A stretch of 64,000 nucleotides of DNA, from assembly GCF_963576675.1 (NCBI RefSeq), contig NC_088916.1, positions 6,339,001-6,403,000 on the forward strand, given 5' to 3'. The translations under genes were made by a program, and so were the position numbers. The first letter of the stretch is position 1; each line of letters begins with the position of its first letter. The stretch is from Euphorbia lathyris. Taxonomy: Eukaryota; Streptophyta; Magnoliopsida; Malpighiales; Euphorbiaceae. The notes under the pieces were generated by a model. That model had not been told where the DNA came from and searched no databases. It saw only the letters and a program-made list of their open reading frames with translations. Below are positions 1-64,000 of the stretch, piece by piece.

Positions 1-313
1 ATAAACATATGATTAGATATGAAAATAATTAAAAATATATTGTTTATTGTATGAGTTGGACAAAAAAAATTCAAAATATTTCAACGAATTTATAAATATT
101 AATTTCCAATTCAATTATTAAATCATATGAATATTTTTAACGAATTGATATGCAATTAGTGCAAAATAAAAAACAAAATATATGTGTTTTATAATAATGT
201 CTAAAATTGATCCAACTTGATAATATTATAGGTAAAATTGCTCTTAGCTGCCAACATTGGGGATATAATTGCTCCTAACGATAAACATTAAGGATATTTT
301 TACATCTTATCCC
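1..313. repeat. Right part of TIR element family R1
   Basis: The last 90 bases carry the R1 right terminus (alternating 'gtaaaattgctc' blocks ending in 'ttttacatcttatccc'). The inner part matches the interior of the copies at 2477-3036 and 3075-3637. The left half lies outside the window. R1 is a non-coding element of roughly 0.5-0.6 kb with imperfect inverted termini of about 150 bp. Confidence 0.6.
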
Positions 314-1977
314 TAATTTCTGTGAATTTGTACAAATTATTCAGGTTCATGGCTATGGTTTCTGATTCCTCTGCTTTGTAATTGTTTATTGGGGTGGAAC
401 AGTGCTGGTTATTGAAAGTCTTATCATCTTTCTTTCTTAAATTGGTTGTTTAAAAAAAATTCAGTTGATAATGATTAGAGATTTTTATGGATTTTTTTTA
501 TCAAATCATTAAAAAAATATAATTTATTTAGAGTAAATCCTTTTAACTTTAAGTAAATTTTATATTTGTACATTTTTTCTGACCTAATTAAGTCAATAAA
601 GTAATATATTTTTTAAACAAAATCCATACACCAATTATTAAATTGTTAGATACTTTAAAATTGATTACAACTATAATTAAATTGGAATGTTTGCTAATTA
701 TTTTTAAATATCAAATTTTAATCATTTTTATTGAATTATTTAATTCTATATTTTATTTTATATATCTACAATTTATGTAAAGTTTTATTTTGATAAAAAA
801 ATCATTAACATAATGAAAAATTGAGTTTTACGTAAAATTCTTTCAACTTTAAGTAAACTTTCTATTTTTAGACATAAGTGAAAAATATAAGTTCAATTTA
901 TAAATCTTTAGGATTGTAAGCTCAATTTGTAAATCATTAGGTTTTTTTATTTCTTTAAATTTTATTTTATTTATAAACAATTATTTAGCTTATGATCCAT
1001 GTAATGCATATATTTTGATGTCACGTTAATGACAGTAAAAAAATGCGCATTAAATACTATTCCATCCATGCAATTAATTTATATCCTCACACAATCTTAA
1101 AGAAAGAATGAAATATAAAAATTTAAATCCCTAATCCAAAAGAAATGTATTTTTCATTCGGATTTCAACCCTAATCCTAAAACGTAACATAATGTAATGT
1201 AATAAAAATAAACTCAATTTATAAACGAATTAACTTGTTGGAACTCTAATAGAAGATGAACTCTACAAGAAAGAGAAAAGGAATTAATTGTTTTTTTTTT
1301 GTTGGAAATAAAAAAATAATGAAATAAAAAACTTAAACCGGTGATTAACTTGCTATTGCAAGTTACTAAATTGACACTTTTATCAAGAATACCCATGGAT
1401 GGATAATATCCATTGAGAAATCATCCATATATATATATAACTAATTTCTTAAAATTATACAACTTTTATCTTTTTATTTAAAAATTAAGTTTTTTTTTTA
1501 ATCTCGAAAGTGTAAAAATTGATTTAGGAAAAAAAATAGTACACAAAAGTTAAGAAGATATCTTAAAATATTGAAATTATACTACAAAAATACCAACATA
1601 AACAAAGTTAAGGGACTATCAAATACCGAACCAATATGACTCAAGGCTGAAGTGAGAGACCGGAGGGTCGGAGCCCTCGAGCCCCAGACTGGGTCCGCCT
1701 CTGATTAGACGTTACCTTTACTTTTTCCATAAATGTAATTTCATTTTCAAGCTTTGATTTCATGGAGAAAGCTATTCTCTCCTTCAATTCAATGCAATTC
1801 AGTTTAATCACAAACTTATGAGTTTTCTACATTAGATCCAAGGAAGCAACTCCAAAAATCAAGATACAAGTTTGTTAAACATACAGTCGGAACACTAAAA
1901 ACTTTCATGACGAATGAACTTGCCGGCAGCCTTCAATTTTTCTGGTGATTTTCCATTAAGCAAGCTCTTTATCAGCC
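314..1977. other. Gene-free AT-rich stretch
   Basis: No open reading frame here shows coding character or a recognised motif. The sequence is AT-rich with homopolymer runs. Around 1640-1700 there is a short GC-richer patch that looks like a decayed transposon end, but no second terminus was found. Confidence 0.5.
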
Positions 1978-2060
1978 CAGGGCCGGCCCTGGGTGCTCCG
2001 GTGTAAGGCCCAGAGCTGGAGGGGCCCAATGTTTTTAAAACTAAGATGTCGGTCACCGAT
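1978..2060. repeat. Terminus of a CAGGGCCGGCCC hAT-like element
   Basis: Starts with the palindromic CAGGGCCGGCCCTGGG and continues with GGCCC-rich sequence like the left end of the larger element at 16449. No matching right end was identified. Short plus-strand and minus-strand ORFs over 1895-2322 show no protein family signature. Confidence 0.45.
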
Positions 2061-2476
2061 CTTAGTACTAAATCACTTAATCGAAAAGAGCACGGTGAGA
2101 GGGAACAGAAAGTCAAACCTCAGTGGCCGACTGTCCTTTCGATGTAAACTTAAATCAGAGATTAGGATAATATACCTCTGCCTTTTTCTGATAACTCGCA
2201 TTATTTCTCAATCGATATTCTTGAAGAAAAAATATATTTTGCCTCGTAGATTGAGAATAATGACCAGAATGAATTTTTCTCCTATGAATAAGAACCTTAT
2301 CTTGGGGATAGGATTAATCTGATCACAGAAAAACTGAATTAATATGAGTTTGATTTTAATTTTTTAACCTCGTTCTAGAAATTTTTGCACTAAATGTATA
2401 ATTTCTATCGGAAATAAAAATTTATAGCAGATTTCGCATTACTAGAAACGTTGTTCATTTCAAATAAAAATTGGAA

Positions 2477-3036
2477 TAAGGTGTAAAAATTCCGTAACGT
2501 TTACAGCGAGGAACAATTTTACCTCTAACGTTTAAAATGGAGCAATTTTATTTCTAAAGTTGCAGGCAAGAGTAATTTTACCCATAACATTGATAAGTTA
2601 GGTCAATTTGAGAAATAATTCATCAAACTATTTTCTCAGTCATAAATCTTGTCATCTACACTTCATATGTGAGTTATTTTATCACTCATTAGTAACATAT
2701 CAATTTTGTCACTCATTAGCAACATATCACAACCATATGATTAAATATGGAAAAAATTAAAAAAGATTAAAAAATATATACTATATTTTGTACGAGTTTG
2801 ACAAAAAAATTCAAATATTTTGCCGAATTTAATTTTTATTATTAAATCATAAAAAATGACTTTTTTTTAGAATCAACAGACGTGCAATTGGTACAGAAGA
2901 ATGAACAAAATATCTGCATTTTATAATGATGTCTGAATTGATCCAATTTACTAACTTTAGGGGTAAAAATACATTTAGACGTTAAGGGTAAAATTGCTCT
3001 TGACTGTAAACGTTAGAGGTAGTTTTGCATCTTATC
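2477..3036. mobile_element. TIR element R1, copy B
   Basis: Begins TAAGGTGTAAAAA and ends with the inverted form (ttttgcatctta). Both arms are built of alternating 'caattttaccyctaacgtt' blocks. The interior contains the 'tgcaattggtacag' and 'atgtctgaattgatcc' segments shared with the other copies. No coding capacity. It is separated from copy C by only about 38 bp. Confidence 0.7.
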
Positions 3037-3074
3037 CCAAAAAAATATTATTTTAGCATAGTTTCGTTTATGAG

Positions 3075-3637
3075 TTAATGTGAAAAAATACCCCTAACGT
3101 TTTGGGTCAGGAGCAATTTTATCCCTAGCGTCTAAAATTGTACAATTTTACCCCTAACGTTGGAAGCCAATAGCAATTTTAGCCCTAACGTTGATAAATT
3201 TGGTCAATTTCAGACAGTATTATAAAACACATATATTTTTGTTTCTTATTCTGCACCAATTGCATAACAATTCGTTCTAAAAAAAGGATTTCATGTTTTT
3301 TATAATCTAATAATAGAATTGAAAATTAATATTTATAAATTCAGTGATTTTTTTGTTTAATTCGTACAAAAAGACAGTATTTTTTTATTATTTTTTTCAC
3401 ATCCCAACATATGTTTGTGATTTGTTTCTGATAAAATGACGCACGTGTGAAATGTAAATGACAAAATTCATGACCGAGAAGAAGTTTGATGAATTATTTT
3501 TCAAATTGACCCAATTTATCAACGTTAGGGATAAAATTGCTCTTAGCTTCCAGCATTAAGGGTAAAATTGCATCATGTTAAACGTTGGAGTAAAATTGCT
3601 TTTAACCCAAAATATTAAGGGTATTTTTGCACCTTAA
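3075..3637. mobile_element. TIR element R1, copy C
   Basis: Left arm begins TTAATGTGAAAAAATACCCC and the right arm ends gtatttttgcaccttaa. This is the clearest copy of the family, with four 'cccctaacgt' blocks in the left arm mirrored by 'acgttaggg' blocks in the right arm. Non-coding. The family resembles Mutator-like MITEs, but I could not fix a target duplication for this copy. Confidence 0.75.
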
Positions 3638-4381
3638 CCTCTCGTTTATCTATCCCTCCGAGTGTTTCAGTCTGACTCCACCATACAAGAACCACATCGT
3701 TGAACCCCGTATTCACCAAATTCTAAACTTGTTTTCCATATGTTGTTCTAATTGCCGATATTTTACTACATATATTTGCACACCACATCATTTGTACGCC
3801 GAGCCAATAAATTAATATCACATTACACCTTAATCAATAAAACCTTAACAATGTTATAATTAATTATATTTTTTAGTTAATTATTTATATAAAACTCTAA
3901 ACCCTATATTATAAGCTCTAGACCCCATTTATAAACACATAGACCCTAAATGGTAGGGTAAATAATTTATTAGTCCCTATATTTTTACATAACACGTTGT
4001 TTAGTTCCCGTATTTTAATAACTTTTATTCTATCCAACAGTTTAGTCTTTCAAATATTTGAATATTAAACAGTCTAGTCCCTCTTTATAGTTGAATAAAA
4101 TAAAAACAAATGACTAAATAATATGTTATTAAAATATGGGAATTCAACATTGTATTAAGTAAAAATATAGAAAATAAAATAAATTATTTACTGACGTGAC
4201 ATCAAATTATTAATTCGACACATAAATAACGATTGAGCCGCTTCCTCAGTAAAATTTCACCATTATGCAAAATCTTCCAGTCTACTAAAGCCCAACAAGG
4301 GTCTAAAATTGACTTTTCTTTAATGGGCCGAACCGTACAACGTATAACCTCGAAACAAACCCCTCTAAAATTGCCTCCAAA
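3638..4381. other. Gene-free stretch
   Basis: AT-rich sequence between element R1-C and the R2 element. A 62-codon plus-strand frame (3627-3815) begins inside the R1 terminus and shows no family motif. I see no gene here. Confidence 0.45.
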
Positions 4382-4390
4382 TTATTCAAA

Positions 4391-6231
4391 GGCTTAATAC
4401 ATCATTTGCACCTGAACCTTTAAGAGGAAATTACACAGGAACTCATTTTTGGATTTTTTATTACAAATAAATATCTTCCTTTTTTTATTAATATCAGAGA
4501 ACGGTTTCTCATTCGAAAATATCAGATTTAAATATAATTATTTATAGTTTTGTCAATTAGGAGTTATAGTTAATTTATTTATTTAATTTTTTAAATCAAT
4601 TTCATTCACGTGGCTGGCCACCTATTACTGTTTCTTTCCATTTCTTACATTTTTTGTTTTCCTATTTATTCTGGGAAGCATGTTAGTTCTTAGTTTTCTA
4701 TATTTTTTTTTGTGATTTTGCCTTTGTTGCATCAATTTTAGAAACATACAATCATCTTTTTCCATTTACTGTTTTTTCATTCAAGATTGTTCTTCTGATC
4801 TTCTGCTAAATTCTCGTAAGTGGAAGCTTTTATTTTCTTGATGTATACAGTTGCAGACTGTGATAGCTGAATTTTGGGTTCATTATTCTATTTAATTTAC
4901 CTAAATTTCAGATGAAATTGGAGTTTCTTGTTTTGTTGGGTATCTATAACTACTTTTTTTTTTTTTGTAAAATTTCCATGGCCAATGCTCTGTTTTGTTA
5001 GAACTGTATTTTCTGAATATTGGGTATTTTCTGAACATTTTGCTACCCGATGTATCTTTAACATGATTCTTTAATTGAATGTTGGAAAGTGAAAATGAAT
5101 GTCAACTTTGGCATTGAGTTTGATTTTTTCCATTACCAGCATATGAGAAACGCAGCAGATGAGAAACGCAAGGAAGAAGAAGAAGCTGTGGTTATTTTTA
5201 GTTAACATTTTCTTTCTTTTAATTTTATGTTTCAAATTATTATTAAATATTTTAAAAAGAAATTCACTCCTACTTTAAAGGGATAGGTTGGTTAATGATA
5301 AAAATAGTTAAGATTTTAAATTGATTGACAAATTTGGAATTTTGTTGATAGGATGAATTAAATGTAATAAAACAACTATTTTTTGACATCTATGTAACTT
5401 ACCAACTTTTAAAGTGCCCTCATAGCCCCTTAAAATATTCCGTTAGTCTTCTGAACTTTCATAAAATATAATCAATTAATTAGTCAGTTGCAAAAAAAAA
5501 AAAAGTAAGTTAAAATGAGAAAGATGTATTGCACACGTCTTGAAAAGAGTAAAATGGCCAAAGTCGGGGTATTCGGTTATAACATTAAAAAATACAAGTT
5601 TTACGGTTGATAAAGTAATAACTTCCTTTTTAATCTATTATATGAATTATGTAATAACATTTTAAAGCGTGTGCAACACATCTTCTGCATGCAAGTTACT
5701 TTTTGCCAACCGAATGATTAAGTAATTACATTTTTACCTATTGCAGTCCCTTGGCAGGTCAAGTCAGATAGATACGGATGAAATGTCTGAAACGGTGCTC
5801 GAATACGGAGGTCATCGTTTCTGAAATACATTTTCGAAGAAGGGAATCGGACGGCGGACGCGCTTGCAAGCTTCGGGATCTCAGCTTCAGGCATTCAATG
5901 GTGGAACTCCTCCCCCAGTTTTTGATGTATCTGTAATTCTGTATAATTTCGCTTTTTTTTTAATTTCCTCTCTTCTTGTAAAACAATTTTTCTTTATTTC
6001 ATATTATTTGGGTTTGCCAGGCTAGATCGTTGGAGGTGCCAACCTAGTTGGGATGTCTGATACCTAGACTCACTCAATCCCAATCTTTATTCAAAAAAAA
6101 ATTACATTTTTACATAAGTTCAGTGAACTAACTGAACATTTTATACAAGTTGATGAATCTATCGGAATACTTTAAAATTTTATGTACCAATCAAACTTTT
6201 TGGATAAATTAAGAACACGATGTATTAGGCC
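4391..6231. mobile_element. Mutator-like element R2 with exact 9-bp TSD
   Basis: Termini are GGCTTAATACATCATTT at the left and its inverted form ending 'gatgtattaggcc' at the right. The flanks carry the perfect 9-bp duplication TTATTCAAA (4382-4390 and 6232-6240), the length typical of Mutator-like elements. The interior is non-coding. It contains the segment with 'taatcaattaattagtcagttg' that recurs at 8.3, 10.7 and 16.3 kb, and it has itself received a LINE insertion at 5738-6099. Confidence 0.8.
5738..6099 (+). mobile_element. 5'-truncated LINE, 3' end only, 14-bp TSD
   Basis: A 362-bp insert ending in an A tail (6093-6100) and flanked by the exact 14-bp duplication AATTACATTTTTAC (5724-5737 and 6100-6113). 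Around 5830-5930 a plus-strand frame reads like the C-terminal end of a plant LINE RNase H, including the motif EGNRTADALASFG. This is a typical 5'-truncated retroposition product, inserted into the R2 element. Confidence 0.8.
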
Positions 6232-6240
6232 TTATTCAAA

Positions 6241-7438
6241 TCCACCCAAAAAAATAACATGAACAAGCTTCTCTAAAATTGTATTTTCCGTCAAATTATT
6301 ATTGAATTACGAATCCCTCAAGTGGACTAGTAAAATTAATCTAAACTAATTTTATCTAAGTTTGATATCAATTTGACACTTTAATTTGATGTTTGAAATC
6401 AAATTAGTCTAAAATTACATGGATAGACGTGATGTGTTAAATAAATATCAATTATATACTGACACGTGTCATTTAAATTGATTTGATCTAGATATTCAAT
6501 TAAAGGGCTAAATTGATATTCCAAATTAATATTAGACTAAATTCATCTTATTAACCAACTTGAAAATCTACAATTTAATTAATATATATATATATGAAAA
6601 GAAACATAAATATATTGGGTAAGACATAGATAATAGTCGACGTTTTTCTCTATTTTTTCGCGATAACAGAGGTAAAATATTTCTTATACTGTTTCACTTT
6701 TTACACTTATTTCATCTCACTATATGTTTCGATATAGTACACGAGTCAACATCTCATATCATATATATCATTCTTGTCGATCTTTTCTTCAAGAGGAAGG
6801 CATTGCATGCCCTAAACAACTGGGGAATGATTCCACCATTATGATGTATATTTTTGACGTTCATGTAAGGATCAAGAGTTAGGGATAATGATTTTCATTC
6901 TTAGGATCCAAGTGTTACTTCTACGTAAACCAATTATTTATTTTCCTAATTTTTTTCCAAGTCATCTTTTGCGGGTTTTCAACTCAACGGGGTCTCTCAA
7001 TTTATTCTCTATCTCTGTTTTTGCCTTTAACTTCTTCTAAGGATTTTCGATCCAACTTTTGAAATCTTATTGTTTATTCTTTATCTTTTTTTTTAAGAAT
7101 TGTCGCTAAGGATTTTCATTTTAGCTATATTTTTCTTTATTCTTTTTCTTTTTTTTATTTGAGGGGACCCCTTTTCCCGATGTTGATTAAATGTGTTGTT
7201 TAGTATGTTGTAACGAACGTTGTAATGGAATGTCCATTACAATAGATGTTCATTATCATGTTTGGATTATTCTATTATTTTTATCATAATGGAATTACAA
7301 TTACATCACTCAATTTTTCTTTACAAATTTATGTAATTGAGATTACATAAAAAAAAAATAGGCATGAATTCCCGTTACGACTAGCTCAAATATATTTTTT
7401 ATTATTCATATTTATTATCCATAATTCTTATTAAACAG
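6241..7438. other. Gene-free stretch
   Basis: AT-rich, with T-rich runs at 7080-7150. No coding signature. 7190-7320 contains the mirrored motif 'gttgtaatggaatgtccattacaa', probably one end of a decayed MITE. Confidence 0.45.
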
Positions 7439-7700
7439 TAAAACATAAAATGAGAAAAACATGAAAAATGCGAAGAACGGGGATAATGTGAAAACGGAAA
7501 AACACAAACAACAGTAAAAATGGAAAAATGAGAAAAAACGTGAAACACGTAAAACGAAAAATAAGAAAAAACGCAAAAGATGGGAAAACGTGAAAAAGAG
7601 GGAACCGAAAAATGGAAAAAACATGGAAAACTAGAAACGTAAAAAACACAAAAAAAATATAAAAAAAACGTTAAAACGCGAAAAACAGAAAAAACAAACA
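7439..7700. repeat. Purine-rich A-rich minisatellite
   Basis: About 260 bp made of loosely repeated 'cgtgaaaaa' and 'aaaacgtgaaaa' units, with almost no C or T on the plus strand. The frames over it on the minus strand give Phe/Ser/Val-rich products purely because of the composition, so I do not treat them as genes. Confidence 0.65.
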
Positions 7701-8259
7701 AAAACTAACAAGTTCTTAACCATCGTATATGAATTATGTTTCTATGTATATGAAAATTTGAAAATAATTGAAATTTTTAACTATATTTGATAAAGCAAAC
7801 ATAAATATTGGAATAATTCATATACGATTTTTAATTATGTTATATTACAATAAACCAACCTACCGAATATTTAAATTTCTCCTCAGAAATTCACTTAAAT
7901 AACGGAAAAAATAAAATAAAAGAAGAATTGTGTGTATAGGCTCTGAAGACAAAAGGAGATATCTTTAGCTACAGTAGTAGTAGTACTATTTTCATCTTTG
8001 CTGCTTCTTTTTTAACATGGACCGGATATCACCTAAAGTAGCAGACAAATAAAATAAAATTAAATAAATAAATAAAGACAAACTACTGGTAAAGTGAAAG
8101 AAAGAAATTAATAAAAATATTCTAATTAACATGATGTGATTCTAGAAAAAGCCATAAAAGGATGGAAGGTAAGAAAGTTGCTTCTGATATATGCTGATAT
8201 GCTAAATGATTAATTAATATCTTATTATAAAATGAAAAACCATATAAAAATAAAAATCT
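7701..8259. other. Gene-free stretch
   Basis: AT-rich sequence with no ORF of interest and no clear repeat terminus. A trinucleotide run 'agtagtagtagta' lies near 7974. Confidence 0.4.
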
Positions 8260-8487
8260 AAATACATCATTTGACACACGAACTTGTTCAAAAAATTGTT
8301 CGTCTCCTGAAATTTTAAACTGTCCCGATAGTTTAACTTAAAATATTCTGATAGTCTTTAATTTATTTAAAATAAAGCTAATTAATCACTCAGTTATAAA
8401 ACGTAGGTTGCATACGCCTTAAAATATGATTACATAATTCATAAAATAAATATATTTAAAAAGAAATTCTCGTTTGCTCAACTGTAG
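8260..8487. repeat. Left part of an R2-family element
   Basis: Starts with 'ctaaatacatcatttg' and follows the R2 left half (gaactt, ctcctgaa, 'aattaatcactcagtt'). It breaks off where the R1 copy D begins, so R1 appears to have inserted into it. No right half is evident. Confidence 0.5.
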
Positions 8488-8978
8488 GGATAAAGTACAA
8501 AAATATCTATGATGTGTATAGTCAGAAGCGTTTTACCACATAACGTCAAAAATGATGCAATTTTACTTATAACGTTAGCAAGTTGGGTCAATTCTAGACA
8601 TTATTATAAAATATAGATATTTTGTTTTTTTATTCTGCACCAATTAAACATCAATTGGTTCAAAAAAAAGATTTCATATTTTTTATTTAATAATAAAACT
8701 GGAGATTAATATTTATAAATTTGGTGAAATGTTTGAATTTCTTTATCCAACTTGTACAACAATATATATTTTTAATTTTTTTCACATCTAATGATATATT
8801 TGTGGTCTGTTACTTACTGATTAGTGATAAAAATAACACATATGTGAAGTGTAGATAATAAGATTCATGACCCAGAAGATAGTTTGATGAACTATTTTTC
8901 AAATTGTCCAACTTTTCAACGTTAGGGATAAAATTGCTCCTACCTACAAACATTGAGGGTATTTTTGCATCTTATCTC
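8488..8978. mobile_element. TIR element R1, copy D
   Basis: Left arm starts 'ggataaagtacaaaaat' and the right arm ends 'gggtatttttgcatctta'. It has the same interior as copies A-C. It abuts the Mutator-like element at 8986. Confidence 0.65.
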
Positions 8979-8985
8979 TTTTCTA

Positions 8986-9498
8986 AGGTAAATTACACCT
9001 ATGGCCACTGATTTTACCCATTTTAACATTGTGCACACTGAACTTCAATTCTTAACGGTATGACCACTGAACTTTATACTTTTTGACACCGGTGGCCACT
9101 TAACACCTCAAAATGACTGTTGACAGCCTCAAAATATAAAATTCGAAGAGTTAATAATATTTTAATGAACTTCAATTCTTGAAAATTTTCGTTTGAGGTC
9201 ATTTAGGTGTTGTTTGGTTAGGAGAGAGAGTGAATTTTTAAAAAGAAAAACTCCAAAAAATGTGATTTTGGAAAATAAAAAATGTGGTTTCATGATAAAA
9301 ACCGTTCTGAACAACTTTAATTCTTGAATATTTTCATTTTGAGATTGTTAACGGTCATTTTGGGGAGTTAGTTAAAGCTGAGTCAATATCTGTGTTAAAA
9401 AAACATAAAGTCCAGTGATCATACTGTTAAAAATTAAAGTTTAGTAAGCCATAATGTAAATACGGGTAAAGTTCAGGGGCCATGGGTGTAATTTAGCC
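8986..9498. mobile_element. GGTAAATTACAC Mutator-like MITE
   Basis: Left terminus AGGTAAATTACACCTATGGC and right terminus GTGTAATTTAGCC are inverted repeats. The arms share 'ggccactgaact' blocks with the element at 51951-52372, which has an exact target duplication. The flanks here do not show a clean duplication. Non-coding. Confidence 0.65.
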
Positions 9499-10560
9499 AA
9501 GAAATAATGTATTAGCCAAAAAATAAAATATAAAACCAGAAAAGGAAGAAACCACCAAGAAAAGAACAATAAATAAATATATAAGATTATCATGAGTAGG
9601 GCAAGGCAATGAATGCTATATGATTTAATTGGACAATGAATTGAAAAATATTATTAAATAAAGAAATTAATTGGTTTTTTAAAAAAAATTAAGGGAGTGA
9701 CTGGTGGGTCTATTATTTGAGAAATTAATTAATATAAAAATAATAATAATTATTAATTCAATTATGATATGGTACTAGATATAATAAGATAATATATTAC
9801 ATTAAAATGGAAATTAAGGGTTGGCTACTTGTCCCTTTCATAATGAGGTGTTGATTACCAAAATAAAATAAAATCATCAGTCACAAGTTTTATTTTTAAA
9901 TTTTTCTTCTTTTTTATTATTGTTAATTTGTATTTTTATGATATATACATGAGATGTTGTTTTCATTAGGAGGAAAGGGAGAGATTTAAATGATTTATAT
10001 TAAGAAAACCTAAAATGAGAGGATTAATTTGAAAGAAATCCAAGATGAAGAAATAAAAGAAGGTTAAATACATCGTGATTTCGTCTGCTCATGCTCGGCC
10101 TGTTAGAAAATTAACGAGCCCCATTTTAAACTTGGTGGTTAAACTCTACTGCGATGAAAATACTATAGGGGAGGTTCTGCGGAAAAATAGCTCGACGCTA
10201 AGATGATAAAAAGCTTAATACTCCTCATTCTTATCACTTTTTTAATATGAAAAAAAAAAATGTCATCTTATTCAAACCCTAATTATGAAATCCCCTTTCT
10301 CCCACTCCGCACCTCAGAACGCACCGTCCTTATACAGAGAGAGGCGCTTTCGGATTCAACATCACGTTCGTGAACTGTTCGCGATTTTTGCTCGTGAGCA
10401 GCTCATTATTTCTGTTTATGAACTTCGCTTGCAAACAACTTATCAATTATATTCATTAATTATGTTCATTTGAAAAAATTTTAGCACAAAATTACGTAGT
10501 TTTGAAAGCTATAAAACTAAATTTTACATTTCTCCTTTATAGAAATACTATTATTAAAAA
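9499..10560. other. Gene-free stretch
   Basis: No credible gene. A 62-codon plus-strand frame at 10285-10473 has no recognised motif, no neighbour support and no conserved composition. Confidence 0.45.
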
Positions 10561-10790
10561 GGCTTAAATTATCATTTGCGCTCTGAATTTATCCAGAAAT
10601 TGTGATTGGTCTCTGAACTTTCAAATTGTCTCAATAACGCTAATAACTTCTTTGAAATGTTACAATAGCGCTCTCAACTTAATTAAAATGTAGTTAATTA
10701 ATCACTTGGTTGTAAATATGAAAAGTATATATGAAAAGTATGTTACATGCGCTTTTGAATGTTATTACATAATTCACATAATAAATTAAA

Positions 10791-11614
10791 GGCCTAATAC
10801 ACCAGCTCCCTGAACTAGTCTATAATAGTAGATTGGCTTCCTGAACTTTGCATGTGTCTCACTAGCTCTCTAAACATGCTTATTTCGTATCACCAGCTCC
10901 CTAAACTTGTCCATAAAAATTAATTAGCTCCCTGAACTTTGCAAGTGTTTCACCAGCTCCCTAAACTTGTTTATTCTGTAACAACTAAATACAAAAATCA
11001 TAATACTAAATCGGATTAAGGTGCAAAAATAACCCTAACGTTTTGGTCAGGAGTAATTTTACCCCTAACGTCTAAAATGGTGCAATTTTACCCATAACAT
11101 TAGTAGCCAAGAGCAAATTTATAAATTTTTTGAATTTTTTTGTCCAATTCGTACAAAAGTCAGTATATTTTTTTTTCACATCCCAACATATGTTTGTGAT
11201 TTATTACTGATAAAATGACGCACGTGTGAAGTGTAGATGACAAGATTCATGACCGAAAAGACAGTTTGATAAATTATTTCTCAAATTAACCCAATTTATC
11301 GATATTAGGGGTAAAATTACTCTTGACTTCCAATATTATGGATAAAATTGAATCATTTTAGATGTTAGGGGTAAAATTGCTCTTGACTTCCAATATTATG
11401 GGTAAAATTGCATCATTTTAGATGTTAGGGGTAAAATTACTTCTGGCCAAAACGTTAGGGGTATTTTTGTACCTTAATCAGAGTTAGTATTATGGTTTTT
11501 GTATTTTGTTGTTACATAATAAGCAAGTTTAGAGAGCTGGTGAGACACTTGCAAAGTTCAGGAAGTCAATCTACTATTATGGACTAGTTCAGGGAGTTGG
11601 TGATGTATTAAGCC
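10791..11614. mobile_element. Mutator-like element R3 with exact 9-bp TSD
   Basis: Left terminus GGCCTAATACACCAGCTCCC, with the inverted form 'gagttggtgatgtattaagcc' at the right. The perfect 9-bp target duplication TAAATTAAA lies at 10782-10790 and 11615-11623. The arms contain repeated 'agctccctgaact' blocks. It was split near its centre by R1 copy E. Confidence 0.8.
11016..11477. mobile_element. TIR element R1, copy E
   Basis: Left arm starts TTAAGGTGCAAAAATAACCC and the right arm ends 'tttttgtaccttaat'. The interior is shortened relative to copy C. The right arm contains a local tandem duplication of the 'ttaggggtaaaattrctcttgac' block (11305-11440). Confidence 0.7.
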
Positions 11615-11900
11615 TAAATTAAAACATATTAAAAATGAAGTTCTTACTTGCTAAACCGTAAAATTGATCCTCTCTGATATTAGAATCTCATACTCCATAT
11701 TGGTCGTTTTACTTTTCCAATGCGCATGTAACACAGACTCTGGATGTAGGTTACTCATTTGCAATCGAGTGATTAGTTGACTATATTTTACGCAAGTTGA
11801 GGGGATATCAGGACATTTTATACAAGTTGAGGGAGTTATTTTGGACACTTTAAGCCAATCAAGTTTTTTCACAAATCCATGAGACAAAATGATGTATTAA

Positions 11901-12274
11901 GAGCATCTCCAAGAGACTCTTAGTTCACTCTCTAAAAATAATATAAATAATTGACTCTTAATGATTTAAGAGTGACTAAGACATATCATCTCCAACAATA
12001 CTCCTTATATTCACTCCCTATTTATTGTTTTATCATTAAAATTATTAATTGTTGTTATATTTACCAATAGTGTGAGGAGAGAGACTCCTCAATAATAAAA
12101 TATTAATAAAAAATGAATTAAGAGGCACTAGGAGGTGGAGAGAGTCTCTCTATTAATAGAGATGATGGAGAGGCTGATTTGAGGAGCCACTAAGAGATTG
12201 TTGGGGCTGATTTTTCATTCTCCCTCCTTAAATTTTAAATTAAAAGCCAATTTAAGAGGTCGTTGAAGATGCTT
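11901..12274. mobile_element. PIF/Harbinger (Tourist-like) MITE
   Basis: Left terminus GAGCATCTCCAAGAGACTC and right terminus 'ttgaagatgctt' are inverted repeats, flanked by the 3-bp duplication TAA (11898-11900 and 12275-12277). It is about 374 bp and non-coding. A second, damaged copy lies at 20767-21133. Confidence 0.75.
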
Positions 12275-12280
12275 TAAGTC

Positions 12281-12845
12281 TTAATTATTTTATGTAAAAA
12301 TATTTAATAAATATCAATTTAATACTCATAAATCACGAAAGACCACCTAACGCGTTATGGGTACGGTCAATGGCACCATGGGTGTAATTAACCCGGTATT
12401 CAGCCAAATGAAGAAAGATAAAAAGAGCAGTAGCAAGTGTAGAAGAAGAAAAGCACCTGAAAGCAGAGGTGAAACTGCAAAATTCAGAGACATGCCACGT
12501 GTGTAAATATAATTGGCAGAAACATGCAAAAGTGATGAAGAAAAATCCAGAGTCGTAAGAATGGACTTTGCTAAAAGTTAATGTTACCATTCTCACCAAC
12601 AAGCCTGCCAGTCTCACTCTAAAAAACAAAAACAAAAATAAATAAAAGACATATATAGATCAACCAATCAAATTCATGAAAATATGCATTATTATTTAGT
12701 CAAATTCTATTTTTTTTTATTTTTTTTTTGCTTTTAGGTAACAAATCTAATAATACTGAAATTTTGTAGAATTGAAATGAAAGAAATCACATCAGTCTCC
12801 TCAAGATTGATATATATCACCATTCAGATTCACGGCAGGAATTTT
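12281..12845. other. Gene-free stretch
   Basis: A minus-strand 100-codon frame at 12333-12635 has no recognised domain. 12340-12400 resembles a decayed end of the GGTAAATTACAC family ('ggtgtaattaaccc'). No gene supported. Confidence 0.4.
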
Positions 12846-13004
12846 CAGATGAACTTTAATGAACAAGTAAATTTGCTCATTCACCATTAGATATAGGCTT
12901 ATTAAATCTAAGTCTCGGGATGCTTTGAATCTCTACCTTACGATTTTAATAAACATAGATCTAACGGTGAATGAGCAAATTCTATTTACTCATTAAGGTG
13001 CATG
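12846..13004. mobile_element. Palindromic MITE (CAGATGNACYTTAATGA family)
   Basis: The left arm (cagatgaactttaatgaa, then aatttgctcattcacc) is mirrored by the right arm (ggtgaatgagcaaatt, then cattaaggtgcatg). The central part contains a second inverted pair, 'ataggcttatta' and 'taataaacat'. Two further copies sit head-to-head at 54566-54890. Confidence 0.65.
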
Positions 13005-13225
13005 CGATCAAGATTGCGGTTGAAGTTTTTCTCATGTAGCTTGTACTTATAGAATTACGTGGTACATCAAGATTGAAGACGATATTTAAAATTTTTGTTT
13101 TTAAATTTAAAGATAAACATAGTCGTTTTTACTAATTAAAATTATTTTAATCAAGAATAACACTATGTCGTTTTTATCTTTGAATAAAAGATAAAGCTTT
13201 TTACGCGTGTCTTCCATTCGGTTTT

Positions 13226-13345
13226 AATTACAATAAAAAAGATTGTTTTTATTCAAGAACAAAAGCGACATTGTGTTATCTTTTTTTTCGTTTAATAAAA
13301 AGAAGATAACATAGTATCGTTTTTGTTCTTGAATAAAAAAACAAA
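13226..13345. repeat. Short inverted repeat
   Basis: Left arm 'ttattcaagaacaaaagcga' with 'attgtgttatctt' is mirrored by 'aagataacatagtatcg' with 'tttttgttcttgaataa'. The loop is about 14 nt. A related half-arm precedes it at 13085-13200. It is probably a decayed MITE, with no TSD seen. Confidence 0.5.
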
Positions 13346-14173
13346 AAAAAAATCTATCGTAATTAAATATGGATCAAATGGGACAGAAACGTAAAAATCT
13401 CTATTTCTTCACACTCACATCTATGTTTCATTCTATTCTCTCAATTTGTAAAAACTTCATACTAAACAAAATATCTCCTCTTTCCTTCTCTTCATCCTTC
13501 GTGTTTTTTAGGCCGATGTTGCCTCTTGTCGAAAATTTGATTCTGCCACTGTATGATAGTGATCAATCTTCTAGTTCAAGTAAATTTATTAATTAATTGA
13601 CTTGAATATGATAGAGACGAAGTGAAGAATAACATCAATGAGGGTTTTAGACCTAAAATTAAGATCGAATTATACATATAAAATCACTTACATACGAAAG
13701 AAGAATACAAATAAATGAATACCTCGTAGTTCCTTTCTTCTTTCTCACACTATACCGTAGAATAAAAATGTTTGGTTAACAACATTTCACGGGTTAGAGT
13801 TTTTACGTAGAGACATCACTCATGCCGCACCTCAAGACTCTCACCTCAAGACTCTCTCACTCCCGAGGCTTCAAAATTTCCGTCTCAAGTGCTTACTGAT
13901 TTTCATTCTTCCAAGGGCTCATCGGGGGAGCGAAACTTAGGTAGTGAAAAGGTTTCGGGATGTTACACGAGTATTACCTTTACGTGAAAATTCTGACCGT
14001 GTGACAAACAGCTCCTAATAGCTATTTCATAAAAACTAAATTCAAAGAAAATCAAAGGAATTATATATATTTATAAATAACTCATAAAAATAATAAAAAC
14101 AATAATAATAATCACAATTAAGACAAATATGATGAAATAATTGAGAAAAATAATAATCAAAGTGAATAAAAAT
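13346..14173. other. Intergenic, 3' flank of the ALOG gene
   Basis: No gene recognised. The 75-codon frame at 13369-13596 lacks family features. 13800-13960 is less AT-rich but shows no coding signature. The ALOG transcript, read on the minus strand, should end somewhere left of 14174. Confidence 0.4.
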
Positions 14174-14842
14174 TTATACGGCAGTAGCAGTGGTAGTAGC
14201 AGCAGCAGCATCAGTATCACCACCACCGCCACCGCCACTACTCCCCGTCCCATCTCCACCGCCACCACCACCCGAAATCGAAACCTTAGCCACCGAAACA
14301 GCACTAGGCCTTTTCCGTTTCTTTTTCTCGTACGGAATCCCCCGAGCTTTAGCCTGCCCTTCTCTAACTTCCCTCAAATAAATCCTCACAGCCCTAGCAC
14401 CAAACGGATTCGATTCCGGCCGTCCACCGTTCTCCTCATACGCCGCTCTCAACCGTCCAATCAAGGCGTCCAGACTCCCCCAAGCCTGCTTAAGCGGACA
14501 AGCACACGGCGCAGGTGGATTCGGGTGCCCGAAATACGGACAACCCGAAATATGAACTTTCGTCTTCCCAAATTGATCCAAATACTTCAAAAACTCAATC
14601 ACATGTGCACCACTGCATCGCGATAGCGTTAATGGCGGTTTATGATTCTTTAAGTACTGTAAAAAAGTATTCCAATCTCTTCTCTTCTGTGACTCGTATC
14701 GACTCGGCGGCGCTGTTGAAGACGACGATCCTGATCCTGATCCTGATCCTGATAATCCGACTGGTGTTGCTGTTGATGGACTCCGTTCACCACTGTTCGG
14801 GTCGGGTCCTGAACCTCCTCCTCCTCCGGATGTTGATTCCAT
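14174..14842 (-). CDS. LSH: ALOG-domain (LSH) nuclear protein
   Basis: A single-exon gene of 222 codons encoding a complete plant ALOG (LIGHT-DEPENDENT SHORT HYPOCOTYLS / G1) protein. Residues 1-46 are a low-complexity Gly/Ser/Pro leader. Residues about 47-172 form the ALOG domain, with [11 protein letters not shown] near 54-64 and the all-helical core interrupted by a zinc-ribbon-like insert with H97, C101, H106, C113 and C115. KKKRKR (173-178) is a basic nuclear-localisation signal. The C-terminus is Gly- and Thr/Ala-rich. ALOG proteins are plant-specific DNA-binding regulators, derived from a recombinase-like fold, that act in the nucleus at organ boundaries and in meristem maturation. I cannot decide from this sequence which LSH paralogue it is. 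The start is the first ATG ahead of the domain, and no introns are needed, as is usual in the family. A plus-strand frame over the same bases is a shadow of its biased codons. Confidence 0.93.
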
Positions 14843-15269
14843 GGAAATTCACAAAAATTGAATCGGAAAATTGGAGTATTAAAGAAGAGTTTCGTCGCCG
14901 TTGAACGTGGAAAAGGGATTATGGAGTTCACGGGTGTAAGATTTGAGTTTTTTGTTTTGTTTATTATTGGTGAGGAAGAAAGAGGGGGTTTTAATTTTTT
15001 GAGGAGAGAGAGAGATTTGTGATGGGACGTTAAAAGGGTTGAGTGAATGAATGATGGATTAAATTTGTAGAGATAGAGAGAGAAAGTGGTGGTGGAGGTG
15101 GTGGTGGCGGTGGTGGAAGGCGGAGGAGTGGTGGTGGTGAAGGGTTGAGATTTCATGTTTCACGTGGTGGCCCCTTTTGAAGTGACATGTTTACTATTCA
15201 GCACCGGCGGAGTCTTCCACTCTTAGCTAGTATATGTTCACGCGCATATCATTACCTATATAAATTACA
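14843..15269 (-). promoter_or_regulatory. ALOG 5' leader and proximal promoter
   Basis: On the minus strand this is rich in CT and CCACC tracts (plus-strand 'gagagagaga' and 'ggtggtggt' at 15003-15135), as often seen in plant 5' untranslated leaders. The plus-strand 'tatataaatt' at 15257-15266 reads 'aatttatata' on the minus strand and may be a TATA element. It lies directly beside the boundary of the transposon nest at 15270, so any longer promoter is separated from the gene by about 3 kb of inserted DNA. Confidence 0.4.
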
Positions 15270-15368
15270 GGCTTAATGTATGATTCGTCCCTTCAACTTG
15301 TCAAAAGTGTTGATTGGTCTTCTAAACTTTCAAAGTGTCCTGATAACCCACTCAATTTGTATAAAATA

Positions 15369-15736
15369 GACATAATATCCATTTGGGTCCTTAAACTAGG
15401 GCTTCAAAATCAATTAGAATCTCAAACTATCAGAATCATCAATTGGGTCACTAACCTAACAAAAAATCAATCAATTGAGTCCCCATTTTAAACAAAAATC
15501 ATCAATTGAGGCCTCATCGAAAATCATTCGGTTGAACAGTTTCAGATCTCATTTTGAACCAACACAGGGATTACTTACAGTATATATTAAATAATCACAG
15601 TTTCTGATATTAGGATAGGATGAGGATTCAATTGATGATTTTTACTTAGTTTATGGATCTAATTGATGATTTTGATAGTTCAAGGACCTAATTGACTTTA
15701 AAGCTTTAGTTTAAGGACCCAAATAGGTATAATGCC
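15369..15736. mobile_element. Mutator-like TIR element with exact 9-bp TSD
   Basis: Left terminus GACATAATATCCATTTGGG and the right terminus is the inverse of GGCATTATACCTATTTGGG. Perfect target duplication TATAAAATA at 15360-15368 and 15737-15745. The arms repeat 'aatcatcaattg' blocks. Non-coding, 368 bp. Confidence 0.8.
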
Positions 15737-15752
15737 TATAAAATATTTAGTT

Positions 15753-16231
15753 GGCTTAGTATATGTTTACACCTTTAAACATGACAAGTTTTATCCATTG
15801 GCACCCTGAACTTTTTAAATAACCTATCACACATTTATAGTTGACTTTAAAAACCTACCACACACTTATAGTTGCTTTGAAAAATCTATCAAATACCCAA
15901 AAAGTTGGCTCATTCGGACTTCTTACACATAAAATCGTTAAACCGTCATCTTTGACAGACGAGGTTGATGTGCGTGCTATATAAAAAAAGAAAAAAGCGT
16001 ATTAGTTCGTTCTATATGTCACATCATATGTCAAAGATGATAGATCAACGATTTTGTATGCAGGAGGTCCGAATGAGCCAACTTTAGGTGTGTTATAGAT
16101 TTTTAATGTCAACTATATGTGTGTGATAGGTTTTTAAAGCAAACTATAAGTGTGTGATAAGTTATTTAAAAAGTTCAGGGTGCCAATAAACAAAACTTGC
16201 CAGGTTCAAGGGTGTATATATGCATTAAGCC
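15753..16231. mobile_element. Mutator-like TIR element, long arms
   Basis: Left terminus GGCTTAGTATATGTTTACACC, and the right terminus is the inverse of GGCTTAATGCATATATACACC. The arms of about 200 bp share 'ggcaccctgaactttttaa' and 'cctatcacacac'. Flanks are TATTTAGTT (15744-15752) and TATTGAGTT (16232-16240), an 8/9 target duplication. The whole element would fold as a hairpin. Confidence 0.75.
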
Positions 16232-16598
16232 TATTGAGTTAGCTTATTAAACTTGCATAAAATATAATCAATTAATCACTAAGTTGTAAAAAAGTAAGTT
16301 AAATACGGAATATGTATTGTACACGTTTAAAAAAAGTAAAACGACCAAGATCAGAGTATATGCGGTTCTAATATTAGAAAAGACAAGTTTTATAGTTGAG
16401 TAAGTAATAACTTCCTTTTTAATCTACTTTTGAATTATGTAATAACATCAGGGCCGGCCCTGGGCTATGAAATGAGGGGCGCCCGCCTAGGGCCCATTAC
16501 GATAAGGGGCCCAAAAAAATATTTTTATAGTGTATTTATAAAATATTTTTATAATGTATATATAAATACAGAGATGAACATATAACATTAGAATTAAT

Positions 16599-16663
16599 TG
16601 GTTCAATTGGTAAGAGTAGTTTTTTAGTGATTTCATTTTAACTTGAGGTTGAGGGTTCGAACC
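16599..16663 (+). other. tRNA-like pol III promoter head (A and B boxes)
   Basis: TGGTTCAATTGG (16599-16610) fits the A-box consensus of tRNA genes, followed by 'taagag'. GGTTCGAACC (16654-16663) is a perfect B box 55 nt downstream. No cloverleaf with a proper acceptor stem can be drawn, so this is a tRNA-derived SINE-like head or tRNA relic and not a functional tRNA gene. Confidence 0.55.
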
Positions 16664-17035
16664 TCCTTCTTCCCATTTTTTAATTACTATCAAATATTTT
16701 TTTTCTATTTATTGAGGTTGAGGGTTCGAACCTCATTCTTCCCATTTTTTAATTACCTTCAAATATTTTTTTCCTCCTCCACCTTATTTTATCACTATCA
16801 AATATATTTTTTTCCATTTATTGAGGTTGAGGGTTCGAACCTCTTTTTTCCCATTTTCTAATTACTTTCAAATATTTTTTTCTTCCACCATCTTATTTTA
16901 TCATTATCAAATATATTTTTTTTCATTTATTGAGGTTGAGGGTTCGAACCTCTTTCTTCCTATTTTTTAATTACTTTCAATTTTTTTTTCTCCCCCACCT
17001 TATTTTATCACTATCAAATATATTTTTTTCCATAA
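16643..17035 (+). repeat. Tandem repeat carrying amplified B-box sequence
   Basis: The segment 'ttgaggttgagggttcgaac' recurs at 16643, 16712, 16821 and 16930, spaced 69, 109 and 109 bp. The 109-bp units also contain 'ccaccttattttatca' and 'ctatcaaatatattttttt'. Each unit keeps the GGTTCGAACC B box intact, while the A box is present only once, upstream. Confidence 0.8.
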
Positions 17036-17217
17036 AAAAATATAATGAATTGTTACTATAATTTCCATGTTTTCTTAAATCTAAATTATCAATTTATATA
17101 TTGAATAAAAAAATGACCATTTAGTTTTTTCCCATTATTATTATTATTATTATCCCATTTCAATTTTTTTTCTTAAATTTAAATGTCGATTCATTTTTAA
17201 AAAATAAAATTAAATGT

Positions 17218-17220
<3 letters not shown>

Positions 17221-17250
<30 letters not shown>
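17221..17250. repeat. (AT)n microsatellite
   Basis: An uninterrupted run of about 15 TA dinucleotides inside the hAT-like element. Confidence 0.9.
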
Positions 17251-17254
<4 letters not shown>

Positions 17255-17652
17255 ATGAAAAATAATATACTTATTTACTTCTTACAATTTTACATGACAT
17301 ATATACTTGTTATTTTAGTGCACAAATAATTCTAGTTAGTATACTCGTTACTACTGCACTACTAATTTAGTTTCCATATAGAAAATATTGCAATTTTAAA
17401 CATAACGTTTACGAGTTGGTGCAATTTCAAAACTAGTTGATTAAAAATGAGTTTTTTCCATTAACATTAAAAATGAGTTATTTTAATATTGAGTGACCAG
17501 AACGGTGGAGGTTGGAGTAAGGATAGAATAAGAAATTACACATAAAAGACCTCATTTTCGTCAATTAAGCTTGGAAATGTACTAATTGATAAACCTTAAG
17601 CTTAAAATTGCACTATTTTGTGTATGAATGTTAATTGCTCTCTCCTAATAAC

Positions 17653-17940
17653 CAGGGTCGTCTTAAACTTTTTGGGGCCCCTGTGCTAAATTTTTCTTAA
17701 ATCCTTACTAATTAATAGAATTTTGTATTAAGGTTGTAAATTTTGAATGGTTGAATATCTAAATCACATACGCACTCAATGTAATGAAAAAGTGTAAATA
17801 AATCTTATTACATTATATTATTATTTTATTATTTTAAGCTAATATCTATATTCGACTAAGCACATCTTAAATTTTGGGGCCCTTATAATTTTGAGGCCCT
17901 GTGCGTTAGCACTCCTTGCACGCCCTCATCTACTCCCCTG
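17653..17940. mobile_element. hAT MITE with exact 8-bp TSD
   Basis: Begins CAGGGTCGTC and ends CTACTCCCCTG. The perfect 8-bp duplication CTAATAAC lies at 17645-17652 and 17941-17948. 288 bp, non-coding, inserted inside the larger CAGGGCCG element. Confidence 0.8.
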
Positions 17941-18287
17941 CTAATAACCATATGACTAAATTAGTACCTTATTCCTTTTAATAAAAAATCATTCAGCCTC
18001 CAACTAAAAAAAAAGTAAAATGTATATATGGGGGGCCCAAATTTATCATCTCGCCCCGGGCCTCTAAAAGGTCAGGAACGGCCCTGTTATAAGATACGTG
18101 GAATACATCTTTCACATTTAACTTACTTTTTTTGCAACCGAGTGATCAATTGATTATATTTTACGCAAGTTCAAGGGGCTAGCTAAATATTTTATGCAAG
18201 TTGATAGGCTATCATAACACTTTGAAAGAGTTCAGAGGACCAATCAAACTTTTTGGATAAGTTCAGGGGTAAATGATGTATTAAGCC

Positions 18288-18581
18288 AATTACATTTTTG
18301 GGTTATAAATGTTGCGGAGTGATCAACGGAGTGGAGGATCCACCAGTCCGCCCGAAATCGTTGAAATGGTTAATGATTTCAAGTCATTTAAGTTAGAAAC
18401 AGGGTTGTTCCTGATAATTCACGAGTTCTAGGCGGAATAATTAATAAGTGTCCCTTTAATAAAATTATTGTATGTAAAGAAATTAAAAATATATTTCAAT
18501 ACATGGTAAATAAAAAAAAGTTTTCCGTTAATAGTTATACAATACGTATTATTAAAAAAAAAAATTCACAATTTCTTCAAA
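18288..18581. other. Gene-free stretch
   Basis: No ORF or terminus recognised between the nest and the Helitron. 18300-18360 is GC-richer ('ggagtggaggatccaccagt') but unassigned. Confidence 0.4.
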
Positions 18582-18853
18582 TCTATATATAATATAAAAG
18601 AGTAACGATGGAGCTGAGATGTCACTTCATTATTTTTTACTGATAAAAAATATAATATAATATATAATATATTAATTTTAATTATATTATTATATTTATC
18701 TATAAAAAGATTATTTAAATTAAATGTGAAAATAAAATAATAATATTTAATTTATATAACACCTTTATATCATTGATTGTAATTATTAAATTATATTTTT
18801 GTTAATATTTATATATTAAGATGAATCCGTGCATCGCACGGGTCAAAAACTAG
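18582..18853 (+). mobile_element. Minimal non-autonomous Helitron
   Basis: Begins TC (tctatatataatataaaag) after an A and ends CTAG before a T, the host A|T dinucleotide expected for Helitrons. The 3' end carries the classic hairpin CCGTGC-ATC-GCACGG followed by 'gtcaaaaactag'. At 272 bp it has no Rep/helicase coding capacity, and no target duplication is expected. Confidence 0.85.
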
Positions 18854-19353
18854 TTAAATATTAAACCCTTATTTGGCCTATGTGGTATTTAAAATTTTGT
18901 CATTTGGCTAATGTGTTATTATTTGATAACATTTATCCATTGTAGTATTTCCATAGGTGACATTTAATTCATTTGGATTAAAAACTAACGGATTTATTAA
19001 ATTTTTTACCAATAATTTTTTTTTTGTCTATATAGACTTAAATAAGAAAAAAAAAATTTCTTATTTATCTACATATTAAAATTATATATTAAAAAATTAA
19101 ATCAATTGCCACGTATATATCACGTGTAAAAAATTATGGCATGTGGCAAGAAAATTTAATAAATCGATTAAATATCACTTATAAAAAGACTTCAAGAAAC
19201 AAATGAAAAAATTTTAGATACTACAAAATTTAACATGAGTTTAATTTTTAAATTTAATATGAAGCTGGATTATATGTAGAGCTTTGTAATTGTCTTTAGC
19301 TAACTGTCGATAGTCCTAAGTCAAATTACATTTTTAATCCTAAACTATTTATT
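18854..19353. other. Gene-free stretch
   Basis: AT-rich sequence with 'atttggcctatgtggtattt' style repeats, probably a fragment of another dispersed element. No gene seen. Confidence 0.4.
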
Positions 19354-19361
19354 GCTAACGA

Positions 19362-20604
19362 TAGAGCTGTCAATATGGGTCACAACACGATTCGCATAAT
19401 ACGGAAATTAAACGAATTAGGATTGAGATAAATGGATTTGGGTCATAAATGGGTCGACACTCCTAACCCATCAAATAAATGGGTCGGGTCGCATGTTGAT
19501 TCGAGAATTCGTTGTAACCCGTATAATTTAGACGAGTCTATGGATCGTGTCAATCCAACCCGTGAATCCATCTAACCCGATCCATATAACCCATCTAACC
19601 CATATATCATGTAAATATAAAAAAGTTTTATGGATATTAAAGTAATTTTAATTTTTAACCCTAATATATATATACAGATTATTAGATTATAGAACATATT
19701 AGGTTTTCAACTTTTTTTCCCTAACAATTTGTGCTGCTTGCCTCTCTTCATTGACATCCGGTGAACGCTTCAGTCTCTAGTCACAATTAAGTCTTTTGTT
19801 GAGTCAACTTTTAGTAGGATATATTTAACTTATGATTGTTGGTCTTCTATTACAACAGATGGGTATATCTGTTTGACCGGACATTTTATTGATAAAGATT
19901 GGAATATCCAAAAGAGAATTTTAAACTTTCGTTATTTGTCTCCTTCACATAATGGTGTAGCTTTGTGTGAAAGAATTTACAATTTCTTGTGTGGTTGGAA
20001 AATTGATGGTATGATTTTTTCACTTACTTTGGATAATGCAAGTGCAAATGATACATGCGTGGACTTGTTGAAAAATTTATTGAATAGCAAGGGTGGTCTA
20101 TTAAACCGTGAAGATTTTTTCCATATGAGATGCTCTGTTCACATTCTAAATTTAATAGTTCATGATGAGTTGAAAGAAATTGATGACTCAGTTGGAATGC
20201 ATTGAATCAAATACTAATGAATAAAATATTAATTATGTTGTTGTTTAAATTGAATTGAATGTTTTAGTTTATTTGTTATTTGGAATTGAATTTTTTATTT
20301 TGTTTGTAAGTTTTCGATTTTAGACTTTTGATGTTATATTGTTGAATTTGTTTTGTTAGTTTGTATTGGATTTTATATTTTTTATATGCAATTATGCATG
20401 TTTTTATTTTCTTTATTTTTTAGTTGAATATTTTTTTTTACTATGGAGTTGCAAAATTAAATGAGTTAGCTAGGTTGACACGTTCAACCCGCTTCTTAAA
20501 CGAATCGTACCGAGTCGATCCATTTATTAAATGGGCTGGGTCAAGGTTGGGATAAATGAGTCATCTGAACGTTTACAACCCGCAAACCCATATTGACACC
20601 CCTA
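19362..20604 (+). mobile_element. Non-autonomous hAT element with transposase remnant
   Basis: Left end TAGAGCTGTCAATATGGGT, and the right end is the inverse of TAGGGGTGTCAATATGGGT (17/19 identity). Flanks GCTAACGA (19354-19361) and ACTAATGA (20605-20612) match at 6 of 8 positions, the hAT target size. The subterminal regions are rich in GGGTC and ACCCG motifs on both sides, as in hAT transposase-binding regions. 1,243 bp long. Confidence 0.8.
19798..20205 (+). pseudogene. hAT transposase fragment
   Basis: An open frame of roughly 130 codons covers the middle of a plant hAT transposase. Recognisable motifs are YDCWSS at the left, TGHFID, SPSHNGVALCERI, the conserved LTLDNASAND and the C/H-containing FFHMRCSVHILNLI. 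The N-terminal zinc finger and the C-terminal dimerisation region are missing. There is no start codon in a proper context, and the frame ends at a stop at 20203-20205. It cannot encode a working transposase but marks the element as a hAT deletion derivative. Confidence 0.8.
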
Positions 20605-20766
20605 ACTAATGAACTTCATCCTTCTCCACTAAATTTTGTATAACTATTAATCATATACATACTTCTAATAGACTTTCCTCATAGTAAAATTGTTAGTTTA
20701 GTAGTCGAAGACATAAATATAAAATTGAGCGTTCAAATTCTCTGCTGAATTCCTTTCTGGTTGTAA

Positions 20767-21133
20767 GAACATCTCCAAGAAACTTTTAGTGTACTCTCTA
20801 AAAATAATATAAATAATTGACTCTTAGTGATTTAAGAGTGACTAAGACATATTATCTCAAACAATACTTCTTATATTCACTTCTTATTTATTATTTTATC
20901 ATTAAAATTATGAATTGTTGTTATATTTACCAATAGTGTGGGGAGAGAGACTCCTCAATAATAAATTATTAATAAAAAATAAATTTAGGAGGTACTAAGA
21001 GGTGGAGATAGACTCTCTATTAATAAAGAGGATGAAGAAACTCTTAGTGATTTGAGGAGCCACTAAAAGACTGTTGAAGCTGAATTTTTATTATTCCTTT
21101 TTAAATTTTAACTTAAGAGCCAATTTAAGAAGC
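20767..21133. mobile_element. Second PIF/Harbinger MITE copy, right end lost
   Basis: Starts GAACATCTCCAAGAAAC after TAA and follows the copy at 11901-12274 closely (gactctta, 'agactcctcaataata'). The right terminus is missing. The sequence runs into an R1 right end at about 21134-21187. Confidence 0.65.
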
Positions 21134-21187
21134 AACATTAAATTACTTCTAATCCAAAACGTTAGGAATATTTTTACATCTTAACCC
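21134..21187. repeat. R1 right-terminus fragment
   Basis: The 54 bp 'aattacttctaatcc...tttttacatcttaaccc' match the outer end of R1. No left part was found. Confidence 0.5.
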
Positions 21188-21718
21188 TATTTTATATATT
21201 AAAATCAAATCTACACTAAAAAAAATGTTACGTTAAATTTGGCTCTTACTCGTTAATTTCCAAAGTTACATCTACGCGTGATGCTCTCTGCACTGAGTTG
21301 CGCGTGGGATATAGGTGTTACTTTTATTGGCGGATCGGCTGGGCAATAAATGTGGGTCTAACTTAGGTCAAACAAATATATTTCTAGACCACCTTTATTC
21401 TAAATAATTGACATACTACTAAAATTTCATTCTATAAGTTTTACATTTTGTGTTCTGAACGAATATTTATAACTCAATTTATATTATTTTCCTATTTTAT
21501 TTTCAAACTAAAATTATCTCAACATTTTTTTTAAAACATATATTATTCCAATACAAGAAAACTCCAAACATAAAGAGCAATATAATTTGGACAACTTGAG
21601 AAGGCCGTACAAAATTAATCGAAAAATTGAAAAACCGATTTCGAAATCGAAACCGAACTGAAAAATAGATTAACCGAAATTAATAGATTATGTTACGATT
21701 TTTCATTTAAAAAACTAA
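21188..21718. other. Gene-free stretch
   Basis: No coding signature. Contains 'gaaaaattgaaaaaccgatttcg' style repeats near 21620-21700, part of an unassigned dispersed repeat. Confidence 0.4.
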
Positions 21719-21799
21719 TACAGTAAAACCTCGATAAATGCATATCTTTGGGACAAAAAAAAAAACATTCATTAAATGAGATTATTTATTTATCGATAA

Positions 21800-22183
21800 A
21801 TGAATAAATTATTCGTTTATCGATTAAGTGATGTCATTTCTAATTTATGCTATAGAAATGTGATGGATGTCAAACATCTTTTGAACTATCCTAGCGAGAA
21901 TGATGCAGTTATGGAATCACCTACAGACGAAGAAATTATTCAGTCAATAATGAACAATGATGATGGAAATAATCCAGAGCCAGATGATAGTTGCGTTGTC
22001 GCAAATGTATCGTCAAAAGAGGCCTTTCAAGCAATGGTCGCCTTAAACAACTACTTGCTACAACATGAGTAAAATATACCAGAAGTTGTGTTTGCATTAC
22101 AAAAAGTTAAAGATGGTGTTCATTTTGATTTAGGTGGAAAGAAAAAACAATCAACTATAGATACATTTTTTCAGAAGAAATGA
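21800..22183 (+). pseudogene. Pogo-like transposase C-terminus with PCNA-binding motif
   Basis: The frame opens near 21800 and continues past an in-frame TAA at 22070-22072 to a terminal TGA at 22181-22183. It has an acidic stretch (SPTDEEII and NNDDGNNPEPDD), typical of the region after the DDE domain in pogo/Tigger-type proteins. It ends in KKKQSTIDTFFQKK, a textbook PIP box (Q-x-x-I-x-x-F-F) as found at the end of pogo transposases for PCNA binding. The catalytic domain is absent. Family assignment follows from the terminal motif together with the TIRs. Confidence 0.65.
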
Positions 22184-22227
22184 TTTCTAGTTGATTGATT
22201 GAAAGGTTTTGGTCTATATATATATAT

Positions 22228-24095
22228 AGGGGTGAGATCCAGCGTGACAAAGGCTTAAGTTGTGACAATGAGCTTATTGTGTGACATAACAAAACTACGT
22301 AGTTTTGATGATAATTAAAAAGGGCAAGGTGACAAATTGGTAAATAAAATGAAAGAGATGATAGAGAAAATTGTTTTATTTCTTTTCTTTAAAATACATT
22401 TTCCCGACATCTCTAACATCGTTTTCCCAAAATTTTTATACTATTAGACTCGTCTAAATTATACGGTCATTTTAAGATCCCTGAAGCTCAAGTAAAAAAA
22501 TTTCTGGTGAACGGAATCCGGGTGGGCGTTTTCCGGTGAGAAAACAAGTGCCCAGAAAATTCTCAAAAAATTCCAGAAAATGTAAAACATTATTCTAAGA
22601 AACTTTAATTCTTGGGTTGAAATAGGATTTCTTACGATTTAGTCCCAATAAAACGTTTTCCTTAATTTTATCCATTTTACATGCTTCAACAATTTTTTGG
22701 GACTATACCGTAAGAAATCCTGCTTCGACCCAAGAATTAAAGTTTCTTAGAATAATGTTTTACATTTTTTGGAATTTTTTAAGAATTTTTTGGGCACTTT
22801 GTTTCTCGCCAGAAAACGCCCACCCGGATTCCGTTCACCGGAATTTTTTTTACTTGAACTTCAGTGATCTTAAAATGACCGTCTAATTTAGACGAGTCTA
22901 ATAGTATAAAAAATTTTGAAAAACAAGGTAAGAAATGTCAGAAAAATGTATTTTAAAGAAAATAAATAAAAAAATTTTCTGTTGGAACAATGTAAGTATT
23001 ATGTTGGAACAAATGGTACACTGATTGTAAGTAGGACAAAAAATATGTCCAAAAAATTATCAAAAAATTTGAAAACATGTAAAACATTATTTTAAGAAAC
23101 TTTAATTCTTGGTTCAAAGCGAAATTCCTTACAGTTTTGACCCAATAAATTGTTGGAGCATGTAAAATGGATAAAATTAAGGAACAAGTTTTATTGGGAC
23201 TAAACCGTAAGAAATCCCGCTTCGACCCAAGAATTAAAGTTTCTTAGAATAATGTTTTACATTTTTTGGAATTTTTTTAGAATTTTCTGGGGCACTTTTT
23301 TTCTTGCCAGAAAACCCACTCGGATTCCGTTCACCGGAATTTTTTTTACTTGAGCTTCAGGGATCTCAAAATGACTGTCTAATTTAGACGAGTCTAATAG
23401 TATAAAAATTTTCGAAAAACGAGGTTAGAAATGTCAGAAAAATGTATTTTAAATAAAAGAAATAAAACAATTTTCTATTGGAATAATATAAGTATTATAT
23501 TGGAACAAATGGTAAATTGATTTGGAACAACGTAAGTAGGACAAGAAACGTATCCAGAAAATTATCAAAAAATTCTAAAACATGTAAAACATTATTTTAA
23601 GAAACTTTAATTCTTGGCTCAAAGCGAGATTCCTTACAGTTTTTACCCAACAAATTGTTGAAGCATGTAAAATGGATAAAATTAAGGAAAACGTTTTATT
23701 GGGACTAAACCGTAAGAAATCTCGCTTCGACTCAAGAATTAAAATTTCTTAGAATAATATTTTACATGTTCTGAAATTTTTTGAGAATTTTCTGGATACT
23801 TTTTTTGCTTGCCGGAAAACGCCCACCCAGATTCCGTTCACCGGAATTTTATTTACTTGAGCTTCATGGATCTTAAAATGACCATTTAATTAAGACGAGT
23901 CCAACGGTATAAATTTTTTGAAAAACGAGGTTGGAAAAGTCGAGAAAATGCATTTTAAAGACAAAAAATAAAACAATTTTCTCTTTCCTTTTATTTACAA
24001 ATTTACCACTCCTTTTTGTTAATTACAAAATTGGTCATTGTTACACAATAAGACTTGTCACACTATAAGAGATGTGTCACACCTGAGCTCTTATA
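22228..24095. mobile_element. Foldback-type element made of repeated hairpins
   Basis: Imperfect inverted ends ('gtgagatccagcgtgacaaa' at the left, inverse of 'gagctcaggtgtgacacatc' at the right) flank about 1.8 kb. This consists of three copies of a unit of about 500 bp (landmark 'agtataaaaa' at 22904, 23400 and about 23906). Each unit contains an inverted pair around the 'taaaattaagga' centre: 'cattattctaagaaactt' mirrored by 'aagtttcttagaataatg', and 'ggaatccgggtgggcg' mirrored by 'cgcccacccggattcc'. It was inserted into a TA-rich microsatellite, so its target duplication is ambiguous. No coding sequence. Superfamily undetermined. Confidence 0.65.
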
Positions 24096-24320
24096 TATAT
24101 ATATATATATATTTATTTATTTATTTATTTATTGTATGTAATTCAATAATTATTAATTTATATTTTCATTGGATCCTTAAAGATTTAAATATTTTTATTA
24201 CTTAATGCATTTAGCGAGGTTATTACTTTAGTCTATTGGTCTAAGTCGGGACCGAAATAATTTATTATTTAAACGAGATTATTACTTTATCGAACATTCA
24301 TTTATCGAGGTTTAATTGTA

Positions 24321-26369
24321 GTTAATCAAAATCGAAATAAATTGATTACGTATTGATACACTTAAAACTACTAGAATTTTAATTATCAATATACAAATAT
24401 ATATTTATATTTACTTTTTTAAGTTAAAAATATTAAAATACATAAAATTTATTTATTTAAGTGATTTTTATTAACTGAATTTGAATTTTAGTATTCCTGT
24501 TTAATATTTAAATAATTATATATTTTATTTTAAAGGGAATAATTATAGATTTAACTGAATTTTTTTTATGAAAAGCCACTAATGATCAACCGATTGAAAT
24601 ATAAATTAATCGATCGAAGTAATAGATTAATTGAAATATGGTTAACCGAATTAAATGAACTGGTTAATAGTAAATTCAATAAAGAAATTATTTTAGTTAT
24701 TTAGATTATTTTATTAATTTGGATTGTATTTTTTATTAGGCAAATTTAATATATAATTTTGTGGTTTCGCCGATTAATAAATGTGTAGTTATGATTTTTT
24801 GTGCTGCTAAAAGATGACTAGGTTCCTCGGCGTTAGCAAAATTAAGACCTTTTAGAAATAGGTCAACCCTAATTTTCGTTTAAGGACCTGTTTGTTTTAA
24901 CTACTATCTGTTGTTACAGTTTACTGTTGGAAAAGACTGTTTTTTCAAAAAATGGGGATTCCCTGCTTTTGTAAAATGCTACTTTTCAGGTGTAAAAGGC
25001 AAACATGAGTTCTCTAATCAAACATCTAAAGTTCTCAATTTTAAAGTAAAAAGACTACCATGAGCTTGAAAATGAGCAATCAAACACACCCTAATTGTAA
25101 GTTAAACAGGTCATTACATGGATCATGACCTATTTTGACACCTTTAAATTTTAGAGAGTTAATAGTTCACTTTAAACAAGTTCAGAAATAAATTCAACGT
25201 TTTATAAATATGGAGGGAGAATTGACTTTTTTTTTTTTTATATAAGTACTAAAAGCTAGTGATGTATTAATTTTTTTTGGTTAATACACATATTTGCCCC
25301 TGTGTTTTCGCGGAAAAACAGATTTACCCTTAAATCAAATAAACCCACAAAATTATCCCTGAATTTTCCATAAACCTGCAATTATACCATAATCTGACGG
25401 AGCTGCTAAACGGCATGACATCAAACCTTCTTATCTCCAAACAAATTGGATGACGACAATCAAAATTCATTTGGTTTCTTATTGTTTTCTATTGCTATTG
25501 CTTTTGGATTAATTAGGAGGTTTAGACGTCATTTTATTAGGTTGATTGAGCTTTTATGAAAATGAATTTTGACCAATCTGTTCTTCTAACTTGCTTTTAA
25601 TCGAAATTAAATGTGCATATTTTTTTTTCTGTTTGTGATTGGTTGTTCTTTTCTGAAGTTTTTCTGAAGATAAGAAGGTTTGATGTCATCGACGTTTAGC
25701 AGCTCCGTCAGATTAGGGTATAATTGCAGGTTTATGGAAAATTCAGGGATAGTTTTGTGGGTTTATTTGATTTAAGAGCAAATCTGTTTTTCCGAGAAAA
25801 CACAAGAGCAAATATGTGTATTAATTTTTTTTTTTTTTTTAAGTGAAATTGAAATTAAATTCAACCTCCAAAACTTCAAATTTTCCAAATTCAAAATCAA
25901 CTCTCTCTCCCAAGTAAGTCCCTTTCTTTTTCTCACTAATTTTGAAAAATCTTCCACCATTCACGTTGATGACCGACAGGTTTAATGGGTTAGGACATAG
26001 AAAATTTTGCATTTTTTTTGGTGAAATTTACTTATAAAATTGCTTGGATTGATGATTTAGATGTGTTTTGTGTGTAATTTACATGCCAAAATTTTCAAAT
26101 TTAGGGCAAAATAATGATTGAAATCTGAAATTTAATCTGTATGCATAATATGTGTTGGATTAATTGTTCAAATGATCATATAACTATCAAAAACCTCCAA
26201 ATGTCACCAAGTAGATGACTAAATTGAACATTTTAAAAGTATAAGAGGGGAATTGACTTTTTTTTACATAAGTACAAGGATTAAGGATGTATTATGTCTT
26301 ACTTTTTTGATTTGGGCTCTTATTATGAATTACATGTTTAAATTATTATTTGACCATCCATTGATCTAG
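24321..26369. other. Gene-free stretch with decayed MITEs
   Basis: Contains a hAT-like MITE at about 24889-25091 (ends 'aggacctgtttg' and the inverse of 'agggtgtgtttg') and the TIR element at 25281-25824. 26190-26300 repeats sequence from 25130-25260 ('gaattgacttttttt', then 'agtac'). No gene was recognised. Confidence 0.45.
25281..25824. mobile_element. TTAATACACATATTTGC TIR element
   Basis: Arms of about 170 bp are inverted: 'ttaatacacatatttgc' at the left mirrored by 'gcaaatatgtgtattaa' at the right. Also 'tctgacggagctgctaaacg' is mirrored by 'cgtttagcagctccgtcaga'. It lies between poly-T tracts, which obscures the target duplication. Non-coding. Confidence 0.7.
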
Positions 26370-26521
26370 TTATTATTTAACAGAATCTCTTTACCGGCTC
26401 GAGATAACATTTTTACCTTCCATGCTGTGACCCTTGCTCTGACTCTATCTGTAATATATTGAAACACTTATGTTTTACTTCTTCCAACTAAATCCGGGAG
26501 ACCAAGATATGTTGAAGTGCC
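26370..26521 (-). pseudogene. LINE reverse transcriptase fragment (downstream half)
   Basis: On the minus strand the bases just left of the copia element read as the post-catalytic region of a plant LINE reverse transcriptase, with YLGLP, GRSK and LSRAGKEILL motifs and one in-frame stop. It continues directly the LINE frame that lies on the other side of the copia element (38085 onward) across the GTGCC duplication. The end of the fragment near 26370 is not sharply defined. Confidence 0.75.
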
Positions 26522-27866
26522 TGTTGAAACACTTTTCCACATGATTTTGATTTGACAAAATTATTTAAGTAAAATTAAATATATTCTAAACACACTAAGT
26601 TTAAATGCTTTGATTTATTACACTAATGTGTTTGTTCAATGTTGAGTTAAATTGTTTATAAGACATAAAGACTAAAAGGCTTAAAGCCCAATACGGAAGT
26701 CAAAGCCCAAGTCAAACAGATCAAGACCACTCAGCCCGCGTGTGCAAAACGTTGTCGTTGTGTACAAAACGCAGCTCAACGGAAGAAGGATCGAGAAGAC
26801 CTTCGTTGAACAACTTCGGAACGAAGCTGCTGAGTTGTATCGACAAAGAGTACAAGACAGCAGCTGGGCAAGAACAACTTCCAGACAAAGTATTTCTACT
26901 TTAGGTAAAGTCCAGAAGACACAGAAAGCTGTCTAGTTGACCTTACCATAAATGGAGAGACATTCTGCCGGACTGACTAAAAGCTGCTCAGCACTGACCG
27001 AAGACAGAAGATACTTGAATCTGATTGGCCGAGAGCACTAAGCAGGACTGAGTGACAACGACAGGAAGCCGTTTTCCTCCAATGGTTATTTCGAAATTCG
27101 AAATGACTGATGCCTCAGACGTCTCTATAAATAGGGCCTTTCAGTTGCTTCATTAAAAACACAGAACTTCATCAAGCCATTATGCTGATCAAAATTCTAC
27201 TCAAAGTTCTGTGAGAAAAAGTTAAGCAAATACTTACACCAAATTCCATATCTTTTGTGTAAAAGTCTAGAGTGATTATTCAATCATCTAAGGTGTCTTA
27301 GCAATTGTTGTTTAGGACAAATCTTTATCATTTCTAGAGATTAGAAAGGAGAGGCTAAGTACTCGGTTATAGTACTCAGCGAGAGATTAGGAGTGAGTAG
27401 AGGTATAGAGGAAGGTACTCTTGTTATACTCAGCTTCTAGGGTTGTAAAAGGTTTGATGCTCTACCGTTAAAGAGCTCAGTAGAGAATTCGAAAGCTCGG
27501 AACGTGTTCCGGGGACAGGACGTAGGCTTAGAGGCCGAACCTGGATAAATCTGCTGAGTAACATCTTTCTAACCTTAAACTCCTTAATATATATATTGCT
27601 TGCTTAAACAAAACTGACCAAGTAAAGAGGTCACGCTGAGTTGTGTGTATTGAGTATCTGAGTTCAGGAATAGACTCAAGTGCTGTCTCCTGACTCAAAG
27701 AAAGAAGTTGACTTAGTCACCAGTTGACTAAGCTAGTGTCTTAATTTACTCAGCGCGCTGTGTAATCCTTTTTCAAAGAAAAAGAAGTCAGCCTTAACGT
27801 ACTAAAATTTTAAATAGTTCCTATCCCCCCCTTGAAACTAACTTGTTACGTTATACGGGACCAACA
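26522..27866 (+). repeat. 5' LTR of the copia element
   Basis: 1,345 bp, TG...CA ends. A TATA box (tataaata, 27126-27133) lies in the middle, preceded by the palindrome 'atttcgaaattcgaaat' (27089-27105). The U3 copy of a short frame at 26742-26936 is not a gene. Confidence 0.93.
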
Positions 27867-27868
27867 AG

Positions 27869-27880
27869 TGGTATCAGAGC
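27869..27880 (+). other. Primer-binding site (initiator tRNA-Met)
   Basis: TGGTATCAGAGC, two bases after the LTR end, is complementary to the 3' end of initiator tRNA-Met, the usual primer of plant copia elements. Confidence 0.93.
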
Positions 27881-27928
27881 TTAAAAGCTCACTGTGAAAG
27901 GTTTAACTACCTTGAGCTGATCCCCACT

Positions 27929-28942
27929 ATGGCTGAAAACAGCACTCGGTTTCTCCCAGGAAACCAGACAACTCAGATCTTACCTGAGGGGTTGTCCATT
28001 ACTCGGCCTCCCCTATTCTTCGGGTCTAACTACACCTTCTGGAAGAATAGGATGAAAAACTTTATTCAGGCAACAAATATGAGTGCATGGCTTTCAATAG
28101 TCCAAGGCCCATTTGTTCCTATTGAAGTTGTGGCTGGCCAAACAGTTGTCAAAGCTGAGGCCAAATGGACAGAGGATGATCTCAAGAAGCTACAAAATCA
28201 CGCTTCGGCTATAAACATGCTTCACTGTGCGCTTGATGCTGCAGAATATAACAAGATATTAGGTTGTGAGTCAGCACAAGAGATCTGGAAGAAGCTGGAA
28301 GTCACCTACGAAGGAACCAACAAAGTAAAGGAGTCCAAGGTGAACCAGCAGATGAGACTATACGAGCTGTTTGAAATGAACGATGATGAGGGAATCTCTG
28401 ACATGAATGCAAGGTTTACAAACATCATCAACGAGCTCAAGAGACTTGGGAAGATCTTCACTGAGGAAGAACAAGTCAAGAAGATTCTTAGGAGTCTTCC
28501 TAAAAACTGGCAAGCAAAGAAGACTGCTGTTGAGGAAGCTCAAGACTTAACCACCTACAAATATGATGAACTCATCGGCTCACTACTGACCCATGAGATC
28601 TCAATGAAGAATTTCGAGGTGAAGGAAAAGTCTGAAGACAAGAAGCAAAAATCTATTGTCATGAAAGCTGACTCCACTGATGGGAGCTCAACAGATGATG
28701 AGGAGATGGCTATGTTCACCAGGAAGATGAAAAGGCTGTTCAGAAAGAATGACAAATATTCTAAGAAGCCTTACAGAAAGTTTGATAAGTATAAAGATGA
28801 GTCCAGCGACAGCAAATACAAGAAGGACAACTCAAAGCCCATTACATGCTTTGAATGTCATCAAACTGGCCATATCAAGTCAAGCTGCCCCACGCTGAGG
28901 AAAGAAAGGAAGAACGGAAAAAAGACAATGGTGGCAACATGA
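27929..28942 (+). CDS. Copia Gag-like protein
   Basis: 337 codons from an ATG 50 bases after the primer site. The first half has the arrangement of the plant copia Gag (UBN2-type) domain, with WLSIVQGP, an EIWKKLE segment and LPKNW. A Lys/Ser/Asp-rich linker follows, then a CCHC zinc knuckle CFECHQTGHIKSSC near residues 308-321. Gag packages the element RNA into virus-like particles. The TGA at 28940-28942 is probably a nonsense mutation and not the original end, because the same frame stays open to 29389 and continues towards the further zinc knuckles and the protease. Confidence 0.85.
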   Translation: MAENSTRFLPGNQTTQILPEGLSITRPPLFFGSNYTFWKNRMKNFIQATNMSAWLSIVQGPFVPIEVVAGQTVVKAEAKWTEDDLKKLQNHASAINMLHCALDAAEYNKILGCESAQEIWKKLEVTYEGTNKVKESKVNQQMRLYELFEMNDDEGISDMNARFTNIINELKRLGKIFTEEEQVKKILRSLPKNWQAKKTAVEEAQDLTTYKYDELIGSLLTHEISMKNFEVKEKSEDKKQKSIVMKADSTDGSSTDDEEMAMFTRKMKRLFRKNDKYSKKPYRKFDKYKDESSDSKYKKDNSKPITCFECHQTGHIKSSCPTLRKERKNGKKTMVAT

Positions 28943-30059
28943 AGCGACAGTGATGAGTCTTCATCATTAGAAGCTGATGCCACTGAGTCAGTAAAGATCT
29001 GTTTTATGGCTGACGAACTTGCTGAGCCGTGCGTCTCTGAGCATGCTGACCCCTCCATTGCATCTGACAATGAGGAGCAATCAAATGAGGTAATATCACT
29101 ACCTCAGCTCAGAAATGAAATGGTTAATGCCCTGAGTGACCTCTACACACTTGTCAAAAAGTGTAATAAGAAAGTTAGAGCACTCAGCAGGCATTGTGAC
29201 GAGGTTGAAGAGGTCAAGCTGAGTGATCTCAGATTCCTTCTTCAGGACAACTCAACTTTGCATGATAACATGGAGATCATACATAAGTCTATCTCTGAAG
29301 TCCAATCAGATTCTAAGAAACTGAGAAAGGACGTCACAACTATCCAGAACCAACTAAAGGTTCCAAATAAAAAAAAAATATTCCTCTGAATACTCAGTAC
29401 CGAGGTACTGGTCAGCAGAGATGGAATCCTCAGCGGAATGTCCAGTGTGACTTATGTGGGAAGAAAGGACACACCACAAAGGTGTGCTGGCACGCTCATC
29501 ACTGGGGTGCTGACCAGTCAGTGAGAAATCTTAAACGGAAGGTCAGCTGTGACTTCTGTGGAAAGAATGGCCATACTGTCCAAGTATGCCGCCATAAAAT
29601 AAAATATGATGCTTTACCTGTTGAACCTAACAAGCAAGGACCCAAAAAGAATTGGGTACCTAAAAGTAACTAGTTACATTGCAGGTAAGCCTGAGATGTG
29701 CTGAGAAGTCAAAGGTGTGGTATATTGACAGCGCATGCTCGAGGCATATGACTGGTGATGAAACTCAGTTCATCACATTCGAGCGTAAACGAGGAGGAAG
29801 CGTAAGTTTTGGAGACAACAAAAAAGGTAAGATAGTAGGGTCAGGAATCATTAGAGGTAATCCTACTATTGAGTCAGTCTCCCTAGTCAGCGGACTCAAA
29901 TATAACTTACTCAGCGTAGCTCAGCTATGTGACAATGGAAGAAAAGTTATATTTGATGACACTGGATGTAAAATATTCGAGGGTAAAACTAATGAGTTAA
30001 TTTTAACTGCCCCTCGCATTGATAATGTCTTCATGCTGAACTTAGAGAAAAAGTTTTAA
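28943..30059 (+). pseudogene. Gag C-terminal region and aspartic protease, broken
   Basis: 28943-29389 continues the Gag frame with an acidic, coiled-coil-like segment. A frameshift in the A run at about 29369-29378 moves the reading into the frame holding two more zinc knuckles (CDLCGKKGHTTKVC and CDFCGKNGHTVQVC, 29450-29595). A second shift near 29660-29700 leads into the protease, with the WYIDSACSRHMTGD motif around 29720-29762 carrying the catalytic Asp. An in-frame TAA closes it at 30057-30059. All breaks are short indels or single stops. Confidence 0.75.
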
Positions 30060-31607
30060 AAAACTGTATGCTTAGTTTCAAAGGAAGAAAATTCCTGGCT
30101 ATGGCACAGGAGACTTGGTCATGTAAGCATGGACCTCCTGGCCAAATTAGCAAGAAAGCAATTGGTTGAGGGATTGCCAGAACTTAAATTTGAAAAGGAT
30201 CAACTATGCCACGCTTGTCAAGCTGGAAAACAAACCAAACAATCTTTTCATAGCAAAAATATTGTCTCAACTAAGCGTCCGTTAGAGTTACTACACTTGG
30301 ATCTCTTCGATCCAGTCCAGCCACTGAGTCTGGGTGGAAGAAGATTTTCCTTGGTCATTATAGATGACTTTTCTCGGTACACTTGGATCATCTTGCTGAG
30401 TAGCAAGGATGAGACCTTTGAGACATTTTCAAATTTGGTTAGAAAACTTGAAAATGATAAAGACCTAAAATTGGCTCACATCCGAAGTGATAATGGTGGA
30501 GAATTCAAAAACCAACAGTTTGTTGAATTCTGTGAAGCCAGCGGCATTGACCATAATTTTTCTGCTCCTAGGACGCCTCAACAAAATGGGGTTGTTGAAA
30601 GGAAGAACAGAACCTTGGTTGAAATAGCCAGGACAATGCTGAGTGAGCATAGGCTTCCAAAGTACTTTTGGGAAGAAGTTGTTAACACAACGTGCTATAT
30701 TCTTAATAGGGCTCTTGTTAGACCTATACTAAAGAAAAACCCCTACGAACTTTGGAAAGGACGAAAGCCCAACATCGGATACTTTCGTGCCTTTGGCTGT
30801 AAATGTTTTATTTTAAACACCAAAGATATCCTAGCTAAGTTTGACTCAAAAGCTGATGAAGCTATCTTTTTAGGCTACTCAACAAACAGCAAAGCATATA
30901 GAGTTTTCAATAAACGAACTCAAGTTTTAGAAGAGTCAGTACATGTTGAGTTCGACGAAACTAACCCTGCAGGAAGATATCTGCCGCTGACCGAGGATGA
31001 TCCACACTCAGTACCCGCTGATCAAGATATAGCCGTTGAGTCGTTCCCTCAAGGGCTGACCCAAGGTAAAAGTAAACCTCAAATTGTTTTCAGTGACCAG
31101 TCTACACCTGCAGAAATTGTTGAAACACAGACAGCACAAGACATCAATCTACCAAAGGAGATAAGGATACCAAGAGGACACTCAGAGAGTGCTATTCTTG
31201 ATGCCGCTGAGAATACCCTGATGACAAGAAACCAACTCAGGAGATACCTCAGCAACGTAGTCTTCGTCTCAGTTCAGGAACCAAAGAACTTCGCTGATGC
31301 TGAGGATGATGAATTCTGGATGAGCGCAATGCAAGAGGAACTTGATCAATTCAGAAGAAAAGATGTATGGGAGTTAGTGCCACATCCAAGAAGTCAGAAG
31401 ACCATTGGAATAAGATGGGTCTTCCGCAACAAGCTGGATGAACAAGGAAATGTAGTCAGGAACAAAGCAAGGCTTGTAGCTCAGGGCTACAGTCAGCAAG
31501 AAGGTATTGACTACGGTGAGACCTTTGCCCCAGTGGCAAGGCTAGAGGCTATTAGAATTTTATGCGCTTATGCAAGTTATATGAACTTTAAACTGTTTGG
31601 ATGTTAA
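30060..31607 (+). pseudogene. Copia integrase and N-terminal reverse transcriptase
   Basis: The frame carries the pre-integrase WLWHRRLGH segment, the HHCC zinc site (CHAC near 30210), and the DDE integrase core with LDLFDP, SDNGGEF and NGVVERKNR supplying D, D and E. It then has the copia-type GKS/FGC connection and the beginning of reverse transcriptase ([35 protein letters not shown]). It is open from 30129 for 492 codons and ends at 31605-31607 by a one-base frameshift just before the DVKSAFLNG motif, which is read in the next frame. Confidence 0.85.
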
Positions 31608-32802
31608 GAGTGCATTCCTTAATGGAGTTATAAACGAGGAAGTTTATGTTAATCAACCTCCAGGGTTTGAGGATCCTAAATTCCCAAACCACGTTTATAA
31701 ACTAAAAAAGGCTCTGTACGGCCTCAAGCAAACACCACGTGCTTGGTATGAGGGGCTGACCAGTTTCCTGCTGACTAGAAACTATGTCAGAGGCAAAGCT
31801 GATACAACCTTATTCATTAAGAGAAAGGGTAAAGATACCCTGCTGGCTCAAATATATGTTGATGATATTATTTTCGGTGCTACTAATGAGTCAATGTGTA
31901 AGGAATTTAGTAAGCAAATGCAGACTGAGTTTGAAATGTCAATGATGGGAGAACTCAACTTCTTCCTTGGACTTCAAATCAAACAAGGGAAAAATGGCAT
32001 CTTCATCAGTCAAGCTAAATATGCCAAGGAGATATTGAAGAAATATGATCTTGAAAATTGCAAGCCAATATCCACTCCTATGGATACTGGCACTATCCTC
32101 TGTGCTGACGAGAATGGTAAGTCGGTAGACAGCAAATTGTATCGAGGTATGATAGGCTCTCTACTTTACTTAACAGCAAGTAGACCAGACATTCAGTTCT
32201 CAGTATGCTACTGTGCTAGATATCAATCTAACCCTAAGGAATCTCATTACATAGCTGTAAAAATAATCCTTAGATATTTGCAAAGCTTAGTGAACGCAGG
32301 TTTATGGTATCCCAACACTCATGGTTTTACACTCGTTGGATACACTGACGCTGACTATGGACGAGACAAGCTTGAACGAAAAAGCACCTCTGGAGGATGT
32401 CACTTCTTAGGAAGCTGTCTTGTATCCTGGTTCAGCAAGAAGCAGGCGTTAGTAGCCTTGTCTACCACTGAAGCTGAGTACATTGCTGCTGGACACTGTG
32501 TTGCTCAAGTCCTATGGATTAAGCAACAGCTTGAAGACTATGGTGTTCAAACAAAGACAATTGAGGTCAAATGTGACAACAAAAGTGCAATTGATCTATC
32601 AAAGAACCCAATTCAGCACAGCAGGATGAAGCATGTCAGCATCAGACATCACTTCATTAGAGACCATGTACTCAAGGGTGAGATAAAGCTGACCTATGTC
32701 CCAATGGATGAGCAGCTTGCGGATATCTTCACAAAGCCACTGGCTCTTGAGCAATTCAGCATACTGAGAGAAGCCATTGGTATGTTTAATCCTCTTCAGT
32801 AA
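31597..32802 (+). pseudogene. Copia reverse transcriptase C-half and RNase H
   Basis: 401 codons in the frame following the shift at about 31600. Contains the finger/palm motifs [20 protein letters not shown] and the catalytic YVDDIIFG. RNase H follows, with GYTDADYGRD, STTEAEYIA, KCDNKSAI and the terminal HIRH-like RHHFIRDHV and LADIFTKPL. The active-site aspartates are present. The stop at 32800-32802 is the natural end of pol. Confidence 0.85.
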
Positions 32803-33304
32803 ATTCCAGCACTTAATATATATTCATGCTGAGTGAATTACCATGCTGAATGACTTATGCTATTACTTGCTAAGTGGATAGATGTATGCTGAGTGTTTAA
32901 TGCTAAATGAATGAATATCACATACTGAGCAAATATGCGCACTGAGTAGTTATCTCAAACTGAGCAACCAACTACTTAAACCATCCGTTTGTATAAAACT
33001 GACTACTCAGAATATAGAACGTTTAGAATTCTAAACACTGAGTACAAGATCCGTTGCATTTAATGCTAAAGCACGCGAATAGCCACCTAGGATAACATAT
33101 GCGCCGAATGTGTCATAAAAGCCAGGATCCTTATCGGTTGACAATCCCAAGGCAAAACTGACACATGGATTCGATAAGATCCACTTTCACAGCTATAAAT
33201 AATGGGCAAATCCCCATTTTTATCTCTTTACACTTACCGAATTCTCTGGCATAAACACTTTCTCTCTAAAAACTCTCAAAACCTCCAAACCTCTCTCTGA
33301 AACT
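32803..33304 (+). other. Spacer between pol and the third ORF
   Basis: Non-coding, with many 'ctgag' and 'actgagt' motifs. It may carry a promoter-like TATA stretch ('gctataaataatgggc', 33192-33207) about 110 bases before the ORF at 33305, which could drive a separate transcript. Confidence 0.4.
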
Positions 33305-36091
33305 ATGACTAAGGTTTCCGTGAACATCTCCAGTGCCGGTCACCCTAAGACCAGTTCCGATGAACCTTCCAGGCATTCTACTCCACCTGAAATGACTAAG
33401 GCCACTACACCGAGCAAAGGCAATGCTGGCCAAGCCACCTCATATAAAGGAAAGCCGACCAAAGCCAGAACCTATACTAAGGTCTACGAAGACGTTAGAG
33501 AGTGCAAGATAGACTTCTCAAGATGGTTCTTTGAGGCTTTCATAGAAACTGAGCAACCATTCTGTGAATGGATATCGAAGAATGGCTAGACGGAGCTGTT
33601 CTCAATCAGAGACCCAACTTACCCTGACTTAGTAAGGGAATTCTACCATAATCTGCGGGTTGCTGATGATAACCAGGACTGCCTAGTAACTGTGGTAAAA
33701 GAGAAAACAATCTTCGTCAACCCTACCTACCTTGCCAACTTTCTCAAACTGAAAAATAAAGGAACAAAACTGAGGAGGAAGGGTGATCATGAAGGAACTG
33801 GGTACTTAGCCACCTTTTGCAAGCCCGCTGGCCATTCTGGAGAAATCTCCAGTTCCTCAATGGGCCAACACCAAAAGATGGCACACTACCTGCTGACCAA
33901 TTATATCTTCCCGAAGATAAATTGCACCAGCTCAGCAACAAACTTCGAGCAATGCTTCATATGGCATATGCTGACCTACAAGCCCATCAATATGTCAGTT
34001 TTCTTAATTGCTGGCTTCTAAAGGAGCACTAGAACTTTAAGGCTGGGCTCACTCATCACCAGAATCCTCATAGACCATCAGATTGACCTATCCAAGGAAA
34101 CTGAGGCCCAAGGCTCTGAAATCATAGCTGCTGCGCTACGTGCCCTGAAGTTTAACCAACCAATTAAGAAAGCCAAAGGTGGTGATCAGCCTGCTGAGGA
34201 GACTATCCCAAAGAAGGACGTAAGAACAAATGCTCCAGCTGCCCGCAAAAGGAAAGCTGTTGGGACTCTTTCAAAAGATGCTGAGTCTCCGGCCAAGAAG
34301 CTGAAGTCAGTTGCTCAAAAAGGTCAGGAGAGACCTAAGTCAGCTGAGAAGAGAAGCAGAAAAGATGAGCCTGATACAGAAGAAAGAATGGATGATGATG
34401 AGCAACCTCTGAAAAAGAAGAAGTCTTCAGAGCTGACCCCTATTGATGTTATCCCCACTGACTTCATTGTTCCTGGTGACTCTCACTTCACACAATGTCA
34501 GGGAACTGAAGCTGAGCATCAAGAAGACGATGTACAACTGGATGATCAGTTCATCACACAGGTTGAAGAAGAGCTAGAAGAAGACGAAGGGAATGATCAA
34601 CAGGAGGAAGAAGAAAGTGATCAGGATAACACTGAGGAGACAGCCAGTGAAGAGGAAACTGCTAACCCAACTAATACTGAGTTGGCTACAGATGAAGAAC
34701 AAGAAAAAACTGACCAGCTCAATGTTGATCAAGAAGAGACTTCTCCTCCTCACTCAGTAGAGTCTATCCCAGCCGACACTACTCCTCCTCGAAGAAGAAG
34801 ACTAGTAAAGGCAAGTCAGACAACTGTCATTGACCTTCCTGTTCCGAAGCCGACCAAAGATCCTTCTACACTTAAGCTAAAGTTTTTTAGTAAACAAACT
34901 CCTTCTTCTATACCAGCTTCTCTTGAAAAGCAAGCCGCTGTTTCTTCACTACAGGAACAAGCCGACTTGAATGCTTCTACCAACCCTACAAGCCAAACCG
35001 AGCAAGTTCTCGATAATGTTGCTGCTCCAAGCACTGTGTTGACTAAGGAAATTCCTGCCACTCTCAACACTGAACCCAGTAAGCCTACTTCTGCACCAAC
35101 CATCATTCCTGCCGATCAATCCTCTCTACAAGAGAACCAAGTACAGATTGAAAACCCCCTTCCAGTCACTCACCATATCGTCACTGAGAAAAACTTTACT
35201 CCTCTATCAACTGGTCACACTGAGGAAACTAGGCAACCTGATGAAGGATCACTCAGCTATCTGCATGCCACCGAGTCTGGTAGACAACTCATCAACTCGG
35301 TGCAGTCATTAATCCAAAATCTTCATCAAAATGCTGAACCTACAGCTGGGTCTACCAACAATGCGTCAACTCAGCTGTCCCAAGTCACTCAGCTTTTAAA
35401 TGAAGTTAAAGGACTGAAGGATCTGCTAAGTGATATGATCTCAATTCAATCACATCAGCCCAAGTAGGACTCAATAACGAAGCTGGCTGAGCTCCAACTG
35501 ACAACGGTTCAACATCTTAATACTCTTCAAGGACAATTTCAGACCTTGTCAGCTGCGAACACTCAATATGCAACTTCTGATGAAGTTAAGATGCTCTTTG
35601 CCCAGCTTCACACTGAGCAAACCAAGACCAACCATCAACTGGCTTCCTACTCTCAATGCTCGGTGGAGCAAATTAGCGAAGCAGTACGTTTGCTAAACTT
35701 GAATAAGCAAGAGATGGACACTGACCAAATGAAGCAGAATGAAATACTGGTCACTACCTAAAAGACTTTCACCTATGTGCGTCATAACAATATCCAGCGT
35801 CAATATTATGACTCAGCCCTGCTGAAGACATTTCATCAAGTTTTTGCTGCACTGTCAGATACAATTACTTGGGTGGGTAAGTCTCAAGCCTACATACTGA
35901 GCATGCTCAGCGCTGCTGAACTTGGTATACCTAAAGAGGTCTTGGATGAAGGTGTTGTTGTTTTCGACGACATCAATGAAAGTGCCGACAAGCTTAAGGA
36001 GCTGTCCACCGTACTGACCAACGCGGCCTTAACCGACTCCTTCAGAATTCCTCCTCCTCCCGATGCTGACAAAACGGGGGAGAAAGAATAA
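33305..36091 (+). pseudogene. Third ORF of the copia element (env-position, plant transposon domain)
   Basis: One long frame broken by a TAG at 33587, a double frameshift between about 33790 and 34020, a TAG at 35465 and a TAA at 35759, otherwise open for about 2.8 kb. The N-terminal part (33500-34020) looks like the 'putative plant transposon protein' domain seen in extra ORFs of plant retroelements (FYHNLRVAD, IFVNPTYLANFLKL). Next is a basic stretch (ARKRKAV, KKLKS), then a long acidic Glu/Asp-rich segment (34540-34740), a Ser/Thr/Pro/Gln-rich region and a coiled-coil-like C-terminus ending in RIPPPPDADKTGEKE. Its position after pol matches the env-like ORF of Sireviruses. I see no credible signal peptide or transmembrane segment, so an envelope role is not supported. 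Confidence 0.65.
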
Positions 36092-36704
36092 GCTAGAACT
36101 CAGCAGGAGGCTGCTAGAAGTAGTCAGTCTAAGCAAAAGAAGAAGAAATAGAAATAGGCTAACACAGTCTTGTTCTTTACTTTGTACTTTCTATGTTTAC
36201 TTTCTATGTTTCTTTTTGCTTATCTTTTTGCTGTATATGTTGACTACTTTATTTCAATACTTGCATCTTTTATCCAAACTTGAAGTTATTTCATATGATG
36301 CTGAGTATTATGTCACTATGTATCTTCAAATACATCAACTGTGTTTACTGCTTATAATACGTGTTGATTGTATCCTATGCTGATAAAATGTTTGACATTA
36401 TCTTGTATGTTTATAAAACACTGTCTCATAAGACCCATTTAACAATAAAATACTCAGCGCTCTCTGAATGTTAAATCTTCCGCTTAACACTGAGTAAAAT
36501 AGAATATATTCCTTCAACTGACCTATATCTGTAAACTGACATTAGACTTACTCGATTAAACCTTAAAATGTTTAGAGTGAAACTAAGTCAGTAGCTCAAC
36601 CCTGACGGGGGAGTCTGCTAAGTAATATTAGGTCAACTATCATGGGGGAGCTCAACACTGAGTTCTTCGCTGAATAGTTTTGCCAACATCAAAATGGGGG
36701 AGTT
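36075..36704 (+). promoter_or_regulatory. Multiple polypurine-tract-like motifs before the 3' LTR
   Basis: GGGGGAG occurs at about 36076, 36607, 36644 and 36696. The last, in 'aaaatgggggagtt', directly abuts the 3' LTR and is the functional plus-strand primer candidate. Repetition of the purine tract upstream of the 3' LTR is a known Sirevirus trait. Confidence 0.7.
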
Positions 36705-37765
36705 TGTTGAAACACCTTTCCACTTGATTTTGATTTGACAAAATTATTTAAGTAAAATTAAATATATTCTAAACACACTAAGTTTAAATGCTTTGATTTA
36801 TTACACTAATGTGTTTGTTCAATGTTGAGTTAAATTGTTTATAAGACATAAAGACTAAAAGGCTTAAAGCCCAATACAGAAGTCAAAGCCCAAGTCAAAC
36901 AGATCAAGACCACTCGGCCCGCGTGTGCAAAACGCTGTCATTGTGTACAAAATGCAGCTCAGCGGAAGAAGGATCGAGAAGACCTTCGTTGAACAACTTC
37001 GGAGCGAAGCTGCTGAGTTGTATCGACAAAGAGTACAAGACAGCAGCTGAGCAAGAACAACTTCCAGACAAAGTATTTCTACTTTGGGTAAAGTCCAGAA
37101 GACACAGAAAGCTGTCTAGTTGACCTTACCATAAATGGAGAGACATTCTGCCGGACTGACTAAAAGCTGCTCAGCACTGACCGAAGATAGAAGATACTTG
37201 AATCTGATTGGCCGAGAGCACTGAGTAGGACTGAGTGACAACGACAGGAAGCCATTTTCCTCCAACGGTTATTTCGAAATTCGAAATGACTGATGCCTCA
37301 GACGTCTCTATAAATAGGGCCTTTCAGTTGCTTCATTAAAAACACAGAACTTCATCAAGCCATTACGCTGACCAAAATTCTACTCAAAGTTCTGTGAGAA
37401 AAAGGAAAGCAAATACTTACACCAAATTCCATATCTTTTGTGTAAAAGTCTAGAGTGATTATTCAATCATCTAAGGTGTCTTAGCAATTATTGTTTAGGA
37501 CAAATCTTTATCATTTCTAGAGATTAGAAAGGAGAGGCTAAGTACTCGGTTATAGTACTCAGCGAGAGATTATGAGTGAGTAGAGGTATAGAGGAAGGTA
37601 CTCTTGTTATACTCAGCTTCTAAGTTGTAAAAGGTTTGATGCTTTACCGTTAAAGAGCTCAGTAGAGAATTCGAAAGCTCGGAACGTGTTCCGGGGACAG
37701 GACGTAGGCTTAGAGGCCGAACCTGGATAAATCTGCTGAGTAACATCTTTCTAACCTTAAACTCC

Positions 37766-37816
<51 letters not shown>

Positions 37817-38084
37817 CTTACTTAAACAAAACTGACCAAGTAAAGAGGTCACGCTGAGTTGTGTGTATTGAGTATCTGAGTTCAGGAATAGACTCAAGTG
37901 CTATCTCTTGACTGAAAGAAAGAAGCTGACTTAGTCACCAGTTGACTAAGCTAGTGTCTTAATTTACTCAGCGCGCTATGTAATCCTTTTTCAGAGAAAA
38001 AAAAGTCAGCCTTAACGTACTAAAATTTTAAATAGTTCCTATCCCCCCCTTGGAACTAACTTGTTACGTTATACGGGACCAACA
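36705..38084 (+). repeat. 3' LTR of the copia element
   Basis: 1,380 bp, collinear with the 5' LTR (TATA box at 37309-37316). It is longer mainly because an AT dinucleotide run (37768-37814) has expanded relative to the short 'atatatat' at the same place in the 5' LTR. Confidence 0.93.
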
Positions 38085-38880
38085 GTGCCCAACTCCACAG
38101 GTACTCCAAAAACTGAACTTAAGGTCGAATGGAGACTCGCGCTACAATTTTTGTTGAACGAGGTTGAGGATTTGGAGAAGTTTACGTTCTGCCCAGAAGC
38201 TGCTTCATATTCGTGCAAACAGTGCTGAACCGCTAAGCACTCTTCCTTTCTCGCTTTGAAGAATAAGTAGCTGTCATCTGCAAAGAAGATATGAGAGATT
38301 GACAAGGCTGATTGAACTATCCGGCAACCATGGATCTGACCCTGAACTTCTAAACTTTGCAAAGACGCTGATAAACCTTCTGCACAAATTAAAAAAAGAT
38401 AGAGAGAGATGGGATCACCCTGACGCAGGCCACGTTGTGGCAGAATTGGTCCAATCACATGATTATTGTGAGTAACATTATATCTGACCTTTGTAACACT
38501 GCATTACCAGAGATATCCACCTGTCATCAAAGCCTAACCTCTGCATCATTTGTGCCAAAAACACCAACTCAACCTGATCATAAGCCTTAGCCATATCAAG
38601 TTTAAGAGAAACATACCCTTGTTTACCTCGAGTTCTATGCTCCGGGAAATGGTTTACTTCAAACGCAAGCATAATATTGTCTGTAATCAGCCGTCCTGGG
38701 ATGAAAGCGCTCTGTGTAGGTGACATAATAATATCCAGAACCTTCTTCAACCTATTAGCAACTGTTTTTGCCAGAATCTTGTAGATAACATTGCATAAAG
38801 CTATGGCCTGAGATCTGATACTTTTTCTGGAGAACATTTCTTTGGGATTAGAACAATATTTTTGTCATGAATACTATCTA
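38085..38880 (-). pseudogene. LINE reverse transcriptase fragment (upstream half)
   Basis: The minus strand carries plant LINE reverse transcriptase motifs in order: IVLIPKK, ALCNVIYKILAK, QSAFIPGRLITDNI, LKLDMAKAYDQVE, GLRQGDPIS and the catalytic FADDSYLF, then FGVPVELG at the copia junction. Two frame changes interrupt it, one near 38815-38835 and one with stops at about 38460-38480. The reading resumes on the far side of the copia element at 26521. This is a dead, 5'-truncated LINE that served as target. Confidence 0.85.
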
Positions 38881-39123
38881 GAAACAGCCCTTCATTCAAT
38901 CATTGAATGCATGATTGAAATAGCCATTCTTCAACAATATTTGTGTCATGTGAGTTATTGAATGCAACTTGGCAAGAATAACGGGTTGTAGAATGTAATT
39001 AGATAAGAATAGAGAGACCATTTGGAACTTTTAAAAGCTGAAGAGATTGGTTAAACTTTTGGGCCAAACAAGAGACAACAAATATATTTAGTCTGATAAA
39101 AACATTATGACCAGGGGCTTGAG
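38881..39123. other. Gene-free stretch
   Basis: Unassigned sequence between the LINE fragment and the inverted repeat. Confidence 0.35.
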
Positions 39124-39475
39124 AATGTCTTTTCTTTAAAATCATTATAAGAATAGTTAATACACTTCTTTCCATTTTACAAACATTAATTCTATTAATG
39201 ATATTTAGTTTTATAATAATTATCTAGTTTTAAAACTATAAATTACATATTACTAATAAAAAAATTAACTTAAAAATAGTTTTTCACCGTTATCGATTTT
39301 TTAATTACATATATCATTCCCACCATTTTTTTTCTTCTCACTTTCCATTTCCCTTAACTTTCTAACACTTCTTCTTCTTCTCCTCCTTGTTAACTCTCCT
39401 CCATTTTCTTCTTTCCTTGTTTTGCTTTCCACTTTCTTCCTTCCTTTTCTTCACAGTGCTTACTTACAACCAGTC

Positions 39476-39938
39476 ATGGAGGACAATAACCAGCAGTAAA
39501 AAATCGGCACCAGTTCTTCTGATCATTCTAGCACAATCTCTGTGATTTATGTTTTGGCTGTTGATGACTGCTTTCTCAACCAGAAACTTATTGAGAAGGA
39601 CTTCAAAACTGCTTCTTTTAAAGGTTTAACAAATCAAGTTGCATTTCCTACTTAACATTAAAATATTCTTCTTCTTCTTTTTCAGTGACTTTTTATTTAT
39701 TTTGGAATGCAGTTACTAGTGTTGATAGTGGAAAGAAAGCAATGTAGGTTCTTGGATTGAGTGAAGATGAAGTTGAGAAATCTAGTTGTAGAGTAAGTAA
39801 TTTTTTTATTTTTGTTGTCTCCCAATAACTAGATTTTTAATAGTACAGTGTTTTTTACAAAACGAAAAATCGATGTAATTTTAATGGGATATTGTATGCC
39901 TGAGATGAATGGTTATGACATTCTCATAACTGTAAAGG
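39476..39938 (+). pseudogene. Response-regulator pseudogene, left arm
   Basis: Exon 1 (39476-39623) starts with ATG but has a TAA at codon 8. It then reads on to the receiver-domain start (VLAVDDCFLNQKLIE). Exon 2 (39714-39792) has VDSGKKAM followed by a stop and LGLSEDEVEKSSC. Exon 3, after a destroyed acceptor, has ILMGYCMPEMNGYDIL. These are the hallmarks of plant type-A (or similar) response regulators of the cytokinin phosphorelay. The phosphoacceptor Asp (DYCMP) is Gly here. It cannot encode a protein. Confidence 0.8.
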
Positions 39939-40004
39939 TAAAAAAAAACACTTCATTGAATTGTTGGATTTGACTGAATTTGACCGAAACTATATCAAAA
40001 CGAA

Positions 40005-40485
40005 ACCAACAATTCAGTGAAGTCTATTTTACCTTTACAATCATAAGAAGGTCATAACCATTCATCTCAGTCATACAATAGTCCGTTAAAATTATGTTGA
40101 TTTTTTCATCCTGCAAAAAGCTAAAATCTAGTTATTGGAAGACCACAAAAATAGAAAAATTGCTTACTTTACAACTAGATTTCTCAACTTCATCTTCACT
40201 CAATCCAAGAACATGTATTGCTTTTCCACTATCAATACTAACTGCATTCCAAAATCAAATAAAAAGTCACTAAAAAGGAAGAAACAGGATATCATAATGT
40301 TAAGTAGGAAACATAAATGCAGCTTGATTTGAAGAACCTTTAAAAAAAGCAGTTTTGAGGACATCCTCAATAATTTTCTAATCAAGAAAGCAGTCATCAA
40401 CAACCAAAACATTAATCAGAGATGTTGTGCTAGAATGATCAAAAGAAGTGGTGTCAGTTTTCTACTCGTGGTCTTTGTCCTCCAT
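40005..40485 (-). pseudogene. Response-regulator pseudogene, right arm
   Basis: Minus-strand copy with ATG at 40483-40485 and a TAG at codon 8. The receiver start is VLVVDDCFL, followed by another TAG. Exon 2 has SIDSGKAIHVLGLSEDE. Exon 3 has a proper 'tttttgcag' acceptor and ILTDYCMTEMNGYDLL, so the phosphoacceptor Asp is retained here. Both arms are coding-dead but keep splice-like structure. Confidence 0.8.
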
Positions 40486-40738
40486 GACTGGCTATAAGTA
40501 AGCACTAAGAAGAAAAGGAAGGAATAAAGGGGAAAGCAAAACAAGGAGAGAAGAAAATGGAGGAGAGTTAGCAAGGAGAAGAAGAAAAAGCGTTAAAAAG
40601 TTAAGAGAAAATGGGAAGATAGAAAAAGGTGGAAATGATATGTGTAATAAAAAAAATTTGACAACGGTAAAAAACTATTTTTAAGTTAATTTTATTTATT
40701 AATATGCAATTTATAGATTTAAAGTTAATTAATTACTA

Positions 40739-40813
40739 CCCAGAGAGGTACAAACCATCTGTGAAAGGGAATAGTCACTGCTGCCAGCGGTGGATACCCT
40801 TATGAACCAAAAA
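40739..40813 (+). mobile_element. 75-bp SINE-like retroposon with 18-bp TSD
   Basis: The insert begins 'cccagagaggtac', ends 'ccttatgaacc' plus an A tail, and is flanked by 18-bp repeats 'aaagttaattaattacta' (40721-40738) and 'aaagttaattagttacta' (40814-40831), 17/18 identical. It is absent from the left arm of the inverted repeat. Probably a 5'-truncated SINE. Confidence 0.7.
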
Positions 40814-40934
40814 AAAGTTAATTAGTTACTATAAAATTAAATATGATTAATAGAATTAATGTTCATTATATTGCAAAATGGGAAGAAGTGTGGCTGACTA
40901 TTCTTATAATGATTTTAGGGAAAAAACATTGTGA

Positions 40935-41409
40935 ATTCTTTTTTTTCTTTGGTAAAACAATTAAAATGTCTGAAGTTTTAGGAACGAGATTTTCCTTTTA
41001 CTTGCGCCATACAAAATCTATTTTAACTTCTAAAATAAAAACAACCCCAAAGTTCAAAGGAACAAACTTGGGAACTCAAGAAAACAATAATTCGGAGGGA
41101 AGCTATATATAAGGAAGCTCAAAACTATGATGTTAAACTTTATTAGATGCATTCGATCGGTTCGGTTCAGTTTAGTTTTGAACTGATATACATCTCTAGG
41201 GATGATGGATGCAATTCATGAAAGGATCTATAGATCTTATATGAGTGCCATGGAATTAGTTAAAAGATTATTTGTCAAGGATTTTAGCCATTAATAATGT
41301 ACAATGATTGTTACAAGATGCACACAAGTTATAATCCCATGCCACTTTTACAACTTCAAGGATTGGCTACTCCTTAGCCTTTATCTAGATAAGGTCTTAA
41401 CATGATTCA
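40935..41409. other. Gene-free stretch
   Basis: No coding signature beyond a short plus-strand frame that continues the arm flank (40843-41112). Contains 'cggttcggttcagtttagtt' near 41158, an unassigned repeat. Confidence 0.35.
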
Positions 41410-41740
41410 ATAAGTGATTCGTCTAAATCACACGAACATATATTCATTGTTATAGCTGTAGACTACTTCTTGAAGTGGGTAGAGGTAGGTAGAATCCTTC
41501 GCTAGTGTCGAACCCAAAATAATGGCTAGGTTCATTGAACGAAATAACATCACTAGATATAGAGTGTTGCATAACGTAGTCATGGATAATGGAGTGTAGT
41601 TTCAAGGGGCTTGACATTATATGCTTGCATGATAGGGTTGAACATTTCAAAATCTCGCCTTATAGGCCACAAGCCAATAGAGCGATAAAATATAAACAAA
41701 ACCAGTAAGAGAACTCTAAACCTAAATGCCTTTATCATGT
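41410..41740 (+). pseudogene. Ty3/gypsy integrase fragment
   Basis: Plus-strand translation in shifting frames shows the gypsy integrase core: IAVDYFLKWVEV, RFIERNNITRYRV, MDNG and SPYRPQANRA, supplying the D, D and the region just before the catalytic E. Stops and frameshifts are frequent. No LTR pair was identified around it. Confidence 0.65.
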
Positions 41741-44480
41741 TATATCTTAGTTGGACGTGTGTAGCTTTGACTATATGTGAAATAGACGCTAATAACAACA
41801 ATACAAGTATGACTCTCAAAAAGAAAAACTTAAGCAAAATTTGATGTGATTGCTCTTTTGAATAGCTCAAAAATCTCACAAATGAATATGTCTTTTTGTT
41901 CAATAACCGGTTTACAATCAACATGTTCAGAACCGAAAATGCGTACAATTATACTTCTCAAATCCCATTGCTCATTTTCAAGGTTCCTAAGGTTTCAAAC
42001 TTCTATTCGAAATGCATTTGCTAAGAATGGTTGATTATCAAAATGAAACTTCGTCCTATTAAATTTTAAACTACCTAAGTGAATCAATCAAATTTCACTT
42101 TAATTCATCTAAAAGCTCTTAGGTCAAAACAACAATTAGAAAGTATGGAAAGTTCCGTTATCAAGATTAAAAACTAGACGCAATATCATACAGAAATAAT
42201 AATGCATAATGGAGTGCTCAAATAGTTCCAAGCAAAAAACATCCAAGGTAAAAATTTAAAAAACTTATAAATAATTCATGATTATTCCCTCTTTGATTCT
42301 TGTGGCCAATCATAAACCATATAAGATGATTTAGAATGAAACATTCTTTAATTGTGGATTCATGAAAATCTGGCTCGATTAGTTTCTCGTCGAGATAAAG
42401 TTTACAACTCTTCAATTTACTTTCCACTAAGATTGGTTTCAAAGATGTATTTAGAAACTTGTCATGTTGAGATTTTTCCAAGATAGATGCTTCAACATGT
42501 TCATCTGAATTAATCTCTCTAATTGATTCCTCTACAGTCAAAACAACTAGTAGACCCCTTTTGATGCAAGAATTTCTTATTCTAGTATAGTAATTATCAT
42601 ACTAGTATTTGATTACTTATTGATGCTTAAATTCTACATTATCTAAGGACTTAAATAAGTGAAATTCGGTTTTTAAACTAATTGAAAGAACTTTAATAAT
42701 AAAAAATGCAAAGCTTTAAACAATTGATTTGTTTTATGAATGAGTGGACAACTACGATTTTGGATCTCTTAGCTATCTCATATGAACCATTGAGCAAACA
42801 TTGTGTGATAAAAATTAGTACAACACATTGATTTTCCTCAACAAAGTAGTAACTTTGGCAAAAATCACTAAATCTACTTCAACTATAATAAGGCTGATGC
42901 TTGGTTAGGCAAAATCCCTAATTATAATTAAAGGCTTCAGGCACTATGAAAACCAAGGTTAAGTTGTAGCCTAAACCATAAAGCCGCACTATCCGGTTAG
43001 GGAATAAGATTAACTAAAATGCTTTGTTGAATTGTTTATTTGGTTATGTTTCACAATTTAACCTCTCTATTTAATTACTTGATTAGGTTTCTCAAATAGA
43101 GATAAAGCAATGGTTTTTAGTTAATTCTTTTGCTAACTTCTTACAACACAATATTAGAACTCATTAAAGATTCATATTTGATTAAGCTAAGTTCATCTCC
43201 ATCCTAACTCATGTGGATTTATCTCTTGAATTTAGCTAAAACATGGACCATAGAAATGGAATTAGGGATACTCATACACAAACATATTAAAATTGAATCT
43301 TAGAAATGGAAGAAGATGGAGATAAAAGAATTAAGAACTTTAATATAATAGTACTTGAGAACATAAGGTGAATACAAACCAAAGTCTAGCTTTGCAAGGT
43401 CTAAACTATGGATTAGTTTAACCTTTGCCACGCTAAGAAAGAACTAGAATTGAAATAAAGAAAATAATTTCTAAGCACCAATGAAATTGAAAGCTAAAGA
43501 GAATGAAATGAGCTGAAAATGTGTTAAAATGGTGTCTAGAGCTAACTAGCAAAGGTCCTTATTTATAGGAGTTTTGGGACTCATATTTATAAAAAAAAAC
43601 GGCCTAAAATATCTCCATAGTCTTTAATATTGCTGCCTTATCTTTCCATAATTAATTTGGAATTAAGGAAGGTCTTGGAGTCTTGGATTTCAAGAATGCT
43701 TCATTTTCTTGCCATAAATGATTTGGAATTGAGTAAGGAAGGTTTTGGGTTTTTTTTAGAAAGATTTCTGCTTTCCTTTTAATTCTTAAATTACATGTAG
43801 CTCGCCAAGCAGATGAAGCATATTTCTCCAATTACTTCATTTTAAGCCACAAAACACCTGGAATTACTCAAAACTCCAATCAAGACTCTTAAGGTAGAAT
43901 ACACTCACAAAATTCAAAAAAAAAATTCTTAAAAATTGAATGTCTAAAATTGGATTCCAAACTAGTTTATATAGAGAAAATTACAAGCTATAGTGACAAA
44001 ATTCAAATTACATAAAGTAAGAAGACTTTGAATGGTTGCAAGAAGACTTGAATTTGCATGTTGAAAGAAGACTTTGAATTTCATAAAGGCTGTAAGAAGC
44101 CTTTGAATTTGATATAGAAAATAGAGCCCACACGAATGAAGAAGCATATTATGCTTGTAGAAAAATATGCATTTTTTTGAATTTGGGTCCAGCACAATAT
44201 GATAGGTTTCAGCATGGTGTGCTGGATGCCAGCATATCGTGCTGTGCCTTAAGAAATCAGATATTGCTTGTGCTTTGAAGGCTTTCCGAGGCTCAAATCA
44301 TATGTTAAATTTTGTCAGTTTTAAGGCCCACTCATTAATTCTTCATGACGTTTTAGGCCTCTGCAATATTTTCCGAAGATGCATATCAGTTCTTACGACA
44401 ATGACTATGAAAATAATGCCTCAACTTCTGCACAGTGATTACACTTAAATTTATATCATTTTCAGTTATTTCGATCATGG
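41741..44480. other. Gene-free stretch, probable retroelement debris
   Basis: No recognisable domain. A 107-codon minus-strand frame (42218-42541) is Glu-rich and of unknown origin. Around 43560 the minus strand has 'ctcctataaataagg', a TATA-like sequence typical of LTRs, so part of this stretch (about 42.8-43.9 kb) may be an LTR. No second copy is in the window to confirm it. Confidence 0.35.
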
Positions 44481-44488
44481 CTAAATCT

Positions 44489-45025
44489 TAGGGATGTAAA
44501 TGGGATGAGGATTCCCCATCTCATCGGTGACCCACCCCCGACGGGGACGGAAAATCCCGATAAGGATCCTCATGAGATGGGGATGAGATACTTTGTCTTC
44601 CGTGATGGGGTATCCCTCCCCGTTAATCCCAGATGGAGATCCCCGATTATTTTCTGTGATAATTGATTTTTTGGATGAATTAATTACATTTTAATTAGGT
44701 GATACATTGTTTTCAATTTTTGTTTTTTTTATTTGAAAATTTTGAAAATGATTGTTAATAGTACTTGATATTATTAGCTATTATTTCTTAAACGTTTTTG
44801 TCTTTAGTGACTTTTTTTAACATAAACGGTGAGTTCGCACGGAAAATAGAGAATGCAGATAATGTTTTTGGAACATCTGTAAACGGAGAATGGGATCCCC
44901 ATAAAACGGAGATGGGGATAAATTTGTTCCTAAATAGCTCTCGAAAATGGGAATGAGGAATCTCCGACTAGTCAGAGCACAGAGTTGGGAAATACATTCC
45001 GGCTCCGCCACGCCATACATCCCTA
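44489..45025. mobile_element. hAT MITE with exact 8-bp TSD
   Basis: Begins TAGGGATGTAAATGGG and ends with the inverse of TAGGGATGTATGGCG. The perfect duplication CTAAATCT lies at 44481-44488 and 45026-45033. GC-richer than its surroundings, with repeated 'ggggatcccc' blocks. It ends only about 270 bp upstream of the CASTOR start codon. Confidence 0.85.
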
Positions 45026-45033
45026 CTAAATCT

Positions 45034-45298
45034 TAACTTATCAAAAACGATATGAGAAACATCTCTTAAATTAAAGGGACTGCCGGCCGGCGGGCCGGCG
45101 CCATGACGACGTTCAATAAGAAAAAGTTGGTATAAAAAATAGAAAGTGACCGACCGATCATAATAAGAGAGGAGAATATCAGAGAAAAGGACAAACTTGA
45201 AAGAAATCATAATGGAAGCTCCGATCGATCAATTTAGACTTTCACATTTTCAGTAACATTACTAAAAATAGCCACACTAATCATTTCATTCCCTCACT
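45034..45298 (+). promoter_or_regulatory. CASTOR proximal promoter and 5' leader
   Basis: A TATA-like 'tataaaaaataga' lies at 45131-45143, about 168 bases before the ATG. The intervening leader has no upstream ATG in good context close to the start. The upstream boundary is the hAT MITE at 45025. Confidence 0.45.
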
Positions 45299-48200
45299 AT
45301 GTCCATTGACCACGACTCTTCACAACCTCCCGCCGCCACCAGAGACTGGTTTTTCCCTTCTCCTTCTTTCATCCACCACCCGCCGCCGCCGGCATCTTCT
45401 AAATCTCGTCGTAGATTCTCCACTGCCTCCACAGTCTCTCAAGACTTACCTGAATCCCGACCTTCTTCCTCCACTTCCTCTCATTACAGAGATAAGAATG
45501 CTAGACTTCGACGCCGCGTCGAGTTCCCTCGCCGTGCTCAGAGATCGTCTAAACAAGAACAAGATGATACTCTTTCAGCAAGGAAATTGGATGCCCTGGG
45601 AGACAGGACAACCTCCGGTGAGACGTTCGTCGGGTTTCCTGGAGTCCGGTGGCATATAGCCGTGTCTGCAGCTGTGAGTCCTTCACCTCTTTATCTCTTC
45701 AGCTATCCGCGGATACCGGTAAAAGAATATGGCGCTATTTTTTAGTTTATTTCGTGAAGTGAAAGTTGTTTGGTTGTTACAGATTGTGATTACAGCTCTT
45801 GCTTCTTTAGTGCACAAGAATTTCTCGTTACACAATCAAGTCATTGATTTACAGGTCAAGAAAATTCAACTCAAGTTCATAATCTATAATGGTTGACTTT
45901 TCACTTAATTGACTGGAACTTATTTTCTGATTACAGGACCACATCTCGAAACTAGATGTTAGGTTACAAGCCTGCAATTTGTTATCTGATGTAGATTATT
46001 TGGATTCCACTTCACTGGAAACTGTTGATCATCCAAGTGAAGGCTTAAAACATTTAGCTCTTGTTTTCTCTCTTATCCTGTTATGCATCCCTGTTTTTGT
46101 TTTGAAGTACATTGATTTTGTATCTAAATCAAGATTACCGGATAATACATCAGAAGAAGTTTTGCTGAACAAGCAGATTGCATATCGGGCGGATGCCTTT
46201 TTATCAATCCATCCATATGCTAAGTCACTGGCATTGCTGGTTTCCACTCTTCTACTTATTTGTCTTGGTGGTTTAGCGCTATTTGGAGTGACAGGTGACA
46301 GCTTAGCAGACTGTCTTTGGTTATCTTGGACATATGTAGCTGATTCAGGCAACCATGCTAATTCTGAAGGTATAGGTCCAAGGCTAGTTTCTGTTTCAAT
46401 TAGCTTTGGTGGGATGCTTATTTTCGCAATGATGCTTGGACTTGTATCCGATGCAATTTCTGAGAAGTTCGATTCACTGAGAAAAGGAAGAAGCGAGGTG
46501 GTTGAGCAAAACCACACCTTGGTTCTTGGATGGAGTGATAAACTGGTGAGGTTCTGATTCTGGCTTGTCCGTGTCAAACTTATTTATCTCTGAACTTCTG
46601 CTGACTTTGTTTTGTGCTTTGGCTTTAGCTCTTGCACTTTTCCTATGCATTTGACAGAGAGCTATGTTTTTCCCTCCAAATAAAACTACACCTTTTAATA
46701 AAAGTCTGTTACTATAAAAATAGGAATTATAATGTTTTAGCGCATTGAGAGGTCTCAAGTTATTTCTTCTTTTGGTCTTAAAATAGGGTTCACTGCTGAA
46801 CCAACTAGCCATTGCCAATGAGAGTTTAGGTGGAGGGATTATAGTGGTGATGGCTGAACGAGACAAAGAGGAGATGGAAATTGATATTGCTAAAATGGAG
46901 TTTGACTTCAAAGGAACTAAAGTCATATGCAGAAGTGGAAGCCCTCTTATTCTTGCTGATCTTAAAAAGGTGGGAATATTGTTCACCTTTGTTCTTGAAA
47001 AATTGTAATCTATTTACACATTCTCCTTTTGAAACCTCCAGCTGCGTAAACTGAACCTTCTTCTGCAGTTGCAGTTTGATGATAGATTTAGAAAGACTTA
47101 GTTCTTGGGTCCATTTCAGTCTCTCCATATATTTCTTGCACCTAGAACCTCTTATATATCCTTTCTTCAATGTGGTGGAAGTTCATGTGGGATTTTTTAC
47201 TTTGCTATGAATGGTGAAACCATTATTTTTTTCCGTTGCCTCTGTGGATTACTTATGCCATTAAATTTTCAGGTATCTGTCTCAAAGGCCCGTGCAATAA
47301 TTGTCCTTGCTGAAGATGGAAATGCTGACCAGGTCTAATTGAGTAATTGAATCACATGCTTATTATTTGGCATTGGATAAGTTGGTTGCTATTAACTTCT
47401 TCCTGGTTTGTTACAGAGCGATGCCCGTGCACTGAGAACGGTCTTAAGTCTAACAGGAGTTAAAGAAGGACTCAGAGGTCACATTGTAGTTGAACTTAGT
47501 GACCTTGACAATGAGGTCCTTGTAAAACTTGTTGGCAGTGATCTTGTTGAAACTGTTGTGGCTCATGATGTTATTGGCCGCTTGATGATTCAATGTGCTC
47601 GGCAGCCTGGACTTGCTCAGGTCAATTTCTGGCCAACCTAGTACTGGATTTGATTGTGTCATGCGAGTGTCATTTTGCTGTTTGATTTTGTTATAGTAAA
47701 GTTGTACAATATTTTAATCTTATTTTAAACTACTTTTCTCCTTGTTTTTGGTTGTAATTGTTTTAGACTGACTATGACAGATCTGGGAGGACATCCTTGG
47801 ATTTGAAAATTGTGAGTTTTACATCAAAAGATGGCCACAGTTGGATGGCATGCAATTTGAGGATGTATTGATCAGTTTTCCTGATGCCATACCTTGTGGG
47901 GTCAAGGTTGCATCTTGTGGTGGAAAAATTATCCTCAATCCTGATGATTCATACCTTCTGCAAGAAGGCGATGAAGTGCTTGTTATAGCTGAAGATGATG
48001 ATACATATGCTCCAGCAACATTACCTACGGTGCTCATATTCCTTCAGAAAGTCAAAATTTCAGTTAGACGCTTTCTTTCTTGTTCCATGGTCTTATGTGG
48101 TTTACACATACTTGAAGGCTTGTTATATGCCTTCCACTGTCAGAAAACTATAGCAGACTTTCATTTTTTGGGGGTATAAATAGGATTTTCACTTTGTTGT

Positions 48201-51200
48201 TTCGTTCTATGTGGTACCCAAGCTGCATAGTAGGATTACAATTTTGTGTTTTTTTTTTGGACTTGAAATCATCCATCTGTGTTAGCATTTAGTGAGGCAG
48301 TAGGTGAGCATGCCTAAGGATCACTTTTACATTTTCCTTGTCCTGAATAGAACATTTTATGGACATCATGAATTATGACAAAGATGGAGTCTTTCAATTT
48401 TGTTTATTTTTTTTATCAGTTACTAATTGATAGAATACAATAGGAGAGTGTAGTTTTGCTTTTGGTATGACGTAAATGGGGTATGAAAACAATGAAGAAT
48501 AGAAGGGGAGGAGGTATGAAAAAGAAACAGTGGGTTGCAGTCGGAAGAGTCATTTTTGGTCAAGGAACCTGCTCCAGTTTCTGCAATTTAGCATGATATA
48601 ATAAATTTCATCATTCAGGTCAATGATGCATCATTAATACACAGTGCCCGACCAGCAAGAAAGCCACAGAAGATTCTACTTTGTGGATGGAGGAGGGACA
48701 TAGATGATATGATTGTGGTACGTTCTTTCTATGAAGCCCCTAATTCTTTCTTTTCTTCACCTGAATGCTGCAGGTATGGAGAGGAAGTCTACCAAAAGAC
48801 TTCGTAGGTCCAAACTCTACAGAAAAGATACTTTTTTGTGGTTGGCGGCGGGATATGGAAGATATGATTATGGTAATGTAATAAGGATTAGAATCGTTAT
48901 CCCAACACGTCTTGGGTCCAGCAAACTGTTTTAGATGTTTCTAAATTCCTCTTTGTTTCAACTAAATTCTCTCTAGTCACAATAAGTTGCTCAACTTTAA
49001 ACTCTACTTTCTTCTGCACATTGAAGATCTGGATCATTTTCTATAGTCCATTTTTCATTTCCTTTTTCACCCTCGAGAAGATTAAACAGTGCTGTTTATT
49101 TCTCTATGTTTGTATAGGTATTGGATGCCTTCCTAGCACCTGGTTCAGAGCTCTGGATGTTCAATGATGTTCCTGAAAAAGAGAGGGAAAAGAAGCTTAT
49201 TGATGGTGGCCTGGACATAGGCAGGCTGGTAAATATATCATTGGTCGATCGAGAGGGAAATGCTGTTATACGGCGCCACCTTGAAAGCCTTCCCTTGGAA
49301 TCCTTTGATTCAGTGAGTCAAATAAGATCTAAAATTAATGCAAATAGTAATTTTTGTTTTCCTTTAAGGCATTTGGTGCTTATAGTTTTTTATATAGTGG
49401 GCAATCCTTAGTTAAATCACATTTTTGACGTACAGATCTTAATTTTGGCTGATGAGTCTGTGGAAGATTCAGCTATTCAAGCTGATTCCAGATCTCTTGC
49501 GACCTTACTATTGATCCGTGATATTCAGGTGCTCTGTTATTTCTCTTATGATTAGAATTATTTGATATTTTATATTTTACTTGTCTGTTTTTTTCTTAAA
49601 AATCTTGCATCATATTCTTAATATGGAATGTATTTTGTTAAGTGCCTTTCAGTGATTGCTTGTTTCCATCAAAGTTGTCCTTTGAACATGGCATTTATTT
49701 GTGTCAAATTGTTTACATTTATTTGTATTAAGTTGTAAAAGTTTACTTGGTCAATTCCTATGTTGCATGGAAACGGACACGGGAAACGTTATTTCTATAA
49801 CATAACCTTCATAAAATAGCCGTCAAATGAAAACGGACACGGACACAGATACGAAACGCGTAAACACTACTAAAGAAAAGTGTCTGTGTAACATAGGTCA
49901 ATTCTATTGCCACTCTGAAAGTAGAATCATGGCCAGGCGTGGATAACGACATGATGTATTAACTAACACAATAGATTTGGCAACACCTTAATTATAATAG
50001 ACTGAGGAAATTCTTATTTACTTAACTTTTTGATGGTTTGGGGCCTTAAGGCATTTGTTTGGAGACTTTAGGACATCTTTCTGGTCTGGAGACCTTGGTA
50101 TTTTAGTCGAACTTTTTTGAAAAAGAACTAACTTGTTCTAAACTTGGTCTGACACCTTGTGCTGTTGTGTGGCCTTTTTGAACTCTTCATTCATCACAAA
50201 GTTAATCCTATCCTATATCAATATAGAGGAAAATAGAAAAAAGATGTTGCAAATCCCCGTAGAACCATGAAATACAATATGCAAATTAAGAGATTAGTAT
50301 CTAACTAACTATTTATAATAGATAGTAATCCTTCTAACTTTCTTGTTCATTTGTTCTGATTCTCTTCTTACAGGCAAAGCGCTTACCATTCAGAGAGGCT
50401 ATGGTGACACAAGGACATAGAGGGAGCTTTTCACAAGGCTCATGGATTGGGGAGATGCAACAGGCTTCAGATAAATCAGTAATTATAAGTGAAATTCTGG
50501 ATCCTAGAACTAAAAATCTCTTATCCATGTCGAAAATCAGTGATTATGTTTTATCAAATGAGCTCGTTAGCATGGCGTTGGCAATGGTTGCTGAGGATCG
50601 ACAAATAAATGATGTTTTAGAGGAGCTCTTTGCAGAGGAGGTAATTATTCTTTTGAACAAATTCTGAGATTTTTGTAGTGCAACTGATTTTCCAAGGCTA
50701 AAATAAGCTTATAAATTGAGTATTGTGCACTCTGCTTCTTAGTACCTTCTTCAATTCAAAACCGTTTTATTAGAGATTCTGTTTCCGAGAACAACTTGTT
50801 GCTGCACTATCCTTTTTGTCTTTTTTTTTTTTTTTTTTTTTTTTTTTATTTGTTGCTGAAAGTACAAATAGAATTTCGAACTTGTATATGTAGGCTGTTA
50901 GAACTATAGAATTTGTACAAGTCCTGGGTCATGAGAAAAGGAGTGTGTAATATGTGCCTTTATATTAGATGGATGACAATTATTACATGTATTATTAGGG
51001 CTGTTAACAAGCCGAACCTAGGTAGGCTTGGCTCGGCTCAAGAATTTTAAGCTCATCGAGCTTAAAATTTTAGGCTCAGTTCGAGAAAAGCTCGATTTAC
51101 ATGTACTAAAAAATTTACATGTTTTAACATTTTGTTGTTTAATTCCAGCCTTCTAACGAAAGAAACACCAAATTTAACATATAATTTATGACAAATTTAA

Positions 51201-51876
51201 ATGATATAATTAAAAAATTTAAAAAATATACATAGTAATTAAAAAAAAAAAATAGTCGAGCCTATTTGCAAAATTTCAAGCCGAACCTAAGGAAACACAG
51301 GCTCAGGGTCGTTAATGCTCGGGCCGATCCTGAACTTGAACCAAGCCCTATCGAGCCGAGCTTTGATCGAGTCAAGCTCAAATAGTTTGCGAACTAGCCC
51401 TGCTTATTAACACCCCTATGTATCTTTCGACTTTATTGACACGGTGGAACTTGTTCTGCGTTATATAATTTATTGTTTAAGTAACTATGTGTTTCAGAAA
51501 TTTAATACAAGATTAAGATTTCTTCTGTACTACATTTCTTTTTTCTCTTTGTTGGGACGAAAATTTTGGATCTTTTAGATTTTGGAATTTATCTACTGAT
51601 CAACTGGTTCGTTACATTACCGAGGATAATGTTTTTTTCTTTTTTTGCATCATTTAGGGAAATGAGATGCATATAAGGCAAGCAGATCTTTACCTTCGTG
51701 AAGGCGAGGAGTTGAGCTTCTACGAGATAATTCTACGAGCTCGACAGAGACGAGAGATTGTGATTGGTTATCGGGCAGCTAATGCTGAAAGAGCTGTTAT
51801 CAATCCACCTTCCAAAAATGAGAGAAAGAAGTGGTCATTAAAAGACGTTTTTGTGGTAATTGCAGAAAAGGATTAA
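45299..51876 (+). CDS. CASTOR: CASTOR-type nuclear envelope cation channel
   Basis: Exons, all joined in phase 0 with GT-AG introns: 45299-45673, 45783-45854, 45937-46545, 46787-46969, 47273-47332, 47417-47620, 47781-48029, 48774-48872 (or 48619-48717), 49118-49312, 49436-49528, 50374-50640, 51658-51876. This gives 874 residues, close to the usual length of about 850. The N-terminus (RDWFFPSPSF, then a Ser/Arg-rich region) is CASTOR-like and not POLLUX-like. Transmembrane segments lie near AVSAAIVITALASLV, LVFSLILLCIPVFVLKYI, LALLVSTLLLICLGGLALF and SISFGGMLIFAMMLGL. The pore filter is ADSGNHA between the last two. Two RCK-type ligand-binding regions follow (HTLVLGWSDK and KILFCGWRRD strands). 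CASTOR homologues sit in the nuclear envelope and, with POLLUX/DMI1, support nuclear calcium spiking in root symbiosis. No stop or frameshift was seen, so the gene looks functional. Confidence 0.95.
48619..48717 (+). other. CASTOR: CASTOR alternative exon 8a
   Basis: 99 bp, preceded by 'tcattcag' and followed by the donor GTACGT, phase 0 at both ends. It encodes 33 residues starting VNDASLIHSARPARK and containing KILLCGWRRDIDDMIV. 15 of 33 residues equal those of exon 8b, concentrated in the second half (KIL, CGWRRD, DMI). It keeps an open frame and good splice sites. Joined to exons 7 and 9 it would give the same protein length as exon 8b. Confidence 0.75.
48774..48872 (+). other. CASTOR: CASTOR alternative exon 8b (canonical form)
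   Basis: 99 bp, preceded by a polypyrimidine-rich 'ctgaatgctgcag' acceptor and followed by GTAATG, phase 0. It encodes 33 residues starting VWRGSLPKDFVGP and containing KILFCGWRRDMEDMIM, the form I know from CASTOR proteins. Only 56 nt separate it from exon 8a. Confidence 0.85.
49758..49896. mobile_element. 139-bp hAT MITE in CASTOR intron 10
   Basis: Begins CTATGTTGCATGG, ends GTGTAACATAG, with the perfect 8-bp duplication GTCAATTC (49750-49757 and 49897-49904). Contains 'acggacacgg' repeats. Confidence 0.8.
50822..50848. repeat. Poly-T tract in CASTOR intron 11
   Basis: An uninterrupted T run of about 26 bases in the sense strand of the intron. Confidence 0.85.
50996..51418. mobile_element. 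hAT MITE in CASTOR intron 11
   Basis: Begins TAGGGCTGTTAACAAGC, and the right end is the inverse of TAGGGGTGTTAATAAGC. Flanks TGTATTAT and TGTATCTT match at 6 of 8. The subterminal 'ggctcggctc' and 'gagccgagc' blocks are mirrored. It ends about 240 bp before the last exon. Confidence 0.75.
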
Positions 51877-51950
51877 GCATTTTTTCTATCGTTCTTCATA
51901 TACAGGACATGATATTCTTTGGAGTGGGAGATAGAAATCTACCAAAAGAC

Positions 51951-52372
51951 GGGTAAATTACACTCATGCCTACTGAATTTTACTCATTTTCGCATTCTCG
52001 CAAAACCACTCAACACTTTCTGAACTTCAGTTCACGTCTCAAAATGATCGTTGATGATCTAAAAATATAAATAAGCAACTTTAATTGCATTTAGGTGTTG
52101 TTCGGTTAGGAGAGAGTATGCGATTTTTAGAGAGAGAAAGCTCCGGAAATGGTGATTTTGGAAAATAAAAAAAATGTGGTTACATGGTATATGTGTTTCT
52201 AAACAACTTTAATTTTTTAAAATTTCCATTTTATGGTCGTCAACCGACGTTTTGAGGCGTTAATTGAAGTTTAGTGGCCACAATGTTAAAAAATGTAAAA
52301 TTGGAGGACTTTCCTTTTAGTGGTATACTGTAAAAGTGAGTAAAGTATAGTGGCCAAGTGTGTAATTTACCC
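51951..52372. mobile_element. Mutator-like MITE just downstream of CASTOR
   Basis: Begins GGGTAAATTACACTCATGCC, ends GTGTGTAATTTACCC. Flanked by the perfect 10-bp repeat ACCAAAAGAC (51941-51950 and 52373-52382), i.e. a 9-bp target duplication plus one chance base. It starts 75 bp after the CASTOR stop codon and thus probably lies in the 3' UTR or polyadenylation region. Confidence 0.85.
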
Positions 52373-52382
52373 ACCAAAAGAC

Positions 52383-52807
52383 TAGAGTGCAGAGAAGGTA
52401 ATATTTGATTATATAACAACACAATTGTATATAATTGCTTGCGTTACAAGGTGTAGTTTTTTCATATATGTGCAGTATCAATGTTTCTGGTATAGTAATA
52501 TCAGTTATAGTTATCTATTGTCTTACATTTTTTTTGTACAGTTTGCACCATGATTTTCCATTTTAATAATAATAAAAAAAAGCTGATCATGATCAAATTT
52601 GACCTTGATATTTTTTTTTTTCCCTGAAGAAGTGCGGATTTAGCTTCAACTTATGAAATAGTGTAAATTTAACTCTAACGTTCTAAAAAGATCAATTTTA
52701 CCTCTACATTAGTGAATGAAGCTGGCCATTTAGTTGACGATAAATTGGAACAGTTTAATATATTTTTTTGTTGGTTATTTGTCCCACATTAAATATTTTA
52801 GACATTG
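52383..52807. other. Gene-free stretch, 3' flank of CASTOR
   Basis: No gene. 52640-52740 resembles R1-type blocks ('caattttacctctacatt') but is too short to assign. Confidence 0.4.
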
Positions 52808-53220
52808 TGATTAACTTTTTTTCTTTTTTTTTTAGAAATAACACTTTATTAAATTGAATCTGAAACTAAAACATCGATGAAGTAAGGACGTGGGTATTTT
52901 CACTTTCCACGAACAAACTGGGAATCTACCTTTCTAGCCAAGTAATGAGTAGCAGAATTCTTTGAATGCTTTTATCTAACATATTAACTAATTCTTTAAT
53001 AAAATCGATACACTCCATAATCACATCGGTCAAATATGATAATTGATAAATCGGTTTATTAATAGCTTGAACAACTGAAAGACATTGATTGAACTACCAC
53101 ATTTCGCCTTCCTGCCAAATTAATTCACGAGAGCACTTCACGGATCTTGATCAAATAAACATTGGCCGTCTTGATCTCAAATAAGAAAACCAATCGAGCT
53201 ATAAGCCTTTTCTTTGAAAA
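52808..53220 (-). pseudogene. LINE 3' end with RNase H remnant
   Basis: The minus strand shows the closing part of a plant LINE RNase H (KNSATHYLARKV, then an FVRGK segment) with several stops. The plus-strand poly-T tract at 52809-52832 would be its A tail. The left and right limits are approximate. Confidence 0.5.
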
Positions 53221-54338
53221 TCTTGCATCCACATTGGATGGTTAGTTTAGCCAAAATCAATCTTTAGGTATCAACTCAGTTCTTCAAGTTGGCGTGAAAA
53301 GTCAAATTAACCTACGATCAAATCAATCGTGGAAGTATGATATATTTTTTATCCCGAAATTTATCATGTTTATATTTTGATACCTAAAATGTATCTTTAT
53401 ACTTAAAAGGTATTGAAACCACATTAACAAAGGAAATCTCTAAAAATCCATGGAGTATGGACCATAAACAATTAATTTTGATAGAAACTCCTTGAAATAG
53501 AGTAAAAAACCTCACGAACCCCTCAAAATAGTATTAGTACATCGATACCTATCCTGGCGCATAAAGTAATGCGTTGACGCCAAAGCGTTATGCGATTGTC
53601 CAGAATATAATAGTTTTTAAGAATTAAAATAAATTTCAGGTATCAAAATGTAAACGTGGTAAAGTTTGGATATCAAAAATGTATTATACTTTCAAAGCTG
53701 ATTTGATTATGGATTAATTTGACATTTCACACCAACTTTAAAGGCTGCGTTTATATTCAAAGATTAATTTAGACTAAATTGACACTTCATACCAACTTTA
53801 AAGACCAATTCGACCCATTATTCAAATAATATTTTGAATCATGAAATCGGTACAAAATGACAAATGGAAGCAATAAAAGCAATTGGATTTAGATACGAAA
53901 ATTATGATGAAAATGGTAACTGTAACAACTTGTCTAATACCATTTTAGTTTTTGTCCAAGTCCATTTTTGGACCTCTACATATTGGACCTCTACATATTT
54001 ACAGTCACTCCCTCTCCATTTCGGTTCATTACTTGTCCCGTTACCATCCTTTAGGCCGCTTCGCTTATGTCTTACACTCGGTTAAGACCAGATTGTTCCT
54101 TCACTTTGCTCGAGTCTTTCACCCGGTCAAGACCAGATCGTTATAGACACCAACTTCTGGCTAATTTATCGTCGAACCAACACATAGCACATAGAGAGTT
54201 GGATACTAACGGTAACAGTCTGGTCCAATACATATATAAATCGTCTGTTTTTGCCCAATTCTCATTCCTTGGATCTCACGGTTTTCAAAAACACACACTT
54301 AAATTGGAAACCCAGCTTATTAATATATCCCAGTTATT
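53221..54338. other. Gene-free stretch with repeated 'agaccagatcgtta' motifs
   Basis: Short frames at 53864-54146 lack motifs. 54020-54140 contains the repeated 'cggttaagaccagattgtt' / 'cggtcaagaccagatcgtta' units, which recur at 55090-55150 and 55260-55280 on the other side of the TIR element. This suggests one array split by that insertion. Confidence 0.45.
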
Positions 54339-55036
54339 GGTTAAATTGCACCAATGGTCATTAAAGTTTGGAGTCAATTTCAAAAAGGTCACTAAACTTC
54401 ATTTTGTTCAATAGAGTCATTGAAATTTGTTTTTTATTTCAATAAGGTCATTCCAACAAATGGGACAGAAAAAATCATTGGAATAGTGACATAACATACA
54501 CATTGGAAATAATTGTGCTACATAAAACATGATAGCTAGGTGTACGCCAAGTGACATCTTCAAACCGTTAGATATAGGCTTATTAAATCTAAGCCTCAGG
54601 ATGCTTTGAATCTCCACCTTAGGATTCTAATAAGCCTAGATCTAACGGTGAATGAGCAAATTCTACATGCTCATTAAGGTGCATGTGATCAAGACTGTAG
54701 GTCAGGAATTTTCAGATGCACCTTAATGAGCAAGTGAATTTGCTCATTCACCGTTAGATCTAGGCTTATTAGAATCCTAAGGTGGAGATTCAAAGCATCC
54801 TGAGGCTTAGATTTAATAAGCCTATATCTAACGGTGAATGAGCAAATTCACTTGCTCATTAAGGTGCATCTGAAAATTCCTGACCTAAGAGGCAATCATT
54901 TCCAATGTCTCTATCATGTCACTATTCAGGTGATTTTTTGTCTGAAATGGCACAATGACTTTATTGAAACAAAATTAAGTTCGGTGACTTTTCTAAAACT
55001 AACTCCAAATTTCGGTGACTATCTCTGCAGTTAACC
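54339..55036. mobile_element. TIR element (Mutator-like) with a palindromic MITE inside
   Basis: The left arm starts 'ggttaaattgcaccaatggt' and continues 'agtttggagtcaatttc' and 'ggtcactaaacttcatttt'. The right arm is its inverse ('gtgacttttctaaaactaac', 'tccaaatttcggtgact', 'gcagttaacc'). Arms of about 90 bp. Non-coding. The target duplication is unclear. Confidence 0.65.
54566..54890. mobile_element. Head-to-head pair of palindromic MITEs
   Basis: Two copies of the family at 12846-13004 face each other: 'ccgttagatataggcttatt' at 54568 is mirrored by 'aataagcctatatctaacgg' near 54815-54834, and the intervening 'aatcctaaggtggagattc' is mirrored as well. The arms are nearly identical, so the structure is young or has been homogenised. 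Confidence 0.75.
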
Positions 55037-55202
55037 CTCCAATTACTCCATCTCCACTTCTAATGTGTGATTCAGTTCATTCCTGCTTCTATCACCATCC
55101 TTTAAGACCGTTTTGCTCAATCCTTCCACCCCTTCAAGACCGGATCGTTACAGCTTCTCTTTTAGAACTACATACACAGGCTACTACTATACAGCACATC
55201 TA

Positions 55203-55381
55203 CCCATCACCAATTCCGTTTTTAAAATGGTGAAATTGATCAGGTCTTTCACCCCGGCATCAATCCCGCTGGACCAGATCGTTACAGTACATGTACCAGT
55301 CACCAATAATTTCTGCAAGAGCAAATTCCGTTTTAAAATTGTGAAATTGCTCAGACCTTTTACCCAAACGCTGCCTGTTAA
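55203..55381 (-). repeat. Duplicated tails of the DYW gene
   Basis: The last 50 or so bases of the PPR coding sequence ('caccaataatttctgcaaga', then 'gcaaattccg' and 'aaaatggtgaaat' on the plus strand) recur at about 55291-55345, and partially at 55208-55240, spaced about 90 bp. The copies lie just beyond the gene's stop codon. Confidence 0.7.
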
Positions 55382-56971
55382 TCACCAATAATTTCTGCAA
55401 GAGCAAATTCCGTTTTTAAAATGGTGAAATCGGGTAGAATCTCTCGCAACAATCTCTCTACCTTCAATCTTAGAAATCAAAGCTGTAGCTAAATGACAGT
55501 CTACACACATTCTAAGATTCTTAACAATCATAAGACTAGTTCCTGGAGATGTACTAATTAACCCAAATCCAATAGCCAATTTCTCACTATGACTTAAAAC
55601 TATCTCTTCCTTCTTATCATCATCTACATTTTGCATAATCATGCTTGTGTTAACCACATATCCAATCTTCTTCATCTTTTCAATCAGCTCTTCTAAATAA
55701 CTATAAATTTCCCTGCTCCGAGGATGAGATTTATCTCCCGATTCAAACGTATGAACTTTGTTATCGATTTCAATCCACGTATTTGCCTTCTCTTTCTTTA
55801 TTCCTCGGTTTAACATCAATCTCCTAACATTCACTACACTTTCCAAGTCCCCTATTTGTCCATAGAAGTTTGACATCAACATATAAACCCCGGCTTCTTC
55901 AGGCTCTAGTTCAAGTAACATATTACTCGCGGTCTTCGCTAACTCTACATTCATGTAAGAGCAGCATGAACTCAAAAATGCAGTTAAAACCTTTGCATCT
56001 GGTTTTATTGGCATGTTTTTTATGAAACTATAAGCCTCGAAAAGGCGACCGGATCGACCAAGTAGATCAACCATACAAGTATAATGCTCCATAATTGGTG
56101 TTATAGAATACTTATAAACCATTTTATTGAAAATTTCCTTTCCTTCTTGCACTAAACCTCCATGACTACAAGCATATAAAGCACCTAAGAAGGTAATTTT
56201 ATTTGGCACAACACAATCTTTCAATCTCTCCATTGCATCAAATGCTTTAAGAGCATCTTCTCCTTGTCCGTTTTTTCCGAAACCCGAAATCAAAGAAGTC
56301 CAAGACACTACATTCTTAACACTCATTTGATTAAAACATAGCAATGCATAGTTCATACACCCACATTTAGCATACATATCAATCATCGAATTCCCAACAG
56401 GTAAATCAAAATTAAACCCATATTTCATCACTAATCCATGAATTTTTCTACCGTAATTCAATGCAGCAAGATCAGCACATATAGAAAGAACACTTACAGA
56501 GGTTATAGCATCAATTTTAGCTCCTTCTAACCTCATTCTCTCAAAGAAAAACAGTCCAATTTTTCCCTCTGAATTTTGCCCTAGCCCTGAAATCAATGAA
56601 TTCCAAGTACTCTCATCACGTTCATCCATGTTATTGAACAATTCGATTGCCTTTGAAGTAGAATGACACCGGCAAAGCCCAGAAATCATGCTGTTTGTTG
56701 CGACTATATCTCGTTCAGGCATTTCGACAAACACGTTGTGAGCGTCTTCGATATAATTGCATTTTGAGTACATATCGAGAAGGGAAGTCATGATGTTCAA
56801 GTTTCTGGTGAATCCGTATTTTAGTATCAAAGAATGAGCTTGTTTTCCTTCTTTTACAGCAGAAAATCTGCCGCAGGCTCTTAGGATTTGGGGGAGAAAG
56901 AAGAGGTTCCCAAAGTTGAGCCGTGATTTTTGGAGCTCATACAGTAGAGTAATACTAACTTGTGAAGTCAT
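55382..56971 (-). CDS. DYW-class pentatricopeptide-repeat protein (RNA editing)
   Basis: An uninterrupted, intron-free frame of 529 codons. Two in-frame TAA codons lie immediately upstream of the ATG, which fixes the start. PPR motifs of the PLS type fill residues about 25-330 (e.g. TSLLDMYSKCNYIEDAHNVF, NSMIDMYAKCG, VSWTSLISGFGKNGQGEDAL). An E/E+ region follows, about 330-430. The C-terminal DYW domain has the cytidine-deaminase signatures HSEKLA (HxE) and CVDCH (CxxC), then HHFKNGICSC, and ends in NYW. DYW-PPR proteins bind organellar transcripts and edit specific C residues to U in mitochondria or plastids. The PPR array is short for the class and there is no clear transit peptide, so an upstream part may have been lost. 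The PG box before the DYW domain is poorly conserved (KEKANTW). I do not recognise the orthologue. Confidence 0.92.
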   Translation of the reverse strand: MTSQVSITLLYELQKSRLNFGNLFFLPQILRACGRFSAVKEGKQAHSLILKYGFTRNLNIMTSLLDMYSKCNYIEDAHNVFVEMPERDIVATNSMISGLCRCHSTSKAIELFNNMDERDESTWNSLISGLGQNSEGKIGLFFFERMRLEGAKIDAITSVSVLSICADLAALNYGRKIHGLVMKYGFNFDLPVGNSMIDMYAKCGCMNYALLCFNQMSVKNVVSWTSLISGFGKNGQGEDALKAFDAMERLKDCVVPNKITFLGALYACSHGGLVQEGKEIFNKMVYKYSITPIMEHYTCMVDLLGRSGRLFEAYSFIKNMPIKPDAKVLTAFLSSCCSYMNVELAKTASNMLLELEPEEAGVYMLMSNFYGQIGDLESVVNVRRLMLNRGIKKEKANTWIEIDNKVHTFESGDKSHPRSREIYSYLEELIEKMKKIGYVVNTSMIMQNVDDDKKEEIVLSHSEKLAIGFGLISTSPGTSLMIVKNLRMCVDCHLATALISKIEGREIVARDSTRFHHFKNGICSCRNYW

Positions 56972-56983
56972 GATCTTCCCTTA

Positions 56984-56995
56984 TTACCAATTCAT
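56984..56995 (-). other. Three-codon upstream ORF before the PPR start
   Basis: ATG-AAT-TGG-TAA lies 13 bases upstream of the main start and in frame with it, closed by its own stop. It may lower initiation at the main ATG if it is in the transcript. Confidence 0.35.
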
Positions 56996-57047
56996 CTTGA
57001 GTAATATATATTGATACCCGTCGTGATTAGACCCGGCTATTATCTTA

Positions 57048-57450
57048 GTCTTTGTCTGGGAGTTTGGAGGTTAATGGAGGGCAGAGTTAAAGGAGGTAAT
57101 GGAAAGGGAAGGGAAGTGGTGGAATGAAAAGTTAACCATTAACATTGTTTGGGAGTTTATAGGATGTAAATGAGGTTAAATGTTTAACCTTGTTTGGGAG
57201 TTTAAATATGGAGGGGAAGGAAGGTTAAATTTACTCTGCAGAGATAGGAAATTTTAAAAAAGTTTACGTTACTCCCATTAACCCCCAATTTGGAGGTTAA
57301 GATTTTGGAGATTAGAGGAAGTAAACATTTAACCCCGTTAACCTCCATTTACTCTCAAAAAATAACTCCCAAACAAGGTTAACTCAATACTTAACCTTCC
57401 ATTACTCTCATTTACTTCCATTAACCTCCTCCCAAACAAGGGCTTATTCG
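57048..57450. mobile_element. TIR element upstream of the PPR gene
   Basis: The left end 'gtctgggagtttggaggtta' with 'atggaggg' is mirrored by 'taacctcctcccaaac' at the right. The interior repeats 'aaccttgtttgggagttta'. About 400 bp, non-coding, starting roughly 75 bp upstream of the PPR start codon. TSD not determined. Confidence 0.55.
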
Positions 57451-58249
57451 TGCAGTATCATTTCGGGTTCGTGTTAAAAAGAGTAAATAAAAAACTTTTG
57501 TATCATATTCATGTTAATATATTCCTGTTAGTGTCGATTTCGTGTGTTTTCAGATTACATATAATTTTGTTATGCATATATATTAACGGTCACTTTTAAA
57601 AATATAAGAGGATATAGTACTAGTTTTAAATAATTTATGTCATTTTTAGATTAATATGTTAATATTAACCATCGAAAAGTAAGCTAATATCATGTTAGAG
57701 AGTCATTAAATTATAACAATTTAGGAGGTTCAAATTATATTTGTAAGTAATAATTTATAATTTTATTACCTTTATTAATAAATTGACATATAAAAACACG
57801 AGAGAATATAACAATAATTTTAATTATTCGTGTCATTTTCGGATTAGCATATCATCCCTAACCCAACTCAAAAAATTGTGTGTCAATCCCAAAAATAACA
57901 CATTACCTACTAAGCTAAACTCAAACACTAAAATTTCGTGTCAATTTCGTGTCATATAATCATGTCGTGTGTACTTTTACTACCTCTAGTTATAATATAC
58001 GATTCATATAATTTCTTAAATTAAACAAATTAGAATTAAGGTTAATGGGTTCGGATTATAAATGAATTAATATAATTAACTCATAAAATAAACGGATTGG
58101 GTTACAAGTTGACCCGTCAATTCGTTTAAGAGTTACGAAGTAACGAATAAAGCAAGTAAATCAATCTTATTAGGTTGGACCTTAACGGTAAATAATGTAA
58201 TTTTATTGTACTTTATTAAATTTTGATTTGCTTTGTTGAATTTTAATTA
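57451..58249. other. Gene-free stretch
   Basis: Contains 'cgtgtcatataatcatgtcg' and 'gggttcgtgttaaa' type repeats typical of decayed hAT elements. No coding signature. Confidence 0.4.
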
Positions 58250-59335
58250 ATTTATTTATTTTTTTGAAAAAAGAACGAATTAATAGATGAAACGAAAGGA
58301 ACTAAGTCCTTATTGGTTACATCCACAAGTCATGAAGATAAATAATCAGAAGTAAAAGTATTAGTATAGGAACGAGCCTTCCTGACAACTAATTGAGCAG
58401 CTTCATTCACTAATCTATGAATAAACGAGACAGAAAATCTCGGATTTGCATAAAGGGGCAGTGTCAGCCTTGAATTAGTACCAAACTCGTACCAATTCAC
58501 CTGATCGGAATTAACACAATTAGCCACAAACTTCACATCCGCTTCGAGTTCCACAAATTCCATCTGCCTATCAATCAATCAAAGCATATTCTGCTGAAGC
58601 TCAAGAGCCTCTAGGATCCTGGGCTCAAGAATCCTGACTATTACCCTGCTGCTGAGCCACGGTAACCTCATATGCACCCCCATTCATTATTTATGAACTC
58701 ATCAAACCACGACTTTTTCATCCAACCCGTTTCAAAATAAAATCGAGCCTTCCTCTGCCTTAGTTCCCGAGCTATCAACTCCAGCCAGAGGGACGAATGA
58801 CCCGAATAATTTGACAGCGAATTTTGCATCATGTAAGTAGTGAATAACCGTAGCTAGGTAGAACTAGTGAATGCTCTGTCTAGTTTCTCTCGCACCCAAC
58901 CGTGTATGACATGGCCTCGTTCCAGGTAAATGGACTCCCTCCTAACTGTAACTCAGTTAAATTACAATATGTTATAATAGTCCTGAAATGATTTATTAGA
59001 TGAACTCGATAATCAACACCCCAACCTGTTCCTCAATACTAAGAATACAGTTGAAATCACTCATCACCATCCAACACAAAGGTGATGGCAGGGATAGGGA
59101 CCGAAGCAAACTCCAAAACTCACCATACCGACTTCTATCCGTAAAACCATAAAAACCAACAAATCTCCAGCTACCAAGGTTCCTATCATAAACCACCATG
59201 TCAATATGATGATCAGGGTAGTCTGAGATATTAATATTAACATCACTCTTCCAAATAACCACTAATCCACCACTCCTTACTAATCGAACAACTACCTCCA
59301 TGAAAGAAAATAGAATTCTAGGCATAACAGAATTA
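58250..59335 (-). pseudogene. LINE remnant: endonuclease joined to RNase H, RT deleted
   Basis: Reading the minus strand from 59335, the frame shows the apurinic-endonuclease part of a plant LINE (SGGLVVIWKSDVNI, WRFVGFYGF, VMSDFNCIL). Its downstream region (about 58990-58700) has frame changes. Then, with no reverse transcriptase core between, comes the terminal RNase H (EFVELEADVKFVANC, PRFSVSFIHRLVNEAAQLV, 58578-58330). A plus-strand T run near 58256 would be the A tail. About 2 kb of RT is missing, so this is an internally deleted, dead copy. Confidence 0.75.
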
Positions 59336-59340
59336 TAAAT

Positions 59341-59807
59341 TTTATCTATTTCCTTTTTCCCAGAATCTGTTAATCGTTATTTCATATAAAGAGGGATTAT
59401 TAAACATATGTACCTTAATTAACGAACTATCTACCGTTGCAAACAAAGTGCTCATGAGGATATCACCGTCAACCACGAGTAAACAAAAACAAAACTAGAA
59501 CGTTAGTAATCAACCAAATAGCAACCAAGTGTATATTGCCTCTAACGGTATCCACACGAATTAAGAAACGAATGGAACGGAAGAGGTAATTTATCAAATG
59601 AGAGACGAGAATAATTTTCTACTCTAGAATATGTGTTGACCGAATTCCATAAGGAAGAGAGGTATTTATGACCTTTTGATTTTTTCTAACCCTAATCTAG
59701 ATTTAGTTAATTATATTTCTAATCATATTAGTTTTCTAATTAGATAATAAAAGAATTTATTAACATTATCTATAGCTAATATAAATATAATTCTAATCTC
59801 ATTAGAA
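59341..59807. other. Gene-free stretch
   Basis: AT-rich, no motif recognised. Together with 61245-61617 it may be one older repeat split by the Mutator-like element. Confidence 0.4.
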
Positions 59808-59816
59808 TACTTAATT

Positions 59817-61235
59817 GGGAAAATTATACAAAATTGGGTCAAATCGGAGACTCATTTACATATTTAATCAATTTACTCAACCTACTACATATCTAGACTA
59901 TTTTTGTGTGACTTTCCCAAAATACCCTTAATATATATATAACACTTATAAATTTTTTAGCCTTTCATCTTTCTCTCTCCCGTCTGACTTTGCAGATTTC
60001 ACAATATGCGAAGTCTGTGAAGATAATGTTTGGTTCAGTAGATGATTTTAATTCACAGATTTCGCAATATGCGAAGATAAAAGACGTGTTTTAAGCATTT
60101 TTATCTTCTTAGACTTCGCATATTGCGAAATCTGCGAAGTGGTATATAACAAAAAAGGCATAACAACAAGAGATTCTAACATTAAAATCATAACATTATC
60201 AAAATTTACAACAAGATTGCTACAATAAACTCCTATCAAATCATTTCAAAGTCAATGTGACCAATCTTGATGGACATTTCTCCAAATCTTGGAAGTCCAG
60301 ACCTTTTGGGATAAGAAAAGGAAGTCTAGACCTTTTGGGATGGATATTTCACAAGTTCCACCCCAACTCCTCTACATCTCAGTACCCCGTCTTTCTAAAA
60401 GCGATGTTATATATTCAACCACCTTCAGAAAAATTTAATCGTGTTAGAAAGAAAAAGGACGATTTAGCTTCGCAAAAAGATGATTTTGCAAAGTCTATGA
60501 AGATAAATGTGCAAGAAAGAGGATGCTTTTACTTCGCGGAAATAGAATTTCGCGAAGTCTGTGAGGAGAAATCTGACGATTTTACTTTGCGAAAACAGAT
60601 TATGCGAAGTCTGCGAAGGTGAAAATCGTGAACATTTCTCTTCGCAAACTTCGCGTAATCCGTTTTCGCGAAGTAAAATCGTCCGTTTCAGGCTCTTTCT
60701 CCTCACAGACCTTTGTGAAACCAGATTACGCGAAGTGATTTTCTAGAAAAAAAGCGAAGAGAAAACAGTAGATACTTCCATTTTTCGCGCCTTTCACCAT
60801 TAAAATCGTCAATAACCATATGATAAACTGGGAAAACGATGAAAATAACGTAGAATAACGATTTCTTCGATCCGCACAAGAAGAAAGAAACCAAGAGACG
60901 AGAAGAAACAGGAAGATGAAGAACCATGGCTTCGTTTTCTAGCAACAGGAAGATGAAAAATCAAGAGATGAAGAGAGGAAGAACAGAAAGACATGGCGAT
61001 GAAGAGAAATGGTGCAGATTTCGCAATATAAAGGAAGAGAGGAAGATCAAAGGTCTGGAAATCTTCTGGGGAAGAGAAAGCGTGCGCCAAGGAAGAAAAA
61101 GGGGAAGGGAGAAGATGAAAGGTTAAGGGTATTTTGGAAAGGTCACACAAAGATAATCTAGATATGTGGTAGGTTGAGTAAATGTGTTAAATATATAAAT
61201 AGGTCTCCCATTTGACCCAATTTTGTAATTTTCCC
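59817..61235. mobile_element. Non-autonomous Mutator-like element with exact 9-bp TSD
   Basis: Termini GGGAAAATTATACAAAATTG at the left and the inverse of GGGAAAATTACAAAATTGGG at the right, with arms of about 130 bp sharing 'gggtcaaat', 'tttactcaacctac' and 'aatacccttaa'. The perfect 9-bp duplication TACTTAATT lies at 59808-59816 and 61236-61244. The 1.1-kb interior has no transposase. It is crowded with 'ttcgca', 'gcgaag' and 'cgaagtctgtgaag' repeats (59980-60735) and has short frames on both strands without recognisable domains. Confidence 0.85.
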
Positions 61236-61244
61236 TACTTAATT

Positions 61245-61617
61245 AAATTAGGATAATAATTTAGATATATAATCAATCATACTATCTAATTAACATTATC
61301 CTTTAATTAATCTAACCATAAATATAATCTAATTATAATTGTTTAATATAATTTTCGGGCCATGTAGCCCATCCTCTCAAAATTATCATTCCGTTATCCG
61401 GTCTTAATTTTTTACTTTTTTTATCTCTCCTAGTTAAAAAATTCTTATTTTTATTTGTCTGTGTCTACAAACCGAATCGTCCAAACAATGTGTACAACCC
61501 AAAACAGTTAATGACCTGATTTATAACAGAATCACAATGATCAAGAGCTCAATACGAAAAAGTAATTGATTAGAGACTTGATTCTGAAAACAGTTAAAGT
61601 TCAGAGCTTAATTAAAA
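61245..61617. other. Gene-free stretch
   Basis: AT-rich. Contains 'cgggccatgtagcccatcc', a motif often seen in plant LTR regions, but no LTR pair was identified. Confidence 0.35.
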
Positions 61618-61830
61618 GGCCTAATACATAAATAACCCCTGAACTTGTCCAAATGTTGCAACTACCACCTCCAACTTTCAATTGTAACAACTTACCCCTT
61701 AAACTTGTCTAATTGTAAAACATAACCCCAAATTGGGAATTTTCTATCCCGTACTTGAAGTAATCGTAAAAAACATTTCCTCGAATTCGTATCACGCCAA
61801 AGATCCGATTATCACACTCCACGAGTGTTG
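61618..61830. repeat. Left part of a GGCCTAATAC family element
   Basis: Starts GGCCTAATACATAAATAACC and continues with 'cctgaacttgtcc' blocks like R2/R3, then runs into unrelated sequence near 61735. No right end is in the window. Confidence 0.5.
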
Positions 61831-62716
61831 CAGCTTTTGTATTTCACGTGTGATAACTGGTGATGAACTTTCGACCGGATTCCTTCTCTGCGGGGGGCAT
61901 CGTTGGGTTCGACGGGGGGAAGCTCCGATGCCAAAGTCAGTATATGTGTAGAGAATAAACTATAATGACAAAATAGGGTTTAGGAGAGCGAGAATGTGTG
62001 TAGCTCAATAGCTTGTGATGCAAGCTATTTATAGTCATGTAGTCGTAACTCCTAGCAACTAGAAAGTCTCCATTAATGCCTCATTAATGGCAGTTACTGA
62101 TCTCATTCAAGTATGACCGTTAGCTCATTAATGGGTTATTAGTTGCTTTTATTGAGAATCGGCTCAACCGTTCGACGGGCGGATCAAGGCATGATGGCGG
62201 GTCTCCCGTAGGTTTGACTAAGAATGGCGTGTGGCGGAATCTACGTGATTCGCCACTTTGATGGCTTGCTTGATACGTCGTAGCTTTCTTGATCATCTGA
62301 ATACGCGGTCGTTTGGTTAATTACCTTTTCGGTCCTGTAAATAGCATCTGGATGTTATCAGAAGCCCCCCTTAAAGTGCCGCTAAAGTCCTTTAGGGCTT
62401 TTAGTCTTCCTGGCGTGCCGTCAATAGGCGGCACATTGATAGCTGCTCTGTTCCAAGCCATTCGTCGATTGACAGGTGTCGGAGACACTCCGCTCGAGGT
62501 AAGTGACGACGCCTTTTCAAAACTCTTCCTTTCTCTTTCTTTCTCATTTACTAAAATTCCTTTGATTTTTGGCTTGCGTTTTTCCAGAGCTTTTCCTGTG
62601 TCAAGATTTTTCTGAAGCTTCCGATTTTCCATGTAAGTCGCCCTCCTTATTCTGTTTTTGCTGTCTTCTGAGTTTTTATAAGTTCTTCCTCTGGTTCTAC
62701 CTCTGAACTCTTTGAT
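61831..62716 (+). promoter_or_regulatory. 5' region of a transposon-derived transcription unit
   Basis: Less AT-rich than the surroundings. 62313-62499 is open on the plus strand and ends at a good donor ('gag' then GTAAGT at 62500). This could be a 5' exon or leader of the gene that follows, or part of an LTR. No second LTR copy is in the window. Confidence 0.35.
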
Positions 62717-63932
62717 TTGACTACCCCCTCTGAGCCCTCATTTAGTTGGTCTTCTTCCGAGAACTCGAGTTCGTCCGAGAGTACCCCTAGTTGTGATTTG
62801 TCGGAGTTACGTAATATGGTGAGGGAGCGTAGAAATCATCACCCCCGTTTGATTGAAATCCAGAACCCTTCCGTCGCTGTAACTCATATTGCTCCGGCGA
62901 TAGACCCTAGGAGTTTTTCCGGAATGGAGGCTTCCCCTTCAACTCCGATTAGGAAAAAGAAGCCTCGTGCAGAGATTACTTCGTCTCGCATGTGTGCCAC
63001 GGATCTTGCTGATTTGGCGGATTGCTATCTGTGGATCAAAAATTACGAGACCGAGTTGGCAGCTGCCCATCAGCAACCCGCCTGTCCCCCTATGGGATAC
63101 CTGTCCGTATATAGTAGTCATGTGGAGAGAGGATTCCGCCTTCCTCTTCCCCGGATGATGGGGGATATTTTGGAGTTCTTTGGGATCACTGTCTGCCAGC
63201 TGCATCCAAATGGCTGGTTGGACATAGCTCTAGATTCTTACTTAGCTTCGAATCTGGGGGTAGTATGTAATCCTCGTGTCTTCCGATCTCTTCACAAACC
63301 TTCGAAGCGTCAAACCGAATCTTTCTTCACCTTTGTCAAATTCAATGGTTATTCAACTTTTTGCGATAAGATGTCAAACGTCCATCTCTGGGACGAAAAA
63401 AATTTCTATGTTAAAGTGAAAAAGGGCGAATCTCTCGGATTCCCGTTAAATTGGAATGCTAAACCTCAACACATGGCCGGGGACTTGCGTATACTGACTG
63501 ACAATGATAAGAAAGTGGCGGATCTCATGAAGAGCATCAAGACGGATGCTTGGACGTACACCGATGCTCTGGAATTCATGATGAATGACATTCCTCTAGT
63601 CCGCCGTGTGGGGGATGTGATTACTTACGTGAAGTTTACCCAACTTGATGAAGGTAACTTTGTTTCTTCCTTGAACCTTGATTATTTTGTTGTTCCCTTG
63701 TCAGGGGTTTGTCTGAGGCTAGTCGCGCCCTTGTAGAGAAGCGTAAAAAACAGAAGGAGTTGGAAGCCCAGAAAGATGCGCAGGTGGTGGATCCTAGTAA
63801 GAGGGACGAGAAATGCCCTTTGGAGGGTTCCACGGATCCCCCTAATAAGAAGAGGAGATCAGCCTCTGCTAGTGGAGAGAAATTACTGGCGGATGCCTTG
63901 AAAGCTGGGAAGCCTGGGATGGATCAGGAGCA
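62660..63932 (+). CDS. Transposon-derived protein (plant 'gypsy-type transposon' domain), partial
   Basis: An open frame from about 62675 to a stop at 63734-63736. After a Ser-rich N-terminus it shows a region resembling the 'putative gypsy type transposon' domain of plant elements (GFRLPLPRMMGDILEFFGI, QLHPNGW). A Lys-rich region in another frame (63709-63932, EKRKKQKELEAQKDAQ, then PPNKKRR) continues the protein. An intron 63654-63704 (GTAACT to TCAG) is likely, but splicing it exactly does not join the frames cleanly, so a small indel or alternative acceptor (63718) must be involved. The donor 'gtttgt' at 63933 indicates another intron. No ATG heads the frame: the codon where one would be expected is ATA (62668-62670). 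Real exon limits are uncertain, and the gene runs off the window. Confidence 0.55.
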
Positions 63933-64000
63933 GGTTTGTTTACTTTACCGTTTTTCTCCCTTCTACTATGGATTCTGATTTAGGCATTCTTCTTCTTGCA

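What the first reader, a model, noticed from the sequence alone, without database searches (positions are those of the whole stretch)
48619..48872. Mutually exclusive exon pair in CASTOR
Seen: two consecutive 99-bp exons, both phase 0, both open, both with good GT-AG sites, encode two versions of the same 33-residue segment (15/33 identical, with CGWRRD and DMI conserved). The intron between them is 56 nt, shorter than plant introns normally tolerate (about 60-70 nt), so the exons can hardly be spliced to each other. This is the textbook steric mechanism of mutual exclusion. The segment is the first strand and helix of the second RCK-like ligand-binding lobe, so swapping it could change calcium or ligand gating of a symbiosis channel. 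The strong divergence of the halves implies an old duplication kept by selection. I vaguely associate predicted CASTOR isoforms with this, so it may be partly annotated elsewhere, but I cannot check.
Basis: partly seen in the sequence, partly recalled or inferred. Interest (0 to 1): 0.88.

Follow-up and report, generated by a model that had tools for sequence, protein, structure and literature searches.

The report
Ancient exon switch in CASTOR channel
A plant gene for a relative of a known root-symbiosis calcium channel carries two alternative copies of one exon, found in records of 77 seed-plant genera, and the intron between them is so short that a transcript is likely to use only one copy, which would swap the strap that joins the two halves of the channel's calcium sensor.

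Summary
A CASTOR gene (most likely Euphorbia lathyris) has two adjacent, open, phase-0, 99-nt exons: 8a (48619-48717) and 8b (48774-48872). They are 15/33 identical and separated by a 56-nt intron. Exon 8b is the form crystallised from Lotus. Exon 8a is not a relic. Of 262 proteins collected, 40 join 8a directly to exon 9 and 100 models hold both exons; 77 genera carry 8a, two of them gymnosperms. Across angiosperms 8a is as conserved as 8b (78.8% versus 78.2%), and its clade is supported 100/99. No POLLUX-like row carries 8a. The duplication therefore predates living seed plants. The new mechanistic clue: the intron's best branch site (CTAAT) sits 26 nt after the 8a donor, and six read-through models from other plants are all compatible with CTAAY at 25-26 nt (0 of 5000 shuffles). 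This matches the near-donor branch-point mechanism known from vertebrate OGDH. The swap replaces mainly the RCK1-RCK2 linker (3/16 identical) and re-encodes the strand bearing R590, whose pairing with D442 locks the Ca2+ sensor. Not shown: junction reads, strict exclusivity (86 models join 8a to 8b), any gating effect. The isoforms exist as automatic annotations; my searches found no paper on the pair.

The parts
45299..51876 (+). CASTOR coding region, 12 coding exons per mRNA, exon 8 in two alternative copies
   Evidence: Spliced by hand on GT-AG sites; 874-residue protein with either copy; Lotus CASTOR structures are the best PDB match of the RCK region, E 1.8e-106 and 1.9e-106 for the 8b form; groups with Ricinus inside angiosperm CASTOR
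47781..48029 (+). exon 7, shared; its end encodes the EDDD stretch that holds Ca(II)/Ca(III) ligands E552, D553, D554 in Lotus numbering
   Evidence: ligands from PMC6697748 section 8
48030..48618 (+). intron 7 up to 8a (589 nt); acceptor with pyrimidine fraction 0.52 and no YTRAY motif 14-45 nt upstream (true of 8 of the gene's 12 acceptors)
48619..48717 (+). alternative exon 8a, 33 codons, phase 0, VNDASLIHSARPARKPQKILLCGWRRDIDDMIV
   Evidence: conserved in 77 genera
48718..48773 (+). 56-nt intron between 8a and 8b; read through it brings a stop about 11 codons into 8b
48740..48744 (+). CTAAT, predicted branch site; branch A at 48743, 26 nt after the 8a donor, 30 nt before the intron end; no AG between it and the acceptor
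   Evidence: position compatible in 6 of 6 read-through models of other plants
48744..48761 (+). pyrimidine-rich tract TTCTTTCTTTTCTTCACC of the 8b acceptor
   Evidence: pyrimidine fraction 0.78, joint highest of 12 acceptors in the gene
48774..48872 (+). alternative exon 8b, 33 codons, phase 0, VWRGSLPKDFVGPNSTEKILFCGWRRDMEDMIM; the form of the Lotus crystal structure
49118..49312 (+). exon 9, shared, joined in phase 0 to either copy

Best explanation
This is an ancient pair of alternative copies of CASTOR exon 8 (8a and 8b), of which a transcript is predicted to include only one, because the likely branch point of the 56-nt intron between them lies only 26 nt after the 8a donor, probably too close for 8a to be spliced to 8b. 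Exon 8b has the more pyrimidine-rich acceptor and a good branch motif and is likely the default; choosing 8a would need its weaker acceptor to be recognised, after which the 8a donor joins exon 9. Read-through of the short intron gives a stop codon in this species, so failed splicing would not make whole channel protein. At the protein level the swap replaces most of the RCK1-RCK2 linker, the 'rope' that ties the peripheral subdomains to the second RCK lobe, together with the first strand of that lobe. The CGWRRD motif is kept; its R590 pairs with D442, and the D442A mutant of Lotus CASTOR is leaky without Ca2+ and fails in nodulation. I infer that the two isoforms build the same gating ring but set this lock, and so the Ca2+ dependence of opening, differently, alone or mixed in one tetramer. 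Shown by sequence and database: the two exons, their age, their equal conservation, 8a in no POLLUX-like row, and 8a-to-exon-9 junctions in predicted isoforms. Inferred: branch-point use, exclusivity, regulation and function.
For: Exons, phases and the 56-nt intron. Of 262 proteins gathered by three searches, 40 have 8a followed directly by exon 9 (printed with two mis-sorted rows), 25 of those 40 named as isoforms; 100 hold 8a and 8b, 1 holds 8a twice plus 8b, 121 hold one b-type copy. By their flanks 139 of the 141 8a-bearing rows are CASTOR-like, 2 (the gymnosperms) unclear, 0 POLLUX-like; of the 121 others 116 are POLLUX-like and 5 unclear. Conservation over 58 angiosperm rows (57 genera plus the window): 8a 78.8%, 8b 78.2%, end of exon 7 74.6%, start of exon 9 66.6%, while 8a versus 8b in the same gene is 40.6%. 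The 8a segments of 9 angiosperms and 2 gymnosperms form one clade (100/99), and gymnosperm POLLUX groups with angiosperm POLLUX (97/92) apart from the gymnosperm two-exon gene. Six models read through the a-b intron; all six are compatible with CTAAY with the branch A at 25 or 26 nt (shuffles average 0.20 of 6; 0 of 5000 reach 6), including the poppy with a 66-nt intron. The window intron read in frame matches Eragrostis 10/12, Phragmites 8/12 and Papaver 7/12 (0 of 5000 shuffles each). In OGDH, branch points lie 25-41 nt from the donor, under a proposed threshold of about 50 nt (PMC7969005, passages). Lotus structure: linker 553-580, RCK2 from 581, R589/R590 at the Ca(I) interface, D442A leaky (PMC6697748 sections 7-9, and passages); numbering agrees, since E552-D554 and R589/R590 fall where the alignment puts them.
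Against: No RNA read was seen; the isoform records are predictions whose support I could not inspect. 86 of 97 two-segment models join 8a straight to 8b. Most are unnamed automatic models, but six of the eleven that bear isoform names also do so (Solanum stenotomum X4, Nicotiana attenuata X5, N. sylvestris X7, Salvia divinorum X1, Populus hybrid X4, Cucumis melo X2; names), so double inclusion may happen in some plants. No CASTOR-like row with 8b alone is in my set (the queries favoured 8a and POLLUX), so 8b alone rests on the Lotus protein. 56 bp is given as the minimal length of experimentally validated introns (PMC6310983, passage), so splicing is disfavoured rather than forbidden. Read-through models are a biased sample: only short, in-frame, stop-free introns can appear there. 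The 24-27 nt range of the branch-site test was set after seeing the peptides, and two of the six are grasses. Cucurbita and Populus match the window intron in 4/12 and Andrographis in 3/12, which shuffles reach often. The 8a acceptor is weak but not exceptional (exon 7's is as pyrimidine-poor, exon 2's poorer), and the two donors score alike, 6/9. The linker half of 8a is somewhat less conserved than that of 8b (61.4% versus 66.1%). The AlphaFold model of an 8a isoform was too poor to use (pLDDT 48.5).
Confidence: 0.77

Rival explanations
1. Both exons are normally included together, so that the protein carries the linker and strand twice (907 residues), as most automatic gene models with both exons draw it.
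For: 86 of 97 two-segment models join 8a to 8b without gap, six of them bearing isoform names; both exons are in phase and open.
Against: 40 records have 8a to exon 9 with no 8b; the Lotus protein that was crystallised has 8b alone; the 56-nt intron with a branch site 26 nt from the donor is ill suited to splicing; of the eleven isoform-named models with both exons, four keep the intron in frame and one uses an acceptor inside 8b.
Confidence: 0.09
2. Alternative exons are used, but exclusivity comes from regulators or RNA structure rather than from the short intron; the short length is incidental.
For: No branch point was mapped; other genes with such exons use competing RNA structures (PMC6071210, start of abstract in the listing); T-rich tracts lie on both sides of the putative branch site.
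Against: The branch-site offset of 25-26 nt is compatible in all six read-through models, including one whose intron is 66 nt.
Confidence: 0.12
3. Exon 8a is a fading relic of a tandem duplication that open reading frame and splice sites happen to preserve.
For: Weaker 8a acceptor than that of 8b.
Against: 8a is as conserved as 8b over 58 angiosperm rows (78.8% versus 78.2%; bootstrap of the difference -0.023 to 0.037), and its residues 17-33 more so (95.1% versus 89.6%); present in two gymnosperm records.
Confidence: 0.02

Closest known systems
OGDH exons 4a/4b of vertebrates (mutually exclusive exons enforced by branch points near the donor; PMC7969005, abstract start, passages)
   Same: Two alternative exons in a Ca2+-regulated protein, short intervening intron, branch points 25-41 nt from the first donor, long-lasting limit on the intron's size.
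   Different: There branch points were mapped and the isoforms' Ca2+ sensitivity is known; here both are inferred. The host is a plant and the protein a channel.
BK channel STREX insert (PMC4122160, passages)
   Same: Alternative splicing that alters the linker between RCK1 and RCK2 of a Ca2+-gated channel and changes its Ca2+, voltage and kinase response.
   Different: STREX is an optional insert in a disordered linker; CASTOR swaps one linker for another of equal length.
Alpha-tropomyosin exons 2/3 (recalled, not looked up)
   Same: Textbook steric exclusion by a branch point too close to the preceding donor.
   Different: Animal muscle gene; mechanism tested by experiment.
Plant mutually exclusive exons: Picea MADS-box genes (PMC6243048, passages), legume enoyl-CoA hydratase exons 3/4 (PMC2277414, passage), Arabidopsis FLM (recalled)
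   Same: Use of one of two exons in plants.
   Different: No near-donor branch-point mechanism appeared in the passages that I saw; the legume exons are 65 and 53 nt, so not copies of equal length like these.
POLLUX/DMI1/SYM8
   Same: Sister channel with the same exon 8 segment.
   Different: No POLLUX-like row of 262 carries 8a; two 8a-bearing records named POLLUX (P0008, P0010) are CASTOR-like by their flanks. The window genome's three POLLUX-like loci show one copy each.

Membership tests
CASTOR (CASTOR/POLLUX/DMI1 channels) | Sequence match to the tandem-RCK region of Lotus CASTOR | tested here: met
   6o7c_A and 6o6j_A, E 1.8e-106 and 1.9e-106
CASTOR (CASTOR/POLLUX/DMI1 channels) | Falls in the CASTOR rather than the POLLUX clade | tested here: met
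   With Ricinus (99/96) inside the angiosperm CASTOR clade (100/100), exon 8 left out
Mutually exclusive exons | Adjacent homologous exons of equal length and phase | tested here: met
   99 and 99 nt, phase 0, 15/33 identical
Mutually exclusive exons | Each copy occurs alone between exons 7 and 9 | tested here: inconclusive
   8a alone in 40 predicted records of other species; 8b alone in the Lotus protein; no reads, and none from this species
Mutually exclusive exons | Copies are never or rarely joined | tested here: inconclusive
   86 of 97 two-segment models join them; models are not reads
Steric (near-donor branch point) exclusion | 5' splice site to branch point under about 50 nt | tested here: inconclusive
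   Predicted branch A at 26 nt, the only YTRAY in the intron (a weaker TTCAC has its A at 42); compatible at 25-26 nt in 6 of 6 models; prediction, not mapping
Steric (near-donor branch point) exclusion | Branch point mapped by lariat sequencing and exclusivity lost when the distance grows | not testable with these tools
   Needs RNA and minigenes

The most novel reading that the evidence does not exclude
Seed plants make two gating-ring versions of the CASTOR Ca2+ channel by a splice switch more than 300 million years old, enforced by a branch point frozen 25-26 nt from the 8a donor. The gating work that I found concerns the 8b form, perhaps because legumes, where the channel was characterised, have lost 8a. 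The ratio of the two forms, or mixed tetramers, would set the D442-R590 lock and so the threshold or rhythm of nuclear Ca2+ spiking in mycorrhiza and root growth.
Probability: 0.35. Interest if true: 0.9.

Novelty: new member of a known kind. Interest (0 to 1): 0.78.

Why it matters
CASTOR is required for the nuclear Ca2+ spiking of root symbioses, and the gating study that I read describes one form of it from one legume. A second form, as conserved as the first from conifers to grasses and changing the strap between the two Ca2+-sensing domains, would mean that an ancient switch in this channel has been missed. It is directly testable by junction reads and patch clamp. It would also be a plant case of exclusion by a near-donor branch point; the passages I saw described that mechanism for animal genes.

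Tried and rejected
AlphaFold of the Ricinus 8a isoform with 31 rows gave pLDDT 48.5 and under 50 over the switch, so no fold search was run on it. Shared origin with, or gene conversion from, the POLLUX exon was rejected: 8a is its own clade, and 8b sits with POLLUX and Closterium (33 columns only, most inner forks weak). A hidden second exon in the window genome's POLLUX copies: only one GWRRD motif was found in each 3-kb locus L002-L004. dN/dS was not computed, for want of coding DNA from other species. Literature: could have found the pair and did not (listings; passages read in the papers cited); two searches asked other questions.

Class corrections: the script sorted P0049 and P0074 as 8a-only and P0141 as b; reading them showed both exons (in P0141 the first is cut short), and they were moved by hand. 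Rows with gaps of -14, -13 or -2 and the three-segment row P0001 were left out of the conservation count, which kept one row per genus (59 genera plus the window, from 92 rows). The class rule uses residue 17, so its Q/E contrast is partly circular; the unsorted table gives it without that rule. Genus names were copied from record names; 'Ginkgo' for P0053 rests on the gene-id prefix Gb_ alone (recalled).

Full report
What is there. The window's + strand holds a CASTOR gene (coding region 45299-51876) of 12 coding exons per mRNA in which exon 8 occurs twice. Exon 8a (48619-48717) and exon 8b (48774-48872) are each 99 nt, phase 0 and open, with GT-AG borders; they share 15 of 33 residues and 54 of 99 bases. 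The intron between them is 56 nt, the shortest of the 12 introns listed. With either exon the protein is 874 residues long. The genome is held as G000. The length of its contig C4 (98,129,200) equals that given for a record named Euphorbia lathyris DMI1-like (P0185), so the species is most likely Euphorbia lathyris (Euphorbiaceae). The gene groups with Ricinus.

Which copy is the known one. Exon 8b is the form in the Lotus CASTOR crystal structures (6o6j, 6o7a, 6o7c). The 8a form scores lower against the same chains (328 versus 357 bits).

Exon 8a in other plants. Three protein searches returned 262 different proteins: 120, 37 new, 105 new; each search lists only its best 120 of 949, 714 and 957 hits. 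By their exon 8 segment, 40 have 8a alone followed directly by exon 9, 100 have 8a then 8b, one (Xanthoceras, P0001) has 8a twice and 8b, and 121 have one b-type copy. Twenty-five of the 40 are named as isoforms in their records (names). By the sequence on either side of exon 8, 139 of the 141 8a-bearing rows are CASTOR-like, two (the gymnosperms) unclear and none POLLUX-like; of the 121 others 116 are POLLUX-like and five unclear. So no CASTOR-like row with 8b alone is in the set; the queries did not aim at that form. Exon 8a is present in 77 genera: rosids, asterids, poppies and other early eudicots, grasses and an orchid, Tasmannia, Persea and Asimina, Cryptomeria, and a record that I take as Ginkgo from its id prefix. 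The proteins are clustered at 90% identity, so the rows say nothing about how often each isoform is used.

Age and constraint. Over 58 angiosperm rows with both exons (57 genera plus the window), mean pairwise identity is 78.8% for 8a, 78.2% for 8b, 74.6% for the last 33 residues of exon 7 and 66.6% for the first 33 of exon 9. By halves, 8a is 61.4% and 95.1%, 8b 66.1% and 89.6%. Within a gene, 8a and 8b are 40.6% identical, about the same as between genes (40.5%), so they have not been homogenised. In the 97 two-segment rows, residue 17 of the first copy is Q in 95 and L in 2, and of the second copy E in 97. In a tree of 32 segments, 8a including both gymnosperms is one clade (100/99); b-type copies, POLLUX and the alga Closterium form the rest. 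Without exon 8, gymnosperm POLLUX joins angiosperm POLLUX (97/92), and the gymnosperm two-exon gene lies outside both that clade and the angiosperm CASTOR clade, unresolved. The duplication is thus older than living seed plants, on the strength of two gymnosperm records, and on the CASTOR side as far as seen. The window genome's three POLLUX-like loci show one copy each.

How exclusion would work. In the 56-nt intron AG occurs at positions 18 and 55 only. The only YTRAY branch motif is CTAAT with its A at 26, 30 nt before the end, followed by a pyrimidine tract; a weaker TTCAC has its A at 42. The 8b acceptor has the joint highest pyrimidine fraction of the gene's 12 acceptors (0.78); the 8a acceptor has 0.52, like that of exon 7, and no YTRAY motif 14-45 nt upstream, which is true of 8 of the 12. 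The donors score alike (6/9 each). Six models from other plants read straight through this intron: five have 18 residues (54 nt: Cucurbita, Populus, Phragmites, Eragrostis, Andrographis) and one has 22 (66 nt: Papaver). Back-translation shows that all six can hold CTAAY with its A at 25 or 26; shuffled peptides average 0.20 of 6, and none of 5000 sets reaches 6. The longer poppy intron keeps the same offset, which points to the donor-to-branch distance rather than total length as the constrained quantity. The window intron, read in frame, matches Eragrostis in 10 of 12 positions, Phragmites in 8 and Papaver in 7, each reached by 0 of 5000 shuffles; Cucurbita, Populus and Andrographis match in 4, 4 and 3, which shuffles reach often (390, 574 and 1704 of 5000). 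Caveats: read-through models can only show short in-frame introns, the tested range was chosen after the fact, and two of the six are grasses. Four further models join 8a to an acceptor 39-42 nt inside 8b (gaps -13 and -14), which also avoids the short intron, though gene-finder settings could cause this. Against exclusivity, 86 of 97 two-segment models join 8a straight to 8b, six of them with isoform names.

This is the arrangement described for vertebrate OGDH exons 4a/4b, where branch points 25-41 nt from the donor lie under a proposed threshold of about 50 nt (PMC7969005; start of abstract, passages). Plant introns under 70 nt are more often retained, which the authors link to steric hindrance (PMC2277414, passages); [quoted passage not shown] So 8a-8b splicing is disfavoured rather than impossible. 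In the window species, read-through reaches a stop about 11 codons into 8b (translation).

What the swap changes. In Lotus numbering the segment is 565-597. The linker between the RCK domains is 553-580 and RCK2 starts at 581; [quoted passage not shown] H463 stacks between R589 and R590, and D442, a Ca(I) ligand, pairs with R590 (section 8). The D442A mutant has higher basal activity at low Ca2+, is leaky without Ca2+, and fails to restore nodules, while D444A, at the same site but outside the lock, behaves like the wild type (passages). Both exons keep CGWRRD. The linker half is 3/16 identical between 8a and 8b and the RCK2 half 12/17. The ligands named in the text that I read (D442, D444, E493, F489, N491, E552, A342, S345, D553, D554) lie in shared exons; the text does not name all eight ligands of Ca(I). 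I infer that the sites stay and the lock or its coupling changes. The nearest functional parallel is the STREX insert in the RCK1-RCK2 linker of BK channels, which shifts Ca2+ and voltage sensitivity and kinase response (PMC4122160, passages). An AlphaFold model of the Ricinus 8a protein was too poor to use.

Novelty. Predicted isoforms with 8a exist in public records, so the exon is not unknown to annotation pipelines. Eight literature searches that could have found it gave no paper on this pair in their listings. The structure paper's main text has no occurrence of 'splice' or 'isoform' (term search), and a survey of conserved plant splicing none of 'castor' or 'mutually exclusive' (PMC4374538, term search). 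The library is open-access only. I file it as a new member of a known kind (mutually exclusive exons, probably of the near-donor branch-point type), in a new kind of host protein.

Verdict. Real, ancient and under selection: shown. Alternative use: strongly suggested by database isoforms. Steric exclusion: supported by a compatible branch-site offset but not mapped. Gating effect: inferred.

Noticed in passing
G000:C4:38349109-38408841 (L002, L003, L004): Three POLLUX/DMI1-like exon 8 copies within about 57 kb of another contig; L003 matches the annotated DMI1-like protein P0185, the other two are diverged. A local expansion of POLLUX in this genome.
   Followed up: partly
P0001 (Xanthoceras sorbifolium record): Two identical 8a segments followed by 8b: a possible further exon duplication or an assembly artefact.
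   Followed up: no
P0121-P0126, P0135 (Triticum, Aegilops, Alopecurus): In these grasses the 8a core reads CGMRRD instead of CGWRRD; in Solanaceae (P0062-P0068, P0071, P0077, P0133, P0139) it reads TGWRRD. Lineage-specific changes next to the R589/R590 pair.
   Followed up: no
No legume is among the 77 genera with exon 8a, although legume rows are plentiful (legume query); 8a may have been lost in the family where CASTOR was characterised. The lists are capped, so this is a lead only.
   Followed up: no
P0043, P0076, P0106, P0135: Models that join 8a to an acceptor 39-42 nt inside 8b, giving a hybrid segment.
   Followed up: no
window 14174-14842, - strand: ORF with an ALOG domain (PF04852), a LIGHT-SENSITIVE-SHORT-HYPOCOTYL-like gene (name recalled).
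   Followed up: no
window 27929-32802, + strand: Copia-type LTR retroelement: gag, integrase and reverse transcriptase matches in three ORFs.
   Followed up: no
window 55382-56971, - strand: PPR protein of the DYW class in one open frame.
   Followed up: no
window 62717-63736, + strand: ORF with a gypsy-type transposon domain (PF04195, 39 bits).
   Followed up: no
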